Position numbers and translations under genes: made by a program
Assembly: GCF_001625215.2 (NCBI RefSeq)
Contig: NC_030389.2
Coordinates: 43,637,454-43,701,453 of the forward strand
Direction: 5' to 3'
From: Daucus carota subsp. sativus
Taxonomy: Eukaryota; Streptophyta; Magnoliopsida; Apiales; Apiaceae
DNA length: 64,000 nucleotides
Shown here: piece by piece, positions 1 to 64,000 of the stretch
Layout of the letters: each line of letters starts with the position of its first letter
Position numbering within the stretch: the first letter of the stretch is position 1
Notes under the pieces: model-generated
What the model saw: only the letters and a program-made list of their open reading frames with translations
Database searches by the model: none
What the model was told of the DNA's origin: nothing

Positions 1-108
1 CCAAAGTTGAGCAACTTGCAAGCAACAAGATATTTCCTAAATCATAATCATGAGGCAGTGGAGGATTTGAGGAATGCATTAAGGTTGGCAAATTGGCGTC
101 TCGACTAG
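1..108 (+). CDS. 3' end of an unidentified gene (partial)
   Basis: The window opens inside a reading frame that runs 35 codons to a TAG at 106-108. Its last residues include EDLRNALRLANWRLD. After the stop the sequence turns T-rich, as plant 3' UTRs do. The helical, Leu/Arg/Asn-rich tail does not let me name a family. The rest of the gene would lie to the left of the window. The frame could also be chance, although 35 open codons with a balanced composition in an AT-rich region favours real coding. Confidence 0.35.
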   Translation, partial: PKLSNLQATRYFLNHNHEAVEDLRNALRLANWRLD

Positions 109-403
109 GCTTCTTCAGTATCTTTCAGCAAGAAGATGAAATTCCTGTTATTTCGTCATTTTATTTCTGTAATGAATTCTACTGTTTGTAATAACTTATG
201 GGAACTTGCTACTACTCTGTAATATTCTATGGTAACTCGGTACTTTGGCTATCTTTGCATTCGGTCTCCTCGGCATGTTCTGCAACATATACTCCACCGT
301 GTAATCTAAAGTAATATATGTATCCTAACGTGCAGCTTCGCGTAACTGCTTTCATGAAACATGGCATAAATAGTATCAAATTGTTTCTTTGTTAAATTGA
401 AAA

Positions 404-430
404 GCCCAGCAACGCGGGCAAAAAATCTAG
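404..430 (+). mobile_element. Possible Helitron 3' terminus
   Basis: A short GC hairpin (404-419, GCCC...GGGC arms) is followed by an AT stretch and then CTAG with a T after it. That is the usual layout of a Helitron 3' end (hairpin, about 10 nt, CTRR, insertion between A and T). I see no matching 5' TC terminus, so this is a motif call only. Confidence 0.35.
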
Positions 431-450
431 TATATATATATATAGAGAGA

Positions 451-1128
451 GAGTTTTACTCCAATAGAAACCTCCTTATTCTAGAAACTAGAAACTATCA
501 CTAAATTTCTAAGAGAATATCACTAAATTCTCAAACAACCCCATTATCTCCTTCTTCTTCTCCAACCCACCAACCCTCCACCCCACTTCCGGCAGCTTCA
601 CCCTACCACCCCCGCCAAGTCTCTGCTACTCTCTCCACCTCCATGCCGCCCGACCCTCCATAGCCGCCACCTCCATGTCGGCCTCCATTATTTATATCAC
701 CACCAAATCCAACCCCCCTCCGGCCTCCACCGTCCCTTCCATTCCACCCCCACCTCCACCTCCACCTGCACCTTCGTCCTCACCTCCACCTCGGTCTTCC
801 TCACCTACAGTACCGTATATCTAGCTTAATGCCGATTTAAATTCCAGATCTTTGCCAAAAATCTGCCGGACAAAGCTAAAGGCTCCTTCCATGTCTACCA
901 CCTCCATCTCCACCTTCACCTCCATTATCTCCACCACCGCAACCACCACCTGAATCGGCAACTAGAACAGATTCACAAATTCTGGGCAGTTTCCGCAAGT
1001 TTTCACTAATTCGTGCAACACATATCACTAAATCGTAAAGAGAATATCACTAAATTGTACTGAGGATATCACTAACTTGTATTGGTTTCTAGTTTTTATT
1101 TTAAAAGTGGTTTCTATTTGATCATGAG

Positions 1129-1132
<4 letters not shown>
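451..1132. mobile_element. Degenerate inverted-repeat element with a CCACCT-rich core
   Basis: The left end (about 452-505) and the reverse complement of the right end (about 1085-1130) share blocks such as CAATAGAAACC and ACTAGAAAC. Inside, the phrase 'atatcactaaatt' recurs near both ends. The core (540-960) is pyrimidine-rich, C-heavy low-complexity DNA with repeated CACCTCCA. The ends are diverged and no clear target duplication is visible. The superfamily is not assigned. Confidence 0.4.

Positions 1133-1159
<27 letters not shown>
1130..1159. repeat. (TA)n microsatellite
   Basis: Uninterrupted TA dinucleotides, with a shorter TA run at about 431-443. They flank the preceding inverted-repeat element. 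Confidence 0.9.
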
Positions 1160-1162
<3 letters not shown>

Positions 1163-1164
1163 TA

Positions 1165-1380
1165 TCGACTCCAAAGATGAGGTCGAAAATGACATTTGAA
1201 AATTGAAACTTGAAATCAAGATTGTAGTTGCATATATGGTTGCATATGCAACCACCGTATTTTTGGAAAATATTTTCAAAAAAGTAGTATTTTTGAAAAT
1301 ATTTTAGAGATTTGAAAATAAGATTGGAGAAGGTAGTATTTTTGAAAATAAGATTGAAAAAACAATATACAAGATAATTC
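1165..1380. mobile_element. Relic of the GTTGCA Mutator-like family
   Basis: The stretch with 'gaggtcgaaaatgacatttg' and 'gcatatatggttgcatatg' is nearly identical to 34573-34650 inside the nested element near 34 kb. It is followed by the same 'gtatttttgaaaat' motif seen at that element's ends. No ends or target duplication can be drawn here, so it looks like a broken copy. Confidence 0.55.
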
Positions 1381-2674
1381 CCTTATATTTTTTTTGATTC
1401 ATTAGAAAATTTTGATAAGTCGATTAAGTTCCGATTTCTGATTTGTATAATCATAAACCTTAACTTTAGACTTGATAATAAGTAAGAAAAAAGTTTTATT
1501 TTAATTTTTTCTAAATAAATGTTTTGATATAATAATAACAATAAGTTATTTTAAAATTTTTATTTAATAAAATATAATACAGTGACTATTTTATTAGATA
1601 TCTGATTTAATTATTTTATTAAAGTTTAATACAATTTTTTGTATAAAAATTAATAATTTAGTTTCAAATTTCTAAAGTTTGAAAGTTATATCTTTCTCAA
1701 TATGATTATCTGCAATGATTTACCTGTAACATTACGAGGCTCTCTCTGAGAATCTGGTGGATCTTTTGACATTTTATCCTCCTAGTATCTAAAATAATGT
1801 TGTTGAAGCCAAGAAGAAAAGGAACACCTACTTAGAAAAGTTCTATTGCTAAAATGTACCTGAATTAGTAGAAATTTTCTGGAGCTTTTCAAGTTTAATT
1901 TGACTCAGAGAGTTTGTAATGAAAAATTCAAACAAGCACAAGTGAATTACAAAGTCTTACATGCTAAAAATCTGTTAGAATATAGTATATGATCTTGGTA
2001 AGCTCTCCCCTTAACAAACTCGAGGTTTTGACAAAATTAAATACTTAAGATGGTATCACTTGGGACTCGGGTTTGACTAGTTGGCTTTCGAGTGAGAAGA
2101 ACGAGAAGACTGTTGAAATACTATAATATGATCATGGTAAACCGTGTTCCCTCTGAACCAAACATATAATCATTAGACAGCCGCGATAATCACAAATCAA
2201 AAGCCTGGAACCAAAACTGTTACTCACGCAGGCTAAATTCTTTGGCTTTTCATTAGGACTATTACTGTGGTTCCATAAAATTGTTTTTATGAATGAGCAA
2301 CACAACTATCCACTGACTTTGAACCAATATCCACACTAATTGCAGGTTAGGGAAGATTTTCGATACATATAGAATTTTCAACCGATCTCGGGTTGCAGGG
2401 TTAGGGAGGGGGTATACTTGGGGCACATCAAGGAGTCAAGATAGGTCCTGAGAGACATGGTCTTAAATTCGAATAAATACAAGATTCAAATATAAAATGA
2501 AATGTGATTGTACTCAAATTCTGACATAAATCCCTTGAATAAAATCTCTACTCAGCACATAAAAATCTGTCAAAATCTGCAGAATTGCAATCTGAAGATA
2601 ACATCATTGCTATGAAATAGTTACAGGATTTTGCAGAAATAAAATATGCTAATTTTAATCAGATTTATAGTAGT
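1381..2674. other. Intergenic, no gene seen
   Basis: AT-rich DNA with many stops in all frames. The last 200 bases or so would be the 3' flank of the minus-strand aspartic protease. No RNA gene, complete transposon or conserved frame was found. Confidence 0.5.
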
Positions 2675-4024
2675 TCAGGACTTTTTGCTGCAATCTGTAG
2701 CCTGAAATGAAACCACATTTTTCTGAAGATCAAAAGAAATCAAAAAATTCTCCTGCATTATGTTTCCAAAGATGGACATACCAGAAGGCACCGCGGTGAA
2801 GCAAGTCATACCAACATCCACTTCGACAAATGCACTCGACTGGGGGATTTTTATGGTTGCATCTTTAAACTGGAAGGCAACCAATGGCACTTTTATATCT
2901 GAATTCGTTTTGTAGCAAAATTTAAAATTCCCATCCGGATCATCAATGGTTTCGACTCCCATAGATTCCTTCAATGTGGAAAAGATGCCATCATAGAATT
3001 TACCCCCCGGAAGATAAGTTAGTGTAGTCCCAGAGTCAAGGACCATGTTACCTGTTTGAATGTGTTCTCCAGGCTCCTCTGAGGGAACCTCAAAAGTTTT
3101 GTTTCCAATGATAACCTTTTCGAGGTAAATATAATAGTAAGTTTGAGCAGGGGTGGGAAACAATGGCGTTGAAACGGCCTTAAAACTCGAAGCTTCTGCT
3201 TGTTTACCAAAACTAATTGTACTGGACTCATTTTTCAGTATGGAGACCAGACAATAAGAAAATTTCCCCTGAATTGTTTCGTCCAGCTGAGTGATTAACG
3301 AAAGAGGCCCGCCTCCAAGACCGATTATCCCTGAAGTGCTGTTACTAAAAATTCCCTGATTGTCATGTCCACATCCAAAAGCAATTTTTTTAATTGAGGT
3401 TTCCCCGAAAGTGAGTGTCTCTGTAGCTAGGTGACCATTACTGTACGATCCGTCTCCATATGCAACGCGATACTGACATTTATTATGTTCTCGGGTACAT
3501 GGGGTAGGGAAATCTTGAATGGCCTTACACTGTTTAGATGTACATTTCAGAGTCTTGTAACTTGAAGAGGCTCGGAGATCGAATAGGGGATTTTTATGCT
3601 GGAAGCATTTTTTACAAGGCTTGCATTGAATCCAGGTTAGATCACTCCCTGTGTCTGCAATGCCTAGAGTTTCCACAGGCGGTGTACCAATAACAAGTTT
3701 CATTAGGTACTCACCGCTATCGTACCTAATGTAGGATTCGACAGAGCCTGGTGATCTGGACCGGTTACTGCACTTGGACTGGATATGTCTGAGACGAGAA
3801 TTTGAGCGAAGAATGGCATTTTTAAGGCGTTGAGAATGCGTGGCTGATGGATTGTAAAAGGGTGACAAAGGGGACGATTCTCGGTGAATAAGGTCTAGAC
3901 TGAAACCAGCAGAAGCTGTGGAGGAATCATGGACATGAGCATGACTACATAGGAAATGTAGAACCACAATGAAGAATGAAAAGGTGGTGATTTGGAGTTT
4001 CATGGCTGGTATAAGATTAGACAT
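2675..4024 (-). CDS. CDR1-like aspartic protease (A1 family), 449 aa
   Basis: Secreted pepsin-type endopeptidase of the plant atypical/CDR1 group, which acts in the apoplast, often in defence. A hydrophobic signal segment lies at about residues 9-27. The group's LDLIHRESSPLSPFYNPS leader follows at about 44-60. The first catalytic motif DTGSDLTWIQC has Asp124, and the second, LDSGTTLTYL, has Asp330. The flap region has YGDGSYSNG. Between the two motifs the Cys-rich insert typical of nepenthesin-like enzymes is present (CKPCKKC, CTSKQC). The gene has no intron, as is common in this clade, and 449 aa is normal length. A second Met at residue 8 just before the signal segment could be the true start. 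The neighbour at 5602-6930 is a tandem paralogue in the same orientation. I see no defect. The substrate cannot be read from sequence. Confidence 0.93.
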   Translation of the reverse strand: MSNLIPAMKLQITTFSFFIVVLHFLCSHAHVHDSSTASAGFSLDLIHRESSPLSPFYNPSATHSQRLKNAILRSNSRLRHIQSKCSNRSRSPGSVESYIRYDSGEYLMKLVIGTPPVETLGIADTGSDLTWIQCKPCKKCFQHKNPLFDLRASSSYKTLKCTSKQCKAIQDFPTPCTREHNKCQYRVAYGDGSYSNGHLATETLTFGETSIKKIAFGCGHDNQGIFSNSTSGIIGLGGGPLSLITQLDETIQGKFSYCLVSILKNESSTISFGKQAEASSFKAVSTPLFPTPAQTYYYIYLEKVIIGNKTFEVPSEEPGEHIQTGNMVLDSGTTLTYLPGGKFYDGIFSTLKESMGVETIDDPDGNFKFCYKTNSDIKVPLVAFQFKDATIKIPQSSAFVEVDVGMTCFTAVPSGMSIFGNIMQENFLISFDLQKNVVSFQATDCSKKS

Positions 4025-4099
4025 ACATTGGATTTCTGAGCAATTTGTAAGAAAAAAGAGGATATCAAATGCACAATCTGAGATATTCTGTGTATAAAT

Positions 4100-4715
4100 A
4101 TTAATTGCTGCCTGTAATGGGAAGATTTTGTGTATATTGAGATTTGCAATGAATTAATTTGGTGGATACAGTGCTACGTGCATGATTGATTTTAATTGGA
4201 TGATTTATTTGTATACAACAGGTCCTATTATTTATTAGTGTGAGCGGAACTAATCATACATCGACAATCAAGTTTTTGGGGACCTACGTATAGTATTTTG
4301 GGCACCTGATATTTTTCGTATTAATTTTGGATGTCAACGGTATAATTTGAGTGCTTTTTAAATTGGATTATCTAAGATTCATTTGATTGAATTTTATTAA
4401 TTGTATATTTTGACAAATTAGCTTGCAATTGACTTTTAAAGAAGATAACAAATGTTAGATAGCATGCGTTACATAATTAGTAAATATCATATTAAATTAA
4501 AATACAAAGAAAGTTAATGCAGTATTATCATTAAGATATCACAAAGGATTGCAAATAAAATCTCCAGGAAAAGAAGATGTCATGTACTGTATTGGAAGTT
4601 TCACAAATGATTTTTTCTTTAATTTTAGTAAATATATTTTTAATTTTGTGCTAAAAAGATCTGCATATCAACCTATTAATGGTTATGATATTCTAATGAT
4701 ATTATGGTATTTTAA
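4100..4715. other. Promoter side of the first protease, otherwise empty
   Basis: AT-rich spacer upstream of the minus-strand protease. 'tgtataaata' at 4091-4100 lies about 70 bases from the ATG and reads as TATTTATA on the coding strand, a weak TATA candidate. No other gene signal is seen. Confidence 0.4.
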
Positions 4716-4719
4716 CAGG

Positions 4720-5290
4720 TTGGTATGTGCTGAATTGTGATAGAGCTGCCAAGGGGGATCCTGCGTTTCGAGATGGAAATTGCTAGTTACTCAAAAATTG
4801 TTCTCGAATCTTAGTTTGTTTATGTTTGATTGATTCCACTCACATTAATATTTGGGACAGGAGTACGTAGCGTTACTCGTGGTGGAGCTATGGAGCTATG
4901 GAGCTATGGGAACTTTTATGTCAGGCATTATTAGCAAATTTTAGCTTTAGGGGCTGATGCTATGGCCTTAACTATGGGTCTGAACACCATAGAAATCTTT
5001 AAGTTAGGCATTTGGAAATCCGACTTGATAGCCTTACTGTTGTACAGAAGATGACTGACATGAATGCGCTCACAATCTGACTTCTTTCGTACTATGATTA
5101 GAAATTCATAGCGGTCAGGGAAAGCGGAACATGTCTACAGAAGGGAAATTGCGCTGCAAATTGGTTGGCCAATCAAGGTGTTATTCTGGATGTCAGATTC
5201 CAGAATTTGTAGAATACTCCTATAGAACTTAGTAATCTTAGCAGAGGATACTAGAGGCGTGGCTTGGCCGGGCTTAGTCCCTCTGTGTGA
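4720..5290 (+). pseudogene. RNase H-like (LINE or RVT_3-type) relic
   Basis: Scattered frames on + spell the landmarks of plant RNase H-like domains in the right order. AAKGDPAF (about 4745-4770) is the usual '(D)GAAKGNPG' start. Then comes ADAMALTMGLNTIEIF (about 4957-5002), and REGNCAANWLANQGV (about 5140-5185) corresponds to the 'REGN.AADWLA' end. Stops and frameshifts separate them, so the copy is dead. It is either the tail of a LINE or a decayed stand-alone RNase H-like gene. No reverse transcriptase or poly-A tail was found. Confidence 0.6.
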
Positions 5291-5601
5291 ATTTTTGATT
5301 GTTTATTCTGTCTGGTGTCATCTGCCTCGTATGAATAGTAAAGTATAAACTGCAAATGAGAAAAGTTCATAAAATTTCAGAAACAACGATAGAGGAAAAT
5401 CACAGAAAAATGTCAAGAATGATGCTATTTCAAAGGTCAACATATCTACTGTATAAAAGAAAGGGAGATGTTTGTGCAGCATATATAATGAACAAAACCA
5501 GACAAGCTTAATTTTATATGACAGTGAATCTTTTCTGAGAAATAAACTATGAAGGCATTTATTTGAAGATACAAGTTTTATTCAAATTCATAGTACACAA
5601 G

Positions 5602-6930
5602 TTAATTCAGAATTTGTTTGCTGCAATCTGAAGCCTGAAAAGAAACCATCTTTTTCCGAAGATCATAAGAGACCAAGAAGTTCCATTGCATTATGCTTCC
5701 AAAGATGGGGTGAAGAATAGGCCACCGCGTGGGTGCCACAGTGAAGCAACTCACCCCATCCGCCGCTTCAACAAACGTACTCGTCTGAGGAATTTCTAGT
5801 GTGGCATCCTTAAACTGGAAGGCAATCGGGGGTGGTTTCACATTTGCATTTGTTTTATAACAAAAGTGAAAGTTCCCCTCTGGATCATCAATGGTCTCAA
5901 CATCACCCATAGCTTCCTTCAATGTGGCAACAATACCATCATACAATTTCCCGCTTGGAAGGTAAGTCATTATACTCCCGGAGTCAAGAGTTATGAAACC
6001 ACTCTCAATGTACCCTCCACTCTCCTTCCAGGGGACTTCAAAAGACTTATTTCCAACCTTCATCTTCTCAAGGTACAAATAATAGGAAGTCTTATCAAGG
6101 CCTTGAAAGAATGGTGTCGAAACAGCCTTGCCACTCGCAACCTGTGCTTGTTCACCAAACTGAATTGTACTAGTCTCATTCTTGAAAAACGACACCAGAC
6201 AATAAGAAAACCTCCCCTGAATCCACTCCTCCAGCTGACTAATTATTGAAACCGGCCCCCCTCCAAGACCAAGTACCCCGGAACTCATATTCCCATAATA
6301 CTCACCTCGATTGTCATGACCACATCCAAAAACATACTTCTCTATCTTAGTTCTCCCCAGAGTGAGCGTCTCTGTAGCCAGATGACCATAAGTGGCGGAT
6401 CCATCTACGTAAGTATAGTTATATCGACATTTATTATGCTTTCGGGTGCATTTGCCCATGACATTATCAAATGCCTTACACTGCCTGGATGCACACTTCA
6501 AAGTCCTGTAACTCGAAGAGCCTTTCGGATTAAACAAAGGATTTACATGATGGAAACATCTCTTACAAGGCTTGCATTGTATCCAGGTCAGATCACTCCC
6601 CGTATCCACATCAACCAGAACCTCGAAAGGGGGCGTTCCAATGAGCAGCTTCATCAAGTACTGGCCATCGATTTGTCGAACGATGGACTCAGGCACACAT
6701 GAGGATTTTGACTTAGATAGGCTTCTACACTTGGGATGGAAAGATTTCGAACGTGCAAGAAGATTTCTGAAGCGCTGGGAATGAGTGGCTGATGGATCAT
6801 GAAAAGGTGATAGTGGGGAGAAGTCGCGGTGGATGAGATCGAGAGAGAAACCAGTAGGCGGGGATGATTCTAGAGAGGCATGAGCTTCACTGCAGAGGAA
6901 GAGTAGAAGTGAGATCAAGTGGATCGTCAT
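5602..6930 (-). CDS. CDR1-like aspartic protease (A1 family), 442 aa
   Basis: Tandem paralogue of the protease at 2675-4024 and, like it, intronless. The signal segment is MTIHLISLLLFLCS at the N-terminus, cleaved probably near SEA. The leader SLDLIHRDFSPLSPF follows at about 29-43. The first catalytic motif DTGSDLTWIQC has Asp109 and the second, LDSGSIMTYLP, has Asp316. In the second motif the usual DSGT or DTGT is DSGS, a conservative Thr-to-Ser change that should keep activity. The Cys-rich nepenthesin-type insert (CKPCKRC, CASRQC) is kept. The protein ends in SDCSKQILN, close to the SDCSKKS tail of its paralogue. A copy of this gene's start region lies upstream at 7495-7629. It is likely a secreted endopeptidase whose target is unknown. 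Confidence 0.93.
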   Translation of the reverse strand: MTIHLISLLLFLCSEAHASLESSPPTGFSLDLIHRDFSPLSPFHDPSATHSQRFRNLLARSKSFHPKCRSLSKSKSSCVPESIVRQIDGQYLMKLLIGTPPFEVLVDVDTGSDLTWIQCKPCKRCFHHVNPLFNPKGSSSYRTLKCASRQCKAFDNVMGKCTRKHNKCRYNYTYVDGSATYGHLATETLTLGRTKIEKYVFGCGHDNRGEYYGNMSSGVLGLGGGPVSIISQLEEWIQGRFSYCLVSFFKNETSTIQFGEQAQVASGKAVSTPFFQGLDKTSYYLYLEKMKVGNKSFEVPWKESGGYIESGFITLDSGSIMTYLPSGKLYDGIVATLKEAMGDVETIDDPEGNFHFCYKTNANVKPPPIAFQFKDATLEIPQTSTFVEAADGVSCFTVAPTRWPILHPIFGSIMQWNFLVSYDLRKKMVSFQASDCSKQILN

Positions 6931-7003
6931 GGCTGCAAAACATCAAAATGCAGAGTCTGGCGATGATAACAAGTATAATCAATTCAACAAGTTATGAATA
7001 GTA
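6880..7003. repeat. Source of a duplicated protease 5' end
   Basis: First codons and 5' leader of the 5602-6930 protease. The same text, with several differences, reappears at 7495-7629, including the 'catggctgcaa' start-codon context and 'catcaaaatgcagagtct'. Confidence 0.8.
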
Positions 7004-7194
7004 ATATTGAGGCGGTGGGGGGCTCGGGAGTTTGTGAATTCTTGGTTGCACTGGAGCTGCTTGCGCCATTTTATTACTTTTTTCAGTGTTTTCGGCTCTT
7101 TGTTTGGAACAAGCTGGGAATGGAAAGATTAAGGTGGTACGCACCTTTTACTTTTTGACTAACAACGTTTCTGATTGACGTGACGGACACATAC

Positions 7195-7440
7195 TCCTTC
7201 CGTCTATTCGTTCTGATTTTTAACACGTAATTTAAAAAAGATATATTTCTATTTATTAATTTTCATTTTTCTTTTGGGATAACAATTTAACATCAATTTT
7301 TTGTCACTTATTGTAATTTTATCACTTTTTTCATAATAAATTTTGAGAAAGAGAATGGTACAAAATATAGTAATTTAATTTAATTAGTTTAAACAGTCCG
7401 CTTGAGAAATCAAGTGAGATAAGGCACTTTCATTCGTATA
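7195..7440. mobile_element. Possible Stowaway-type MITE, one end only
   Basis: The left end 'tactccttccgtc' after TA matches the Stowaway terminal consensus (TA + CTCCCTCCGTCC), and the interior has the 'ttttaacacgtaattta' text also seen at 9066-9100 and 9296-9325. No clean right terminus is visible, so the copy is truncated or decayed. Confidence 0.4.
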
Positions 7441-7494
7441 GACCCGAGTTATATATAACAAGTAGAATGTAGAATTAACTCAACAAGTGCACAG

Positions 7495-7629
7495 GAAGAG
7501 CAGAAGTGAGCTTCACTGCACAGGAAGAGTAAAAGTGAAATCAAGTAGATTGTCATGGCTGCAAGACATCAAAATGCAGAGTCTAAGATAATAACAAGTA
7601 GAATTAGCTCAACAAGTTATGAATAGTAA
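7495..7629. repeat. Duplicated leader of the second aspartic protease
   Basis: Second copy of the 6880-7003 region, about 610 bases upstream. It contains 'gagcttcactgcacaggaagag' and 'gtcatggctgcaagacatc'. It carries only the start of the gene and cannot code for a protease. A one-copy segmental duplication placed it next to the LTR element that begins at 7634. Confidence 0.75.
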
Positions 7630-7633
7630 AATG

Positions 7634-9055
7634 TGTTGGGTTCCGTCCCGAATTTTTAAATAAATTAAGAATCCTAATTGGAGAAGGTATCTTATTTATG
7701 ATAATTGAGTTAATCCGATTCTTGGTAGAATATTAATTGTGGAAGGATTTCTATCAAAGATAGGAAAAGATGGTAATTATCATAAATAGGATTCGAAGTA
7801 AATTAGGATTAGAATATTTTGGATGCCTATAAATATAGTTATTTGTAGGAGTTTTGTGTATTGCAAAAGTTAGAGAGTTGTGTGAGAGATACACAAGAGA
7901 GAACTTTTGTGATCAAGTTGAGGGGTTTGTATTGTAATACATTCATATTTAGTGGATTTGTGGTTTTACCCTCGGGTTTTCACGTTAATTGTTTGTGTTC
8001 TTTACTTTCGTGCTTAATATTGTGTTTGATTAACGTCAATCTATAGTGGATGCGATCCTAACAAACTGGTATTAAGAGCTCAGGTTCGAGGAGTAGATTC
8101 GACGTTAAAGTGGAGACAATCACGAAGTTGGCTGTTTGTGTTGTTAGTTGGTCTTGTGTTGATTTTTTTTTTTGGCTTGATGGAGGATCTGAAATCGTTA
8201 AGGATTGATGCACCCAAATATGATGGGAAGACGGATTTCACTATGTGGCAATTAACCGTCAAGGATGTGTTAATTCAACAAGGACTTGATGATGCCTTGG
8301 AGAAAACAAAGCCAAAAGAGATGAGTGATACAGATTGGGCGAAAATCCAGAAGAGAGCGGCGAGTACAATCAGGCTGGCACTTGCACCCGATGTGAGATA
8401 TAACGTGTTGAAGGGGTCGACACCAAAAGAGATATGGGACAAGTTAGCAAGCATATACGCTTCAAAGTCGTTGACCAACCGACTTAATTTGAAGATGGAG
8501 TTGTACTCATTAAAACTGGATGAAGAAGGTAATCTCCATGATCACATTAGTTGTTTTAATCAGCTGGTATGTCATCTGGCTAATGTTGGTGAGCCGATGA
8601 AAGATGAGGAACAAGTTTTGTTGCTGTTGTCATCATTACCGAAGTCCTTCAAATATTTTAAGCAGACGTTGTTAGTGGGGAGGACGTCTCTTACGCTTGA
8701 TGATGTGTTAAAAGCGTTAAGAGATAATGAGAGGATGACAAAGGATGCTGTTTCTCAAAGTGGTGAGACAGTTTTAGCTGTCCAAAGTGCTGAAAGAGGG
8801 AGGAGTCGCGCGCGCAATGATCCGCAAGGAAGAAGTAAATCTCGGCCGAGTAAGAAGGATATGAGCACTGTTGAGTGCTATTATTGTGGTGAAACAGGTC
8901 ATATGCAGATGTTCTGTCCGAACTTTAAAGAACACTTGAGATCCTTTAAAGAGATGAAGGGAAAGAACAAAGTTGAAGATGCGCACTCTACACATGTGAT
9001 CTCAAGTGATTTAAAGTTGAACAAAGTTAAAGAGACACATATTCATTCCGACTAA
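7634..9055 (+). mobile_element. Copia-type LTR retrotransposon fossil (5' LTR, PBS, gag)
   Basis: Old virus-like element. A 430-bp 5' LTR runs from TGTTGG at 7634 to AACA at 8063. A primer-binding site resembling the initiator-Met tRNA complement (TGGTATTAAGAGC) lies at about 8067-8079. A gag region (about 8180-9055) has a UBN2-type capsid and a CCHC zinc knuckle (CYYCGETGHMQMFC). No protease, integrase, reverse transcriptase or 3' LTR follows, so the element is truncated and broken overall. Age cannot be judged without a second LTR. Confidence 0.88.
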
Positions 9056-9265
9056 AAAATAATTTTTGACTTTTAACATGTAATTTGAGACGTAAAATAA
9101 ACGTATTTTTATTTATTATTTCATGATTCTTCTTTTCTGGAATAGAAATTTAACATCTATATTTTTATTTACTAGCATATGATAGAATGAAGGTCGCTTG
9201 TTAATACTTGTACAATAACCAATCGATCAGTAAAATAAAAAATAAATGAATAATTTGAAAGCCGA

Positions 9266-9445
9266 TACTCCCTCCATCCCATAACACAAATCGTTTTGAA
9301 TTTTGACACGTAATTTGAGATGTATAAAAAACATATTTCTTCATATTATTTTTCAAATAAAAATTTAACATCCATTTTTATTCAGAAAGAGAAAAATTGA
9401 AAAATAATTTATAAAAATATGTTTTTTTTAGGCCTCATGTGACCC
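9266..9445. mobile_element. Possible Stowaway-type MITE fragment
   Basis: 'tactccctccatccca' at 9267-9282 matches the Stowaway terminus after TA, and the interior resembles 7195-7400. No right-end inverted copy is visible before the DUF4602 gene promoter. Confidence 0.4.
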
Positions 9446-9554
9446 GAGTTATATATTAAGCTCATCTTATTCAATATCGGGCAAACCCCGAATCTGTTAA
9501 AACCCGGCTATTCCTTTCTTGCCCCGACCCGACTCTTGCACTCTTGTTCTTTCA

Positions 9555-9563
9555 AAACCCTAG
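9555..9563 (+). promoter_or_regulatory. Telo-box (AAACCCTAG)
   Basis: A telo-box sits at the probable transcription start of the DUF4602 gene, just before a 5' UTR exon whose donor is at about 9593 (cag|gtaatt). Telo-boxes are known to be enriched in plant genes for ribosomes and translation, which suits the predicted role. Confidence 0.55.
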
Positions 9564-9897
9564 CTACCCAATTCAGTTCCACCCAAATTCAGGTAATTCC
9601 CTTAATTCGTGCTCATATATATTATATAACGTTCTTCTGTTCTGATCACATTCTCATCTCTACATGTTTTGTGAACGTTAGTTGGGATTAATATGTATTG
9701 TATTGTGTATCTATATTTTCTAGGTATAAAAAGATACTATTTGTTTATCTAAACACACACACAGTTATCTTATTCTATGATTTATTCGATTGGTGAAGCT
9801 TATAGATGTTTGATTTTTAATGTTGAATTTGAATTTGTTTCTTATGATGTAGTGTGAAGTTTTAAAGATTTTTCTTTGTTGAATTTTCGTGTTTCAG

Positions 9898-10911
9898 ATG
9901 AATAAGAATTCGGATAAGAGATCGGAAATGTCGAGAAAGAAGCAGGGGCGTAAAGAGGCGGCGTCTTCAAGTTCTATGGATCTATCAAGCCCGGATACGG
10001 ATATTAGGTCTATTATGAGAGACATTGAGTCTTTTGGTAAAAAATTCTCCTTTGTTTTAGCTGTTTATTGTTAAGCTGTTTGCCTTGGTAGTATCTCGTT
10101 TAGCTCCCTTTGTTATACTGGCACGATGAACTCTGTGATAGTGTTTATCGGTAGTGAGAAGCTTTAGCACTAGTTGCTAATTTGTTTAGTTAGCGGATGT
10201 CTTTAATGATTATACAGTCAATAATTATTATGTAAGGTTCATCTGGAATAACATTTCAGTATGAGAGAATTGATTATCGACCTAATATTGCTCCAAATGT
10301 CATACAACAGTTAGCTCGAAACATATGACATGGAAAGAGAAGAAGGAGTTGGAGAACAAGAAAGTTGTTTCTCTGGGTGGAAAGGTGAATAACTAAGATG
10401 TATTTCAGGAACTTGGAACTTATTAGATCCATCTTATGTTAGGAACTTGTAATGATGAGTATGTTGTTCCTTGCCTTAGCCTGTAAAGAAGCAGAGGTTG
10501 CCTCTAAGTGTAGCACGAGTGCAAATGAAGAAGCAGAAACAAAGAGAGCAGAAAATGCTACAGGAGGTCTGTAATCTGTTTGCACTTCGGGTACTAGTGT
10601 TGTGTAATATATCTGTTTCTTGAAATAGGTGCTAATGAAGGTTTTTGCAGAGTGCAATACTTGGACGATTTGGAACCAGGTTTAATGGTGAAAAACGATC
10701 AGTGGATAAGCGCAGGCCCGAGGACCGTGTGTTGAAGTCAACTGCAGGGAATTTCAGAAATGGTATACTTGATGTTAAACATATGCTGAAACCTGCTCCC
10801 TCTGCATCTAGAGATGGTGATGGTGGTAGCCATGGAGGCGGTAAAGTTCCGAAAAGAAAGGGTGGTAAAAAGAACAAAGGGAAGAAGGGTGGTGGACGGA
10901 AGCGCCATTAA
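9898..10911 (+). CDS. DUF4602 / C1orf131-Faf1-like ribosome assembly protein, 186 aa
   Basis: Four coding exons join in phase: 9898-10036, 10311-10384, 10480-10566 and 10651-10911. The ATG follows directly after an acceptor (gtttcag|ATG), so a 5' UTR intron from about 9593 is likely. The product is small and very basic. An acidic/Ser N-terminus ends in DIRSIMRDIESF. Then comes the conserved block TWKEKKELENKKVVSLGGK, then KKQRLPLSVARVQMKKQKQ and ILGRFGTRF, and the protein closes with a Gly/Lys/Arg tail. This arrangement matches the DUF4602 family (human C1orf131, yeast Faf1), nucleolar factors of the small-subunit processome. A nucleolar role in 18S rRNA maturation is inferred. The telo-box promoter agrees. 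The family assignment is from memory of the motif, not a search. Confidence 0.82.
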
Positions 10912-12133
10912 AATCAGATTAATAAGATTTTTCTACGAGGGGATCTAAAATTTACTAGTACCATTAAAGGGACCTTTAAAAAGACGGGGCCTTTTTTCCT
11001 TCCTATGAGTATATTCCTTGTGGGACAGGTAATCACATTTTTGTAATCTGGAGTCAATATATAACCTCATACCGGTTGTACTTTGTTTTCTGTATTAGTA
11101 GTTACCTTAAATTTTTGGTAGTGCACCTGTGAAAGCAAATTGTGTGAAGCTCGTTATTCTGCTGGAATTGGCATTTATTATGATGATTGTTGTAATGGGT
11201 ATCGCTAATGTGTTGGTTTCTCTATGATTACAAATTGAGAATCAGGCATGGGGTGAATCTGAATATCGTATACTTAATTATTGCATCTCAAGTTGCAGTA
11301 AGCTTCTGTGAGTTCCTTTGAGGGGAATCTGCAGATTTAACAGGATTAGGAAACTCATTAGACCATGGCAAGACAGCAAAAATTATAGCTTTTGTGGAGA
11401 ACCTGTGGGTAATTTACAGATTTCGTAGGGAACTTGTTTAAATGACTGCAAGAATGTGATATTAGTAGAGGTGAATGCATATTTCTTCTCCAAAGAGTTA
11501 CTTGATGCACCACTTTCTTTGTCAAATGTGCTCCCAGCCTAACACATAGTATTGATTTACACTGATTTTTGCATCATATTCAGTATTTTAAGACAGGTAG
11601 ACAAAAACTCAATGGTCCTATGCTGTTTAACTCAATGGTCCTATGCTGTTTTCCAAGGAGTACAAAATTAGACACAAAATCTTTCACAGAATGACATGTA
11701 TTAAGTTTTGATTAGAATGAGTCTTGTATCACATAAGGTGATAAGGGTGTTCTTTTTTAGGAAAATGTTTTCATGCACAAATTTGGGTACAAAATCTTTT
11801 ACACATTGACATATATTAAGTATTGATTGAAATGTGCCTTCTATATTGACACAAGGGTCTTTCTAGTTTCTGCACATGGCAAACATTGACAACTATTTTT
11901 GACCCGAAAGATTTTTGTCGGTAAAGATTTTTGTGCAGGCAAGGACCATCATTGTAATGTGATGAAAGCCACTAAAAATTTACCACATCATTGTAATGTG
12001 ATGAAAGCCACTAAAAATTTACCATCTAATTAAAATGTAGTTGTTAATGTGTGTTCATGAACACATTGAAAAATCCGTTCACATAAATAGCATCGATTAA
12101 AACATCGTACCTCAATTATTTCAAAATTTTATA
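10912..12133. other. 3' flank and spacer with short tandem duplications
   Basis: The first 300 bases or so are a plausible 3' UTR. A 24-bp unit 'ctcaatggtcctatgctgtt' is doubled at about 11608-11651. A unit of about 40 bp ('atcattgtaatgtgatgaaa' onward) is doubled at about 11949-12024. Two diverged copies of 'acaaaatctttyacanattgacatrtattaag' lie at about 11678-11706 and 11792-11820. No gene is seen. Confidence 0.6.
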
Positions 12134-12741
12134 GGGAAAATTAATTCTGAAATCCCTGAATTATAGACACTTTTTTTTCTAGGTCCCTGAACTATAAATG
12201 TCAATTCATAAGTAATTTAACTCTTGATTTTTCCTATCTGGGTCTTTCCGTTAGATCTGGTTTGACGTCGTTAGTTCTTCTTAAATTCATGAGAATCAAA
12301 GATAACTTTGAAGGTGATTCCGATATCCAAATTTGAAACTTGAGTAATCAAATTGCTCGTTTTTCAATCCTCTATCCATCTATACCATCAAAATTTAGTT
12401 TGGTAATTTCCGAATTTTGAGTTGAATATTAGTTTTCATTTTAATAGCTTTTATTCGGATTATAATGATGCAGATTGATAGATCGTGTGATTATGAGCAT
12501 GTTCATATAATTTTTGTGATTTTTGATGTTCAAATTAGCTTCGTCGGAAAATTCGAGCTCACCGGATTTGAGCTTTTCCGACCAAGTTCGCCGGAAAAAC
12601 TAACGACATCAAACCAGATCTAACGGAAGGACCCAGGTAGGAAAAAATCAAGAGTTGAATTACTTATGAATTGACATTTATAGTTCAAGGACCTAGAAAA
12701 AAAAGTGCCTATAATTCAAGGATTTTAGAATTAATTTTCCC
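12134..12741. mobile_element. Mutator-like MITE with long inverted ends, 608 bp
   Basis: The two ends are inverted copies over about 145 bp, starting GGGAAAATTAATTCT on each side and reaching 'ccgttagatctggtttga'. The element is flanked by an exact direct repeat AAATTTTATA (12124-12133 and 12742-12751). A 9-10 bp duplication plus long inverted ends points to the Mutator superfamily. The interior has no coding sequence. It ends only about 260 bp from the CRY-DASH start codon, inside that gene's probable promoter. Confidence 0.88.
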
Positions 12742-12931
12742 AAATTTTATACCCAGTTTAATGCATATGGCGTGCTTTATTTTCTAAAGCAATTCTCATC
12801 AAAATTTAAACCAGTAAAATCTAGCGGGAGTACTAAGTAAAAGAAAACCAAAGGCCCCCACTCACCAACCAATCAAACCTGTGGTATTGAGTTTAACATA
12901 GTATACTCTTCAATCATTGGCCAACATCTTG

Positions 12932-12939
12932 CCACGTCA
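12932..12939 (+). promoter_or_regulatory. ACGT-core (bZIP/HY5-type) site upstream of CRY-DASH
   Basis: CCACGTCA lies 66 bases before the ATG at 13005. ACGT-core sites are bound by light-response bZIP factors such as HY5, so the position before a photoreceptor/photolyase gene is suggestive. Function is inferred only. Confidence 0.4.
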
Positions 12940-13004
12940 CCCATCTCCCGCGCTTTCCAAACACCTCTAAATTCTAACACAACTCCATCTCAATCTCATG
13001 TAAC

Positions 13005-16000
13005 ATGAATCTTTTCTCACCAAATCTTCAAAAGTTCAACTACATACATCTCCAATCAAAAACCCATCTCATATTTTCTTGTATTTTTAACCTCTCCTCT
13101 ATTAAAATGAATAATACTTCTAATTCAAGAACCTCAGCATCAGCCACACGATCAGATAATTCTAAGGTTCAGATGGTTCCGGAGCTTGGTTACGATGAAA
13201 TGATCAAGATTTCTGAGGAAACCATGAAGAGATACAGTTTGAATTCGATGCCGAAAAGGGGTAAAGGGGTTGGAATTGTTTGGTTTAGAAATGATTTGAG
13301 GGTTTTGGACAATGAGGCCTTGTTTAGAGCTTGGGCTTCTTCTGAGGTTGTTTTGCCTGTTTATTGTGTTGATCCTAGAATTTTCAATGGCACCACTCAT
13401 CATTTTGGCTTTCGGAAAACTGGCGGTAAGAATTTGTTTCATGTGCTTTGAGTGCCATATAATTGACATAATGTTGTTACTAGTTTGAGTATGCAGCTTA
13501 ATTGGGTTCTGAATTTGAGTTTCTGTGCCTTATGTGTGTGAAATTTATAATTTATACTAAAAATGTGTGTCATGTGGAGAAATTCTTTATCTTTTACATA
13601 TAAAAGTAAATTCACACTGGATCATATTATTTTTTTGTTCTATTAGTTGTTCTTCCTTGAACCTTTTGTGGACTAAATTTTGTTTATGAAATTATGTTGG
13701 AGATTTGTTTACTGTTGAAGAAATTCAATCTGGGTGGTCGGAAAATATAATACTTTGCTATTCAAAGTGACAGTGGAAGGGCTTATCATATGGACACCTT
13801 GTATACACTTCCTTTTTGCAGATTTGAGAACGCTTTTTCTCATAGAATGTTTGGATGACCTGAAGAAGAAATTGATGCAGCGTGGATTAAACTTACTAAT
13901 CCAACATGGGAAACCTGAGGAAGTTATCCCTTTACTTGTGAGAGCATATGGAGCACATACAGTTAAGGAACTTTGACTTGATGTCACTTTTCTCCCCAAG
14001 ATCTTTCATCGGTAGTTATTTAGAAGATCTATAATATTTAAGGCATGTATAGGTTTATGCCCACAAGGAAACTTGTAGTGAGGAGCTGAATGTTGAAAGA
14101 TTGGTCAAAACTCGTCTGCTCGAGGTGAAGCTGCCAGTCAAGACAGGAACAGGAAAAAATCAGACTGCCACTAATAGTGCGAAGTTGGAGTTGATATGGG
14201 GGAGTACAATGTACCATGTGGATGACCTCCCATTTGATTGTAGCAGTTTGCCAGACATGTATACTCAGTTTCGTAAGGTACCTTAAATGTCATAATTTGG
14301 TGTGCTGTAGAACTTCTAGAAGAGGCTTATATGTCATCTTTCCTATTGTAATTATAAATTGTACAGAATGTGGAGTCGAAGTCTTCTGTCAGAAGCTGTA
14401 TCAAGATCCCAACTTCACTAGGACCCCCACCTGACATTGAGGATTGGGGACGCGTTCCCACAATTAGTGAACTGGGGAGTGGTGAAGAAAAGGTAGCTTA
14501 AACTTTTTGTGCAAGAAATTAAAGAAACAAGTTTTTATATTTACAGAATCACATGCCAGGAATCCCATATTGTTTATGCAGATTAGAAAAGGGATGAGAT
14601 TTGTTGGGGGTGAAAGTGCTGCCCTGACAAGGGTACATGAATATTTCTGGAAGAAGGCAAGTTCACTTCTTGTTTCTGTGCCTCTAGAAACTTTAGTTGA
14701 CATACTGCAAAGATATCATATTGAACAAATTGTGAAAGATAATCTGGTTTTTTACAAAGTTGGTATTGAAACTCTATTTGTATAACAATTTATGCAGGAT
14801 TTGTTACGGATGTATAAAGAGACCCGAAATGGCATGTTGGGACCTGACTACTCCACAAAGTTTTCTCCTTGGTTAGCTTCAGGAAGCATTTCCCCTCGTG
14901 TTATATATGAAGAGGTAAAAGAGCTATATTATCATGTCCATCGTACATACTGCATTACTTGAGCTAATGAAAGATACTGATCATGGTTTTACCACTTATA
15001 TTTTTTACTAAAGGTAAAGAGATATGAAAAGTTGAGGCATTCAAATGATTCCACCTACTGGTATCTCATTATCTCTCTCAGTTTGGTTTTCTTATCTCCA
15101 GAAGTGCGTTTTAATTTATGTTTTTTTAAATATGCTTCCTGATGTGTTGCAAATATATAAAGGAAAATGCACCGGATCAGTCCATCTATTGTCATAAAAA
15201 GAATCTCTCAACTCTAATATTCAGATCCAGTTCCAGTCTGAAAATATGCATATCCATCTTTTGTCTTTCTTTCATTCGCTCTGGTAGTTTGGGACATACT
15301 AAAAAGTTTCTTTATGAACTTATTTTATACTTTACAGGGTCCTGTTTGAATTGATATGGCGTGATTACTTCAGATTTATATCCATTAAATATGGAAATCG
15401 TCTTTTTCATCCAGGTAACATAAAAAAGTTTCACATTCCTTGCACATTATTTGTAGCTTTAAGTTGCTGTGTTCGTCTTCTTAGCATCTCGTAGCCTTTG
15501 GTCATATGTGCAAGACTTACTTTATTTATTTTTTTCATAGCCCTACTATTTCATCGTCTTTGTCTTACAAATCCCTTCAAGTCAGTCTGCAGGACTGTGT
15601 TTTCTTGTAGTTAGATACATGATAAGGTTCATCTTTTAAAAGGTTCCTTTCTGGAAGGGCGAGTCAGAAGATATGTTTTTCGTTTGCATAGATCCTAAAA
15701 TGAAGTCCGATATGTGCTTTTTTCTTTCGGTTCATGTACTTCCAACAGTCAGATTTTCTTAACAAAAATCTGATATCAGGAGGGCCAAGAGAACTGGGGT
15801 ATACATGGAGCCAAGATATCGGTCTGTTTGAAGCTTGGAGAGATGGTCGTACAGGGTAAATTTTATGCTCTTCCTGTCTCCTGTGTTGCCAGCATGTTCT
15901 GATAATGAAGATTTTTGATTTTAGGTACCCTCTCATAGATGCGAATATGAAAGAACTCTCAGCCACAGGTTTCATGTCAAATCGAGGGCGACAGGTAAAA

Positions 16001-17088
16001 CCACTTCAAATATGCCTGTTCTATATTTCACCCTAAAACAGCATATTGTTCGTATGTTATAAGGGGGCATCAGCTCCATGCTCTCTTTATTTTTCTTTCT
16101 CTTTCCATATACTATATTTTGTTTTTAGGAGATAAAAAGACCTCTCAGCTGAACATTTATCTTTTCGCTAACCTGCTTGTACTTAAAAATAACAATCTGT
16201 TTTTCTGAAAGAGAATTAATATCCCATATGTGTTATACCAGATCGTTTGTTCTTTTCTGGTTCGAGACATGGGGATTGACTGGCGAATGGGAGCTGAATG
16301 GTTCGAGACATGTCTTCTGGATTATGATCCGTGTTCTAATTATGGGAATTGGACTTATGGAGCAGGTGCTTGTCTTCATTGCTTGCATCTTTAAGATTTG
16401 TTTATGCATCAATTTCGCAAGCAAGTTGATTTGGACCCTCTTAGTTGCAAATAACTTGTATATATGATTTACTTGCATGGATTTAACAGTTAATATTTGG
16501 TTTATTCTTCTGTTTCCTTAGGTGTTGGGAATGATCCAAGAGAGGATCGCTATTTCAGTATTCCAAAACAAGTAAGTGGACTCATTACTACCATTACTAA
16601 TGTAATTTTAACTGGTGATTACTCCAGCAAACATAGAGATGAAGTGAGTTGTCAAAACTGATTATGCAACATAGTTTCTCTAGCTGCAACTCGTCGCTGT
16701 AAAGATTAGTCGTTTTTATATTTTGTTTCCAATAACCAAAATATTAATCCTCCCTCTCCCGGGAACTTACTGATCGTGAATTATAGTATGTCATTAGAAT
16801 CTCGGGGAGGGATCAAAATCTGTGTGCCTGCCTGGTGTCGATTTGTCTTTCCTTCCTTTTTTTCATTGAATCTCTACTATATAATGTAATAATGTGTACT
16901 CATATGTTTAGGCCAAAAACTATGATCCTGAAGGCGAGTATGTAGCTTACTGGTTGCCAGAATTGCGGTCAATTCCAAAAGATAAGAGAAATTTCCCTGG
17001 ACATTTTTACATGAAGCCAGTTGTGTCTCTTAAGCATGGTACTAGCAATACGACGTTTGGAAAAAATAGAGCCCCTCGAAGAAGATGA
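13005..17088 (+). CDS. CRY3: Cryptochrome DASH (CRY3-type), 574 aa
   Basis: Thirteen exons join in phase: 13005-13425, 13822-13961, 14053-14277, 14367-14492, 14582-14656, 14798-14914, 15014-15060, 15338-15414, 15780-15855, 15925-15994, 16242-16365, 16522-16571, 16912-17088. The product is a blue-light flavoprotein of the photolyase family. CRY-DASH proteins bind FAD and a folate antenna and repair cyclobutane dimers in single-stranded or looped DNA in plastids and mitochondria. The photolyase N-domain starts with [15 protein letters not shown]. The FAD domain shows [36 protein letters not shown] and [11 protein letters not shown], all typical of plant CRY3. The first about 60 residues are poorly conserved and basic/Ser-rich, fitting an organelle transit peptide; a second in-frame ATG is at 13107. 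The length is close to Arabidopsis CRY3 as I recall it. Intron 5 uses a GC donor (AAG|GCAAGT at 14657). Confidence 0.95.
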
Positions 17089-17714
17089 ACTGAGCACCAG
17101 TGATGCGATTGGACAGAAGAGGAAATGAGCACCACTAGAGACTGCATCGCAGATAACTTTGTTTCATCAGGCTTGGCGAATACTCTTTTCATACTCTTTT
17201 CTGTTAGCTGAATTAACTGAAAATCAACCGGGTTCACATTGAAGTCTTCATGTTCCGCTAATGCTGGCTTTCTTGCCACCAGTGGTCTGTGTGTAATGTG
17301 CTTTATGTATCCTGAAGTTCGATTTTTTACCTGCTCCTGTGGCTGACACTATTACTGCTAGACATTCCGGTGATCAACAGTTGAGCTTCAGGCTGTCCAA
17401 GATTGTATATGTATGTGTGGTTTCGTATATTAACTGGCACAAGATCTTACACTGTATAACTTGATATGTTTTAACTAATGCAAACAAAATTTAGTATTGG
17501 TTTCATAACAAGCCCCGTGGGTACGTACATTTATAAATCGGTCCATTTCAAATGAAAGTAGAAACATAACAATTATGACAAGTATTCACAGATTCAAGGT
17601 CCGAAATGATAATTCCTGGAAATATTGATAATCTGATACGTTTGACATATCCAGCTTAATGACTAGAGAATACTACTAGCTGCACTTTGCTCCATAGGTT
17701 CATTTGCATCATTA

Positions 17715-19246
17715 TTAAGATGCTACAACACTGTCAAGATCAGCTTTACCCGCCACTACTTTTTCCTCGAAGTAGTCCTCCCTCGCATTGTCAGCTAGCA
17801 TAAGGGCAACCAACCAAAAGAGGGCTGAATCAAGAGAAACAAAGGCACCACCACCAAGAAGGCCCGTCTTAGCAGTAGGGCAAGTTGTTTCCATATTATG
17901 ATGAATTTTATTTGACCGGTGACCCTGTTCGACTATTGTAGGCCATAATAGTAATGCTGCAGCTAATCCAGCTGTACCCCTGTATTTTTGGTACAAGCAT
18001 GTAAAAATGGTAAGAAATGGTAGGACATATACTGCACTCAGTTTGCTACGAGCAAGCACTTCACATAAAGAACTGATAGGTAATTTTGGACCAATTTTTG
18101 TTTTGTATAATTTTTATAAGAGAATGCATTGAATTTTTAGAAAAACAAGATTCTCTTGTATAAGGTGAAGCATGACATTCTACAAATATTCAAATGAATA
18201 AATCAATCAAATAATAAAATGACATGTAAATAGGAAAGGTAAGCCAAATAATTAGAAAGTAAGAACTGAAACAAGATTCAAGGAAATTGGGAGCTTGAAA
18301 TGACACTTACAGAGCAATGTTGAAAAATACAACGAAGCTAGTGCTCTGAAATAAAGCTGCCTGTGGAATACTCTTTCCCTTGTAAGGATAAAAGAGAGAC
18401 AAGAAACCAGTCACCGAAGAAACGACGAGAAATGCAAATGAAAGATAGCCCAAAACAATGGTTGGGTCTGATGGATACTTGCAGATAACAACGCCTTTTC
18501 CTGTGATTGGAGTTCCAGAAGGAGGCTGAAAAATAAAAACATTACACAATCAGCCACATACAAGTGTTAGTGACAAAAGCTTACTGCAAAGGGTTCAAGC
18601 ATCCAAGCAGCGCGCCTCGTAATTTTTCTCTATAGCAACCAACCAGAAAGGAGAACTATTCAGCATTTAAAATAGCATTCTAGCCAAATAGCCAATTACT
18701 ACCGAAACTCGTTTATCCCTTCTCCACAGAGCATCTCCAAAAGCATTTTAGTTAGCTCCTAAATATAATATAAATAATGTGACTCGTAGCAAGTTATTAT
18801 ACTTTTGAGAGTGTCGACTCCAACAATACTTTTTATTTTGACTCTTAATTCATATTTTATTCATATTTCAAACTTATCTATGACAAAGATTAAAATCCAA
18901 ACATGTAAGAGATTTTTAAGAGCCATTAGGATTCTCTTGGAGCTCCATTTTTTGTGACTCTCTTTATATTTTAATTTAAGAGCTTCTTTAGAGCGTCTCT
19001 TGGAGATGCTCTAAAAATATCTATTTATCAAAAACGTTCAAATTAAATGCAAACTATATACGGAGATGCAACACTTTATTCCGATGCACAAGTATAACAA
19101 GATTATATAGCGAAGTTGCAGGGGGGCATCTATAAACATTCACAGCAAGAAAAAACCTTCTTGTTTTCAGCAATGACTCCAAATATGAAGGACAGCACAC
19201 CAAATGTTGCCACAATTAAAGACATCTGTTTCGGAGTAAACGCCAT
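17715..19246 (-). CDS. DUF1218 membrane protein (MWL/VCC/DEAL type), 189 aa
   Basis: Three coding exons on minus, 19157-19246, 18311-18525 and 17715-17979, join in phase to 189 codons. The protein has four hydrophobic segments: residues 8-25, about 55-78, 85-112 and about 145-165. The start MAFTPKQMSLIVATFGVLSF, a Cys in VICKYPSDPT, and later TCPTAKTGLLGGGAF fit the plant DUF1218 family. That family includes the vein-patterning VCC/DEAL proteins and the 'modifying wall lignin' proteins, placed in the ER or plasma membrane. The C-terminal tail is short and acidic. The 5' leader probably starts near 19990 and is spliced, with a donor at about 19931 (rc GAG|GTGTGT). Both the first coding intron and the leader intron carry MITEs. 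The precise subfamily is not certain. Confidence 0.85.
18728..19012. mobile_element. MITE in intron 1 of the DUF1218 gene, 285 bp
   Basis: Inverted ends AGAGCATCTCCAA at the left and its complement (TTGGAGATGCTCT) at the right, with an AT-rich non-coding middle. This terminus is a common plant MITE end. No clear target duplication was seen, so the superfamily is left open. Confidence 0.7.
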
Positions 19247-19554
19247 CAGGTCTTCCTAGTAACACTGAATCCCTGCAAACTAATAATCTCAGCTTAACCA
19301 GGCGAGGACCGCGAATAGATATGAACAAGAAAGAATTCGACTACACAGATAAGCCCTAAAATAAATCTCGAAAGGGCCAAGTCATGATTCTAGCATCATA
19401 ATATCCAAAAATTAATAATTAATTATAGCTTTAAATTTTCAAAACAATCACCATGTCCAAGAATTTTAACACACTCTAAACTTGTAAGTTGCAACATACA
19501 AAAACAGCAAGGCAGGCTTTTGTTATCTTGGACTTACAATTACATATATAACAA

Positions 19555-19767
19555 GGGTCCTAGTCCCTGACAACCAGAACCTTACAAGTGACATACTATT
19601 TTTCGGCCTTCGACGATCAGGATTTTAACATTTTTGTTATAATCTGGCGGTTAAAAAACACTAAACATATTAAAATTTTGTTATAATCCTGAAAGCTGTA
19701 TATTCATCTAACGGTCCGAATGGCCACTTAAAACATTCCGACAATCAATTACCAGGGACAAGGACCC
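19555..19767. mobile_element. Small MITE, 213 bp
   Basis: Inverted ends GGGTCCTAGTCCCTG and GGGTCCTTGTCCCTG (one mismatch in 15) enclose a non-coding core. It lies in the probable 5' UTR intron of the DUF1218 gene. The flanks (ATAACAA / AGAAAACAA) are only loosely alike. Confidence 0.65.
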
Positions 19768-20207
19768 AGAAAACAAAACACTCAAATCCAACAATATAAA
19801 CACAGGTATCATGAAACATGATCACATTCACACAGCGAATAATAGATAAGTAAAAAAAAACTAAACCATGATCAAACAGATTAATATGAATTTACGGGTG
19901 ATAAAAAAATCAAAGTAAAAAAGGAGACACACCTCGTCTTCGTGGGAGATGGGTGAATCTGCGAGAATGGTTGAATGAATCTGGAATTGTGGATGGTGGT
20001 AAATATAGAAGTATGTGTGTGTATAATACAGCTAAGTGACACAAGACAGAAGTTAATGTACGTAGACTTCTATTGCAACTATGTTAATGACTGTGATACG
20101 CTGAATCAAAGATTCTGATTACGATGTGAATAGAAAAATTAGGAGGGCTATCCGGCTATATCTTTATTTTTCATTATATTTGTTCATAAATGTTTGTTAA
20201 TTGATGC

Positions 20208-20579
20208 CAGTGTTCTGAAAATTCCAGATTTAACCGATAAATTTCCAATTAATCCCCTGCAAGATCGGCCACCAATCCGATTTTTGAAATCCGATTAATC
20301 TTTATATATATTTCATAATCGAAATATATGTGATAAATTATTAAAATTAAAATACTATATTACTTTAAATATGAATAATTATAGAGTTTATGAATATAGT
20401 AAATATATTAGTTACTAATTAGCTAATATAATAATAACTATATATTAAATAATATTTTAATATTAAAATAAACCCGATTTTAACTCCGATTAATCCTTCC
20501 GATTAATCCCCGATTTCCGATTAATCCTTGAATCAGTAGCTCAACCGATTAGGTCCGATTCCCGATTTCTGTAACACTG
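20208..20579. mobile_element. Non-autonomous hAT element, 372 bp
   Basis: Ends CAGTGTTCTGAAAAT and (inverted) CAGTGTTACAGAAAT. It is flanked by a perfect 8-bp direct repeat ATTGATGC (20200-20207 and 20580-20587), the hAT signature. Subterminal repeats of 'ccgattaatc' fill both ends. No transposase is encoded. The exact target duplication suggests a fairly recent insertion. Confidence 0.92.
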
Positions 20580-20629
20580 ATTGATGCGCTTATATTCAAC
20601 TCGAAAATATCGTGCTTGTTGGCAGCGGT

Positions 20630-20851
20630 GTAGAAGTACTTCTTTTTCAAACAAGTTGAGTTTTATTTTTCTTACCCGTTTATCCAGAAAAGCGGAAATA
20701 TTTTTTAAAAGTTATAAATGCTAACTTCTCTCTCAGAGTTTCTTTCTTCCCAAACACTTTAACCACTTACAAGTCCTACCTTGCTTATAACTTCTACTTA
20801 TTTTTTTACTTTAATCAAGAAACACTTATTTTAAACTAACCCAAACGCCCC
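20630..20851. mobile_element. Truncated copy of the 41884-type MITE
   Basis: The right part ('cttataacttctacttattttt' onward to 'cttattttaaactaacccaaacgcccc') closely follows 42055-42129, the right end of the MITE near 42 kb. The left end is diverged and no target duplication is seen. Confidence 0.6.
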
Positions 20852-22270
20852 ATCATATACATCTCAAATTCATTTTGAAAATAATTAAAATTTGACGAAA
20901 AATTTAAGCTCGCATAATATATGATTCCGGATATAAGCACTTCTATATCCGGTTAGGTTAATTCTCATATAATTTTTCATAATACGATCCTATCCTACCC
21001 GAATATGATTAATGATTCATATTCGATTCGAACTCATATGCATATTATATTTTTCATCTATTACATCTGTAAGTAAACAGCCGTCATTTTATAAAATTTG
21101 AATACCTTAAATGAATTTAATTCTTCATAAAATATGATTTATACAATGTGATAATAATTATTATCTTCACATAGATTTAATAAATTATATATACCTACAT
21201 ATAATTGTAAGCTTTAATTTAAATTTATTATATTTTTATAATATCATGTTTATTTACACTAAACGATAATTATTTTATTAATTGAAATAATAATGATATT
21301 TGATTTTAGTGGATCCAGTTCGTATTTGATGGATCATGAACTACCCGGTTAAAAAAATAGAAAATACGATACCGGACCATGTTCGGTCTAGATTCGGATC
21401 TCAAATACTTGGGATCTGTTTATATCCGAATCAAAACTTGCATTTAGGTAATATGGAAATTTCAAAAATCTCAAAATTCTGGAAAAACTTTATAAAATAT
21501 GGATTTATTAAAAAAAATGTATTCACTTCGAAAAAAATCAAAACATTTTGGAAATAAATTTAAATTTAGAAAAAATCTGAAAATTTGGAAAAATGTTTAA
21601 AATTTCAAAAAATTTATTTTTTTATCAAGTACAAGTCATATCATATAATGATCTAAGTCATATTCGTTTGAAGTTTAAATTTAGTTTCAAAAAAAATTAT
21701 ATTTCTTCGAAGTTCTTACATATCTTTCATATTTTTGTATAAAAAACTCAATATTTTTTAAAAAAATTTCAGGTTCTTTTGCAATAGCTTCTTCTAAGTT
21801 TTTTTTTTCATAAATAGCCTTTTCTAAGTTTTTAAAAAATTTCAGATTTTTTTGCAATAGCTTTTTCCAAGTTTTTTTCAAAAATAGCTTTTTCTAAGCT
21901 TTTTTTCCATATTTCTAAGTTTTTTCAAAAATAGCTTTTTCTAGATTTTTTTTTTGCGATTTTACTATCTTTTGAAAAAATTTGCAAAAATACTAACCTT
22001 TTTAAAAATATTTGCGAAAATACGGTTTGCAACTAGATGTAACCATATTCGACTTCAGCTAATTGGTTACAAATATGGTTGCATGTGGTTGTATATAGTA
22101 CTGCAAAAATCTTCAAATATTCGGTATTTTTACAAAATATTTAAAAAAATTGTAGAAATTTTATAAAAACAATTTTGGACTTATGTATTTATGGGAAAAA
22201 CCTTTTTACAAACTATCCTTTTTGTTAAAAAAGAAGTAAATGTTCTGGCAACAAGTTTATCATCCCTGTC
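20852..22270. other. AT-rich repeat-derived spacer
   Basis: Contains 'ccggatat' and 'ccgaat' repeats like those at 41040-41160 and 46620-46760. From about 21950 to 22200 it resembles the ends of the GTTGCA Mutator-like family ('tttgcaaaaatactaac', 'gtttgcaacta', 'atggttgcat'). Poly-A/T runs with 'aaaaatagctttttctaag' are repeated four times at about 21780-21945. No gene is seen. Confidence 0.55.
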
Positions 22271-22296
22271 TTCTATTCCCTCCATAAAATTAAAAA

Positions 22297-22303
22297 TTCC
22301 CGC
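22297..22303 (+). promoter_or_regulatory. E2F-like site before BRCA2
   Basis: TTCCCGC, 77 bases before the BRCA2 ATG, matches the core plant E2F site. S-phase control of BRCA2 by E2F would be expected for a replication-linked repair gene. Inference from motif and position only. Confidence 0.4.
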
Positions 22304-22379
22304 TTACCAAAATATACACATTACACCGTATAATCGACCGAGCTGATTCAATCCTCTACGAATCACACCGTACCGGAAA

Positions 22380-22591
22380 ATGTCTACGTGGCAGCTTCAC
22401 TCAGACGCCGAAAACAATCTTCGGTGGAGCCGTCTCCCCGATGACCCCCAAACCGAAGTCCAAACCGCCGCACCGACTCAATTACGACGTCGTCTTCCTT
22501 CCATTTCCGATCTAGCGCTCAAAGGTCTCTCTCTCCTCTCTCTCTCTCTCTCCCTCCCTCCCTCCCCCCTCTCTCTTCCTCCCTCCCTCCC

Positions 22592-22635
<44 letters not shown>

Positions 22636-25600
22636 TCTCTCCATATTTATATACGGTATTTGATTGTTTGATATTGTGTAATTAGGTTATTCGAAGTTGA
22701 AGGAGAGTAATAATAACAATGATAGTGTGAATGAGTCGGGTTACCAGATGTTTCGGACCGGGTCGGGCAAGCCTTTAGTTGCCAATCAGTCTTCATTATC
22801 AAAAGCATCAGCTATGCTGAGCGAGGTCGTATTTGATCAAGGTTTGTCGTTTTCTAAGTCAATATGTAATTTGTATAATTTATTTAGGCTCGCGCTCGGG
22901 TGAAAACAATTTTAATATAACAACAAATGTGCTGCACTTACAATAATTTGCTAGACAATGTATTCAAACAATGCAGTATGTAATTTAATTTGGTTATAAT
23001 TAGATATTAAAAATTTTTTGAAATTTGAACTGTTGTGAGAATGTTGTGATTGATAACTTTGTTTCTGTTTACAGCTGTGTTCGGATTTTAGATCATAGTT
23101 TCTATGTTGTAGAACTAAAATACCGGGAGTGCAGTTTCCAGTGCCAATTCCTAAGTGTTTCTCTCTACATATATATTTTTGCACATATTTAATATGTGAT
23201 ATTATTTTACATAGGTTATCCGGAGCTAAACCAGAGCAATGCTAATAGTGTGAATGAGTTGGGTTATCAGATGTTTCAGACCGGGTCAGGTAATCCTGTA
23301 GCTGTCAATCAATCTTCATTATTAAAAGCATCAGCTATGTTGGGCGATATCATATCAGATCAAGGTTTGCAGTTTCCAGTGCCTATTCTTAAGTGTTTCA
23401 CTCTACTATTACATACTTGCGTATATGTAATATGTGATTGTTTGATTTTTTTTTTTTTTAAATAGGTCATTCGATGATAAACGAGAGTAATGCTAATAGT
23501 TTGAATGACTCGGGTTATCAAATGTTTCGGACCGGGTCGGGTAAGCCCGTAGCAGTCAATCAGTCTTCCTTATCAAAAGCATCAGCTATGTTGAGTGATG
23601 TTGTATCGGATCAAGGTTTGTGGTTTTCTAATTTATAGTTCATGCATCTGCATAACAGAAATTGTTCTGCGCTTAAAATAATTTTCACAATAATAGATTC
23701 AAAATGTGCAGCATGTCATTTGGATATTAAATTGGTTATAAATATCTATTCGGTAATGTTAGAAATGAGAGCTGATTGATGATTTTATTTCTGTATATGG
23801 GTTGGACAAGATAAATAACCTGTATGGACTTTATACTTACAGCTAGTATCGGATGTTAGATGTTTGTTTTCATATAGTAAAACTCAAATACCACGAATGC
23901 ATTTTCTGGTGCCTATTCTTAAGTGCCTCTCTCTATCTATACATATTTGCACATATTTGATGTTTGATTGTTTGATGTTCATTTTACTTAGGTTATTCGA
24001 AAATAAGTGGGAGCAATGCTAATAGTGTCAATGAGTCGGGTTATCAGATGTTTCGGACTGGGTCTGGTAAACCAGTAGTTGTCAATCAATCGTCACTACT
24101 GAAAGCATCAGCTATGATGAGTGACGCTGTATCTGATCAAGGTTTGTGTTTTCTAATTTAATTTCTATTACATCTAGGCTCATGCTCAGGTGAGAACAAT
24201 TTTTGTGTTACAACAATTGTTCTACACTTCTTATAATTTGCAGAACAATGTATTTAATAAGTGCAGTATATGTAATCATACATTTAATTTCTTTTAAGTT
24301 TATTTAGGATTTTTAATGTTTCTATTTTTTTATTGTGGATTGGTACTGTGGTTATATTGTTTTTGTGCTGTTTGAGTGCATAAAAATATGCAATATGTAA
24401 TTTTTATTTGGTTGTTAATGTTCTGTTGAAAGTTTTAGAAATGTGAATTGGTTAAGAGAATGTTGGGATTGATATATATTTTTCCTGTAGTAGAGATCGT
24501 ACAAAATAAATTACGCATATGAACTTTTTACTTTAAGCTGTCAGATGTTAGATGCTTGTTAGTTTCTGTATAGTAAATTCGAATACCCAGAATGCAGTTT
24601 TCTGAGTTCTGTGTAATTTTACCAAATAAGAGTTTGCACTTAACGTTGATTGTCCAAATCTATGATGTCTCCTATTAACCGGGTAGAATAAATCTAAAGA
24701 TGAATTTATAGTTTTATACTGTGTAAGAGGTTGTAAATAATGGTTTGTAACAAAAAGTGAATATGAGAATAAAGTTTTGAAGGAGTTGTATTGCTTGTCT
24801 TTCATCATTTTAAATTGATTGTTTTTATTCAAATGTTACTATATATAGTAATTTATTATATGATTGTGCTTGATGATAATATATTCAGAAGGTGTTCAAC
24901 ATTATGAAAAGTGGGTCTTGTAAGAATACAAATTTTATTATATATATATATCAGCTTTCAGTATTAAGTATTTGCTTTTCATTTTTTGATTCCCCCTAAA
25001 CCACTTACCTTGATTTTAAACTTTTGCAAGCATTTGCAATATAATATTAAAGGCAAAAAAACTTACTTGTTTACATCTAGCAGCTCCATCGCTGCTAGCT
25101 ACACCCTCTAGTAGCTATACTAGCCAATCCATTCACTTCAATGGGCTTGACTCCCTATATATAATTTTACATAAGCTGGAAATCCTGGCCATATTTGCCT
25201 AACCGATCACCAGTCCCCCCTAGCTACTTCAGAATTTATATTAATTTTACTACGGACCACTTTCTCCAACAAACAGACACTAGACACTCTCATTCAGCTT
25301 TCATTTTTCTTTGAATATAATAAATAATAATGAAATGGGTAGCCAATTCAGCAAAACATGGTTGGAGGAAAACATAAATTTGACTAGTGTCCTTGGAGAT
25401 GATCGTATAGTGTATTAGCTATATTTCGTTGCTAATTGCATAAAAGTCATACGAGGATGAGAATGTAGACTGGAGAGGCATGGTGCTTGATATACCTACG
25501 ATGATATGACAGAGATATCCTGTAAAATTTATCATGTTTTTAGTGGAAGTAACTTTATTGACATACATTGATTTATAGCTAATTACTGTCCGTTTTAGAT

Positions 25601-28600
25601 GTTGTGAATAATTACTTTGGGACAAAATAATCAAATATTTTGCATTATATTGTTTATCAATGCAGGATTTACAAAGCTCACTGGAAATGTTGGACGACCT
25701 CTTAGAAGCCCTTCAACATTTCGAAATGGATTCAAGAATTCACTTGCTTTAAAAAGGTCTCCTCTTTCGAAAGCTTCATCAATTCTTACCAATGAAGCTG
25801 AGCCTACCGTGGTCACAGGGAGCGGGGTTACTGTAGATACAGGTATTGCTTTTCTACATTCAAATAAATCTAAATTATTTTATATTCTTATGTTTTCCGT
25901 TCCCACTATTACATCATTCTATTGTCTGGTTTCCCTTTCCTCATTACATTAATTTATTCTTTGGTTTCCCTTTCCCCATTATCATTCTATTGTTTGGTAT
26001 AGTTGCTGCATTATTATTTTATTTAACTGTTACATAGTAACTATTACATAATAAGTAAAGAGATTAATTGGAGGCATGAAACTAATTAGGTGTAACTTGA
26101 TGGAATCTCAAGTAGTTACCTGTAATACTGTTTGCTGACTGGCTGAGAGAAGAATAATAAAAATATACATTTTCAAATTAGATGTACCAATATTCTAATT
26201 TCTGAGCCAGTATATGTTCCTTCACGCATGGTATATTAGTAAATTTTCCTGACTTTTAGTTATGTGCAGGCCAGGTAAAAGCAATAGATAGCGCATGCAA
26301 TTTTGGAAATTCAATGTTCCAGACAGGGTCAGGGAAAACAGTAACTATATCTACCTCAGGTCTTGCAAGAGCCCAAAAATTGTTGTGCTTGAAGGACAAT
26401 CACACTCATCAAGGTTTTGAAGGAATGATGCAGCAGTTACATGCCATACCTAGTAATCAGCAAAGTTTGCATCATTTGGGTTTGGAGATGGGTGTTGCTG
26501 ATAAGCAGTCAAAAGACAGCATCTCAAGTCTAAGATCTCCTCTCAAGGTAAGGTCTGAAACATCAGGGAGTGAGTTGCTGGAGGTTACTCCAGATAGTGT
26601 GCATTCTATTTCAAGACCATCTTCTATTAAGTTTCATACTGCTGGTGGAAGATCTATATCAGTTTCTAGTAATGCCTTGCAACGTGCAAGGAGCCTTCTT
26701 GGAGACCCAGAGTTGGGAAGTTTCATGAATGAAGGGGATGCTGGTGAGCCTGTCTTTTCCATTTTTAAAGACAGAAAATCGAATATGAATTTAAAAAAAT
26801 CATATTGCTCAGATACATGTGTTTCGGACCAACACTCTGTAACAAGAAAACGAGTGGCAAAGAACTTCATATCTCCTCTGCGTCCAACTTCCTCCCAAAA
26901 ACAATCCTTGGTTAATGTAGGTTCAGGGAAAAACTTGATCAGAAACTTTGATGCAGAGGCCCATGAAAGCACTACTTGTAATGATGTGAAGGGCTGCCAA
27001 AAGTATCCTAAGAATAACGATCCCTATTCCTCCGATAATACAACACGCGAAGACAATATAGCTGGTTCTGGTTTCCAAAAAGACCCACACAAAAAGCAAA
27101 GAGGTTGGCCATTAGTTGATATCTCAAACACCACTGACATGGGTGATAGAAGTAACAAACAAGCTGTGGCTGTAAAGAGAGTAGTGGATAGGAGGAGCTC
27201 TGGTTCTTTCAAGAAGCCCCGTGTTTCTAAATTTATCACCCCCCTTAACAATGAAATTCCATATACTGAAAATGGTATCTTGAGATCTTATTTTGACTAC
27301 ATTCTTTTTCATTTTCTTCTTCTGTTCAAATTTTTTAAATAATATTGCAAGGAACCTGTTTATATAGGTTCACTAGCCATAGATCCTGAAGAATCTTCTT
27401 ACAAGAATAAGTTTCCTGGTCGATACCCTTTCCAGGCTACTCGAAAGTATGTCAAAGAGTATTTTGGTGCGCCGCCATCTGTCAATACTACGGTACACAA
27501 GCACTGTTTGTTTTCTTTTGACATATTGATTTTTTGCCATCAATTATTGATTTGTCCTTTTCTCTTTGGTAAGTTGGAGCATTTGCCAGAATGTATTAGA
27601 ACAATGAATCCAGATAGAGCAGAGAAACATTGTTTCCCTAGTGAATGTGGTTCTGATAGTGTTGGGAAAGAAGCTTTTTCTGCAATGTTGCTGCAATCTG
27701 GAGCTTCCATGAAATATATTTCAGACACGTAAGTTGCCGGCTTGCTTTACTGACCCTTTCTTCTCATTATGGTCATGTACGTATTTCCTTATTTGCGGAA
27801 AATTGTTTTGTTGTGTCCAGTCTAAAGATGTAATTTTGAACTAGATAATTTCGGGATGCTTCTTGAAACATCTAATAATGATTTGGTTTTGATAATGCAC
27901 TAGTTATGAATGTACAAGAATACAAGTCATTAATTATGTAACAACTTAGAATCAGGCGAGAATACATTTACTAATAAATACATACATTTGAAGTGTGTTT
28001 ACTTAATTGAAGCTGCTCTCTAGCTTTTTGACTCATTTCTGATGGTGATGGATGGTTTTGTATACTATCCTCGGTCTTCTAGGTTGCTTCAAGTATTTGT
28101 GTATGAATTTTCGTAAAGTCTGCTTATTTATTTACTGCAATTTGCTCTGTGTAGTTGGGTTACAAATCACTATAAGTGGATTGTCTGGAAGCTTGCATGC
28201 TATGAACGATTTTATTCTGAGAGGTATCTGACCGTTAGTAATGTTATGGAAGAACTGAAATACAGGTATATACAGTTCTTATATGATTTTTATTTATATA
28301 ATTCCTTTTATTTTATAGAACAAGTTTTTGAATTATTTTATCATTTGCTTAGATATGATAGAGAAGTAAATCATGGACATCGATCAGCTATAAAAAGAAT
28401 CTTAGAAGGAGATGCACCACCGTATTCTGTACTGGTACTTTGCATATCATCCATCCAGAGAAATACAGAGGCAATAATCAAAAATATCAGTAACTCACAC
28501 GGAGTTGATAAAAGCAAAGTTGCAAATGTGGAATTGACAGATGGGTGGTAAATGTCTTCTACACTTCTTTTGTATTACAATTACCTAACCATAAAGCTCA

Positions 28601-31600
28601 AGTTATTTACTTCATAGGTATGCAGTGAATGCTGTACTAGATGCACCATTGTCTAAAAAGCTGGACTCCGGGAAATTGTTTGTCGGACAAAAACTTAAGG
28701 TGTTTCATTTAATTTTTTTAATCCATAATTTCTTACGATTTAGTCTTAAATTCTTTTTTCCCGGACTCCCATCCTTACTGTTTATGCTGTCTGAAGATCT
28801 CAGGAGCAGGACTAAGTGGTTGGGCTGGTCCAGTTTCACCTCTCGAGGTAGTCCCCATAATTTCATGATAAAATAGCAGAATTGAGTTTATTTTGTATAG
28901 TTTCCTAAATCCTCCTTTCTTTATAATTAGGTGCCGAGCACCGTCAGCTTGGTTTTGCACATTAATGGAACTTACAGAAGTCATTGGGCTGAACGTTTGG
29001 GCTTCTGTAAGCATTATTTGAGTTCTACTTGTAATTTTTTTTACTCAAAGTTCTAACACATCTAATGAACTATGTATAATCAGGTAAGAGTGGATGTGCT
29101 CCACTAGCATTTGACTGTATCAAGAGTGGTGGAGGAGTAATTCCCAGCACATTTGTCGGAATACAAAGAATATACCCTGTTCTATATCGGGAAAGGTTTA
29201 TTTTACTGCACAGTACTTTGGTTGAAGTCACATTCAAGTCCCTATACCATAATAAAATTGACATGCAGACACTCAAACGGTTTATATAAATGCAAAGCCA
29301 GTCAAGAGATTGTAGGAGTGAATTAGGTTTTGGTTAAGTACTACAGGGAATATATATGCTGACATATGATCAGATGGAACTCGCGTATCATAAAATTTAC
29401 TTTTTCAATATTGTAAAAGTCTTTCTGGAAATCACATGTCATTGAGTTTAACCCGATACTTAAGTATACTTGGCTGAGCACTCTGATGTTCAGGAGTACT
29501 CGGATTATGGATTACAGGGACACAATAATTACAAGGATCACCCTTACAAATTTTACTTAATTTTTCACCTTCACTGTACTAATAAATTATATCAAAAATC
29601 TGTTGAATGCTTAGAGCTTTGCTATCTATTAATTGTAGGTTAAGTGATGGGGAATACACTGTAAGGTCAGAGAGGATGGAAGCTAAGATGCAGCAGTTAT
29701 ATAACCAAAGGTGAATTTTTTTTTTCATTTCTCTTGCAAACAGAGAATCAGCTAAGCTAGTTACTTTTTTAACATATACAGACCAATTTGCCTAGTAATT
29801 ATAATTACTTTGAATTGGAATTTTTTGGCATAATTGAATCTTAGAACCGTTTGATACTTTAATTTAGTTTTTATTAGACAAGAAACATCTTGAGAATTTA
29901 AAATTGTTAGGTCAGTTAACTTGTAGCTGGTATTGTGATTTTTCTTGTTCCTGTTGGTTCCTGTCGTCTTTAACATTCATGGTCATGAAACTGAAGCTAT
30001 GCGTCAGTCATCTGGGAGTAAACTATTATCTTATTGCTGTAAGATGTAACTATGTTCTTGACAAAAAACTGTGTTCAGAGACTCTATGATGATATTTTTT
30101 TTTTATGTATTTACGTCCTCTATCTTAATGCAGGCGCTCTGAAGTTGCAGAAGAAGTTATATCCGAGTTACAGAGGGCAGATGCAGATATACTTATAAAT
30201 AGTGATGGAAGTGAAGAAGCGGCAAAAATCTTTAAGATTCTTGAAACATCTGCTGAACCAGAAATTCTGATGGCTGGCATGAGTTCGAAGCAACTAAAAT
30301 CTTTGTCTATTTATCAAGCAAAACTAGAGGTGTGATTTTGTATGTTCATTACATGGTAATGTAAATTTAGAATCAGTTAATTGATTATGATTGGTATGAT
30401 TAGGAAACAAGGCAGTCAAACATTCATCAATCTATCGAAAAAGCTTTTGAAAATTCTGGTCTTAGTGGGAGAGATGTCACCCCATTTATGAGGTTGAGTG
30501 TAGTCGGGTTAACCACAAAAATTGGTCAGGAGAAGTGTTACCCGCGAAAAGGCTTGATTACGATATGGAATCCGACTGAGGAACAGGTGATTACAAGTTT
30601 GTCCTGCAGTGCATATTCCGACCTTAATTTATCCTAGAGCTGTTCCCCTTTCTGCACTTTATTTATTTTTCAAGTTTCTTTGGAGCTTATCACTAATTCT
30701 CAGGTGGATTTACTATGTGCGGTTGCAGAAGTTAGAGTTGGTTGAAGGACAGGCATATGCTGTTTCAGGACTTGTAGCATTTAATTCTGGTTCAGATACC
30801 CTTTACTTGCAAACACGAGGACCTACCACCAAATGGCGGCACTTATCTTCCTCGGCCTTGGAACAGTATCAGTAAGTCACGTTTTCTTTTAATTTACCTC
30901 TATATCCTTTATACAGTAGCTCACAACTGTCCTTGGCAGGCCCTTCTATAAACCACGGAAACCTGTATCGTTGTACAATTTAGATGAAGTTCCTCTCTCA
31001 AGGTAACATTTCTCCATATTAATGTACAACAGTTGGTTTTTATAAAGTGACTATATTTGGCATCTCACATGTTCCAATGCATTCTTCAGCGAATTTGATA
31101 TTGCTGGATTTGTCATTTTCGTGGGTGAGGTTCATGCAACTGCTAATCAAAGGAAGCAATGGGTTTTTGTGACAGACTGCTCCGTACATGGATCACATAC
31201 TAACAGGCCATCTGATGATTTACTTGCAATTAGCTTCTGCGCACCAACTAGTGGTCATGATTTATATCTACCAATCAGCCATAACCTTGTTGGATCAACG
31301 GTGAGTTAATGATGGCAGCACTCTGCTTATACACATTATTTCCTTGCAAACAATTTGAGGCTGTTGTACTATACGTGAACATAATATTTCTAGCCACATA
31401 CTTTCTGCAAATTAATATAATGTTTCAAGAGGTAAAGGTACTTTATTGACCTTAGATGGATAAGAGATCCCATTTCTCACATTAAACAAGTGAACTTATA
31501 CTGAGAATTATGATCAATGATTTAACTGTATGCTAATCGTGTCACTAGTTCTGCTTAAGTGATAAAGTGCTTGATCCAGGTTTGAATAAATACAAGAAAA

Positions 31601-32302
31601 AGATTAAAAAGACTGGTACAAATTAATATGACAATATGACTCGTTACAAAAATGGGAACTTTTTAAAAATATTTAATCTTTTATCTTAGATTGGTCTCTT
31701 TCCGTTTTTACAGAAATTACTTCTGGTACTAAATTTTGGGGATATATTAGTATATAACATATCTTTCTATTCAATAAACTCTAACTACAGGGTGGTGGGA
31801 AGAATATTAGAATCCATTAGTATGGTCATGGTAAAAGGGAGAAGAATCCTCCATTCCTCCTTGGACTGCTTCAATATGTAGTTCCTACTTTACAAGCATA
31901 CTGAACTATTTAAATTAGAAGTTCTCCTTTCTCATTTGTTTTGGTACAGTGTATGTAATGTGAGTTTCTTAAAAACTACTTGCAAAATTGGATTTGCAGG
32001 TTGGTTTCTGTAATATCATTAAGAAGGAAAAGGACCAAATGAATCATATCTGGGTGGCAGAAACCACGGAAAATTCAGATTACTCCTTAACTTATGAACA
32101 TAGACAATACATTCACCTTAAAGGTGCTGCTATTGCTTCTCAAAAGTGGGCTGAAGTTTCAAGTTTGGTATGCATCATGTTATTCTGTTACAGTATGCGT
32201 GCTTCTGGTTTCGGTTCACTCACTCTGATACTGATTTGAATTTTGTTGTGTTTCTTGGAGACGGTTGAGAAACTCAAGCAGAAGGTTATATCTATTGTAT
32301 AA
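22380..32302 (+). CDS. BRCA2: BRCA2 homologue, 23 coding exons, 1305 aa
   Basis: Recombination mediator that loads RAD51/DMC1 on single-stranded DNA in the nucleus. Exons join in phase: 22380-22524, 22686-22841, 23215-23364, 23466-23615, 23992-24141, 25666-25842, 26270-27274, 27368-27492, 27574-27728, 28155-28265, 28353-28547, 28618-28699, 28797-28847, 28931-29006, 29084-29195, 29639-29710, 30134-30329, 30404-30586, 30729-30871, 30940-31002, 31090-31300, 32000-32167, 32261-32302. Exons 2-5 carry one BRC repeat each (MFRTGSGKP...LSKASAML). Exon 6 has a decayed one. Exon 7 has two more, near residues 326 (MFQTGSGKTV) and 431 (KFHTAGGRSI). The helical DSS1-binding domain begins FPGRYPFQATRKYVKEYFG (about 655), then the OB folds (LVLHINGTYRSHWAERLGF, GFVIFVGEVHA). 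The last exon encodes only TVEKLKQKVISIV. The protein is somewhat longer than Arabidopsis BRCA2, as I recall it. Confidence 0.95.
22525..22634. repeat. (CT)n / (CCCT)n tract in BRCA2 intron 1
   Basis: Polypyrimidine microsatellite beginning right at the intron 1 donor, with CCCTCCCT interruptions. It may help acceptor choice for this 161-bp intron and is likely to vary in length between individuals. Confidence 0.9.
22686..24300 (+). repeat. Tandem array of BRC-encoding exon+intron units
   Basis: Exons 2, 3, 4 and 5 of BRCA2 (52, 50, 50 and 50 codons, all phase 1-1) are near copies. Each starts GY or GH, holds SVNESGYQMFRTGSGKPV or a close variant, and ends SDQ or FDQ before 'g|gtttg'. The introns are copies too: 'gctcrngctcrggtgaraacaa' and the 'aacaatgtattyaa' text recur in introns 2 and 5 and in part in intron 4. 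Intron 3 is cut down to 101 bp. Spacing of exon starts is 529, 251 and 526 bp. Confidence 0.93.
24300..25665. other. Rest of BRCA2 intron 5
   Basis: Long AT-rich intron (24142-25665). Its first about 350 bp copy the duplicated unit's intron. The remainder, including a patch with 'gctagctacaccctctagtagctatactag' at about 25095-25125, matches nothing else here. No further BRC exon was found in it. Confidence 0.6.
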
Positions 32303-33619
32303 ATTGGAAAAACAGTTTTGAACATACCACCACGTAAGCCCGCTGATCCTCTAAATTTCTCTTTTATACTGGGCTATAAATGTAAATATCTTCGCGCGCC
32401 ACCCGGGAAAAGAAAATTGTGTGGTTTCTAATTAGAAATGCAGTAGTAACAAAGATGGTGTTCAGTCAACTAGAATATAAGTAATAATCTATATTAGAAA
32501 CCAGACAATTTTCTTTCCGCTGCCCTGCAGATCTTAATCTTAGTTAATATGAAATGCATCTCTAATTGAAACTTAATTGAAAAGGAATGCGAGTCTACTT
32601 TATGGGGGTGAAATGTGTATAAGAATCACTTTCGTTTCTGTTTTTGCCATATAAGTTAAAATTAATGTGTATTATCATGCACAACATTCTCTAGCTTGAT
32701 AATCAGCTCCTCTTATTTTAATGTTTTCTCACACTTGCAGAGGGACAATCGGCTCTTTGCAGTCAAAGGATTGAAGTCTTTAAAGCCAATCTTACTGTGG
32801 AAATTGATCATGCTCTCTTGTGGACGGTGGTAAATGTATTTCATGAGCCTCTACAGATAAACACCAGTTAACCGAATTGATTGAAATCCTATCTGGTTTC
32901 GGGCACAGCATAACAAGTCAATAGGAAGGTTTGTATCCTTCTTATGCAATGCAAATAATTATATACTCATGTATATATATCGGTCCTTTAGTCACTCCCC
33001 ACCCCTCACTTGTGTATCCATTTGCTCTAGGGAACTAAGTCCGCTCTGTGTTCAGTTTCACTCTAGAATCTTAGACAAGCAAAGTAAGGCTGTATATCAC
33101 TGTTTTGTTACTTCAAAGAAGTGTTAGACAAATGCAACATTTCTGTGATTACATGTTCTACACTTGTTCTGAAAAATGAGAGAAAAGAAGTATGGAACTC
33201 GAACTGTATAAATCCACCAGCCAACCGAGTAGATCAGAGCTACATAGCCAATTCGGAGAAAAGCAGGAATTCACACCAACCTCAGACCCAAGCAGACACT
33301 ATAGATTTCTGATGAACTTATTGAGCAGGTGAAATTGTGCCATTTTCCGGTGCTCTACTAATTTGGAACCAGTCTGCTTCATCTGATTCTTACTTCCCTA
33401 GAATAAAGAAAACAAACGAATGGAACAGTAATGTAATTTATGTAAGTATCGAAAAGAGGACAGATACGAGGTAATGTGGTGTATCCATAAACTTTGATTA
33501 TTGCAAATTTTTGTCCGTTGAGATCAATTTTAATCTATTGTTTATAGAAAGAATCATACACGCATTTATCTTTATGGGGGCTTGATTTTGCATTTTTCAG
33601 GTAATCAGAATTTTTCAAA
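32303..33619. other. BRCA2 3' UTR and spacer
   Basis: After the TAA at 32300-32302 the sequence remains non-coding. 'ttgcagagggacaatcgg' at about 32736 has an acceptor-like start and a short open stretch, but it does not fit BRCA2 better than the exon at 32261. No other gene is seen. Confidence 0.5.
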
Positions 33620-34162
33620 GAGAAAATAGATTTTTTTGCCATCCAACTTATTATTTGTTTAGAAATTTACCACCGAACTATAATTTTTTCTTTTTTTGTC
33701 ATTAATGTTAGGTTTGGATTTTTTTTTAGTCACTTACGTTAGGTTCAGATTTGAATATTAACATTATGTTATTTTTTTGGTATTATTATGAAAAATTTAA
33801 TTTATTTTCTAAATAAAGTTATGATTGTCTGTTGTCTATATTATATATTGTTTCATAAAAATCAAGGTTAGTTATCTTCTGCAATCATTTATACTGTTGT
33901 ATAAAAATAAAGACGAATACTTAAAAAAAGTAGGCAATAGACAATTATAGAATTTCTTAACCTTCGTTTGCGGTTTATATGATATCGAAATTAGTGGTTC
34001 AACTTCACAAAAATATATTATCATTTGACTCGATTTTGCTTAAGAATTGATTGTATATGATAAATTGTTTGAAGTCATTGATTTCAAATCGATAATTTAA
34101 TCAATTTTTAAAATTCTAATAATAATTATTCTCGATTTTAAAGCTCATTTACGTTATTATTA

Positions 34163-34293
34163 CTCCCTCCGTCCTCCTCATTTTTTTGTAGTTCTTTTCC
34201 ACTGCTTGGCACGTATTTAAGGTTCCTACTTCTTATAAAACATAGTTCCATAATTTAATTTTGAGATTTTCTTTTTTGTGTATAAAAATTCAA
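34163..34293. mobile_element. Stowaway-like fragment inside the larger element
   Basis: TA + CTCCCTCCGTCC at 34161-34174 is a Stowaway end. Its body continues after the inner element ('aaaattcaattgttaaatttttattcag', from 35285), as in other copies here. The far terminus is decayed. If right, three elements are nested. Confidence 0.45.
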
Positions 34294-34482
34294 GGGAAAT
34301 CTACAAAACTACCTACCTTTTCTTTAATTATTTACAAAAATACTACCTTCCAGAATTATTTTTAAAAATACCTTTTCATAAAATTGTTTTTTCAAAAATA
34401 CTGTTTGCAACTTTTGCAACCTCATTTGCAACTAGCCAGCCGTGTTGCAACCTCTTTTGCAACTTCATCTGCAACTGAATTT

Positions 34483-34532
34483 CTGATTTCAAGTTCCAGT
34501 TTTCAAATGTCATTTTCGACCTCATTTTCGGA

Positions 34533-34570
<38 letters not shown>

Positions 34571-34617
34571 GAAAATGAGGTCGAAAATGACATTTGAAAA
34601 CTGGAACTTGAAATCAG
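34483..34617. repeat. Perfect palindrome with a (TA)n loop
   Basis: Two exactly complementary 48-bp arms (34483-34530 and 34570-34617) surround a TA dinucleotide run. The arm begins CTGATTTCAAGTTCCAG. It should extrude as a cruciform, and its transcript would form a long hairpin. Confidence 0.95.
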
Positions 34618-34748
34618 TATTTGTAATTGCATATATGGTTGCATATGGTTGTATTCAGTTGCATATGGTTGCATTCAGTTGATTCTATTGTATTCTAATG
34701 GCCCCGCCAGGGGCACACCATACATCTGTTGTTACTTACAGTTTTCAG

Positions 34749-35030
34749 TTGCAAAAGTTGCAACTGAGGTTGCAACTGAAGTTGCAAAAGTTGCAACTGC
34801 AGTTGCAACTGAAGTTGCAAAAGTTGCAACTGCAGTCAACTGAAGTTGCAAAAGTTGCAACTGCAGTTGCAACTGAAGTTGCAAAAGTTGCAACTGCAGT
34901 CAACTGAAATTGCAAAAGTTGCAACTGCAGTCAACTGCAGTTGCAAAAGTTGCAACTGCAGTTGCAAAAGTTGCAACTGCAGTTGCAAAAGTTGCAACTG
35001 CAGTTGCAACTTTTGCAACCTCATTTGCAA
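34749..35030. repeat. GTTGCAACTGCA / GTTGCAAAA minisatellite
   Basis: Units of 9-15 bp built from GTTGCAA, ACTGCA and ACTGAA alternate about twenty times. Because GTTGCAAC and CTGCAG are self-complementary, the array can fold on itself in many registers. It keeps open frames on both strands, but these are low-complexity (Leu-Gln or Cys-Asn repeats) and not taken as genes. Confidence 0.93.
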
Positions 35031-35731
35031 CTTACTGTTTTCAGTTGAACTAGTTGCAATTGCAGTTGCAACCGTTGCAACTTTTCATTTTTATTTGCAA
35101 CTTTTGCAACCTCATTTGCAACTTTTACGGCTGCGCCGCCCAAGGTTGCAAATGAGGTTGCAAAAGTTGCAAATCGTATTTTTGAAAAAAAAAATTTATG
35201 AAAAGGTATTTTTAAAAACAATGAAAAAGATGGTAGTATTTTTAAAAAAATGATTTTACAAATGGGTATTTTTAAAAAGATCCCAAAATTCAATTGTTAA
35301 ATTTTTATTCAGAAAAAAATTAAAATAATTTATGAAACTAAATCTTTTAGGAGCATTAAAATACATGTCAAATTTTCGTCCTCCAAAGTAAACTAAGGTT
35401 AATAACGCTAAAAAGAATAATATAATGTTAATAATCAAATCCGAACCTAAGGTGAGTGACTAAAAAAAATCCGAACCTAACATTAGTGACAAAAAGGAAA
35501 AAAATTATATTTCGATGGTAAATTTCTAAACAAACAATAAGTTGGGTGGCAAAAAAATCTATTTTCCTTTTTTCAAACAGATATCGGTTAATCAAATTTG
35601 AAATGGCGTGGCGTCACATGACGTGACGTTTGATATTTTAAAATTCGTAATTGGTTAAATAAACTTGTGATATTTTGAAATTCTTTATTGATAAAACAAA
35701 TGTGAAGGTTTTCGTATTATGGTTTTTCAAT

Positions 35732-35900
35732 GGTGTGCACATGGGCACATGTTAAGCGCGGAAAATTTTGTGCTTAAATCGTTTTGATTGGTTCTCTCTC
35801 TTGATAATGGTGGATCTCTTTGCAAATACACCAACCACACCAATCAAAATCTTCGAAATACAAAAATTTCCGCGCTAAGCATGTGCCCATGGGCACACAC
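35732..35900. mobile_element. Short palindromic MITE, 169 bp
   Basis: The left end GTGTGCACATGGGCACATG pairs with the right end (CATGTGCCCATGGGCACAC). The match continues through 'aagcgcggaaa' and 'ttgattggt'. The target duplication is not clear. The core is short and non-coding. Confidence 0.75.
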
Positions 35901-36172
35901 TAGACAAACCGTTCTTATTATTATTATTATTATTGATTGAGTTAGGATAACATTTCGTACAGAAATGTCAGTATTAAAAAAATAAAACCCAAACATAATT
36001 AAGAAGAGTCTAGTCCTGCATCAATTTAGGTCGCTTACATATAAATAAATCAAATTAAAACATGTTGTCTTCTATACTATCTTAAGAGCTTTCATATTTC
36101 TTTTGAAAGCTTTCATATTTCGGAAACTTAGATATCAAATTTTTCTTTCTGATTTAAGATGTTTTAAATTTT

Positions 36173-36280
36173 TAATTAGTAATTTAATAAAATTATAGCT
36201 AATTAAATCATGATAAATGATAAATCAGATGTTATAATTAGTAATTTAATAAAATTATAACTAATTAAATCATGATATAT
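36173..36280. repeat. Tandem duplication of about 63 bp
   Basis: 'attagtaatttaataaaatt' followed by 'atarctaattaaatcatgata' occurs at 36175-36215 and again at 36238-36278. The second copy ends at the Stowaway insertion site. Confidence 0.8.
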
Positions 36281-36284
36281 GATA

Positions 36285-36925
36285 CTCCATTCGTCCCAAT
36301 GAATTGCATACAGTTTCCTTTTTGATGTCCCACCAATTGTATACGTTCCAAAAGTTATAAACTTTTATAATATAAAACATCATTACACTAGCTACTTTCT
36401 TCCGCTATCTACATCTATAATAATATAAATACAATTACACCTACTACTTTTCTCCACTATCTCAAATCTATTATTAAATATAAATAGGTCCCACCATTAT
36501 ACTCACTTTTCATCTAATTTTACTCATTTTCTACCCAATTTCTTAGGTTATGTTCACTTCATGGAATGGAATGAGGGGAGAATGGAATGAAAAATTATAT
36601 AAAAGTTTTAAGGAGATAGAAGAAAGTATGAGATAATGGTGATAAAATATGAATGTAGTTGATTTTTTTGTGAGAAAGATCGTGAAGAAACATTATGTTG
36701 AAATGGAATGAGCATTCCTTCCAAAACATGTGGGTTAGAGTTATATTTAAAATAATAAGGTTGGAATGATTGAAGGAATGAAAATTACATACATTTTCTT
36801 TGATCAACATCATTTTAGGGTACAAAATTCATTACATTCTTCCTCCATTTCATTCCCTCCAAGTGAACACAACCTTAGTCTTCGTGTCCCAACCATTTGT
36901 ATACAAATGGCTGGGACGGAGGGAG
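36285..36925. mobile_element. Stowaway MITE, split by a Harbinger MITE
   Basis: The end CTCCATTCGTCCCA at 36285 and its inverted partner (CTCCCTCCGTCCCA) at 36912-36925 are flanked by TA on both sides, the Tc1/mariner Stowaway signature. 'aattgcatacagtttc' and 'ccatttgtatac' are typical subterminal text. It is cut in two by the element at 36546-36874; without that, it would be about 310 bp. Confidence 0.9.
36546..36874. mobile_element. PIF/Harbinger-type MITE, 329 bp
   Basis: Ends GGTTATGTTCACTT and (inverted) GGTTGTGTTCACTT, with subterminal 'ggaatggaatga' and 'cattccattcc'-like text. Flanked by a TTA duplication (36543-36545 and 36875-36877), as PIF/Harbinger elements make. It sits inside the Stowaway element, so it is the younger of the two. 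Confidence 0.88.
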
Positions 36926-37251
36926 TATGATTTAATTCGAGATGATGTTGTGTGTTATGTCATTTTTCTTAAGAGTAAATTTTAGAATGTTAAATGAAGA
37001 TTATTAAATGTCGTTATGCGACCTTGTTACTTGCTAGGTGAGAAGTTGTTTATAAGTAAAACATTTTCTCAATTTTCATATTTGTTTTTTTTTAATATTT
37101 AAACTTATTAAATATGAAAAATTGAAACAATTCTATACATCATTGAAGTCAAATTTCAAAAAAGAATAAACTAGTAAAAGAAGATCACTTGTATTTTAAA
37201 ATGAAGATCTTCCCCTCATTCAATACCAAACCAACAAGTATATTCAAGACT

Positions 37252-39745
37252 TTAAGAAGCTGCCAAGAGTAATACAAAAACAAACATCAATACACCTATA
37301 GGTTTCTTTGATGCCCCAGAACTAACCTTCTTATTAGTACTAATTGGTAGTATCATGATTTCAAATTTGCACTCTGGAGTTGATGGATCACTAGTAGTGA
37401 CCACCGAAAGATTTGGAAACTTACAGGCAGTCTCGAGCTGGTTCTGCTGCTGGTAGTATTTGTTAAAAGCATACGATATGTTCCCACGTTCATCAAGATT
37501 TGCACAAGATGATCCGTATTCCAGGCTAGTACAATCTGCGTTTTCACAAGCGTAGCTCACACTAGCTGCAATCCCTGAATCATCAAGACTTGCTGAGGAT
37601 GACATGACACACCATTTCTTTGAGAGGTACTGAACATTGGTTGCTGGTACTAGGCCTTTTCCTGCTGTTCCAAGTTTGAGATCATATTTAGGTGTGCCAT
37701 CAAAGTAGAAAATTCCCCAATGCCGCTCAAAGTTACCTGGTTGGATGCTCTTTGCATCCTCGTCGATGAGGCTGAATAAATAGGCATCTATAGGGCCTGG
37801 TTTCATAGGAGTACCTTTGGTCATATGTGACATGAAGCCTTGGTTGAATCTCTGAGCATACTTGAGGTTTGCATTACCATTGCCATCAGTGGGCCACCCG
37901 ATCTCTCCAACTATGATCGACATGTTTCCATACCCGTTTTTCTGGAGGGCCCAGACAAGTGTGTCATAATTTGCATCAAATACATTGTCATAAACCAGGC
38001 CATTGTCAGTAATAGGGGATGGATAGCCGTCGAAGAAGGCATAGTCAACAGGGAAGTTGGCGTCGTTATAGAGGCTTATAAAGGGGTATATGTTGACAGT
38101 AAAAGGGCCCAAGTTATCACTCAAGAACTTGACAATTTTTAGCATGAGGTCATGAATGTCAGGTCGGAAATCACCAGTAGATGGCATGTCGGTTGAGCTT
38201 TGGTACACATCAGCGTTTAGAGGGACAGTCACTTTCACCTGATTAGCAAGACCAGCCTTTATCAGAGCAGCCTGAATATTTTGGAGGGCAGGTAAAGTTG
38301 TATCAAGAAACGTTCCGTTGAATGCAGCAAGGAATGGTTCATTTCCAACTGCAACATACCTTTCAGAGGACATTGAGAACAGTCAGTTAAGGGAAGAATC
38401 AGCATTTCATATGCTAGCTGAGACATTTGTATGATACATATAGTAGGATATGCTTCGAAGAACTACAGACACAGCAAACATTACATGGGAATACAATTCA
38501 GACAGCTTAACGGAGATTTATAATTGTTAGACTGTATGTAAACGTTTACTTAACAAATCTCAGAAGTCAATTTCTCTGCACTTCTGTATCATCTAAAATT
38601 CGACAGGTTTACTTGTGTAGATGTAAAACAATCTGGTAATTAACGCATATGATAGCATCCTGTTGTAAACCAGAGGGAGAAAACTACTCGCTACATTATA
38701 ACTTCACATCAGAGTTTCAGTGTAATAATCTACTGAAACATCAGAGTTTCAGTGTAATAATCTGATAAATTTCAGTTCTGGAATCGAATAAAGGACAATT
38801 GCAAATAGCCATCAAGCAGATATGGGTAAGTAATCATATCCCACATGGTATTAAATACTTCAACTCTATTTCATGGACCACAAAGAACTCCTAGCCTGAT
38901 ACACATATCTGGTAGGCTACACATAACATTTATATCGTATACATCTCAAATTAGAACTGCCACCAATAATAGCGCGATCACAATAGATTGTCTATATTTT
39001 ATTTTTCAATATGCATATAATATCTGCCGGCATGACCAACACTTATCAACAAAGATTACAAATTAAATTATTCGCTTAAAATAAAATGCAAGCATCATTA
39101 CCATTAAATTACTGAAAGTCGGTAGATGATTTGGCTCCACTAAACCACAGTTTAAATTGTTTACACTTATCACAATATAGTTCATATCATCAAATAACAC
39201 TCAAACATACCAAACAAGCACCAAACATCAAGTCACCATATCATCAGACCAGAATAAAGTTCAATTACCACTTGGCATCAAATTAGTACTTGAAAGACAC
39301 CCGAAAGAAAGAATCTCATCAAATCAAACACGAAACCGCACGAAAGAAAATCTAAAAGATTGAATGAATGATGAGCAAACATGTACCTAATGTTGACACT
39401 GTTGGAGGAGATATGAGTGGAGACATTCTTGGCAACCCAATTTTCAGCAGCAGAGACACTATTAGCCAAAGAATAAAGCATTTCATTAGGAATCCCAACC
39501 ATGACTTCCAATCCAGAGCCTTTAAGAGCACTCAAAGTGACAGAATCTGCATCAAACAGCTTCACTTTCTGGAACCCATTGTCCTTAAGAAGCTTCACAG
39601 TAGTTGATAACTCTAGTGGATGTGTGGCTTGTGTTCCCCAATTAGCTCCAATGCCATTCACAACACTAGCCACCCAAAAAGCCCATAAAAACACAGCACC
39701 AATCATCATCTCATGATTGCTTCTTGGACATGAATGCACACCCAT
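37252..39745 (-). CDS. GPI-anchored beta-1,3-glucanase (GH17 + X8), 488 aa
   Basis: Two exons on minus, 39387-39745 and 37252-38359, join in phase (CAACATTAG|...|GTATGTTGC). The enzyme hydrolyses 1,3-beta-glucan (callose) at the cell surface. The signal segment is at about residues 15-31, with MM at 13-14 a likely alternative start. The GH17 barrel begins [13 protein letters not shown]. The acid/base Glu127 is in VAVGNEPF, and the nucleophile Glu272 is in [10 protein letters not shown]. An X8/CBM43 callose-binding module with its Cys pattern ([25 protein letters not shown]) covers about 369-450. A hydrophobic tail ([14 protein letters not shown]) fits a GPI signal. This makes it a plasmodesmal or wall glucanase of the E13L/PdBG class. 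A piece of exon 1 has been copied to 43300-43415. The intron (38360-39386) has a 38-bp tandem duplication near 38700-38765. Confidence 0.94.
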
Positions 39746-40049
39746 GTCCTAAAAACACACCAAATCTTGAAAATAGTCCTGTCCCAAAAAATCTGTCACA
39801 TGAAAAAAAAAAAAAAAACCCACCAAGAATCAGAATGATCATGTCCTGCACAACTCAAAAAAAAAAACTTATGTAACATGTTGAAAAACTCACTCTTTAA
39901 AGATGGCTGTGCCAAGACAAAAGAGAAAACAAGAAAATAAATCTTGGACAATACTTGTAATAATCTTGAAGACTAAAAGACAGCTAAAAGGCTAAAACCC
40001 AGAGGTGGTTTATGTAATAGAGTTGGAGAATGCAAGGGGTTGTTGTGTT

Positions 40050-41880
40050 TAATGTAATGAAATTGATTTGGCCAAGTTGATATTTTAAAACGAGAATATT
40101 AGTAGTGTAATTATGAACAAAATGTGGGGAAATTGTTTGTTAGTGAAAAAAAGAATGAGGTTTTGGACCAAAAATTCCTCTGAATATGCAGAGTGGAGTA
40201 GCAAAAACAAGAAAGTACAAACAACTCTGACACTCTGCACTGGGGGAAGATCCAACTAAGATTGAATTTGAACGTAAAAGACAAAAGTATACCAAGTTAC
40301 CAAGATAACGGAAAAGACAAACACCAAATACGTTTGGTGCCAAACGGTTTCACAACAAAGTTTTTAAAAAATAATTACAATATTATATATATTCATGAAA
40401 ATCTTAAATACATGTTAAGTAATTTAAAAAATTGTACAAAAATGAAAGAGATGAAGAGTGTTAAGTTATTTAAAAAATCGTACAAAAATGAGACAGACGA
40501 AGAGGTTAGATTTAAAGATTTTGGAAGATATTATTATACAAGGGTCGGTTGGTTCATCGAGCTAGCAATATTTTGGATATTCTGAATCTGATTTTTTGGA
40601 TTTGAATATTGATTTAATTATATATATTTATATATATATAATACTCTATTTTATAATTTTATATATGATTTTATATATTATACAATATATTAGATTATAT
40701 ATAATATACTTATATATTATTTTTTATATACTAAACATCATCCGATATACATGTTATTGCATAATGTTTAGAATATATATTTATCTTTAAACTAAAAAAT
40801 GACCAATAATAAATTCAATAGAATTAAACTATATTATAATTCAAACGGGTGATACGGTGAAGAAGATATTTTCTAGTGATAAATATTGTTAATTGGATCG
40901 ATGAATAAAATATTAGCTATACATATATAGAACAGACTTATATTTTAGTACAATGGTTGAAAACGGAATATTAGAATTCATCACCCGCAATGCTCCATGT
41001 GAAGTGTTCAATTTCGAATGGTTGTAATATTTATAATTATATATATTTTCGGATTTCTGGTTCGGGTTCGGATATCCAATCCAAATTTTTTTGGAGTTTT
41101 AATCCAAAATTCATTAGATCGAGTTCGGGTGTTTTTGGGATTGGGTTAGATTCATGTATGAAAAAAATTTCGGATTTTGATATGTATATAACTATACAAG
41201 ACCCGATTGCCATCCCTAGCGAGAATCGGTGTATGATCTAAACTCATAAACTAATTTATTTTTGATTATAAGTTGAAATTCGTAAATTTAAAGCCCGGCT
41301 CAATATCACGAGACATAAAATATATGGCTTTCTTGTCAAAAAGTTGATTTCTTTCGCAATAAAAAATGCCGATATCTTCATAATACAGAGACACCTGGAG
41401 AAAATAATTGGCAAGTCAAAGAAGACATGTTTAATATTTCATCCTAGTGGGACATAAAAAAAATTGAGTGTACAGTACTACAGTCTTAAAAAAAAGGAAT
41501 TTAAAGCATGCAAAAAGAAAAAGATTTTAGTGATGGCACTGATGGGTGAAGTGTTGAACACTTATTCAATCATCTTTTTCAGGTTTTGGCTTATAGCCTT
41601 ATACTACTGCTTTACTACAATTATTCATTCTCTTTTTTAAGTTTTTGTTCATGTCATAGTTTGGTTTCGAACTATTAGAACTCAAAAAGGTGATAGCCGA
41701 TTATAAAATTGAAGCCATTTTCATTATTGATGGCTATAGCTTTGATTGTGTTTTTAAACATCGGCTGTATTCCACTTATTTTGGATACAAATAAAGGTAA
41801 AATATAATTGGGTGGAAAAAGTGGTTAAAAAATAGGATTGTTATAGGAGCAGTAGAGTTGAGTCTGGTTTCCCATAAATC
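40050..41880. other. Spacer, AT-rich, no gene
   Basis: Upstream of the glucanase. 40596-40790 is almost pure A/T with TA runs. 41045-41120 has 'ggttcgggttcggatatcc' repeats like those at 21300 and 46650. Open frames here are low-complexity and not believed. Confidence 0.5.
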
Positions 41881-41883
41881 ATA

Positions 41884-42129
41884 GGGGCTGTTTGGGAACA
41901 ACTTTTAAGCCAATTTCTGGGTTTATAAGTTAGAAGCACTTATTTCGTACCGTTTGTGTAAAAAGTCAAGAAGTACTTATAAAAAGTTAGGAATGCTAGC
42001 TTTTGTTTCAGGGTTTCTACTTATTTCCCAAACACTTTAATCACTTATAAGTCTTAACTTGCTTCTAACTTCTACTCCACTTTTTTATTTTAAGCAAAAA
42101 GCACTTATTTTAAACTCACCCAAACGGCC
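41884..42129. mobile_element. MITE with GGGGCTGTTTGGG ends, 246 bp
   Basis: Left end GGGGCTGTTTGGG, right end (inverted) GGCCGTTTGGG; flanked by TCATA on both sides (41879-41883 and 42130-42134). Internal 'ttataagttagaagcactta' text is shared with 20630-20851. It looks hAT-like, but the visible duplication is only 5 bp. Confidence 0.75.
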
Positions 42130-42137
42130 TCATAGTA

Positions 42138-42408
42138 CTCCCTCCGTTTTTTAATATTTTTTTTAATATTTTTTCTGTTTGTCTTTATCACGTTTGCCGA
42201 CACGCACTTTTGATCATTAATATCTTTAATTTCGTATTAGTATTAAATATAAAACCTTTACCATATTAAAGTACTCATGAATACGAATCCAACAAGATCA
42301 CTCACGACTACATTTAGTTTTATAGATTGGATGTAGATTAGTAATTTGTCTCATGTTATGAATATTCTCGACATTTCAAACGGAAAAAGTAAATAGAAAC
42401 GAAGGGAG
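42138..42408. mobile_element. Stowaway-type MITE, 271 bp
   Basis: CTCCCTCCGTTTT after TA at left, inverted CTCCCTTCGTTTC before TA at right (42409-42410). It begins 8 bp after the preceding MITE. No coding sequence. Confidence 0.85.
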
Positions 42409-43299
42409 TAACAGTAATGAAAGAATAAAGCGAGAAACAAGGGAACAAAAGCAGCATTTGCTTGCTTACGTTAACAACCACCCCTGGGAGAGTATCTACT
42501 TTACTTCGTTGCCTTGCACTCCAGTGCCCTCTTTCCACTCGCAAACACGCTCTCCATATAACGTGCATGTATAACAATAACCCATGTGTCGTAACTCATC
42601 TCGGTTAACTTAAACTCGACTCAGTTTTTATATCAAGTTCAAATTCGAGTCGAAAAATGTGTTTGATGAATTTGCAAATTTAGTTATAATCGATAGGAAG
42701 GATTATCAGACAAATTAAACTCAAACCCAGTAATCATAAAACTCCGACTTTTATTTATATTTTTGAAGAATAAAAATATGCATGCATTATGCTCAACCAA
42801 ATCAGATTGAAGACGTTCGAGGTATTTCTCATATATAGATCAACAAAGAATGAATTTTATGTGGATCTTAGTTTTACTTGTCATTAATAGATCAAAATTA
42901 CCGAAGCAAACATTTTAACCTCTCATTATCACGTTAAGTTATCTTAAGTCATAGCCTACAATTTTAAACTCAACCAAACAATCACACAGTCAGACCTGAA
43001 AGCGATTGCTGATATATTTCAATTTATTATGGATTCGAATGAATTTAAATGAACTCGAACTTTCTCTATATCCAATTTGCTGTCACAGTGTGGTTCACAT
43101 AAGGTGTAAGCATAGCTGCTGCTATCAGGTTCCAAGGTTCCAAGGTGAAACCTGATACTTAAATGTTTATTGTAATAGGTACTGTAGTTTCCTCTTGTAC
43201 CTGGTTTGCAGTCTTTTTGCTTCGAATACTGCAAAATATATTGTATGACTACATCCCGCGTTCTGCTGATGTGGGAGGCCTGTATACTGGGCACGAAAT

Positions 43300-43415
43300 A
43301 TTGTATCCATGCAGAGACACTATTAGCCAAAGAATAAAGCATTTCATTAGGAATCCCAACCATGACTTCCATTACAAAGCCTTTAAGAGCGGTCAAAGTG
43401 ACAGAATCTGGTTTT
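43300..43415 (-). pseudogene. Copied fragment of glucanase exon 1
   Basis: About 105 bp match 39440-39555 almost base for base. They encode [30 protein letters not shown], where the parent has [14 protein letters not shown]. Both borders end abruptly and no catalytic region is present. It lies in a 156-codon open frame (43019-43489) that joins it to unrelated sequence. On its right, 43420-43498 resembles the end of the GGGGCTGTTTGGG MITE type (inverted 'ggagcctgtttgtcccggctt', 'taagttagaagcc'). Confidence 0.85.
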
Positions 43416-44057
43416 AAGTCGGCTTCTAACTTATTACACAAACATATATTTTTCAGCTTAAAATTGGAAACAGCTTTAAGCCGGGACAAACAGGCTCCTT
43501 GTCGATCACCGTATTATCTGCTATAGTATTATTATATATTATATTTTGTTATTTAAGATATAACTAGCTCAGAGATGCATCGTTATGATTATAAAATAGA
43601 GCCTCAGTAAGCCATGTGCTTGAACTATTATGATTTAATAGCTCATGATCTTATTTACAAATTGTGCACCAGTGAAATATCGCTCCTCACAGTTCACAAA
43701 GTATGTTGCGTGAGATATATAACATAAAATATGTTACCATACATATCTTGTAATACATTAGACAAAAAGGCACAAGCCATTACGCAGAGTGAGTCGCATA
43801 AAAAGGAGAAGAGCAGTTTCATATTAACATGACACTAATATATAAGAACTAGGGGATGAAATGTTTCACAGAAATATATATTAAACATAACATCATTGAA
43901 TAAAGTAAAACTGGTGATTCTTTGCAACTTTGAAATCCAATTCACTAAACGAATTAAAAAAAAATTGCCGCTTTTGTGATGCACTGCGAGTCTGCAAACA
44001 GTTTTTACCAACTTTGCATATTATTTCAGTTATAAATATATAAAAACAGTGACATAC

Positions 44058-45880
44058 CTGAGTACGTTGGTGACCTGCATATCCAGGAGCCTGATGCTGA
44101 ATATTTCAACATATAAAAGGGTAAGCAAACATAAGTCAAATGAGCAAAAATTGTGTGTGTGTGTGTGTGTTTCAAGAAGCATAGATCTAAGTTCATATTC
44201 TCTTCAAGAGAACTCACTGAAGAAGATTGAGAGGGCTGTTGCAATTGTGGTGTATCATGTGATGATTCATTTTTCTTCAGATAGCAAGAAAACTTTGCTT
44301 TCACCAGTTGTACTGTTGTAGTAGTATTTGAATCCTTCGGGAGAGGTATGTTCTGTCCAGTTACACTTCAAAGGAACTGTTGTGTGTGTCATTTCAGGAA
44401 TAACTGAAGGTGCAGTTGCAGCAGAAGGACCATCTGCAACCAAAGGAATGGCCTTACTGCTGGCACTCGTCTGTGGAGTCGTTCCATCCCATGAGGTCTG
44501 GAGGAAAATATCACATCAAGATTTGGTGGAAATGAAACAAACTTGGGTGCAGTTCAGTTATATGGTTGGTAGCTTAAGATGTTGTAAAGTGAATATAAGA
44601 AGCCATAGGGGGAAAATGTCCAAAAAATTATAAGCTTATAAATACATCAGTAGTTTAAGAACATCAAATAGGATGTCATTCAATTACTAAAATTTAATAC
44701 ATCCAACGTAAATCAATAACACTCACATAACACTATCTGTTTCACTCAAGCAACCATGAGCAGTAGAATCAATAACACTGACACGAGATGAATCGCTACA
44801 ACTTGAGCCTACAAACACAGTAACACTGCTTTTAAGGGGTCATTTGGCAAATCTGAATGTAAATATCTGAATGATTAAAATTTCTGAATGATTAATAATA
44901 TGAATGAGTAATGAATAATATCATTTGATAAAAAAACTCGTAATATCTTCTGAACAATATATATATATTTATCGTCAATAATTTCAATTAAAGATATATG
45001 TTTAAGTTCTATCATAAGTCATAACTATCACATATATAACAATTAAAAAAAGTAAAATTTAAATTCTATTTATATAATTTTAAAAATTACTTATTTATTA
45101 TTAAATTTTGTTTTCAACTATGGGAATATATAATATAATTAATCGTAATAAATTTATAAATTATGTGTATTAAATTTCTAAATAAAAGTCATAATAAATA
45201 TATAAAATACTGAGTAATTAACTATGTCCAAAAAATAATAAGAAAAAAGATTACTATGAAACATAGTAGCAATAGACCGGAATGTACACAGTTAACACAT
45301 GTTACACAGCAGGTGAATGATTAAGCCGGAAATTTTCTCCCGAATCGGTCAGCACAAAATGAATCTTTCAGAAGCTGAATTTGTTTAGACAAACAAGCTG
45401 AGCGCTTCAACAATCTTTCATTCAGCCTCGTTAAGCCGGTTAAGCTCTAAACAAATGACCCCTAACTATTTTAACAGATAACAAAACATAAAAAAGCTCG
45501 CATAAATCAAATAAGTACAATTAAATGATTTAATTATTAACACAAACATAATCAAATCACATAGCTACAAAAATACAAAATTCGTATAGCATCAACAGGC
45601 AAAACTCACATAACTGATAAACACTTTGATAAAATCACATTATCAACTAATAGTCACATATTGAACTCATAATTACAAAATCATTACTTTGATAAATTAT
45701 ATTACTCGTAAACGCCGCAATCATAACAACATTACGATCTTCTAACTACGAAAATATAAGTAAAAAACACAAAATCAAACTCATTAATACAATTGAAACA
45801 AATACAGTTAGCTACAGATGAGATTATAAAGAGGATGTACCTTGATTATCACTAATTTTTATCAAATCCGTCGAAATCAT
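44058..45880 (-). pseudogene. WW-domain gene or gene remnant
   Basis: Exon-like pieces run on minus. 45841-45880 (ATG, then ISTDLIKISDNQ) has a good donor. 44727-44808 has SSCSDSSRVSVIDSTAHGC. About 44297-44497 has TSWDGTTPQTS and the WW-domain half NWTEHTSPEGFKYYYNSTTG. 44058-44096 has HQAPGYAGHQRTQ. The WW sequence should continue with a second Trp and KPEE, which I cannot find. The second and third pieces do not join in phase, so the gene is probably broken or an exon is missed. A 5' UTR-like stretch extends to about 46130. A Harbinger MITE lies in the first intron. The WW half resembles that of plant RNA-processing proteins such as FCA, but that identity is weak. Confidence 0.45.
44836..45462. 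mobile_element. PIF/Harbinger-type MITE, 627 bp
   Basis: Ends GGGGTCATTTGGCAAATC and (inverted) GGGGTCATTTGTTTAGAG, with TAA duplications at 44833-44835 and 45463-45465. The middle is AT-rich; 'tgaatgattaa' repeats near the left and 'ctttcattcagc' near the right give further inverted text. It lies in the first intron of the WW-domain gene. Confidence 0.87.
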
Positions 45881-46130
45881 GCTGAAATTTTGATTTTCAA
45901 ACAAGCAAAACAGCTTCGACGAAATCAATGATGTTAACGAGATGATCGACGAAATACAGAGCCTCTGGTATCTGAAATTCTGATACAGCCTCTAGTCTTT
46001 GATAATCGAAGAGAAACACAAGGAAAATTAGCGAGATACAGCTTCGCAAATAGAGTTACAGCCCAGTAGAGAGATACAACTTCGCAGAGAGATACAAACT
46101 ACAGAGAGTGACAACAGAATGGATCAGTGA

Positions 46131-47390
46131 TTAGGAATTCTGTTTTTTATATTTTTTAAATTTAATAATTGAATGGCTAAAATTAAAAGCTGAGGAAAAT
46201 AAATCAATGGTCATATTAGTTTCTAGTTTTTTTATTTAGTATTTAACTTTTCTGATCTATTATATATATATGTGTGTGTAATTTTTATAAATTTGAAAAA
46301 TGATAAAAATTTAAATCTTAATTTGTTAAAAAATAATGAATTTTTAATTAAAAATTATATTAATATAAAACATGTGAATAAATTATATTATTACAAACAT
46401 AATATTTGACTTTTGTAATTATATAACATCTAAAAAAAGTTTAGATATAATAATAATTATACGATCCATCTCCAAATCAAAATCAAACTAATAAATAATT
46501 GAAGAACCATTTCTTTATTTTCTCCTCATTTCTCTTTTGAATTCCTTTCCAAGACGAACCAAACGGCCCCTTACTTAACAAATCTATTTGAGATGATGAC
46601 ACAAATCACTTTATTTTTGAGGTGTCAGAATAGATAATTTGGATACAAATCTATTTATATCCGTATTTAAATCCGAAAATTCATATTCGTATTCGGATAG
46701 AATCCGATTTTTTTAAAAGATAATATCTGAATCTGGATTCGACGGATATTATTAGTATACACGTATACAGATAATATCTGGATCTGAATTTGTTTTTCAA
46801 TCAAATTTTTTATTTTTATATTAAAAAATCATAAAAATTAAAAATAATTTTAAAAACTGAATTAAGAATTAATATCATTAACGACAGATTCACATCAACG
46901 GCTCCGAGAGCACAATTTTTCTTTTATGACAAATCTTGTAATATATGATACATGTACAAATGACCGTCTTTGACCAAAGACTCCCCATTTGAAAGAGTCA
47001 TGGTCGATATCATTATTCATACTGAAACTTACAAAGTCTTCCTTTTTTGAAGATACAAGAAATTATAGCACCCGGATAATACCCTTTGAATTGACATCGT
47101 ATCCGCTTTTGTTTCGGATACGGATAATATCAGATTTATTTAAGATATGAATGTGGATTTTTTATCAGATTTTTCGAATTTTTTCCGAAACACTATTTTT
47201 TTTTTCGTTTTCTAGAAATATGCATAGCAATCGCTTTGAAATTTGAATGGCAAAATAAAAAAGAATTATTCTAATTGAATCTAAGTAATATCTGGTCTGT
47301 TAGTTTATATAAGCAGCAAGCTAAATAAAAAAAAGAGAACAATATAAAAAGGTTAAAGAAAAAAAGCAAGAAAATAAAATAGAGAATGGG
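46131..47390. other. Spacer with degenerate repeats
   Basis: AT-rich. 46630-46800 and 47085-47190 contain 'cggatacggataatatc'-type repeats. 'ccaaacggcccctta' at 46558-46572 looks like a lone MITE end. No gene is seen. Confidence 0.5.
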
Positions 47391-47409
47391 GAGTATCTTT
47401 ACTTAAAGA

Positions 47410-47464
47410 AAGCTAAGAACCCTAGCCTCCCCAAATCAATCCGATCGTTTGCTTCGTTTCTCAG
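47410..47464 (+). promoter_or_regulatory. Possible 5' UTR exon of the coiled-coil gene
   Basis: 'aaccctagcctcccc' (a telo-box-like start) is followed by a pyrimidine-rich stretch and a good donor (ctcag|gtatat). It could be the leader exon for the gene whose first coding exon begins with an acceptor at 51065, making a 3.6-kb leader intron. No transcript evidence. Confidence 0.35.
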
Positions 47465-49690
47465 GTATATAAATAGCATTTCAATCACCTATACATACAT
47501 ATAAGCGTACGTATATGTTCATTTTGCTGTGCTGCAATTGAGATTATTGAATTAGCTTAAACTCATTTTTTTGTTTTTGGTTATTGATTAATATTCAGAT
47601 TTATAACATCTGGAATATAGGAAATGGAGTAATTTGAGAAGAGTATTATGTAAATATTGTAGAAATGTGTGTCTGTGTGTGTGAGAGAGTTGCAAGTGAT
47701 TTTGCAGCGTGTTTTTAGTGCTTTTGGTTTGGAAGTCAAATTGGTGATATGAGTGCTTGTGGAGAGAGTAGATGTGATATTATTGACTAGAGGAAGAAGA
47801 AATGTGGAACCGTAGCTGATAGCGGAACCTCGTGATAAGATACTTGTGGATATGTTTATTAGCGGGTTATCTTGTAACTCTTAATTAGTTTTGTTTATTT
47901 TTGTTACCTGTGTTAATGCCTTGGTTCAGAGATGTGATGTGCGGAGAAATTGGGGATAATTAGTTGTTTTATAGGGATGAAATATTGAAATCCCTTTGTT
48001 TAAGGACGTGATGTACAGAGAAATTGATGATACATAGTTGTTTTAGTAGGGTCGAAATGTGATGTGCAGAGTTCAATATGTTTGACGGCTGAAGTGTCGT
48101 GCCTAATATTGTTCTTTGTCGGTGTGTAGAAATAAAAATGCCTTGATTTTGCAACCATTTTGTGACTCTTTCAGTACATTTTGCAGTAAGCTTATTGTTG
48201 TAGCAATTGTGACATATCATGTCCCTGCAGTGTTCGAGTCAAATCTGGTGAACTGACTTGTGTAGATCCTTATCATCCCAAGTGGCCAAATATGGAGTAT
48301 ATACTGCAGCCTTTACCATTAAGTCAATATTTGATAAATTACCCAATAGTATTATAATCACTTGTTATATCAAAAATTCCGAGAAGCACTGCTTTAGAGA
48401 AACCGTGATCAAATGATGCTGAACTGAATTGTTGCCTACAATTTTATTTAATCAGAATACATGAAAGATGGGATGACCTTCTAGACTTTTGCAATTATAG
48501 CTTATAAAGCTACAGAGGTTACATATTTTACTGCCTTGTAAGGAGCATATGAATGCGGCCAGCCTCATATGCTCTTGGGGTGTGAGAGGCCTTGACCTAG
48601 CAGCTGTGATTTCAGTACCCTTAGGATATCTTAGCGGACTGGTACACTTTTGTGCCCCACTTGAGTATTGCTGCTTTTGACCTTCTACCCCTACATTGTT
48701 TCTTTAACCCCTATATTGCTTCCACAAATATTTGTTCTTTTGGCCTTATTTACTGCCTGAGTACGATATTTGGCATTAATAAGAAATAGTTCAGTGCCTG
48801 TTGCAGGGTTATTGTAGTCTACCATAGGAATCTGTTAGTCTCAGCCTTTAATCTTCTTTCAAAAATTTAATTAAATATTAAGTAAAACTATTGTGTCCTG
48901 GAATCTTTTCGAGCAATTGACCATTTGACTGGAATTCACTGTCGTCCGAGTATTTCTCTACAGTTCAGAGGTTTGTTCAACTTCCTAAACAGGCTAAAAA
49001 TCAATATTGTACCCAACCCACCACTATTGACTTGACACCTATGTGTTCTATTAAAGTAAACTTTAGTACCTCATAAAAAATCCAGTTCGAATATGCCTAA
49101 TAAGTCAATTAACAAATTCTTCTGTACTCATTTCACATTATCTGGGATTCTGGAATTGGAGCTTTACCAAATAAAATATAGAATTCAGGCCTCCAGTCGT
49201 TTTCACGTATTTTTGGGTGTGTTATGAGTTATCACAATGGATGATCTCCTCTTCTTGGTTTATATATTGGTACCTAATAAATGCTTTTGGAACTTAATTA
49301 TAGCTCTAGACTGTATTATGCTTCTAATTCTCTCATCCCAACTAAATTTTTAATTTTAGGTGTAAATTGTATTTCTCTGCAATTAATCTTATTGAATAAT
49401 AAAGAGTATAACATCTTTTAAACTTGTTAAATTTCTGCTTGCATTGGATGTGTAGACTTTGCTTGCATTTTATCCCACTGCATTGATGACTAGTGACCAG
49501 TAAAAGTTTGGGCTTCTCTGAAAAACCCCAAGTAACCGAAATATTAGATATCAGCTCTTAATCTTATGTTCTTATCTTATGACTGTGCTAACTAGGTGAA
49601 TGTGGGTCATTTAGGATTCAGTTAGGTAATTGCTTAAATCAATGTGGAAATTTAAAAATGTATGTTGCTTCAGAGTTGGCCACTGCCAGC
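47465..49690. other. Putative long leader intron, no gene
   Basis: T-rich, stop-dense sequence that looks intronic throughout. No transposon ends or open frames of weight were seen before the hAT element at 49692. Confidence 0.4.
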
Positions 49691-49691
49691 A

Positions 49692-50439
49692 CAGTGTTGC
49701 ACGGATCGTGGATCGATCCGGTACGCGGTACGAGTTCGGATACGTGGAACGTTAGTTTGAGTGAATTGGGTACGCTGAGTAGTGAATCGGGTACGCGGGT
49801 CGATATAAGGATCCCGTTAATGTATATATATAATGAAGGAAAAAAATTATAAATATGTGAATTTGCTTTACTTTTTTATATTAATTAGTATAACAGTTTA
49901 GTTTTTCGATTTTCAATATTATATTATATTAAAATTGAAATAATTACAATATTCGTTTTTGAAACTAGAAAAAAATGATAAAATTAAATGTGAACAGATG
50001 TTGAGCTTTGCACATCTGTTGAATTTTGAGCGTCACGTGACTAGTATCAAAATAAAAGAAAATGAAAAAAGAATAAAGTAAAGAAAAAGATACAGCTGTC
50101 TATCACTTATTCACTAATACAGCTGCACACATACACCTTTGCACAGTTTCACATGCACGTCTCTCATCTTCTTCACACTTCATCTTCTTCATGAGTTTAA
50201 GCAAACAAATATACACAAACATATATATGTATATCACAGATCATCAAAACAATACAGCCCAAATCGATTTTCTATCTTTCTTCCTCATTTTACGGTCGTC
50301 GGAGTAAGCATCCGCGGTTCGCCGGAAATGACGAACTGGAACGCGATCCCGGCCGATCCGGGTCGACTTCGACCCGTGTTCCGGTACGAGCGAACCAGTT
50401 CGCAGATCCATAGACCGTACCGCGAACCGGGTAACTATG
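49692..50439. mobile_element. GC-ended hAT-like element, 748 bp
   Basis: Left end CAGTGTTGCACGG, right end (inverted) CATAGTTACCCGG, about 9 of 13 alike. It is flanked by GCCAGCA on both sides (49685-49691 and 50440-50446), one base short of the hAT 8 bp. Both ends are unusually GC-rich, with repeated 'ggtacg' and 'gggtacgcgg' motifs. The AT-rich middle contains a stretch (about 50100-50330) that looks like a 5' UTR leading to an ATG at 50328. Confidence 0.6.
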
Positions 50440-51120
50440 GCCAGCATCTCGGAGTCGTCAGGAATTTATGTCCTTACTGCTCTTTCTACTATGAAACGGA
50501 TGATGGACAAAGCTCTTGCTTTGTAATTCACTCTCAGATAGAGAGAGGAAGTGATTTCCCTTTCTCTTTTCTTCCATTATAGCAAGTATAGATGTGTAAG
50601 GAGCCTATGCTCTCTCTCTGAAAGAAGTCAAGGTTATGTGTGTTTCTGCAAATAAATTCGAGTATAAGGCGTAACTATTTAAGTTAGACTACCACGCAGA
50701 ATCATTTTGTATTTACTTCTAGAAGCCTATTTCTGAAGTCCCTACTAAGTTGTATATATAGTTATATTTTCTATCAAAGCACAGTGCAGGATACATCATA
50801 TATTCATGTGTGTGTGTGTGTGTTAAAAGCTATGTCTAGAAACAGGTGGTAAAATCGATACTTAAATGGACTTGAAGTGAAATTGCTCGCTGTTGAGAAA
50901 ATATATATTGAATACAATATAATATACTAAAATATCTTAATGTGCTCATTTTTTTTTATAGGGTAAGGTTCAGAGTGGCTTCTACTTAAAGGATAATCAG
51001 TTTACGAAGTTATACTTAATTTGTCTGATCTACACCAATTTAGTTATTGTTGTGTTTAAATGTAGGCCATAATTGGATGCCCAAAATTGTTACTATTCAT
51101 CCTCTGCACACGCTTTTAAA

Positions 51121-53344
51121 ATGAAACCAAAAGGCAATGGCTTGCCTAGAGCACAGATATCTAAAGGTCTTCAGGCAGAAGGGCCCAATTGGATTCTCAT
51201 TGCAGGTGGTGCACTTTTAAGTACATTATCAATGCGTTTGGGATACAAGCTCAAGCAGGTTCTTGACACAAAAGAAGTGCAGAGTAGTAGCAAAGGTTCA
51301 AGAGGTCTTGTAATAGTTAATCTATTATTTCCTGTACATATTGCGTTCACTAACTGAATTTAATGCAGGAAGTACAAAATCGACAGAGAAGAAAAAACTA
51401 GTCAATTGTCACTTGCATTCAGATGCATACTGTTTGTCGCAAAATGATGATGGTTGCTACACTTATATGTCAGGTAGGAAATTATGTCATTTATCCCAGA
51501 TTTGAGGGTCAAATAGGTTTGCTGTTTTCTTGAATAACTTTCCTACCAATAGCTGTAGGCCTTCCTAGAAAAGTGGAATTTAATTCTCTGCTGAAAATTT
51601 ACACCGTTTGGCTGCTTCAAGGTTTATATTACTTTTAATCTTCATCATTGACATGTCATTGGTAATTGGCTAATAATGATCATCTTCTGCATTGCCTGCT
51701 TTTAAGCAAAAGGAGCACAGTTCAATTGCTCATGGTACTCAGTAGTAGCATAGATGGTGTAAGAGTAACATTTTTCGTTTCTTGTTGGCCAATATTGCGA
51801 AACCACTATGTAATTGCTAATTCATGATATATGATAATATGAATAGTACTGCCACTAGTTTCTTACCTACACATTTGATGAGTTTACTGCCAATGTAGAA
51901 GATTGTGGTTGATTCATGTTTTACAACCACCACATGGTACCAACCTATAATTCGGGATTTCCAGTTTTAACACAATAGAAATATCCTCTTCAATAAATAT
52001 TATTTAAATTTGAAGTGTATCCTGCATCTCAACCCGCATAACCTTATGTAAGTCTTAGTTCTAAATTTGTGTGGGCTTGTTAATGAATATAGGAAAAAGT
52101 AAATGGCTAAGGTCCTATACTTTATACTTATGATACTCCTACAAACTTCAATATTACAAGTATTAGTATATATACACAAAATATGTGTTCCTGAGTTTTA
52201 CATCCACAGTTTGGGAGATCTGTTAAACACGACACACTTTGTCTGTAAATACTCTTAAGATGAGTGGATTACATGGATTAAACACGACCCACAGTAATGA
52301 ACCCTCTGATTGAAAACAGGGTACAGATATTCTAAACAGGGTTTATGATCTACTTTAGGACATCATTTTTCAATTGCTTGTCTTGTATATGTGGTGTGGA
52401 ATCTGAATGTGGTGTTATTATTGCGGTGGTTCTCCTAACTAGTTTACTCTTTGTGCTACGTATTCGAATATGTTGTGATTTTGTTTTAGAAGAATGACTG
52501 TATTACCTGAGATAGAAATATGTTGCTTTTGATGCTTGAAATAAGCCCATGTATGTGTATGCATGAGAAAATGGAACCATCTAATGCGTGTATTTGTAAT
52601 TGATTAATAGCAGGAACCAAAAATCTGGAGACTAAGCAGCAACGAAACCAGACGCTTAATGAGCATGATATGGCACTCTCTCCTGTCACTGTTTCTGCCC
52701 ATGAATATAATAAGGAAAATGGTGTGATTTGGCAGTCTTCTCCTGACCGTCTAGAGCTTCCACAGAAGCCATTTCATCATTCGAACAGCTCTGATTCTCC
52801 CTGTGTCTCGGATTCTGGTTCTGACATCTTCAGCAAGCGAGAAGTGATACAAAAGCTGAGGCAACAGCTGAAGAGAAGGGATGACATGATACTGGAGATG
52901 CAAGATCAGATTGCAGAACTGCAGAATTCTCTTAGCGCACAACTTTCACATTCTACTCATGTGCAGTCATTGCTGGATGCTGCCAACAGGGATTTGTTTG
53001 ATTCTGAAAGAGAAATCCAGAGATTACGAAAGGCAATTGCAGATCATTGTGTAGGGCAAGTAAGTGCCTATGACAAGCCTCCAACAGTTAATGTATGGCC
53101 TACGGAAGGGAGAAATGGACATGCAAGTGGGTATGTAGATGTTGAGAGCAATTGGGACTCCTCAGAGAAGGGAAGGGATGGAGATAAGATTGAGTTGCTG
53201 AGGAAGGAAGTATGTGACTTGAAGGAGGTTATTGAGGGCAAGGACTACCTTCTACTAAGCTTCAAGGAGCAGAAGACAGAGCTCTCAATGAAGATCAAGG
53301 AATTGCAGCAGAGATTAGATTCCCAGCTGCCAAATATTTTGTAG
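51121..53344 (+). CDS. Plant coiled-coil protein with one membrane segment, 336 aa
   Basis: Three coding exons: 51121-51295 (or to 51304, same phase), 51369-51473, 52614-53344. The ATG is preceded in its exon by an in-frame TAA (51070-51072), which fixes the start. Near the N-terminus, QAEGPNWILIAGGALLSTLS is a likely membrane or membrane-associated segment. A Ser-rich linker with HSNSSDSPCVSDSGSDIFSK follows. Two coiled coils come next (about REVIQKLRQQLKRRDDMILE to LRKAIAD, then IELLRKEVCDLKEVIEGKD to the C-terminus). I do not recognise a named family. The shape suggests an organelle-surface or tethering protein, but no function is claimed. The first acceptor (51065) implies an upstream non-coding exon. 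Confidence 0.82.
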
Positions 53345-53699
53345 AAAAGTCTTAGTTGTGCATGTATACATGGTTGTTTTTCTCTTCGCTTCCTCTTTGA
53401 TGTCAAATTCCATTTTTTTCCGAAAAGCTTCATTTGATTTTATGGCATCTTGTTTCTAGTCGTTGCAGGCAATGTGAAAGTATTAGTTGTGTGAATAACT
53501 TTTTTTTTAAGCGAGTAAAGAGTTGTGTTAAAAATCTCACAGCTTAAAAGCTGCAAGGAGATTACCTGTATGGTGTATGATTACCGTCGGTATTTCTGAA
53601 GAAACAAATTCCTTTGGAAATTTGTGCTCCTGTAGAGTGTGGTTCTTTATCAAGCATGTATGGTCGATATATCCAGGTACCAAATTGGGTACAAAATTT

Positions 53700-54350
53700 G
53701 TTCTTTCGCCTTTAAACCAAAATTTTGAGTCTTTCTACGACACCATCTCTCTCTTCTTCAAAGGAGAATGGATAGCCTATGAACTTGGCCAACTTGTTTA
53801 CATTAACCAGCGTATTAATCTTCAAATCTTCGTATCTTAGGAACAATATTTTACCAGGTATCTGCAGGTTTGCTATGTTCCCAAATAAGGACCATAAACT
53901 GAATAGCCCCTGGAGAAGTGCTGAATCCCTCCTCAATGGGAACAAATTCTGTGCCTTCTGGTGCCAGCTTTTGGACGAAATGCCACCAGGAAACAAACGT
54001 ATCAGTTGAATCTCTGCATATACAAACTATCTTGCAATCAGAAGCAGTGATTGACCCGGGCAAAGATGAGTAAGGAGCGTGTGTGGAAAAGAGTGGAATT
54101 TCAGGATAGTACTTCTGAGACGGGTTTTTGGAAAGGTCGTACTCTAGTCGTGAGGTGATGCTGTTTGTAATGGATTGTTAGGGATATCATATTTGCCTCG
54201 AGTAGCCATGCAGAATGAAAAGGCTTTTAACCAAGTGGTTCCGGTTTTGAAGTATGAAGTGATCTTGAGCCAACACGAGGCTTTTAAGAAGCTCAAGACG
54301 AAACCAAAAGCCTTGATATTCATAAGACCGAGTAAAATTTTTGAAGGCAA
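53700..54350 (-). pseudogene. Decayed sulfotransferase copy (inverted)
   Basis: On minus, in order: FKTGTTWLKAFSF (PAPS loop), ICRDSTDTFVSWWHF, FVPIEEGF, then ILFLRYEDLKINT and PFSFEEERDGVVERL. These are the landmarks of the genes at 55501 and 60321, but here they lie in three frames with stops between, and the last quarter is missing. The 5' part stops near the MITE at 54366. It is an older, opposite-facing member of the cluster. Confidence 0.9.
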
Positions 54351-54365
54351 AGAGATTCTGGCTTT

Positions 54366-54709
54366 GGCCCAGTTTGGGGATTAGCGGTTAGTGGTTAGCT
54401 GTTAGCGGATTGAATTAGATGTTTTGACTATCTGATTGAATTAGATGTTTTGACTAGCGGATTGGATTAGTTGTTTCTCGTAAAACTGTTTGGTAAATAG
54501 CTGATTGATTAGCTTTTTCTGACACAAACCAAAACCTCTAATCCAAAAAGCTCCTCAAAGTAGCTTTTTTAAAATTAGCTTTTTGGATCCAAACCTCTAT
54601 TTCAATCCACTAACTACCAAACACTAAAATTAGCGGATTCTAGTGGTCAACCTCTAAACCACCTCAAACCTCTAATTTTTGCTCAAACCTCTAAGTTCCA
54701 AACAGAGCC
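54366..54709. mobile_element. MITE with GGCYCWGTTTGG ends, 344 bp
   Basis: Left GGCCCAGTTTGGGGATTAGCGG, right (inverted) GGCTCTGTTTGGAACTTAGAGG. The interior repeats 'gattgaattagatgttttgac' in tandem. It sits against the 5' edge of the decayed sulfotransferase. Target duplication unclear. Reverse-orientation relatives lie at 55040-55290 and 59870-60045. Confidence 0.7.
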
Positions 54710-55039
54710 AAATGTATTCGCAGACAGAGTTTTCAGAATCATTAAGCTACTTCATGATAGAAGATGAGGGCTTGCTATACTGCTTGCAGATGTGTAATGT
54801 AACAGTTGAAACATACATATCCGCTGCTAAAGAAGTTTTCAGACGCAAGGAATTTAGTTACTCCCTCACAAATTTACATTTTTTTGATGTTAGTTAAGCC
54901 TCCGTCTACCAATTCATGGATCCGCCACTGGTTGCTAACCAAGCATTGAGTAGCAATTCTGCCTAAAGCAGAGTAATTTCTCAGGACTCAGATAGTACTG
55001 ATCCCTTTTGTTTGTTTTCTTAAACTCTTAAACTTCTGG

Positions 55040-55290
55040 ACTAGATATTGGCGAGTTAGAGGTTTGGAGCAGAAATCATTTGAATCCGCTAATATTAGTG
55101 TTTGGTAGTTAGTAGATTGAAATAGAAGTTTGGACTCAAAAAGCTAATTTTCAAAAAGCGACTTTGAAAATCTTCCTGGTTAGAGGTTTTGTATGTGTCA
55201 TAAAAAGCTAATCAAACAAATATTTACCAAACAATTTTACACGAAACTGCTAATTCAATCCGCTAGTCAAAACATCTAATTCAATCAACT
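55040..55290. mobile_element. Partial MITE copy upstream of sulfotransferase copy 1
   Basis: Reverse-orientation relative of 54366-54709: 'gtttggtagttagtagattgaaatag', 'gctagtcaaaacatctaattcaatc'. A similar partial copy lies at the same place before the intact gene (59870-60045), so the MITE predates the gene duplication. Confidence 0.7.
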
Positions 55291-55500
55291 GGTAAAGATG
55301 TCGGTATCCGTATACGCATAAGGCACATGCAGTACAGACTGTACGCAGTAAAGGGGAGCATGTGAATACAGAATGTCGGTCTGTACGCAATAAAGGGTAT
55401 TTATTGAAGAGCCGAAAAGATCGCTCTTAATTTGATATATATATCTGCATGTTCAGGAAAGCAAAATGTGCATTACATATCTACAGCATCATCCTTTAGC

Positions 55501-57514
55501 ATGAATTACTTGAATTCAGCCGATGAAACACTGCTAATTGCACTTACAATGCCAGGATCTCTTTGCTTCCTCGTCGAAGCATTGCCATAAAAGAATCCAA
55601 CAACGTCTTGGCTCCAGCTTATGAGTACCAAGGCTTTTGGTTCCGGAGTGTAGCTCTCAGAGGCCTCCTCTGGGCTCAAGATCACTTCAAGCCTCACCCT
55701 GCAGCTACACTAGTTGCTTCCTACCCAAAAACCGGAACCACGTGGCTAAAAGCCTTAACTTTCTCCATAGCTACTCGAAACAGATTTGATCTTTCTAGCA
55801 ACCCATTGAAGGCATCAATATCTCATCAGTGCATTCCTTTCCTGGAACTTGAGATACCTAGAAGCCCGTCTCACAAGTACTATCCTGATGTTCCGCTCTT
55901 CTCTACACATGTTCCTTACACGTGTTTGCCTGACTCGATCCCTGCTTCTGATTGTAAAATACTTTATATATGGAGGGATCCCACGGATACTTTTGTGTCT
56001 TGGTGGCATTTTGCCCGAAAGGTTGCTCCAGAAGACATGGAATTCGTTCCCATTGAGGAGGGGTTTCAGCAGTTTGCTGAGGGGTATTCACTCTATGGTC
56101 CTTACTGGGAGCAGGGCCTGCTCAAGAGATTTTGGGGCCTTAGGCCAATCATTAAAGTGAGGCCTATTTTTTCAAAAAAAATCTAATATTTTATTAATAA
56201 TATAAATACAAAATTTTGCGATATTTAAATATTACAAACATAAAATCACCCTCAACACATTATAATATATAATATTTTATACTATTAATTTTATTGATTA
56301 AGTCTCTTAGTATATAAAATTAATATTTTTATTTATAATTTTAATATAAAAATGATTTAGATAATATATTAGAATTAGGCATTAATAAAATAAATAAATT
56401 ATTCTAAATAAATATATATAGTTATATTGAAATCAGATGCAAACACAATTAAATACTATATATATTAAAACTAAATTGATTATATAGTATTTATAATTTA
56501 TATAATTTATTTAGGATTCCATTTTAAAATAAAAATTTGTATTTAATTATTATATTTTAATATTCAAAATTTAATTCTAGGGTTTTGATGTTAGTTGTTA
56601 AATAAATATTAAGGTTTTTTGAAATTAATAAATAAGATGTATAAATTAAAAAAATAACTTTTGGAGATAATTTTATTAAATATTTAGATAATTTCTAATA
56701 ATGAATATAATTATGTCATTAAAATCAAAATTTAAAAGGTAAATAAACCGAAGTGAAATGAAATAAAATCTCTAATTTTTTTAACACCTATAATTAGATT
56801 ACATCACATAAAACAATAATTTACATATTTTTAGATTTTAGATTCAAGTCAAGTATTTATTAAGTTAGTGCAGGAAACAAAACATGATTAATACTACTAA
56901 TATTAGTATTTTAATTATTTTTTGATAAAAATTGATCACATAATTTTTTTTCTACAAGATTTAAATATAAATTTTAATTTTTTATAATATTATGAATTTT
57001 TTTTTTCTTGCATATACATAATTACATACTAAGATAAATTATGGGGCCTCTCACCCACGGGGGCCTTAGGCGATCGCCTAAATGGCCTTCAAAGAGCGCC
57101 GGCCCTGACTGGGAGCATGTACTTGGGTACTGGAGAGCAAGCCTAGACAGACCCGGGCAAATATTGTTCCTAAAATATGAAGATCTGAAACTTAATACGT
57201 CGTTTTATGTTAAGAAGCTGGCTGACTTCATTGGCTCTCCTTTCTCGATTGAAGAAGAAAGAGATGGCGTCGTGGAAAGAATTATAGACCTCTGTTCTTT
57301 CAAGCATATGAGTGGTCTGGAGGTGAACAAGAGCGGTAAGCATAGTAATGGTCTCGATCTTGTTACTCTTCGGAATAGTACATATTTCAGGAAAGCCGAG
57401 GTTGGGGACTGGAAAAATCACTTGCCTGCTAAAGTGAAAGAGCAGATGGACCAAATCATGGAGCTAAAACTAAAAGATTCTGGTTTAACTTTCGGGAGCA
57501 CTTCCAACTCTTAA
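55501..57514 (+). pseudogene. Sulfotransferase copy 1, broken by a hAT insertion
   Basis: Very close paralogue of the gene at 60321. The ATG at 55501 is in place, but one base is missing near codon 8 (GATGAAAC where the paralogue has GATGGAAAC), so the frame is lost at once. The later ATG (Met30 of the paralogue) is ATA here. From about 55563 the frame is open through YPKTGTTWLKALTF and CRD-like WRDPTDTFVSWWHFA to PYWE, where a 996-bp hAT element (56112-57107) interrupts. After it the frame resumes with HVLGYWRASLDRPG and runs to the normal end, including AEVGDWKNHLP. Apart from the target duplication the coding text on both sides is undamaged. Not functional as it stands. Confidence 0.93.
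56112..57107. mobile_element. hAT element in a sulfotransferase exon, 996 bp
   Basis: Ends CAGGGCCTGCTC and (inverted) CAGGGCCGGCGCTC, with 'ggggccttaggc' text just inside each end. The flanking 8-bp repeat ACTGGGAG is perfect (56104-56111 and 57108-57115). The interior is AT-rich and non-coding, so the element is non-autonomous. The perfect duplication and undecayed exon on both sides point to a recent insertion. Confidence 0.95.
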
Positions 57515-57533
57515 TATTGATCAAAGTTCCATT

Positions 57534-57785
57534 CAAAGAAGAGAATGATTTGAACTATTATTACCTTTCTAGGTTGGTACTTAAATAAATTGCTTAAGAC
57601 TGCAGTTCTGCATATATGGACTGCGGTATGCATGTTATTCTTGTTAAAATATAGAATAAGATTCATTTGAGGCCTTACTCTAACCTTTTAAGGTTTTAGA
57701 AGGACGGGTTTTCAACAGGGTATCAGAGTTCAGGTTTGCGTACCTATTAGGCGAGCTGATCTTGTATAACTTTGATATTACTATC
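57534..57785. other. Segment present after copy 1 but absent after the intact gene
   Basis: Both genes are followed by 'ttgatcaaagttcca' and 'ctattattgtgtcaaacctc', but copy 1 has about 240 extra bases between these. It is an insertion in copy 1 or a deletion in copy 2; no clear transposon ends were seen. Confidence 0.6.
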
Positions 57786-58046
57786 TATTATTGTGTCAAA
57801 CCTCTTTGCTTGGAAGGTTATAGTTGCATTGTTTTCAACAGATTGACTGGAAATGTAACCAAGTAATGTAAATGATGTCGATCTGCAGAATAACAGAAAA
57901 TTTTCATTACCAATTTTGGGAAAGAAAGGAGAAACACTTTTGCACCAACACAACAGATTTTTAACAGAAATAACACTTACCATGTATCACTAACCATAAG
58001 GGCTGCTTCGTTTTTAGCCCCTTTGAGGAGTCATTATTGCTTTGTT

Positions 58047-58194
58047 GTTGGTAGGCCTGGTTACAGGTATCCTTTTGGTTCCAGCAATTTCCAGCAATCA
58101 CGACATGGACCTGGGGATTCGTCTTCTATGAGAATTAAGTTTGCCGTTGGACTGCCAGAGAATACGCCCTCGGCACAGGTCTTAAAATTTGAGG
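58047..58194 (+). pseudogene. Orphan exon-like fragment
   Basis: 'ttggtag|GCCTGG' looks like an acceptor, and 49 open codons follow (PGYRYPFGSSNFQQSRHG, then MRIKFAVGLPENTPSAQ), with a GAG|GTTTCA donor-like end. GC content and codon use are gene-like, in contrast to the flanks. I do not know the parent protein. A transposon-carried or duplicated exon is likely. Confidence 0.45.
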
Positions 58195-58330
58195 TTTCAA
58201 ACTCATAATATATTATATATATGCACACATATATAATTAACTTTAATTTTTATTATTATGTTAATTAAAAAATTTTATTTATATATTATTTTGATAGTTA
58301 CTAGTTGATTGTCATTAATATTATTACTAG

Positions 58331-58990
58331 CTTATAACCCATGCAATGCACGGGCAGTTATAATATTTTTTATTTTTTGACCCAAGTACCAACTGACCGG
58401 CCGACCGACCAAACTTTCAATTTTTCGGCTTTAATAATTTAATAGAAAATAAAAAAATATTATAAGATATTATAAAATAAGAAGGTCTATGAGTTAAATA
58501 CCACCCGGCTCACCAAACTCGAGAGCCCGATCGACCGACCAACTGAACTTTTCGTGTTTCGGCTTTAATAATATGATAATATATAGTATATCATGGATTG
58601 ATAAATTACTTTTAAAATGAGATCATCAGAGAATTTAAAAATAATGTTAATGTATTTTGGTTGAAATATATCAGCGGTTATTTATTAATAATATATATAA
58701 TAACATTATATTTTTATATATGTAGCCTGTATTAAATTAGAAGATCGTTTTTTTAGTTAGAAAATCAAAATAAGATAATATGTTTTAATTAAATTATTAT
58801 ATTGTTCGATGTTATTTTAGAAGATTGAGATTTTTTAGTTAGAAAATATAAAAAGATGATATATTTTAGTTAAAAAGATAATTGGTTATATAGATAGGCT
58901 CATATTTCGGCCCAAGTACCGACCGACCAAATTTTCAATGTTTCGGCTTTAATAGTACTAGCCTTTAACCCGTGCGAAACACGGGCGGGT
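58331..58990. repeat. Helitron-like hairpins and GACCGACCAA repeats
   Basis: Two copies of 'actagcytwtaacccrtgc' plus a GCACGGGC/ACACGGGC hairpin (58328-58355 and 58958-58988) enclose three copies of 'gaccgaccaa..ttcaatnttcggctttaataat' (about 58400-58440, 58530-58570, 58918-58953). Hairpins of this kind are common at plant Helitron ends, but TC and CTRR termini cannot be fixed here. Confidence 0.5.
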
Positions 58991-59124
58991 ATATAGTTCG
59001 TAATTTATTATTTTTAATTTAAAATTTAACATCATTTTATTAGTATTTTAATATTAATGGATTGAATTTTAATTAAATTATATTATTCAACTGACTGTAT
59101 TTTCTCCCGATTATTTGAGAATAT

Positions 59125-59126
<2 letters not shown>

Positions 59127-59192
<66 letters not shown>
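59127..59192. repeat. (TA)n microsatellite
   Basis: About 33 uninterrupted AT/TA units, likely to be length-variable. Confidence 0.95.
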
Positions 59193-59194
<2 letters not shown>

Positions 59195-60240
59195 AGATTT
59201 TAGTACATTTAATCCGAATTTAGTACACGTAGATTTAAAAAATAAAAAAAAATCAGAAAATTCAAATCTTTTCCAAACATAAACGATCGTGTAATACTTT
59301 TGAAAGATTCAGTAATCTAATCAGTCGAATTTCAACGTGATTTTGTAATTTTGATTTTTTTGACAACAGAAACTTTCAAGATTAAAGTTAGAAAGAGTAA
59401 TGTAATGGTTTGTGTTTATATTGAAATAAAACACGTTAAATTTAAAAAAAGTTATATAAAGGTTATTGTTAAAAAAAGATATTCAAAATTATATATTTAT
59501 AATTTTATTTATAACATCATTATAATTTTTCAATGAAATATTATATGATAATATATTGTTATGAGTGTTTTTAGTATTTGAAACTGTTTAACAATGTAAG
59601 ACTAATAGATAGGCTACACTTTTGTAGACTTATAGTACTAAAAGGAGAGTACCAAACCAACAAATATAACTAAAATCTTGGCATTATAGTATAGTATAGA
59701 TAGTATAGATTATGTATAAACTGATATTATATATTCTAATGCTAGTATTTTATTCAAATTTAATTATTTATTAAATTATTTTTTTTTGAGATATCAAAAT
59801 CACATGATTTAACGTGTCATTCAAATTCTCAGATTTATACTTGTATATGCATGTGTCACGAAAAACTTATCAAACAGCTAATTTTTAAAAAGACACTTTG
59901 AGGAGCTTCTTGGGTTAGAGGTTTTTGTACGTGTCGCAAAAACTAATCAAACATCTGTTACCACCGAACAATTCTAAATAATATTATTAATTCTATTCGC
60001 TAGTCAAAACATGTGATTCGATCAGCTGACAGCGAATACCAAACAGGGTACGGGCGAGGCATCTGAGGTGGGCACTCCTTTGGTAAAGATGTTGGTGAAG
60101 TCACTGAAGTGGGTAGTCCTTTTTGCTAAAGATGTCGTTGAATATATTTTAGTAAATTATCTGGATTCTTGAAGATATGAATATGACCGTAAACCTACCG
60201 CACTACATGGTATTTCTTCAAGAGACGAAAAGATCCTCTT
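59193..60240. other. Upstream region of the intact sulfotransferase
   Basis: AT-rich, with a partial MITE at 59870-60045 that matches the one before copy 1. From 'ggtaaagatgt' (60081) onward the sequence resembles the promoter of copy 1 (55293 on), so the duplicated block includes it. Confidence 0.6.
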
Positions 60241-60247
60241 AATTTGA

Positions 60248-60257
60248 TATATATATA
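60248..60257 (+). promoter_or_regulatory. TATA box of the intact sulfotransferase
   Basis: TATATATATAG lies about 70 bases before the ATG at 60321. The same 'ttaatttgatatatatat' precedes copy 1 at 55428-55446. Confidence 0.55.
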
Positions 60258-60320
60258 GGTAACTTCAGAAAACCAAAATGTGCATTACAGATCTACAAGC
60301 AATAGGCATCATCTTGTAGC

Positions 60321-61331
60321 ATGAATTACTTGAATTCAGCCGATGGAAACACTACTAATTGCACTTACAGTGCCAGGATCTCTTTGCTTCCTCATCGAAG
60401 CATTGCCATGAAAGAAGCCAACAATGACTTGGCTCAAGCTTATGAATACCAAGGCTTTTGGTTCCTGAAACAAGCTCTTAGAGGCCTCATCTGGGCTCAA
60501 GATCACTTCAAGCCTCACCCTGCAGCTACACTAGTGGCTTCCTACCCGAAAACCGGAACCACGTGGCTAAAAGCCTTAGCTTTCTCCATAGCTACTCGAA
60601 ACAGATTTGATCTTTCTAGCAATCCATTGGAGACCTCAATATCTCATCAATGCATTCCTTTTCTGGAACTTGAGATACCGAGAAGCCCGTCTCACAAGTA
60701 CTATCCTGACGTTCCGCTCTTCTCTACACATGTGCCTTACACGTGTTTGCCTGACTCGATCACTGGTTCTGATTGTAAAATAGTTTATATATGCAGGGAT
60801 CCCACGGATACTTTTGTGTCTTGGTGGCATTTTGCCCGAAAGAGGGCTCCAGAAGACGTGGAATTCGTTCCCATTGAGGAGGGGTTTCAGCAGTTTGCTG
60901 AGGGGTATTCACTCTATGGTCCTTACTGGGAGCATATACTTGGGTATTGGAGAGCAAGCTTAGACAGACCTGATCAAATTTTGTTTTTAAAATACGAAGA
61001 TCTGGTACTTAATACGTCGTTTTATGTTAAGAAGCTGGCTGACTTCATTGGCTCTCCTTTCTCGATTGAAGAAGAAAGAGATGGCGTCGTGGAAAGAATT
61101 ATAGACCTCTGTTCTTTCAAGCATATGAGTGGTCTGGAGGTGAACAAGAGCGGTGAGCATAGTAATGGTCTCGATCATGTTACTCTTCCGAATAGTATGT
61201 ATTTCAGGAAAGCCGAGGTTGGGGACTGGAAAAATCACTTGCCTGCTAAAATGAAAGAGCAGATGGATCAAATCATGGAGCTGAAACTAAGAGACTCTGG
61301 CTTAGCTTTGGGGAGCACTTCCAACCCTTAA
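60321..61331 (+). CDS. Cytosolic sulfotransferase (SOT), 336 aa, intact
   Basis: Single-exon soluble enzyme that moves a sulfo group from PAPS to a hydroxyl of a small molecule, in plants flavonols, hydroxyjasmonate, brassinosteroids or others. The PAPS 5'-phosphosulfate loop is YPKTGTTW (residues 75-82). The likely catalytic His137 is in STHVPYT. The 3'-phosphate contacts are in CRDPTDTFVSWW (Arg159, Ser167). The closing signature is RKAEVGDWKNH (296-306), where the common RKGxxGDW Gly is Ala, as in copy 1. Length is normal for plant SOTs. The start is supported by an upstream TATA box and alignment with copy 1. It is the only apparently working member of a three-copy cluster. The acceptor cannot be predicted. 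Confidence 0.95.
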   Translation: MNYLNSADGNTTNCTYSARISLLPHRSIAMKEANNDLAQAYEYQGFWFLKQALRGLIWAQDHFKPHPAATLVASYPKTGTTWLKALAFSIATRNRFDLSSNPLETSISHQCIPFLELEIPRSPSHKYYPDVPLFSTHVPYTCLPDSITGSDCKIVYICRDPTDTFVSWWHFARKRAPEDVEFVPIEEGFQQFAEGYSLYGPYWEHILGYWRASLDRPDQILFLKYEDLVLNTSFYVKKLADFIGSPFSIEEERDGVVERIIDLCSFKHMSGLEVNKSGEHSNGLDHVTLPNSMYFRKAEVGDWKNHLPAKMKEQMDQIMELKLRDSGLALGSTSNP

Positions 61332-61399
61332 TATTGATCAAAGTTCCAACCTATTATTGTGTCAAACCTCTTTGCTTGGAAGGCCTCTATGTAGATTCA

Positions 61400-62225
61400 T
61401 CTTTTTAATTGTGTAATATAATATTTTATCATATAATATTTAGTTCATGAATATGTTTTGACTGTTGAATTAATCATTATATTATTATTTTATTACATAT
61501 ATAGTTGATAAGTTTGCACATGATGAAAAAAGAAGAAAGATATCTAAAAAAAATATGAAAAGAACACTATAATAGGTGATGGATGAAATAAAAGTGATGA
61601 AATCGATTAGTATAATACATTCTACATGAAACCATCGTAAGTTATAACATATAACCATCTTGTTTAAAAGAAATCTATCAATATTTAAAATTATATAGAA
61701 ATATTTTTTAATATATTTTAATTATAAATTATAACCTAAATTTTATTTTTTTTATCTTAATATTAGCATTAGATTGAAATGTGTAATAAAATTTAAATAT
61801 TTAACTTTATCAATGAATATTGACTTTTAATTCACATATTCAAACTCAAAATTTTATTAAAATTTGATAAAAAGAATTTAATATTTTGACATGATACATA
61901 CGAGAAAAGGAATGGCTTGATTACAATAGTTTATTTGCAGCCATTAACCACTGATGGTATATATACAACAATTCTAACATACAAACAAATCATAATTTCA
62001 AATTTTATTTTATTGAAAATTTTAATTTATTATTTATAAATTAAATTTTTCACACCATTTAGAATATATTCAAAAAATTTATAAATAATTAAAAAGTTCA
62101 CGCTGCTTGCACGGGCTATAAACTACCGTTATTAAAGAACCACAAGGCCTAGATTCTCTAAACTAGGTAGACAGATGAGAAGAAATAGAGATAAATCGAG
62201 AATGATACATACTATACTAATTATT
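61400..62225. other. Spacer, AT-rich
   Basis: No gene. 'gcttgcacgggctataaactac' at about 62106-62127 reads on minus like the Helitron-type 5' text seen at 58331. It is noted only as a possible lone end. Confidence 0.4.
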
Positions 62226-62227
62226 AC

Positions 62228-62471
62228 TCCCTCTGTCTCATTTAATTGTATACGTTTCTATTTAATTGTATACATTTCTTTTCAACTGCTTGACACGCAT
62301 TTCAATACTTTTATAAAATATAGTTTTGTAACTTATTTTTGATATTTTCTTTTTCTGAATAAAAATATAACATCCAAACTTTAATTCAGAAAAAAAAAAT
62401 TCAAAATAAATTGCATTAAAGTCTGTCCGCGTCCCGTCCCTAATGTATACTACTAAGAGAGACGGAGGGAG
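62228..62471. mobile_element. Stowaway MITE, 244 bp
   Basis: CTCCCTCTGTCTC after TA at left and inverted CTCCCTCCGTCTC before TA at right (62472-62473). Subterminal 'tttaattgtatac' is doubled. Non-coding. Confidence 0.92.
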
Positions 62472-62529
62472 TAAATTACTTATCTAACTATATACACAAG
62501 ATCAATTAATTATGAATTTAAAGGTTTAA

Positions 62530-62740
62530 TTGAACGAATTAAAGCTGATGATATATCACGTCGTTGCCAACTCCCAAGCCTGGTCACCTCAGTTTAGTGC
62601 ATATGAACCCGGTTCAAACAGACCGCTGTCAGAGATCCCCCGGCCGAGCTAAAAGCGAAATGAGCGACGAGGATGTAGAGCATGTCGAATGGGAAGTAAA
62701 ATGCCAGGTCACCCCTATCTTCGCTCGTGGTTGAAATGAT
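62530..62740 (+). other. GC-richer island, possible gene scrap
   Basis: GC content rises sharply in about 200 bases. An ATG at 62660 opens MSDEDVEHVEWEVKCQVTP and stops soon after. Too short to call a gene; it may be a duplicated first exon or transposon cargo. Confidence 0.3.
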
Positions 62741-63194
62741 TCTCCCCTTAACACATTCATACTTTAGTTCTCATTTCAATTGCATTTCATCTGCATTTCA
62801 CACACATCAATAAAATTTTAAATATTCTTATCAAATTACACAGTGTTTGTTATAAATACAAATTTAAGAGATTGAAAAAATAGTACAGTATATATTTTTA
62901 ATGAATCTCAAATAAGCTTGGTCACATTGACCTAATTAAATTATAATTAAATTTTGATGAACAACTACTTTTTGAACTTAAATGTATTCATATTTTCTCA
63001 CACTATTCCAACAAAATTCTTTATAAAATATAGTTTCATAATATTTTTTAATTTTTTTAAATAAAAATTTGATATTTGAATTTTTATTCAAAAAAATTAA
63101 AATAATATTATAGAACTAAATTTTATAGGATACTTAAAATACGTAGAAACAATGAACTTAAACAACCGCCGGAACAAAAGAAGTATTATTTTTT

Positions 63195-63649
63195 GAGAAA
63201 TTCTTGATGGTACACTTATTGAATTGGTTTTTCTCAATGGTATCATCGCATTTTTGACTTCTACTGATGGTACGCTCGTACTTTTAATTTACTCTCTATG
63301 GTACCCTTGTGTACTTTTAATTTACTCTCTATTGATTTCACACTGTAAAACAAATTGCATATTTGAAATCTTTGCGAAAAGTTACATAAAATAGACCCTT
63401 AAATCTAATATCTCACTCATTTTGACTCTGTTTTACATGATTTGAAGGTCTATTTTATGTAACTTTTCGTAAGGATTTCAAATATACAATTTATTTTACA
63501 GTCTGAAATCAATAGAGAGTAGATCAAAAGTACACGAGTGTATCATAGAGAGTAAATTAAAAGTACGAGGATACCACCGGTAGAAGTCAAAAATGCGATG
63601 GTACCATTCAGAAAAACCAATTCTATAAGTGTACCATCAAGAATTTCCC
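63195..63649. mobile_element. Fold-back MITE with arms of about 210 bp, 455 bp
   Basis: Left GAGAAATTCTTGATGGTACAC and right (inverted) GGGAAATTCTTGATGGTACAC start arms that pair almost to the centre, with a loop of only about 40 bp around 63395-63440. Inside each arm 'gtacttttaatttactctctat' occurs, twice in the left arm. No sure target duplication. The whole element would transcribe into one long hairpin. Confidence 0.88.
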
Positions 63650-63904
63650 TTTTACTGACTATACACATATTTTAAATAACTTATGATAATATATATATAT
63701 ATATATATATATGTAATGCTTAAGGTAAAAAATAAGAATTATATAAATATATGGTATATATATAATACGAAAAATAAATAATTTTTCTTGAATATAATTA
63801 TCTAAGTCAACATCTTTCAATATAAAGTCTGTACAGAACCAGTAAATAAGAGAATTGGAAACCGAAGATATATTTATTAATTTATCAAAACTTAACCGTG
63901 TGAA

Positions 63905-63912
63905 TATAAATA
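63905..63912 (+). promoter_or_regulatory. TATA box of a gene starting past the window
   Basis: TATAAATA followed by a pyrimidine-rich start-like region and 'agagagagaaag' (63972-63983), typical of plant 5' leaders. No ATG-led frame fits before 64000, so the coding part should lie to the right. Confidence 0.5.
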
Positions 63913-64000
63913 CACGCGCACACACATATTCTCTCAATTCATTATTTTCCGCTTCAGTGTTTCAAGTTTCTAGAGAGAGAAAGTAGTGCTCGCACACCAG

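Follow-up and report, generated by a model that had tools for sequence, protein, structure and literature searches.

Variation in the number of BRC repeats, the RAD51-binding repeats of BRCA2, is already known from published accounts of Drosophila and Trypanosoma, and a high repeat count from those of rice. In Drosophila dmbrca2 the repeat number is altered by expansion and contraction, for which unequal crossing-over was proposed, and is polymorphic within species; the repeats are described, in the part of that account we draw on, without mention of introns between them (PMC2882388). BRCA2 of Trypanosoma brucei carries a tandem BRC expansion, reported for one lineage, which consists of nearly identical 132-bp units of recent origin (PMC2408642). 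Among plants, rice OsBRCA2 (LOC_Os01g07110) is credited with six (PMC7701097) or eight BRC repeats, with FxxG predominating over FxxA according to the latter report (PMC12611145), and Arabidopsis BRCA2A/B is described as having four BRC repeats followed by a canonical DNA-binding domain (PMC12412785). The locus studied here lies in a window of 64,000 nucleotides from carrot (Daucus carota subsp. sativus, contig NC_030389.2) and shares with the rice protein the multi-BRC N-terminal region with predominant glycine and with the Arabidopsis proteins the order of BRC repeats and DNA-binding domain, of which the helical and OB1 parts were found. In contrast to the four repeats of Arabidopsis, it contains seven BRC or BRC-like repeats, one of them degenerate. 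As in Drosophila and T. brucei the repeat number has been altered, but the units are exon-plus-intron segments of about 525 bp, diverged and apparently old. Copying of plant BRC repeats by such whole units was not found in the part of the literature covered by the search.

We consider the locus to be, very probably, an ordinary N-terminal RAD51-binding region of a plant BRCA2 in which one BRC exon together with its intron was duplicated in tandem to four copies long ago. The gene lies on the plus strand with its ATG at position 22380 and comprises the following features (U, BRC units; I, introns; positions are those of the window).

22380–22524, plus strand: exon 1 of BRCA2, reads MSTWQLHSDAENN..., ends in phase 1 and in frame with U1; start codon predicted
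22526–22641, plus strand: TC-rich microsatellite in the first intron, adjoining the left side of the array; period 2, 59 copies, 76% matches
22686–22841, plus strand: U1, BRC repeat 1 (FRTG), 156 bp, phase 1-1, two extra codons; Pfam PF00634 16.7 bits
22842–23214, plus strand: I1, intron copy, 373 bp; 74.8% identical to I3 and 72.8% to the start of I4
23215–23364, plus strand: U2, BRC repeat 2 (FQTG; GNP instead of GKP), 150 bp, phase 1-1; Pfam 24.9 bits
23365–23465, plus strand: I2, shortened intron copy, 101 bp; about 270 bp of the interior gone
23466–23615, plus strand: U3, BRC repeat 3 (FRTG), 150 bp, phase 1-1; top Pfam score, 30.2 bits; PDB 7qv8_D, E 0.01
23616–23991, plus strand: I3, intron copy, 376 bp, by alignment to I1 and the start of I4
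23992–24141, plus strand: U4, BRC repeat 4 (FRTG), 150 bp, phase 1-1; Pfam 21.8 bits
24142–24605 (right edge approximate), plus strand: start of I4; homology with I1 and I3, plus an additional stretch, from alignment and shuffles
25666–25842, plus strand: U5, degenerate BRC-like repeat (FRNG...SPLSKASSIL, about 25719–25793), phase 1-1, by alignment to U1–U4
26270–27276, plus strand: exon 7 with two more BRC repeats (FQTG, about 26314–26394; FHTA, about 26629–26706), PF00634; 3′ end predicted
28117–29056, plus strand: DNA-binding domain, exons for its BRCA-2 helical and OB1 parts; the positions bound the open frames and do not mark exon ends

All introns between exons 1 and 7 have GT...AG borders, U1–U5 each start and finish in phase 1, and the joined exons 1–7 form a stop-free reading frame. 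Downstream, three of six frames tested matched Pfam families of the DNA-binding domain, namely PF09169 (helical; E 1.2e-9) and PF09103 (OB1; E 7.6e-10, 1.3e-4 and 1.5e-4), and three further frames, lying later in the gene, where OB2, Tower and OB3 were looked for, gave no family at E ≤ 0.001. These domains and the BRC matches bear out the naming of the gene as BRCA2 by the initial annotation, an earlier reading of the same DNA. It had also described four consecutive phase 1-1 exons of about 150 bp with BRC repeats, and their coordinates and GT...AG introns were recovered; the array stands, and the picture has to be widened by the fifth, diverged exon U5 at 25666–25842. Rfam gave no match anywhere in the window.

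The Pfam profile of the BRCA2 repeat (PF00634, cut-off 20.3 bits) was exceeded by U2, U3, U4 and exon 7, i.e. by four of six queries, the two stretches in exon 7 together reaching 57.2 bits (E 1.1e-15). U1 remained under the cut-off (E 0.0052), and for U5 no Pfam family appeared even at E up to 10. The closest solved chain by sequence is 7qv8_D, a BRCA2 peptide of 35 residues, found with U3. The FxxA/G motif reads FRTG, FQTG, FRTG and FRTG in U1–U4, FRNG in U5, and FQTG and FHTA in exon 7, so that strict FxxA is present in only one of the seven repeats and FxxG in all four amplified units. In the aligned moss, Arabidopsis, human and fly repeats FxxA is reported to be fully conserved, which, as far as that report goes, means that FxxG is not universal in plants (PMC12412785); FxxG also occurs in fungi (PMC10684384), and in a Leishmania repeat the change from alanine to glycine is reported to have cost three-fold affinity (PMC9162458). 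The second motif, defined by two hydrophobic residues followed by x and E/D, is formed by MLSE, MLGD, MLSD and MMSD in U1–U4; the corresponding ILTN of U5 departs from this pattern.

Several features tie U5 to the other units despite an identity of 25–33% across the exon. Its start, GFTKL, resembles their GYSKL, and the alignment scores of its core with U1–U4 were reached by 0, 2, 0 and 0 of 1000 shuffles. Synonymous distances of U5 to U1–U4 are saturated (2.2, 3.5 and two undefined) and clearly larger than those among U1–U4. U5 thus appears as a much older relative of the four units, which implies that the symmetric BRC exon existed before the amplification. The stretch GSGK, present in U1, U3 and U4, is replaced by FKNS in U5. 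In moss, one repeat is reported to have lost binding when the glycine after the motif was lost (PMC12412785). Provided that this glycine is the same residue, U5 is probably a weakly binding or non-binding remnant.

The relationship among U1–U4 extends beyond the exons, which are 66–80% identical in protein and 79–83% in DNA, figures by which the earlier description as nearly the same has to be read. A repeat search recorded four copies of 215 nt spanning exon and intron, three of them with 71–77% identity to the reference copy, and the best blastn segments for the six unit pairs have E values from 5e-41 to 2e-63. In pairwise alignments I1 corresponds to I3 over 318 columns and to the start of I4 over 313 columns, and I3 is 69.8% identical to the start of I4 over 325 columns. 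Measured against 200 shuffles, I1 aligned to I3 at z 19.9 and to the start of I4 at z 11.1; in the control alignments of I1, z was 0.5 with the remainder of I4 (24641–25665) and −2.1 with the intron after U5. The introns were therefore copied along with the exons, in tandem and in the same orientation, as is characteristic of tandem exon duplication. Since exons and introns are both copies, whole units of about 525 bp were duplicated in tandem. The earlier statement that the intervening introns are copies as well holds for I1, I3 and the start of I4, while I2 retains just about 100 bp. In I2 the donor GTT(TG) abuts the block TGCAGTTTCC, which is located about 270 bp inside I1 and I3, and TG are two bases common to both sides of the joint. 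This fusion of the donor to a deep-intron block indicates that the interior was deleted and the donor kept, with the break just inside the splice donor. A single duplication of a long-short pair, hinted at by the unit spacing of 523, 251 and 526, was considered and rejected, as I4 has the long form; the short I2 is thus explained by a single deletion.

The array reaches further to the right than the end at 24300 given in the initial annotation: similarity to I1 and I3 ceases only near 24605. On the left side, similarity extends into the first intron to at least about 22660. The score of this first-intron tail was reached by 0 of 1000 shuffles with I3 and by 15 of 1000 with I2; with I1 it was unsupported (125 of 1000, compared to 245 for an unrelated control), and the left border of the unit may be placed there as a weakly supported assignment. 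As a guess, the break of the array might have arisen in the adjoining TC tract, for which the support from alignments is uneven.

Survival of the intron copies makes it possible to measure how old the units are. Synonymous distances (dS, Nei-Gojobori) among U1–U4 are 0.37, 0.45, 0.86, 0.40, 0.62 and 0.80; their bootstrap intervals are wide, ranging from 0.14–0.77 to 0.42–1.79. Intron distances are 0.19–0.39, with identities of 70–83% in five comparable pairs; the pair I2–I4 was dropped, because it crosses the array border (51 columns, Jukes-Cantor (JC) distance 0.56; 36 columns and 0.91 in a second alignment). The longest identical run between unit pairs measures 15–21 bp and none exceeds 21 bp. 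For dating, 7e-9 and 1.5e-8 substitutions per site were assumed each year, which translates the dS and intron distances into 6 to 61 million years. At these rates the duplication to four copies would be old, roughly 6 to 60 million years. The comparison of aligned units by pairwise synonymous distances, which the initial annotation had itself proposed, consequently speaks against its view of a recent change, as do intron distances and identical runs. The high distances and the absence of long identical runs likewise mean that the sequence gives no sign of any unit gained on the time scale of cultivars, between which copy number had been expected to differ.

The tree of U1–U4 is star-shaped, with no supported split. 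Nine informative sites are distributed 3:3:3 over the three possible four-unit trees, and in the IQ-TREE analysis the sole split received 49% bootstrap, with an internal branch of 0.016 compared to terminal branches of 0.14–0.23. Rooting with U5 was tried and abandoned: its saturated distances to U1–U4 provide neither a root nor an order of events. The star shape would fit a short burst as well as exchange between units. Order and mode of the duplication steps are therefore unreadable from the tree. Of the earlier proposal that units were added one at a time by unequal crossing-over, the tandem copying of whole exon-plus-intron units is upheld, and the star tree gives no order or mode for the single steps; unequal crossing-over would be a reasonable mechanism.

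An amplification that is recent and still active, with unit numbers varying among cultivars, is suggested by the arrangement of exon and intron as tandem direct repeats and by precedents in other organisms. D. pseudoobscura is reported with 7, 9 or 11 BRC repeats, and in D. yakuba/santomea 57 of 61 strains carry the long and four the short form (PMC2882388); in T. brucei the BRC number varies among strains and alleles (PMC2408642). However, the T. brucei repeats, as the recent case, are reported to average less than one base of difference per repeat (PMC2408642), and near-identity of this kind was not found among U1–U4, for which the dS values, the 70–83% identical introns, the short identical runs and a tree without any close unit pair make a recent origin quite improbable. 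Conversely, the units might be far older, at the family level or beyond, and resemble each other through past gene conversion instead of a common recent origin. The conflicting sites of the star tree suit a history of repeated exchange no less than a burst, and U1 and U3 are closer in exons than in introns (0.18 vs 0.31), though selection accounts for this difference too. Neither a long identical tract nor a clear mosaic block is visible, a result of little power with nine informative sites, and we regard gene conversion as an unlikely, if by no means negligible, explanation. Tandem repeats are also prone to assembly errors, which raises the question of duplicated or collapsed units. As U1–U4 differ at 17–21% of exon sites and more in introns, a false copy among them, made in assembly, is unlikely, an argument that says nothing against the collapse of a further identical unit; overall, an assembly artefact seems highly improbable. 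The old tandem duplication of a single unit remains the preferred reading.

For the analysis of selection, changes were counted against the majority codon of the four units, leaving out the two extra codons of U1 (a 6-bp insertion). Taken together, U1–U4 show purifying selection: the 33.3 synonymous sites carry 30 changes and the 116.7 nonsynonymous sites carry 32 (ratio 0.30, p 8e-6). Constraint is tighter on the BRC core, with a ratio of 0.20, than on the linkers, with 0.43. Individual ratios are 0.64 (U1), 0.86 (U2), 0.20 (U3) and 0.11 (U4), and only those of U3 and U4 differ significantly from one, while U1 and U2 alone showed no significant constraint (p 0.50 and 0.77). In the first count, synonymous to nonsynonymous changes amounted to 8:21 in U1 and U2 compared to 22:11 in U3 and U4. 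When the six tied columns were resolved at random, the contrast had a median p of 0.021 and a maximum of 0.074, with 0.064 for the core and 0.080 for singletons. We take this as no more than a hint of relaxed constraint on U1 and U2, which is sensitive to ties. Given the low Pfam score of U1 and the lack of significant constraint on U1 and U2 taken singly, the four units need not all be functional.

In the mechanistic scenario we propose, the ancestral unit would have been a single phase 1-1 exon with one BRC repeat and its downstream intron, which was copied in tandem. Each added unit would supply about 50 residues and thereby one more RAD51-docking peptide on a flexible linker, and the remaining frame would be untouched by gain or loss of units owing to the symmetric phase of the exon. 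In analogy to other BRCA2 proteins, the F-x-x-[A/G] peptide of each repeat presumably fills the self-association pocket of RAD51, and several repeats might jointly raise the avidity for RAD51 destined for loading onto single-stranded DNA. The four BRC repeats of moss are reported to bind RAD51 jointly 100-fold better than single ones (PMC12412785), and in mice a single repeat can reportedly suffice for viability (PMC12803100). The exons with their phases, the copied units, their divergence and the selection on them are shown by the analysis; we infer the splicing as drawn, the binding of RAD51, an advantage from additional copies, and a route by unequal crossing-over.

The earlier claim that units can be removed without breaking the frame proved correct for exons 1 to 7, where all 32 of 32 combinations of omitting any of the five symmetric exons U1–U5 are stop-free. 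Regulated skipping might accordingly fix how many RAD51-binding repeats each protein has, and five symmetric exons in a row with 32 open combinations are in line with this idea; yet a symmetric phase is an equally plain outcome of duplicating a 1-1 exon. Moreover, the frame of U2 stays open through the short I2 (23365–23465) until a stop formed by the final three bases of this intron, and retention of I2 would truncate BRCA2. Skipping as the means of fixing the repeat number is, in our estimate, improbable. We are similarly doubtful about a more elaborate version, in which alternative splicing would set the RAD51-binding valency by isoforms with 2–7 BRC or BRC-like repeats, varying by tissue or DNA damage; the better constrained U3 and U4 would then form the core, and U1 and U2 would be additions subject to drift.

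The array offers a clean view of one route to new RAD51-binding sites in BRCA2, the tandem copying of a phase 1-1 exon together with the intron that follows it. Within a plant group, relatives that have the units could be compared with others that lack them, to ask why BRC numbers differ among BRCA2 proteins. Taken singly, the case confirms a known plasticity and will hardly surprise the specialist.

Elsewhere in the window, a minisatellite with nested units of the AGTTGCAA/AACTGCAG type and periods from 12 to 64 is located downstream of BRCA2 at 34746–35082, followed by a minus-strand frame with a glycosyl hydrolase family 17 and an X8 domain (37255–38382). A Copia-type gag frame (Retrotran_gag_2) lies on the plus strand at 8030–9052. 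Two tandem aspartyl-protease-like genes occupy 2678–4153 and 5605–6942 on the minus strand (TAXi_N, Asp, TAXi_C). Two tandem sulfotransferase genes are found on the plus strand at 55527–56183 and 60306–61328; the open frame of the former covers part of the domain (profile positions 4–148 of 255), that of the latter nearly the whole.
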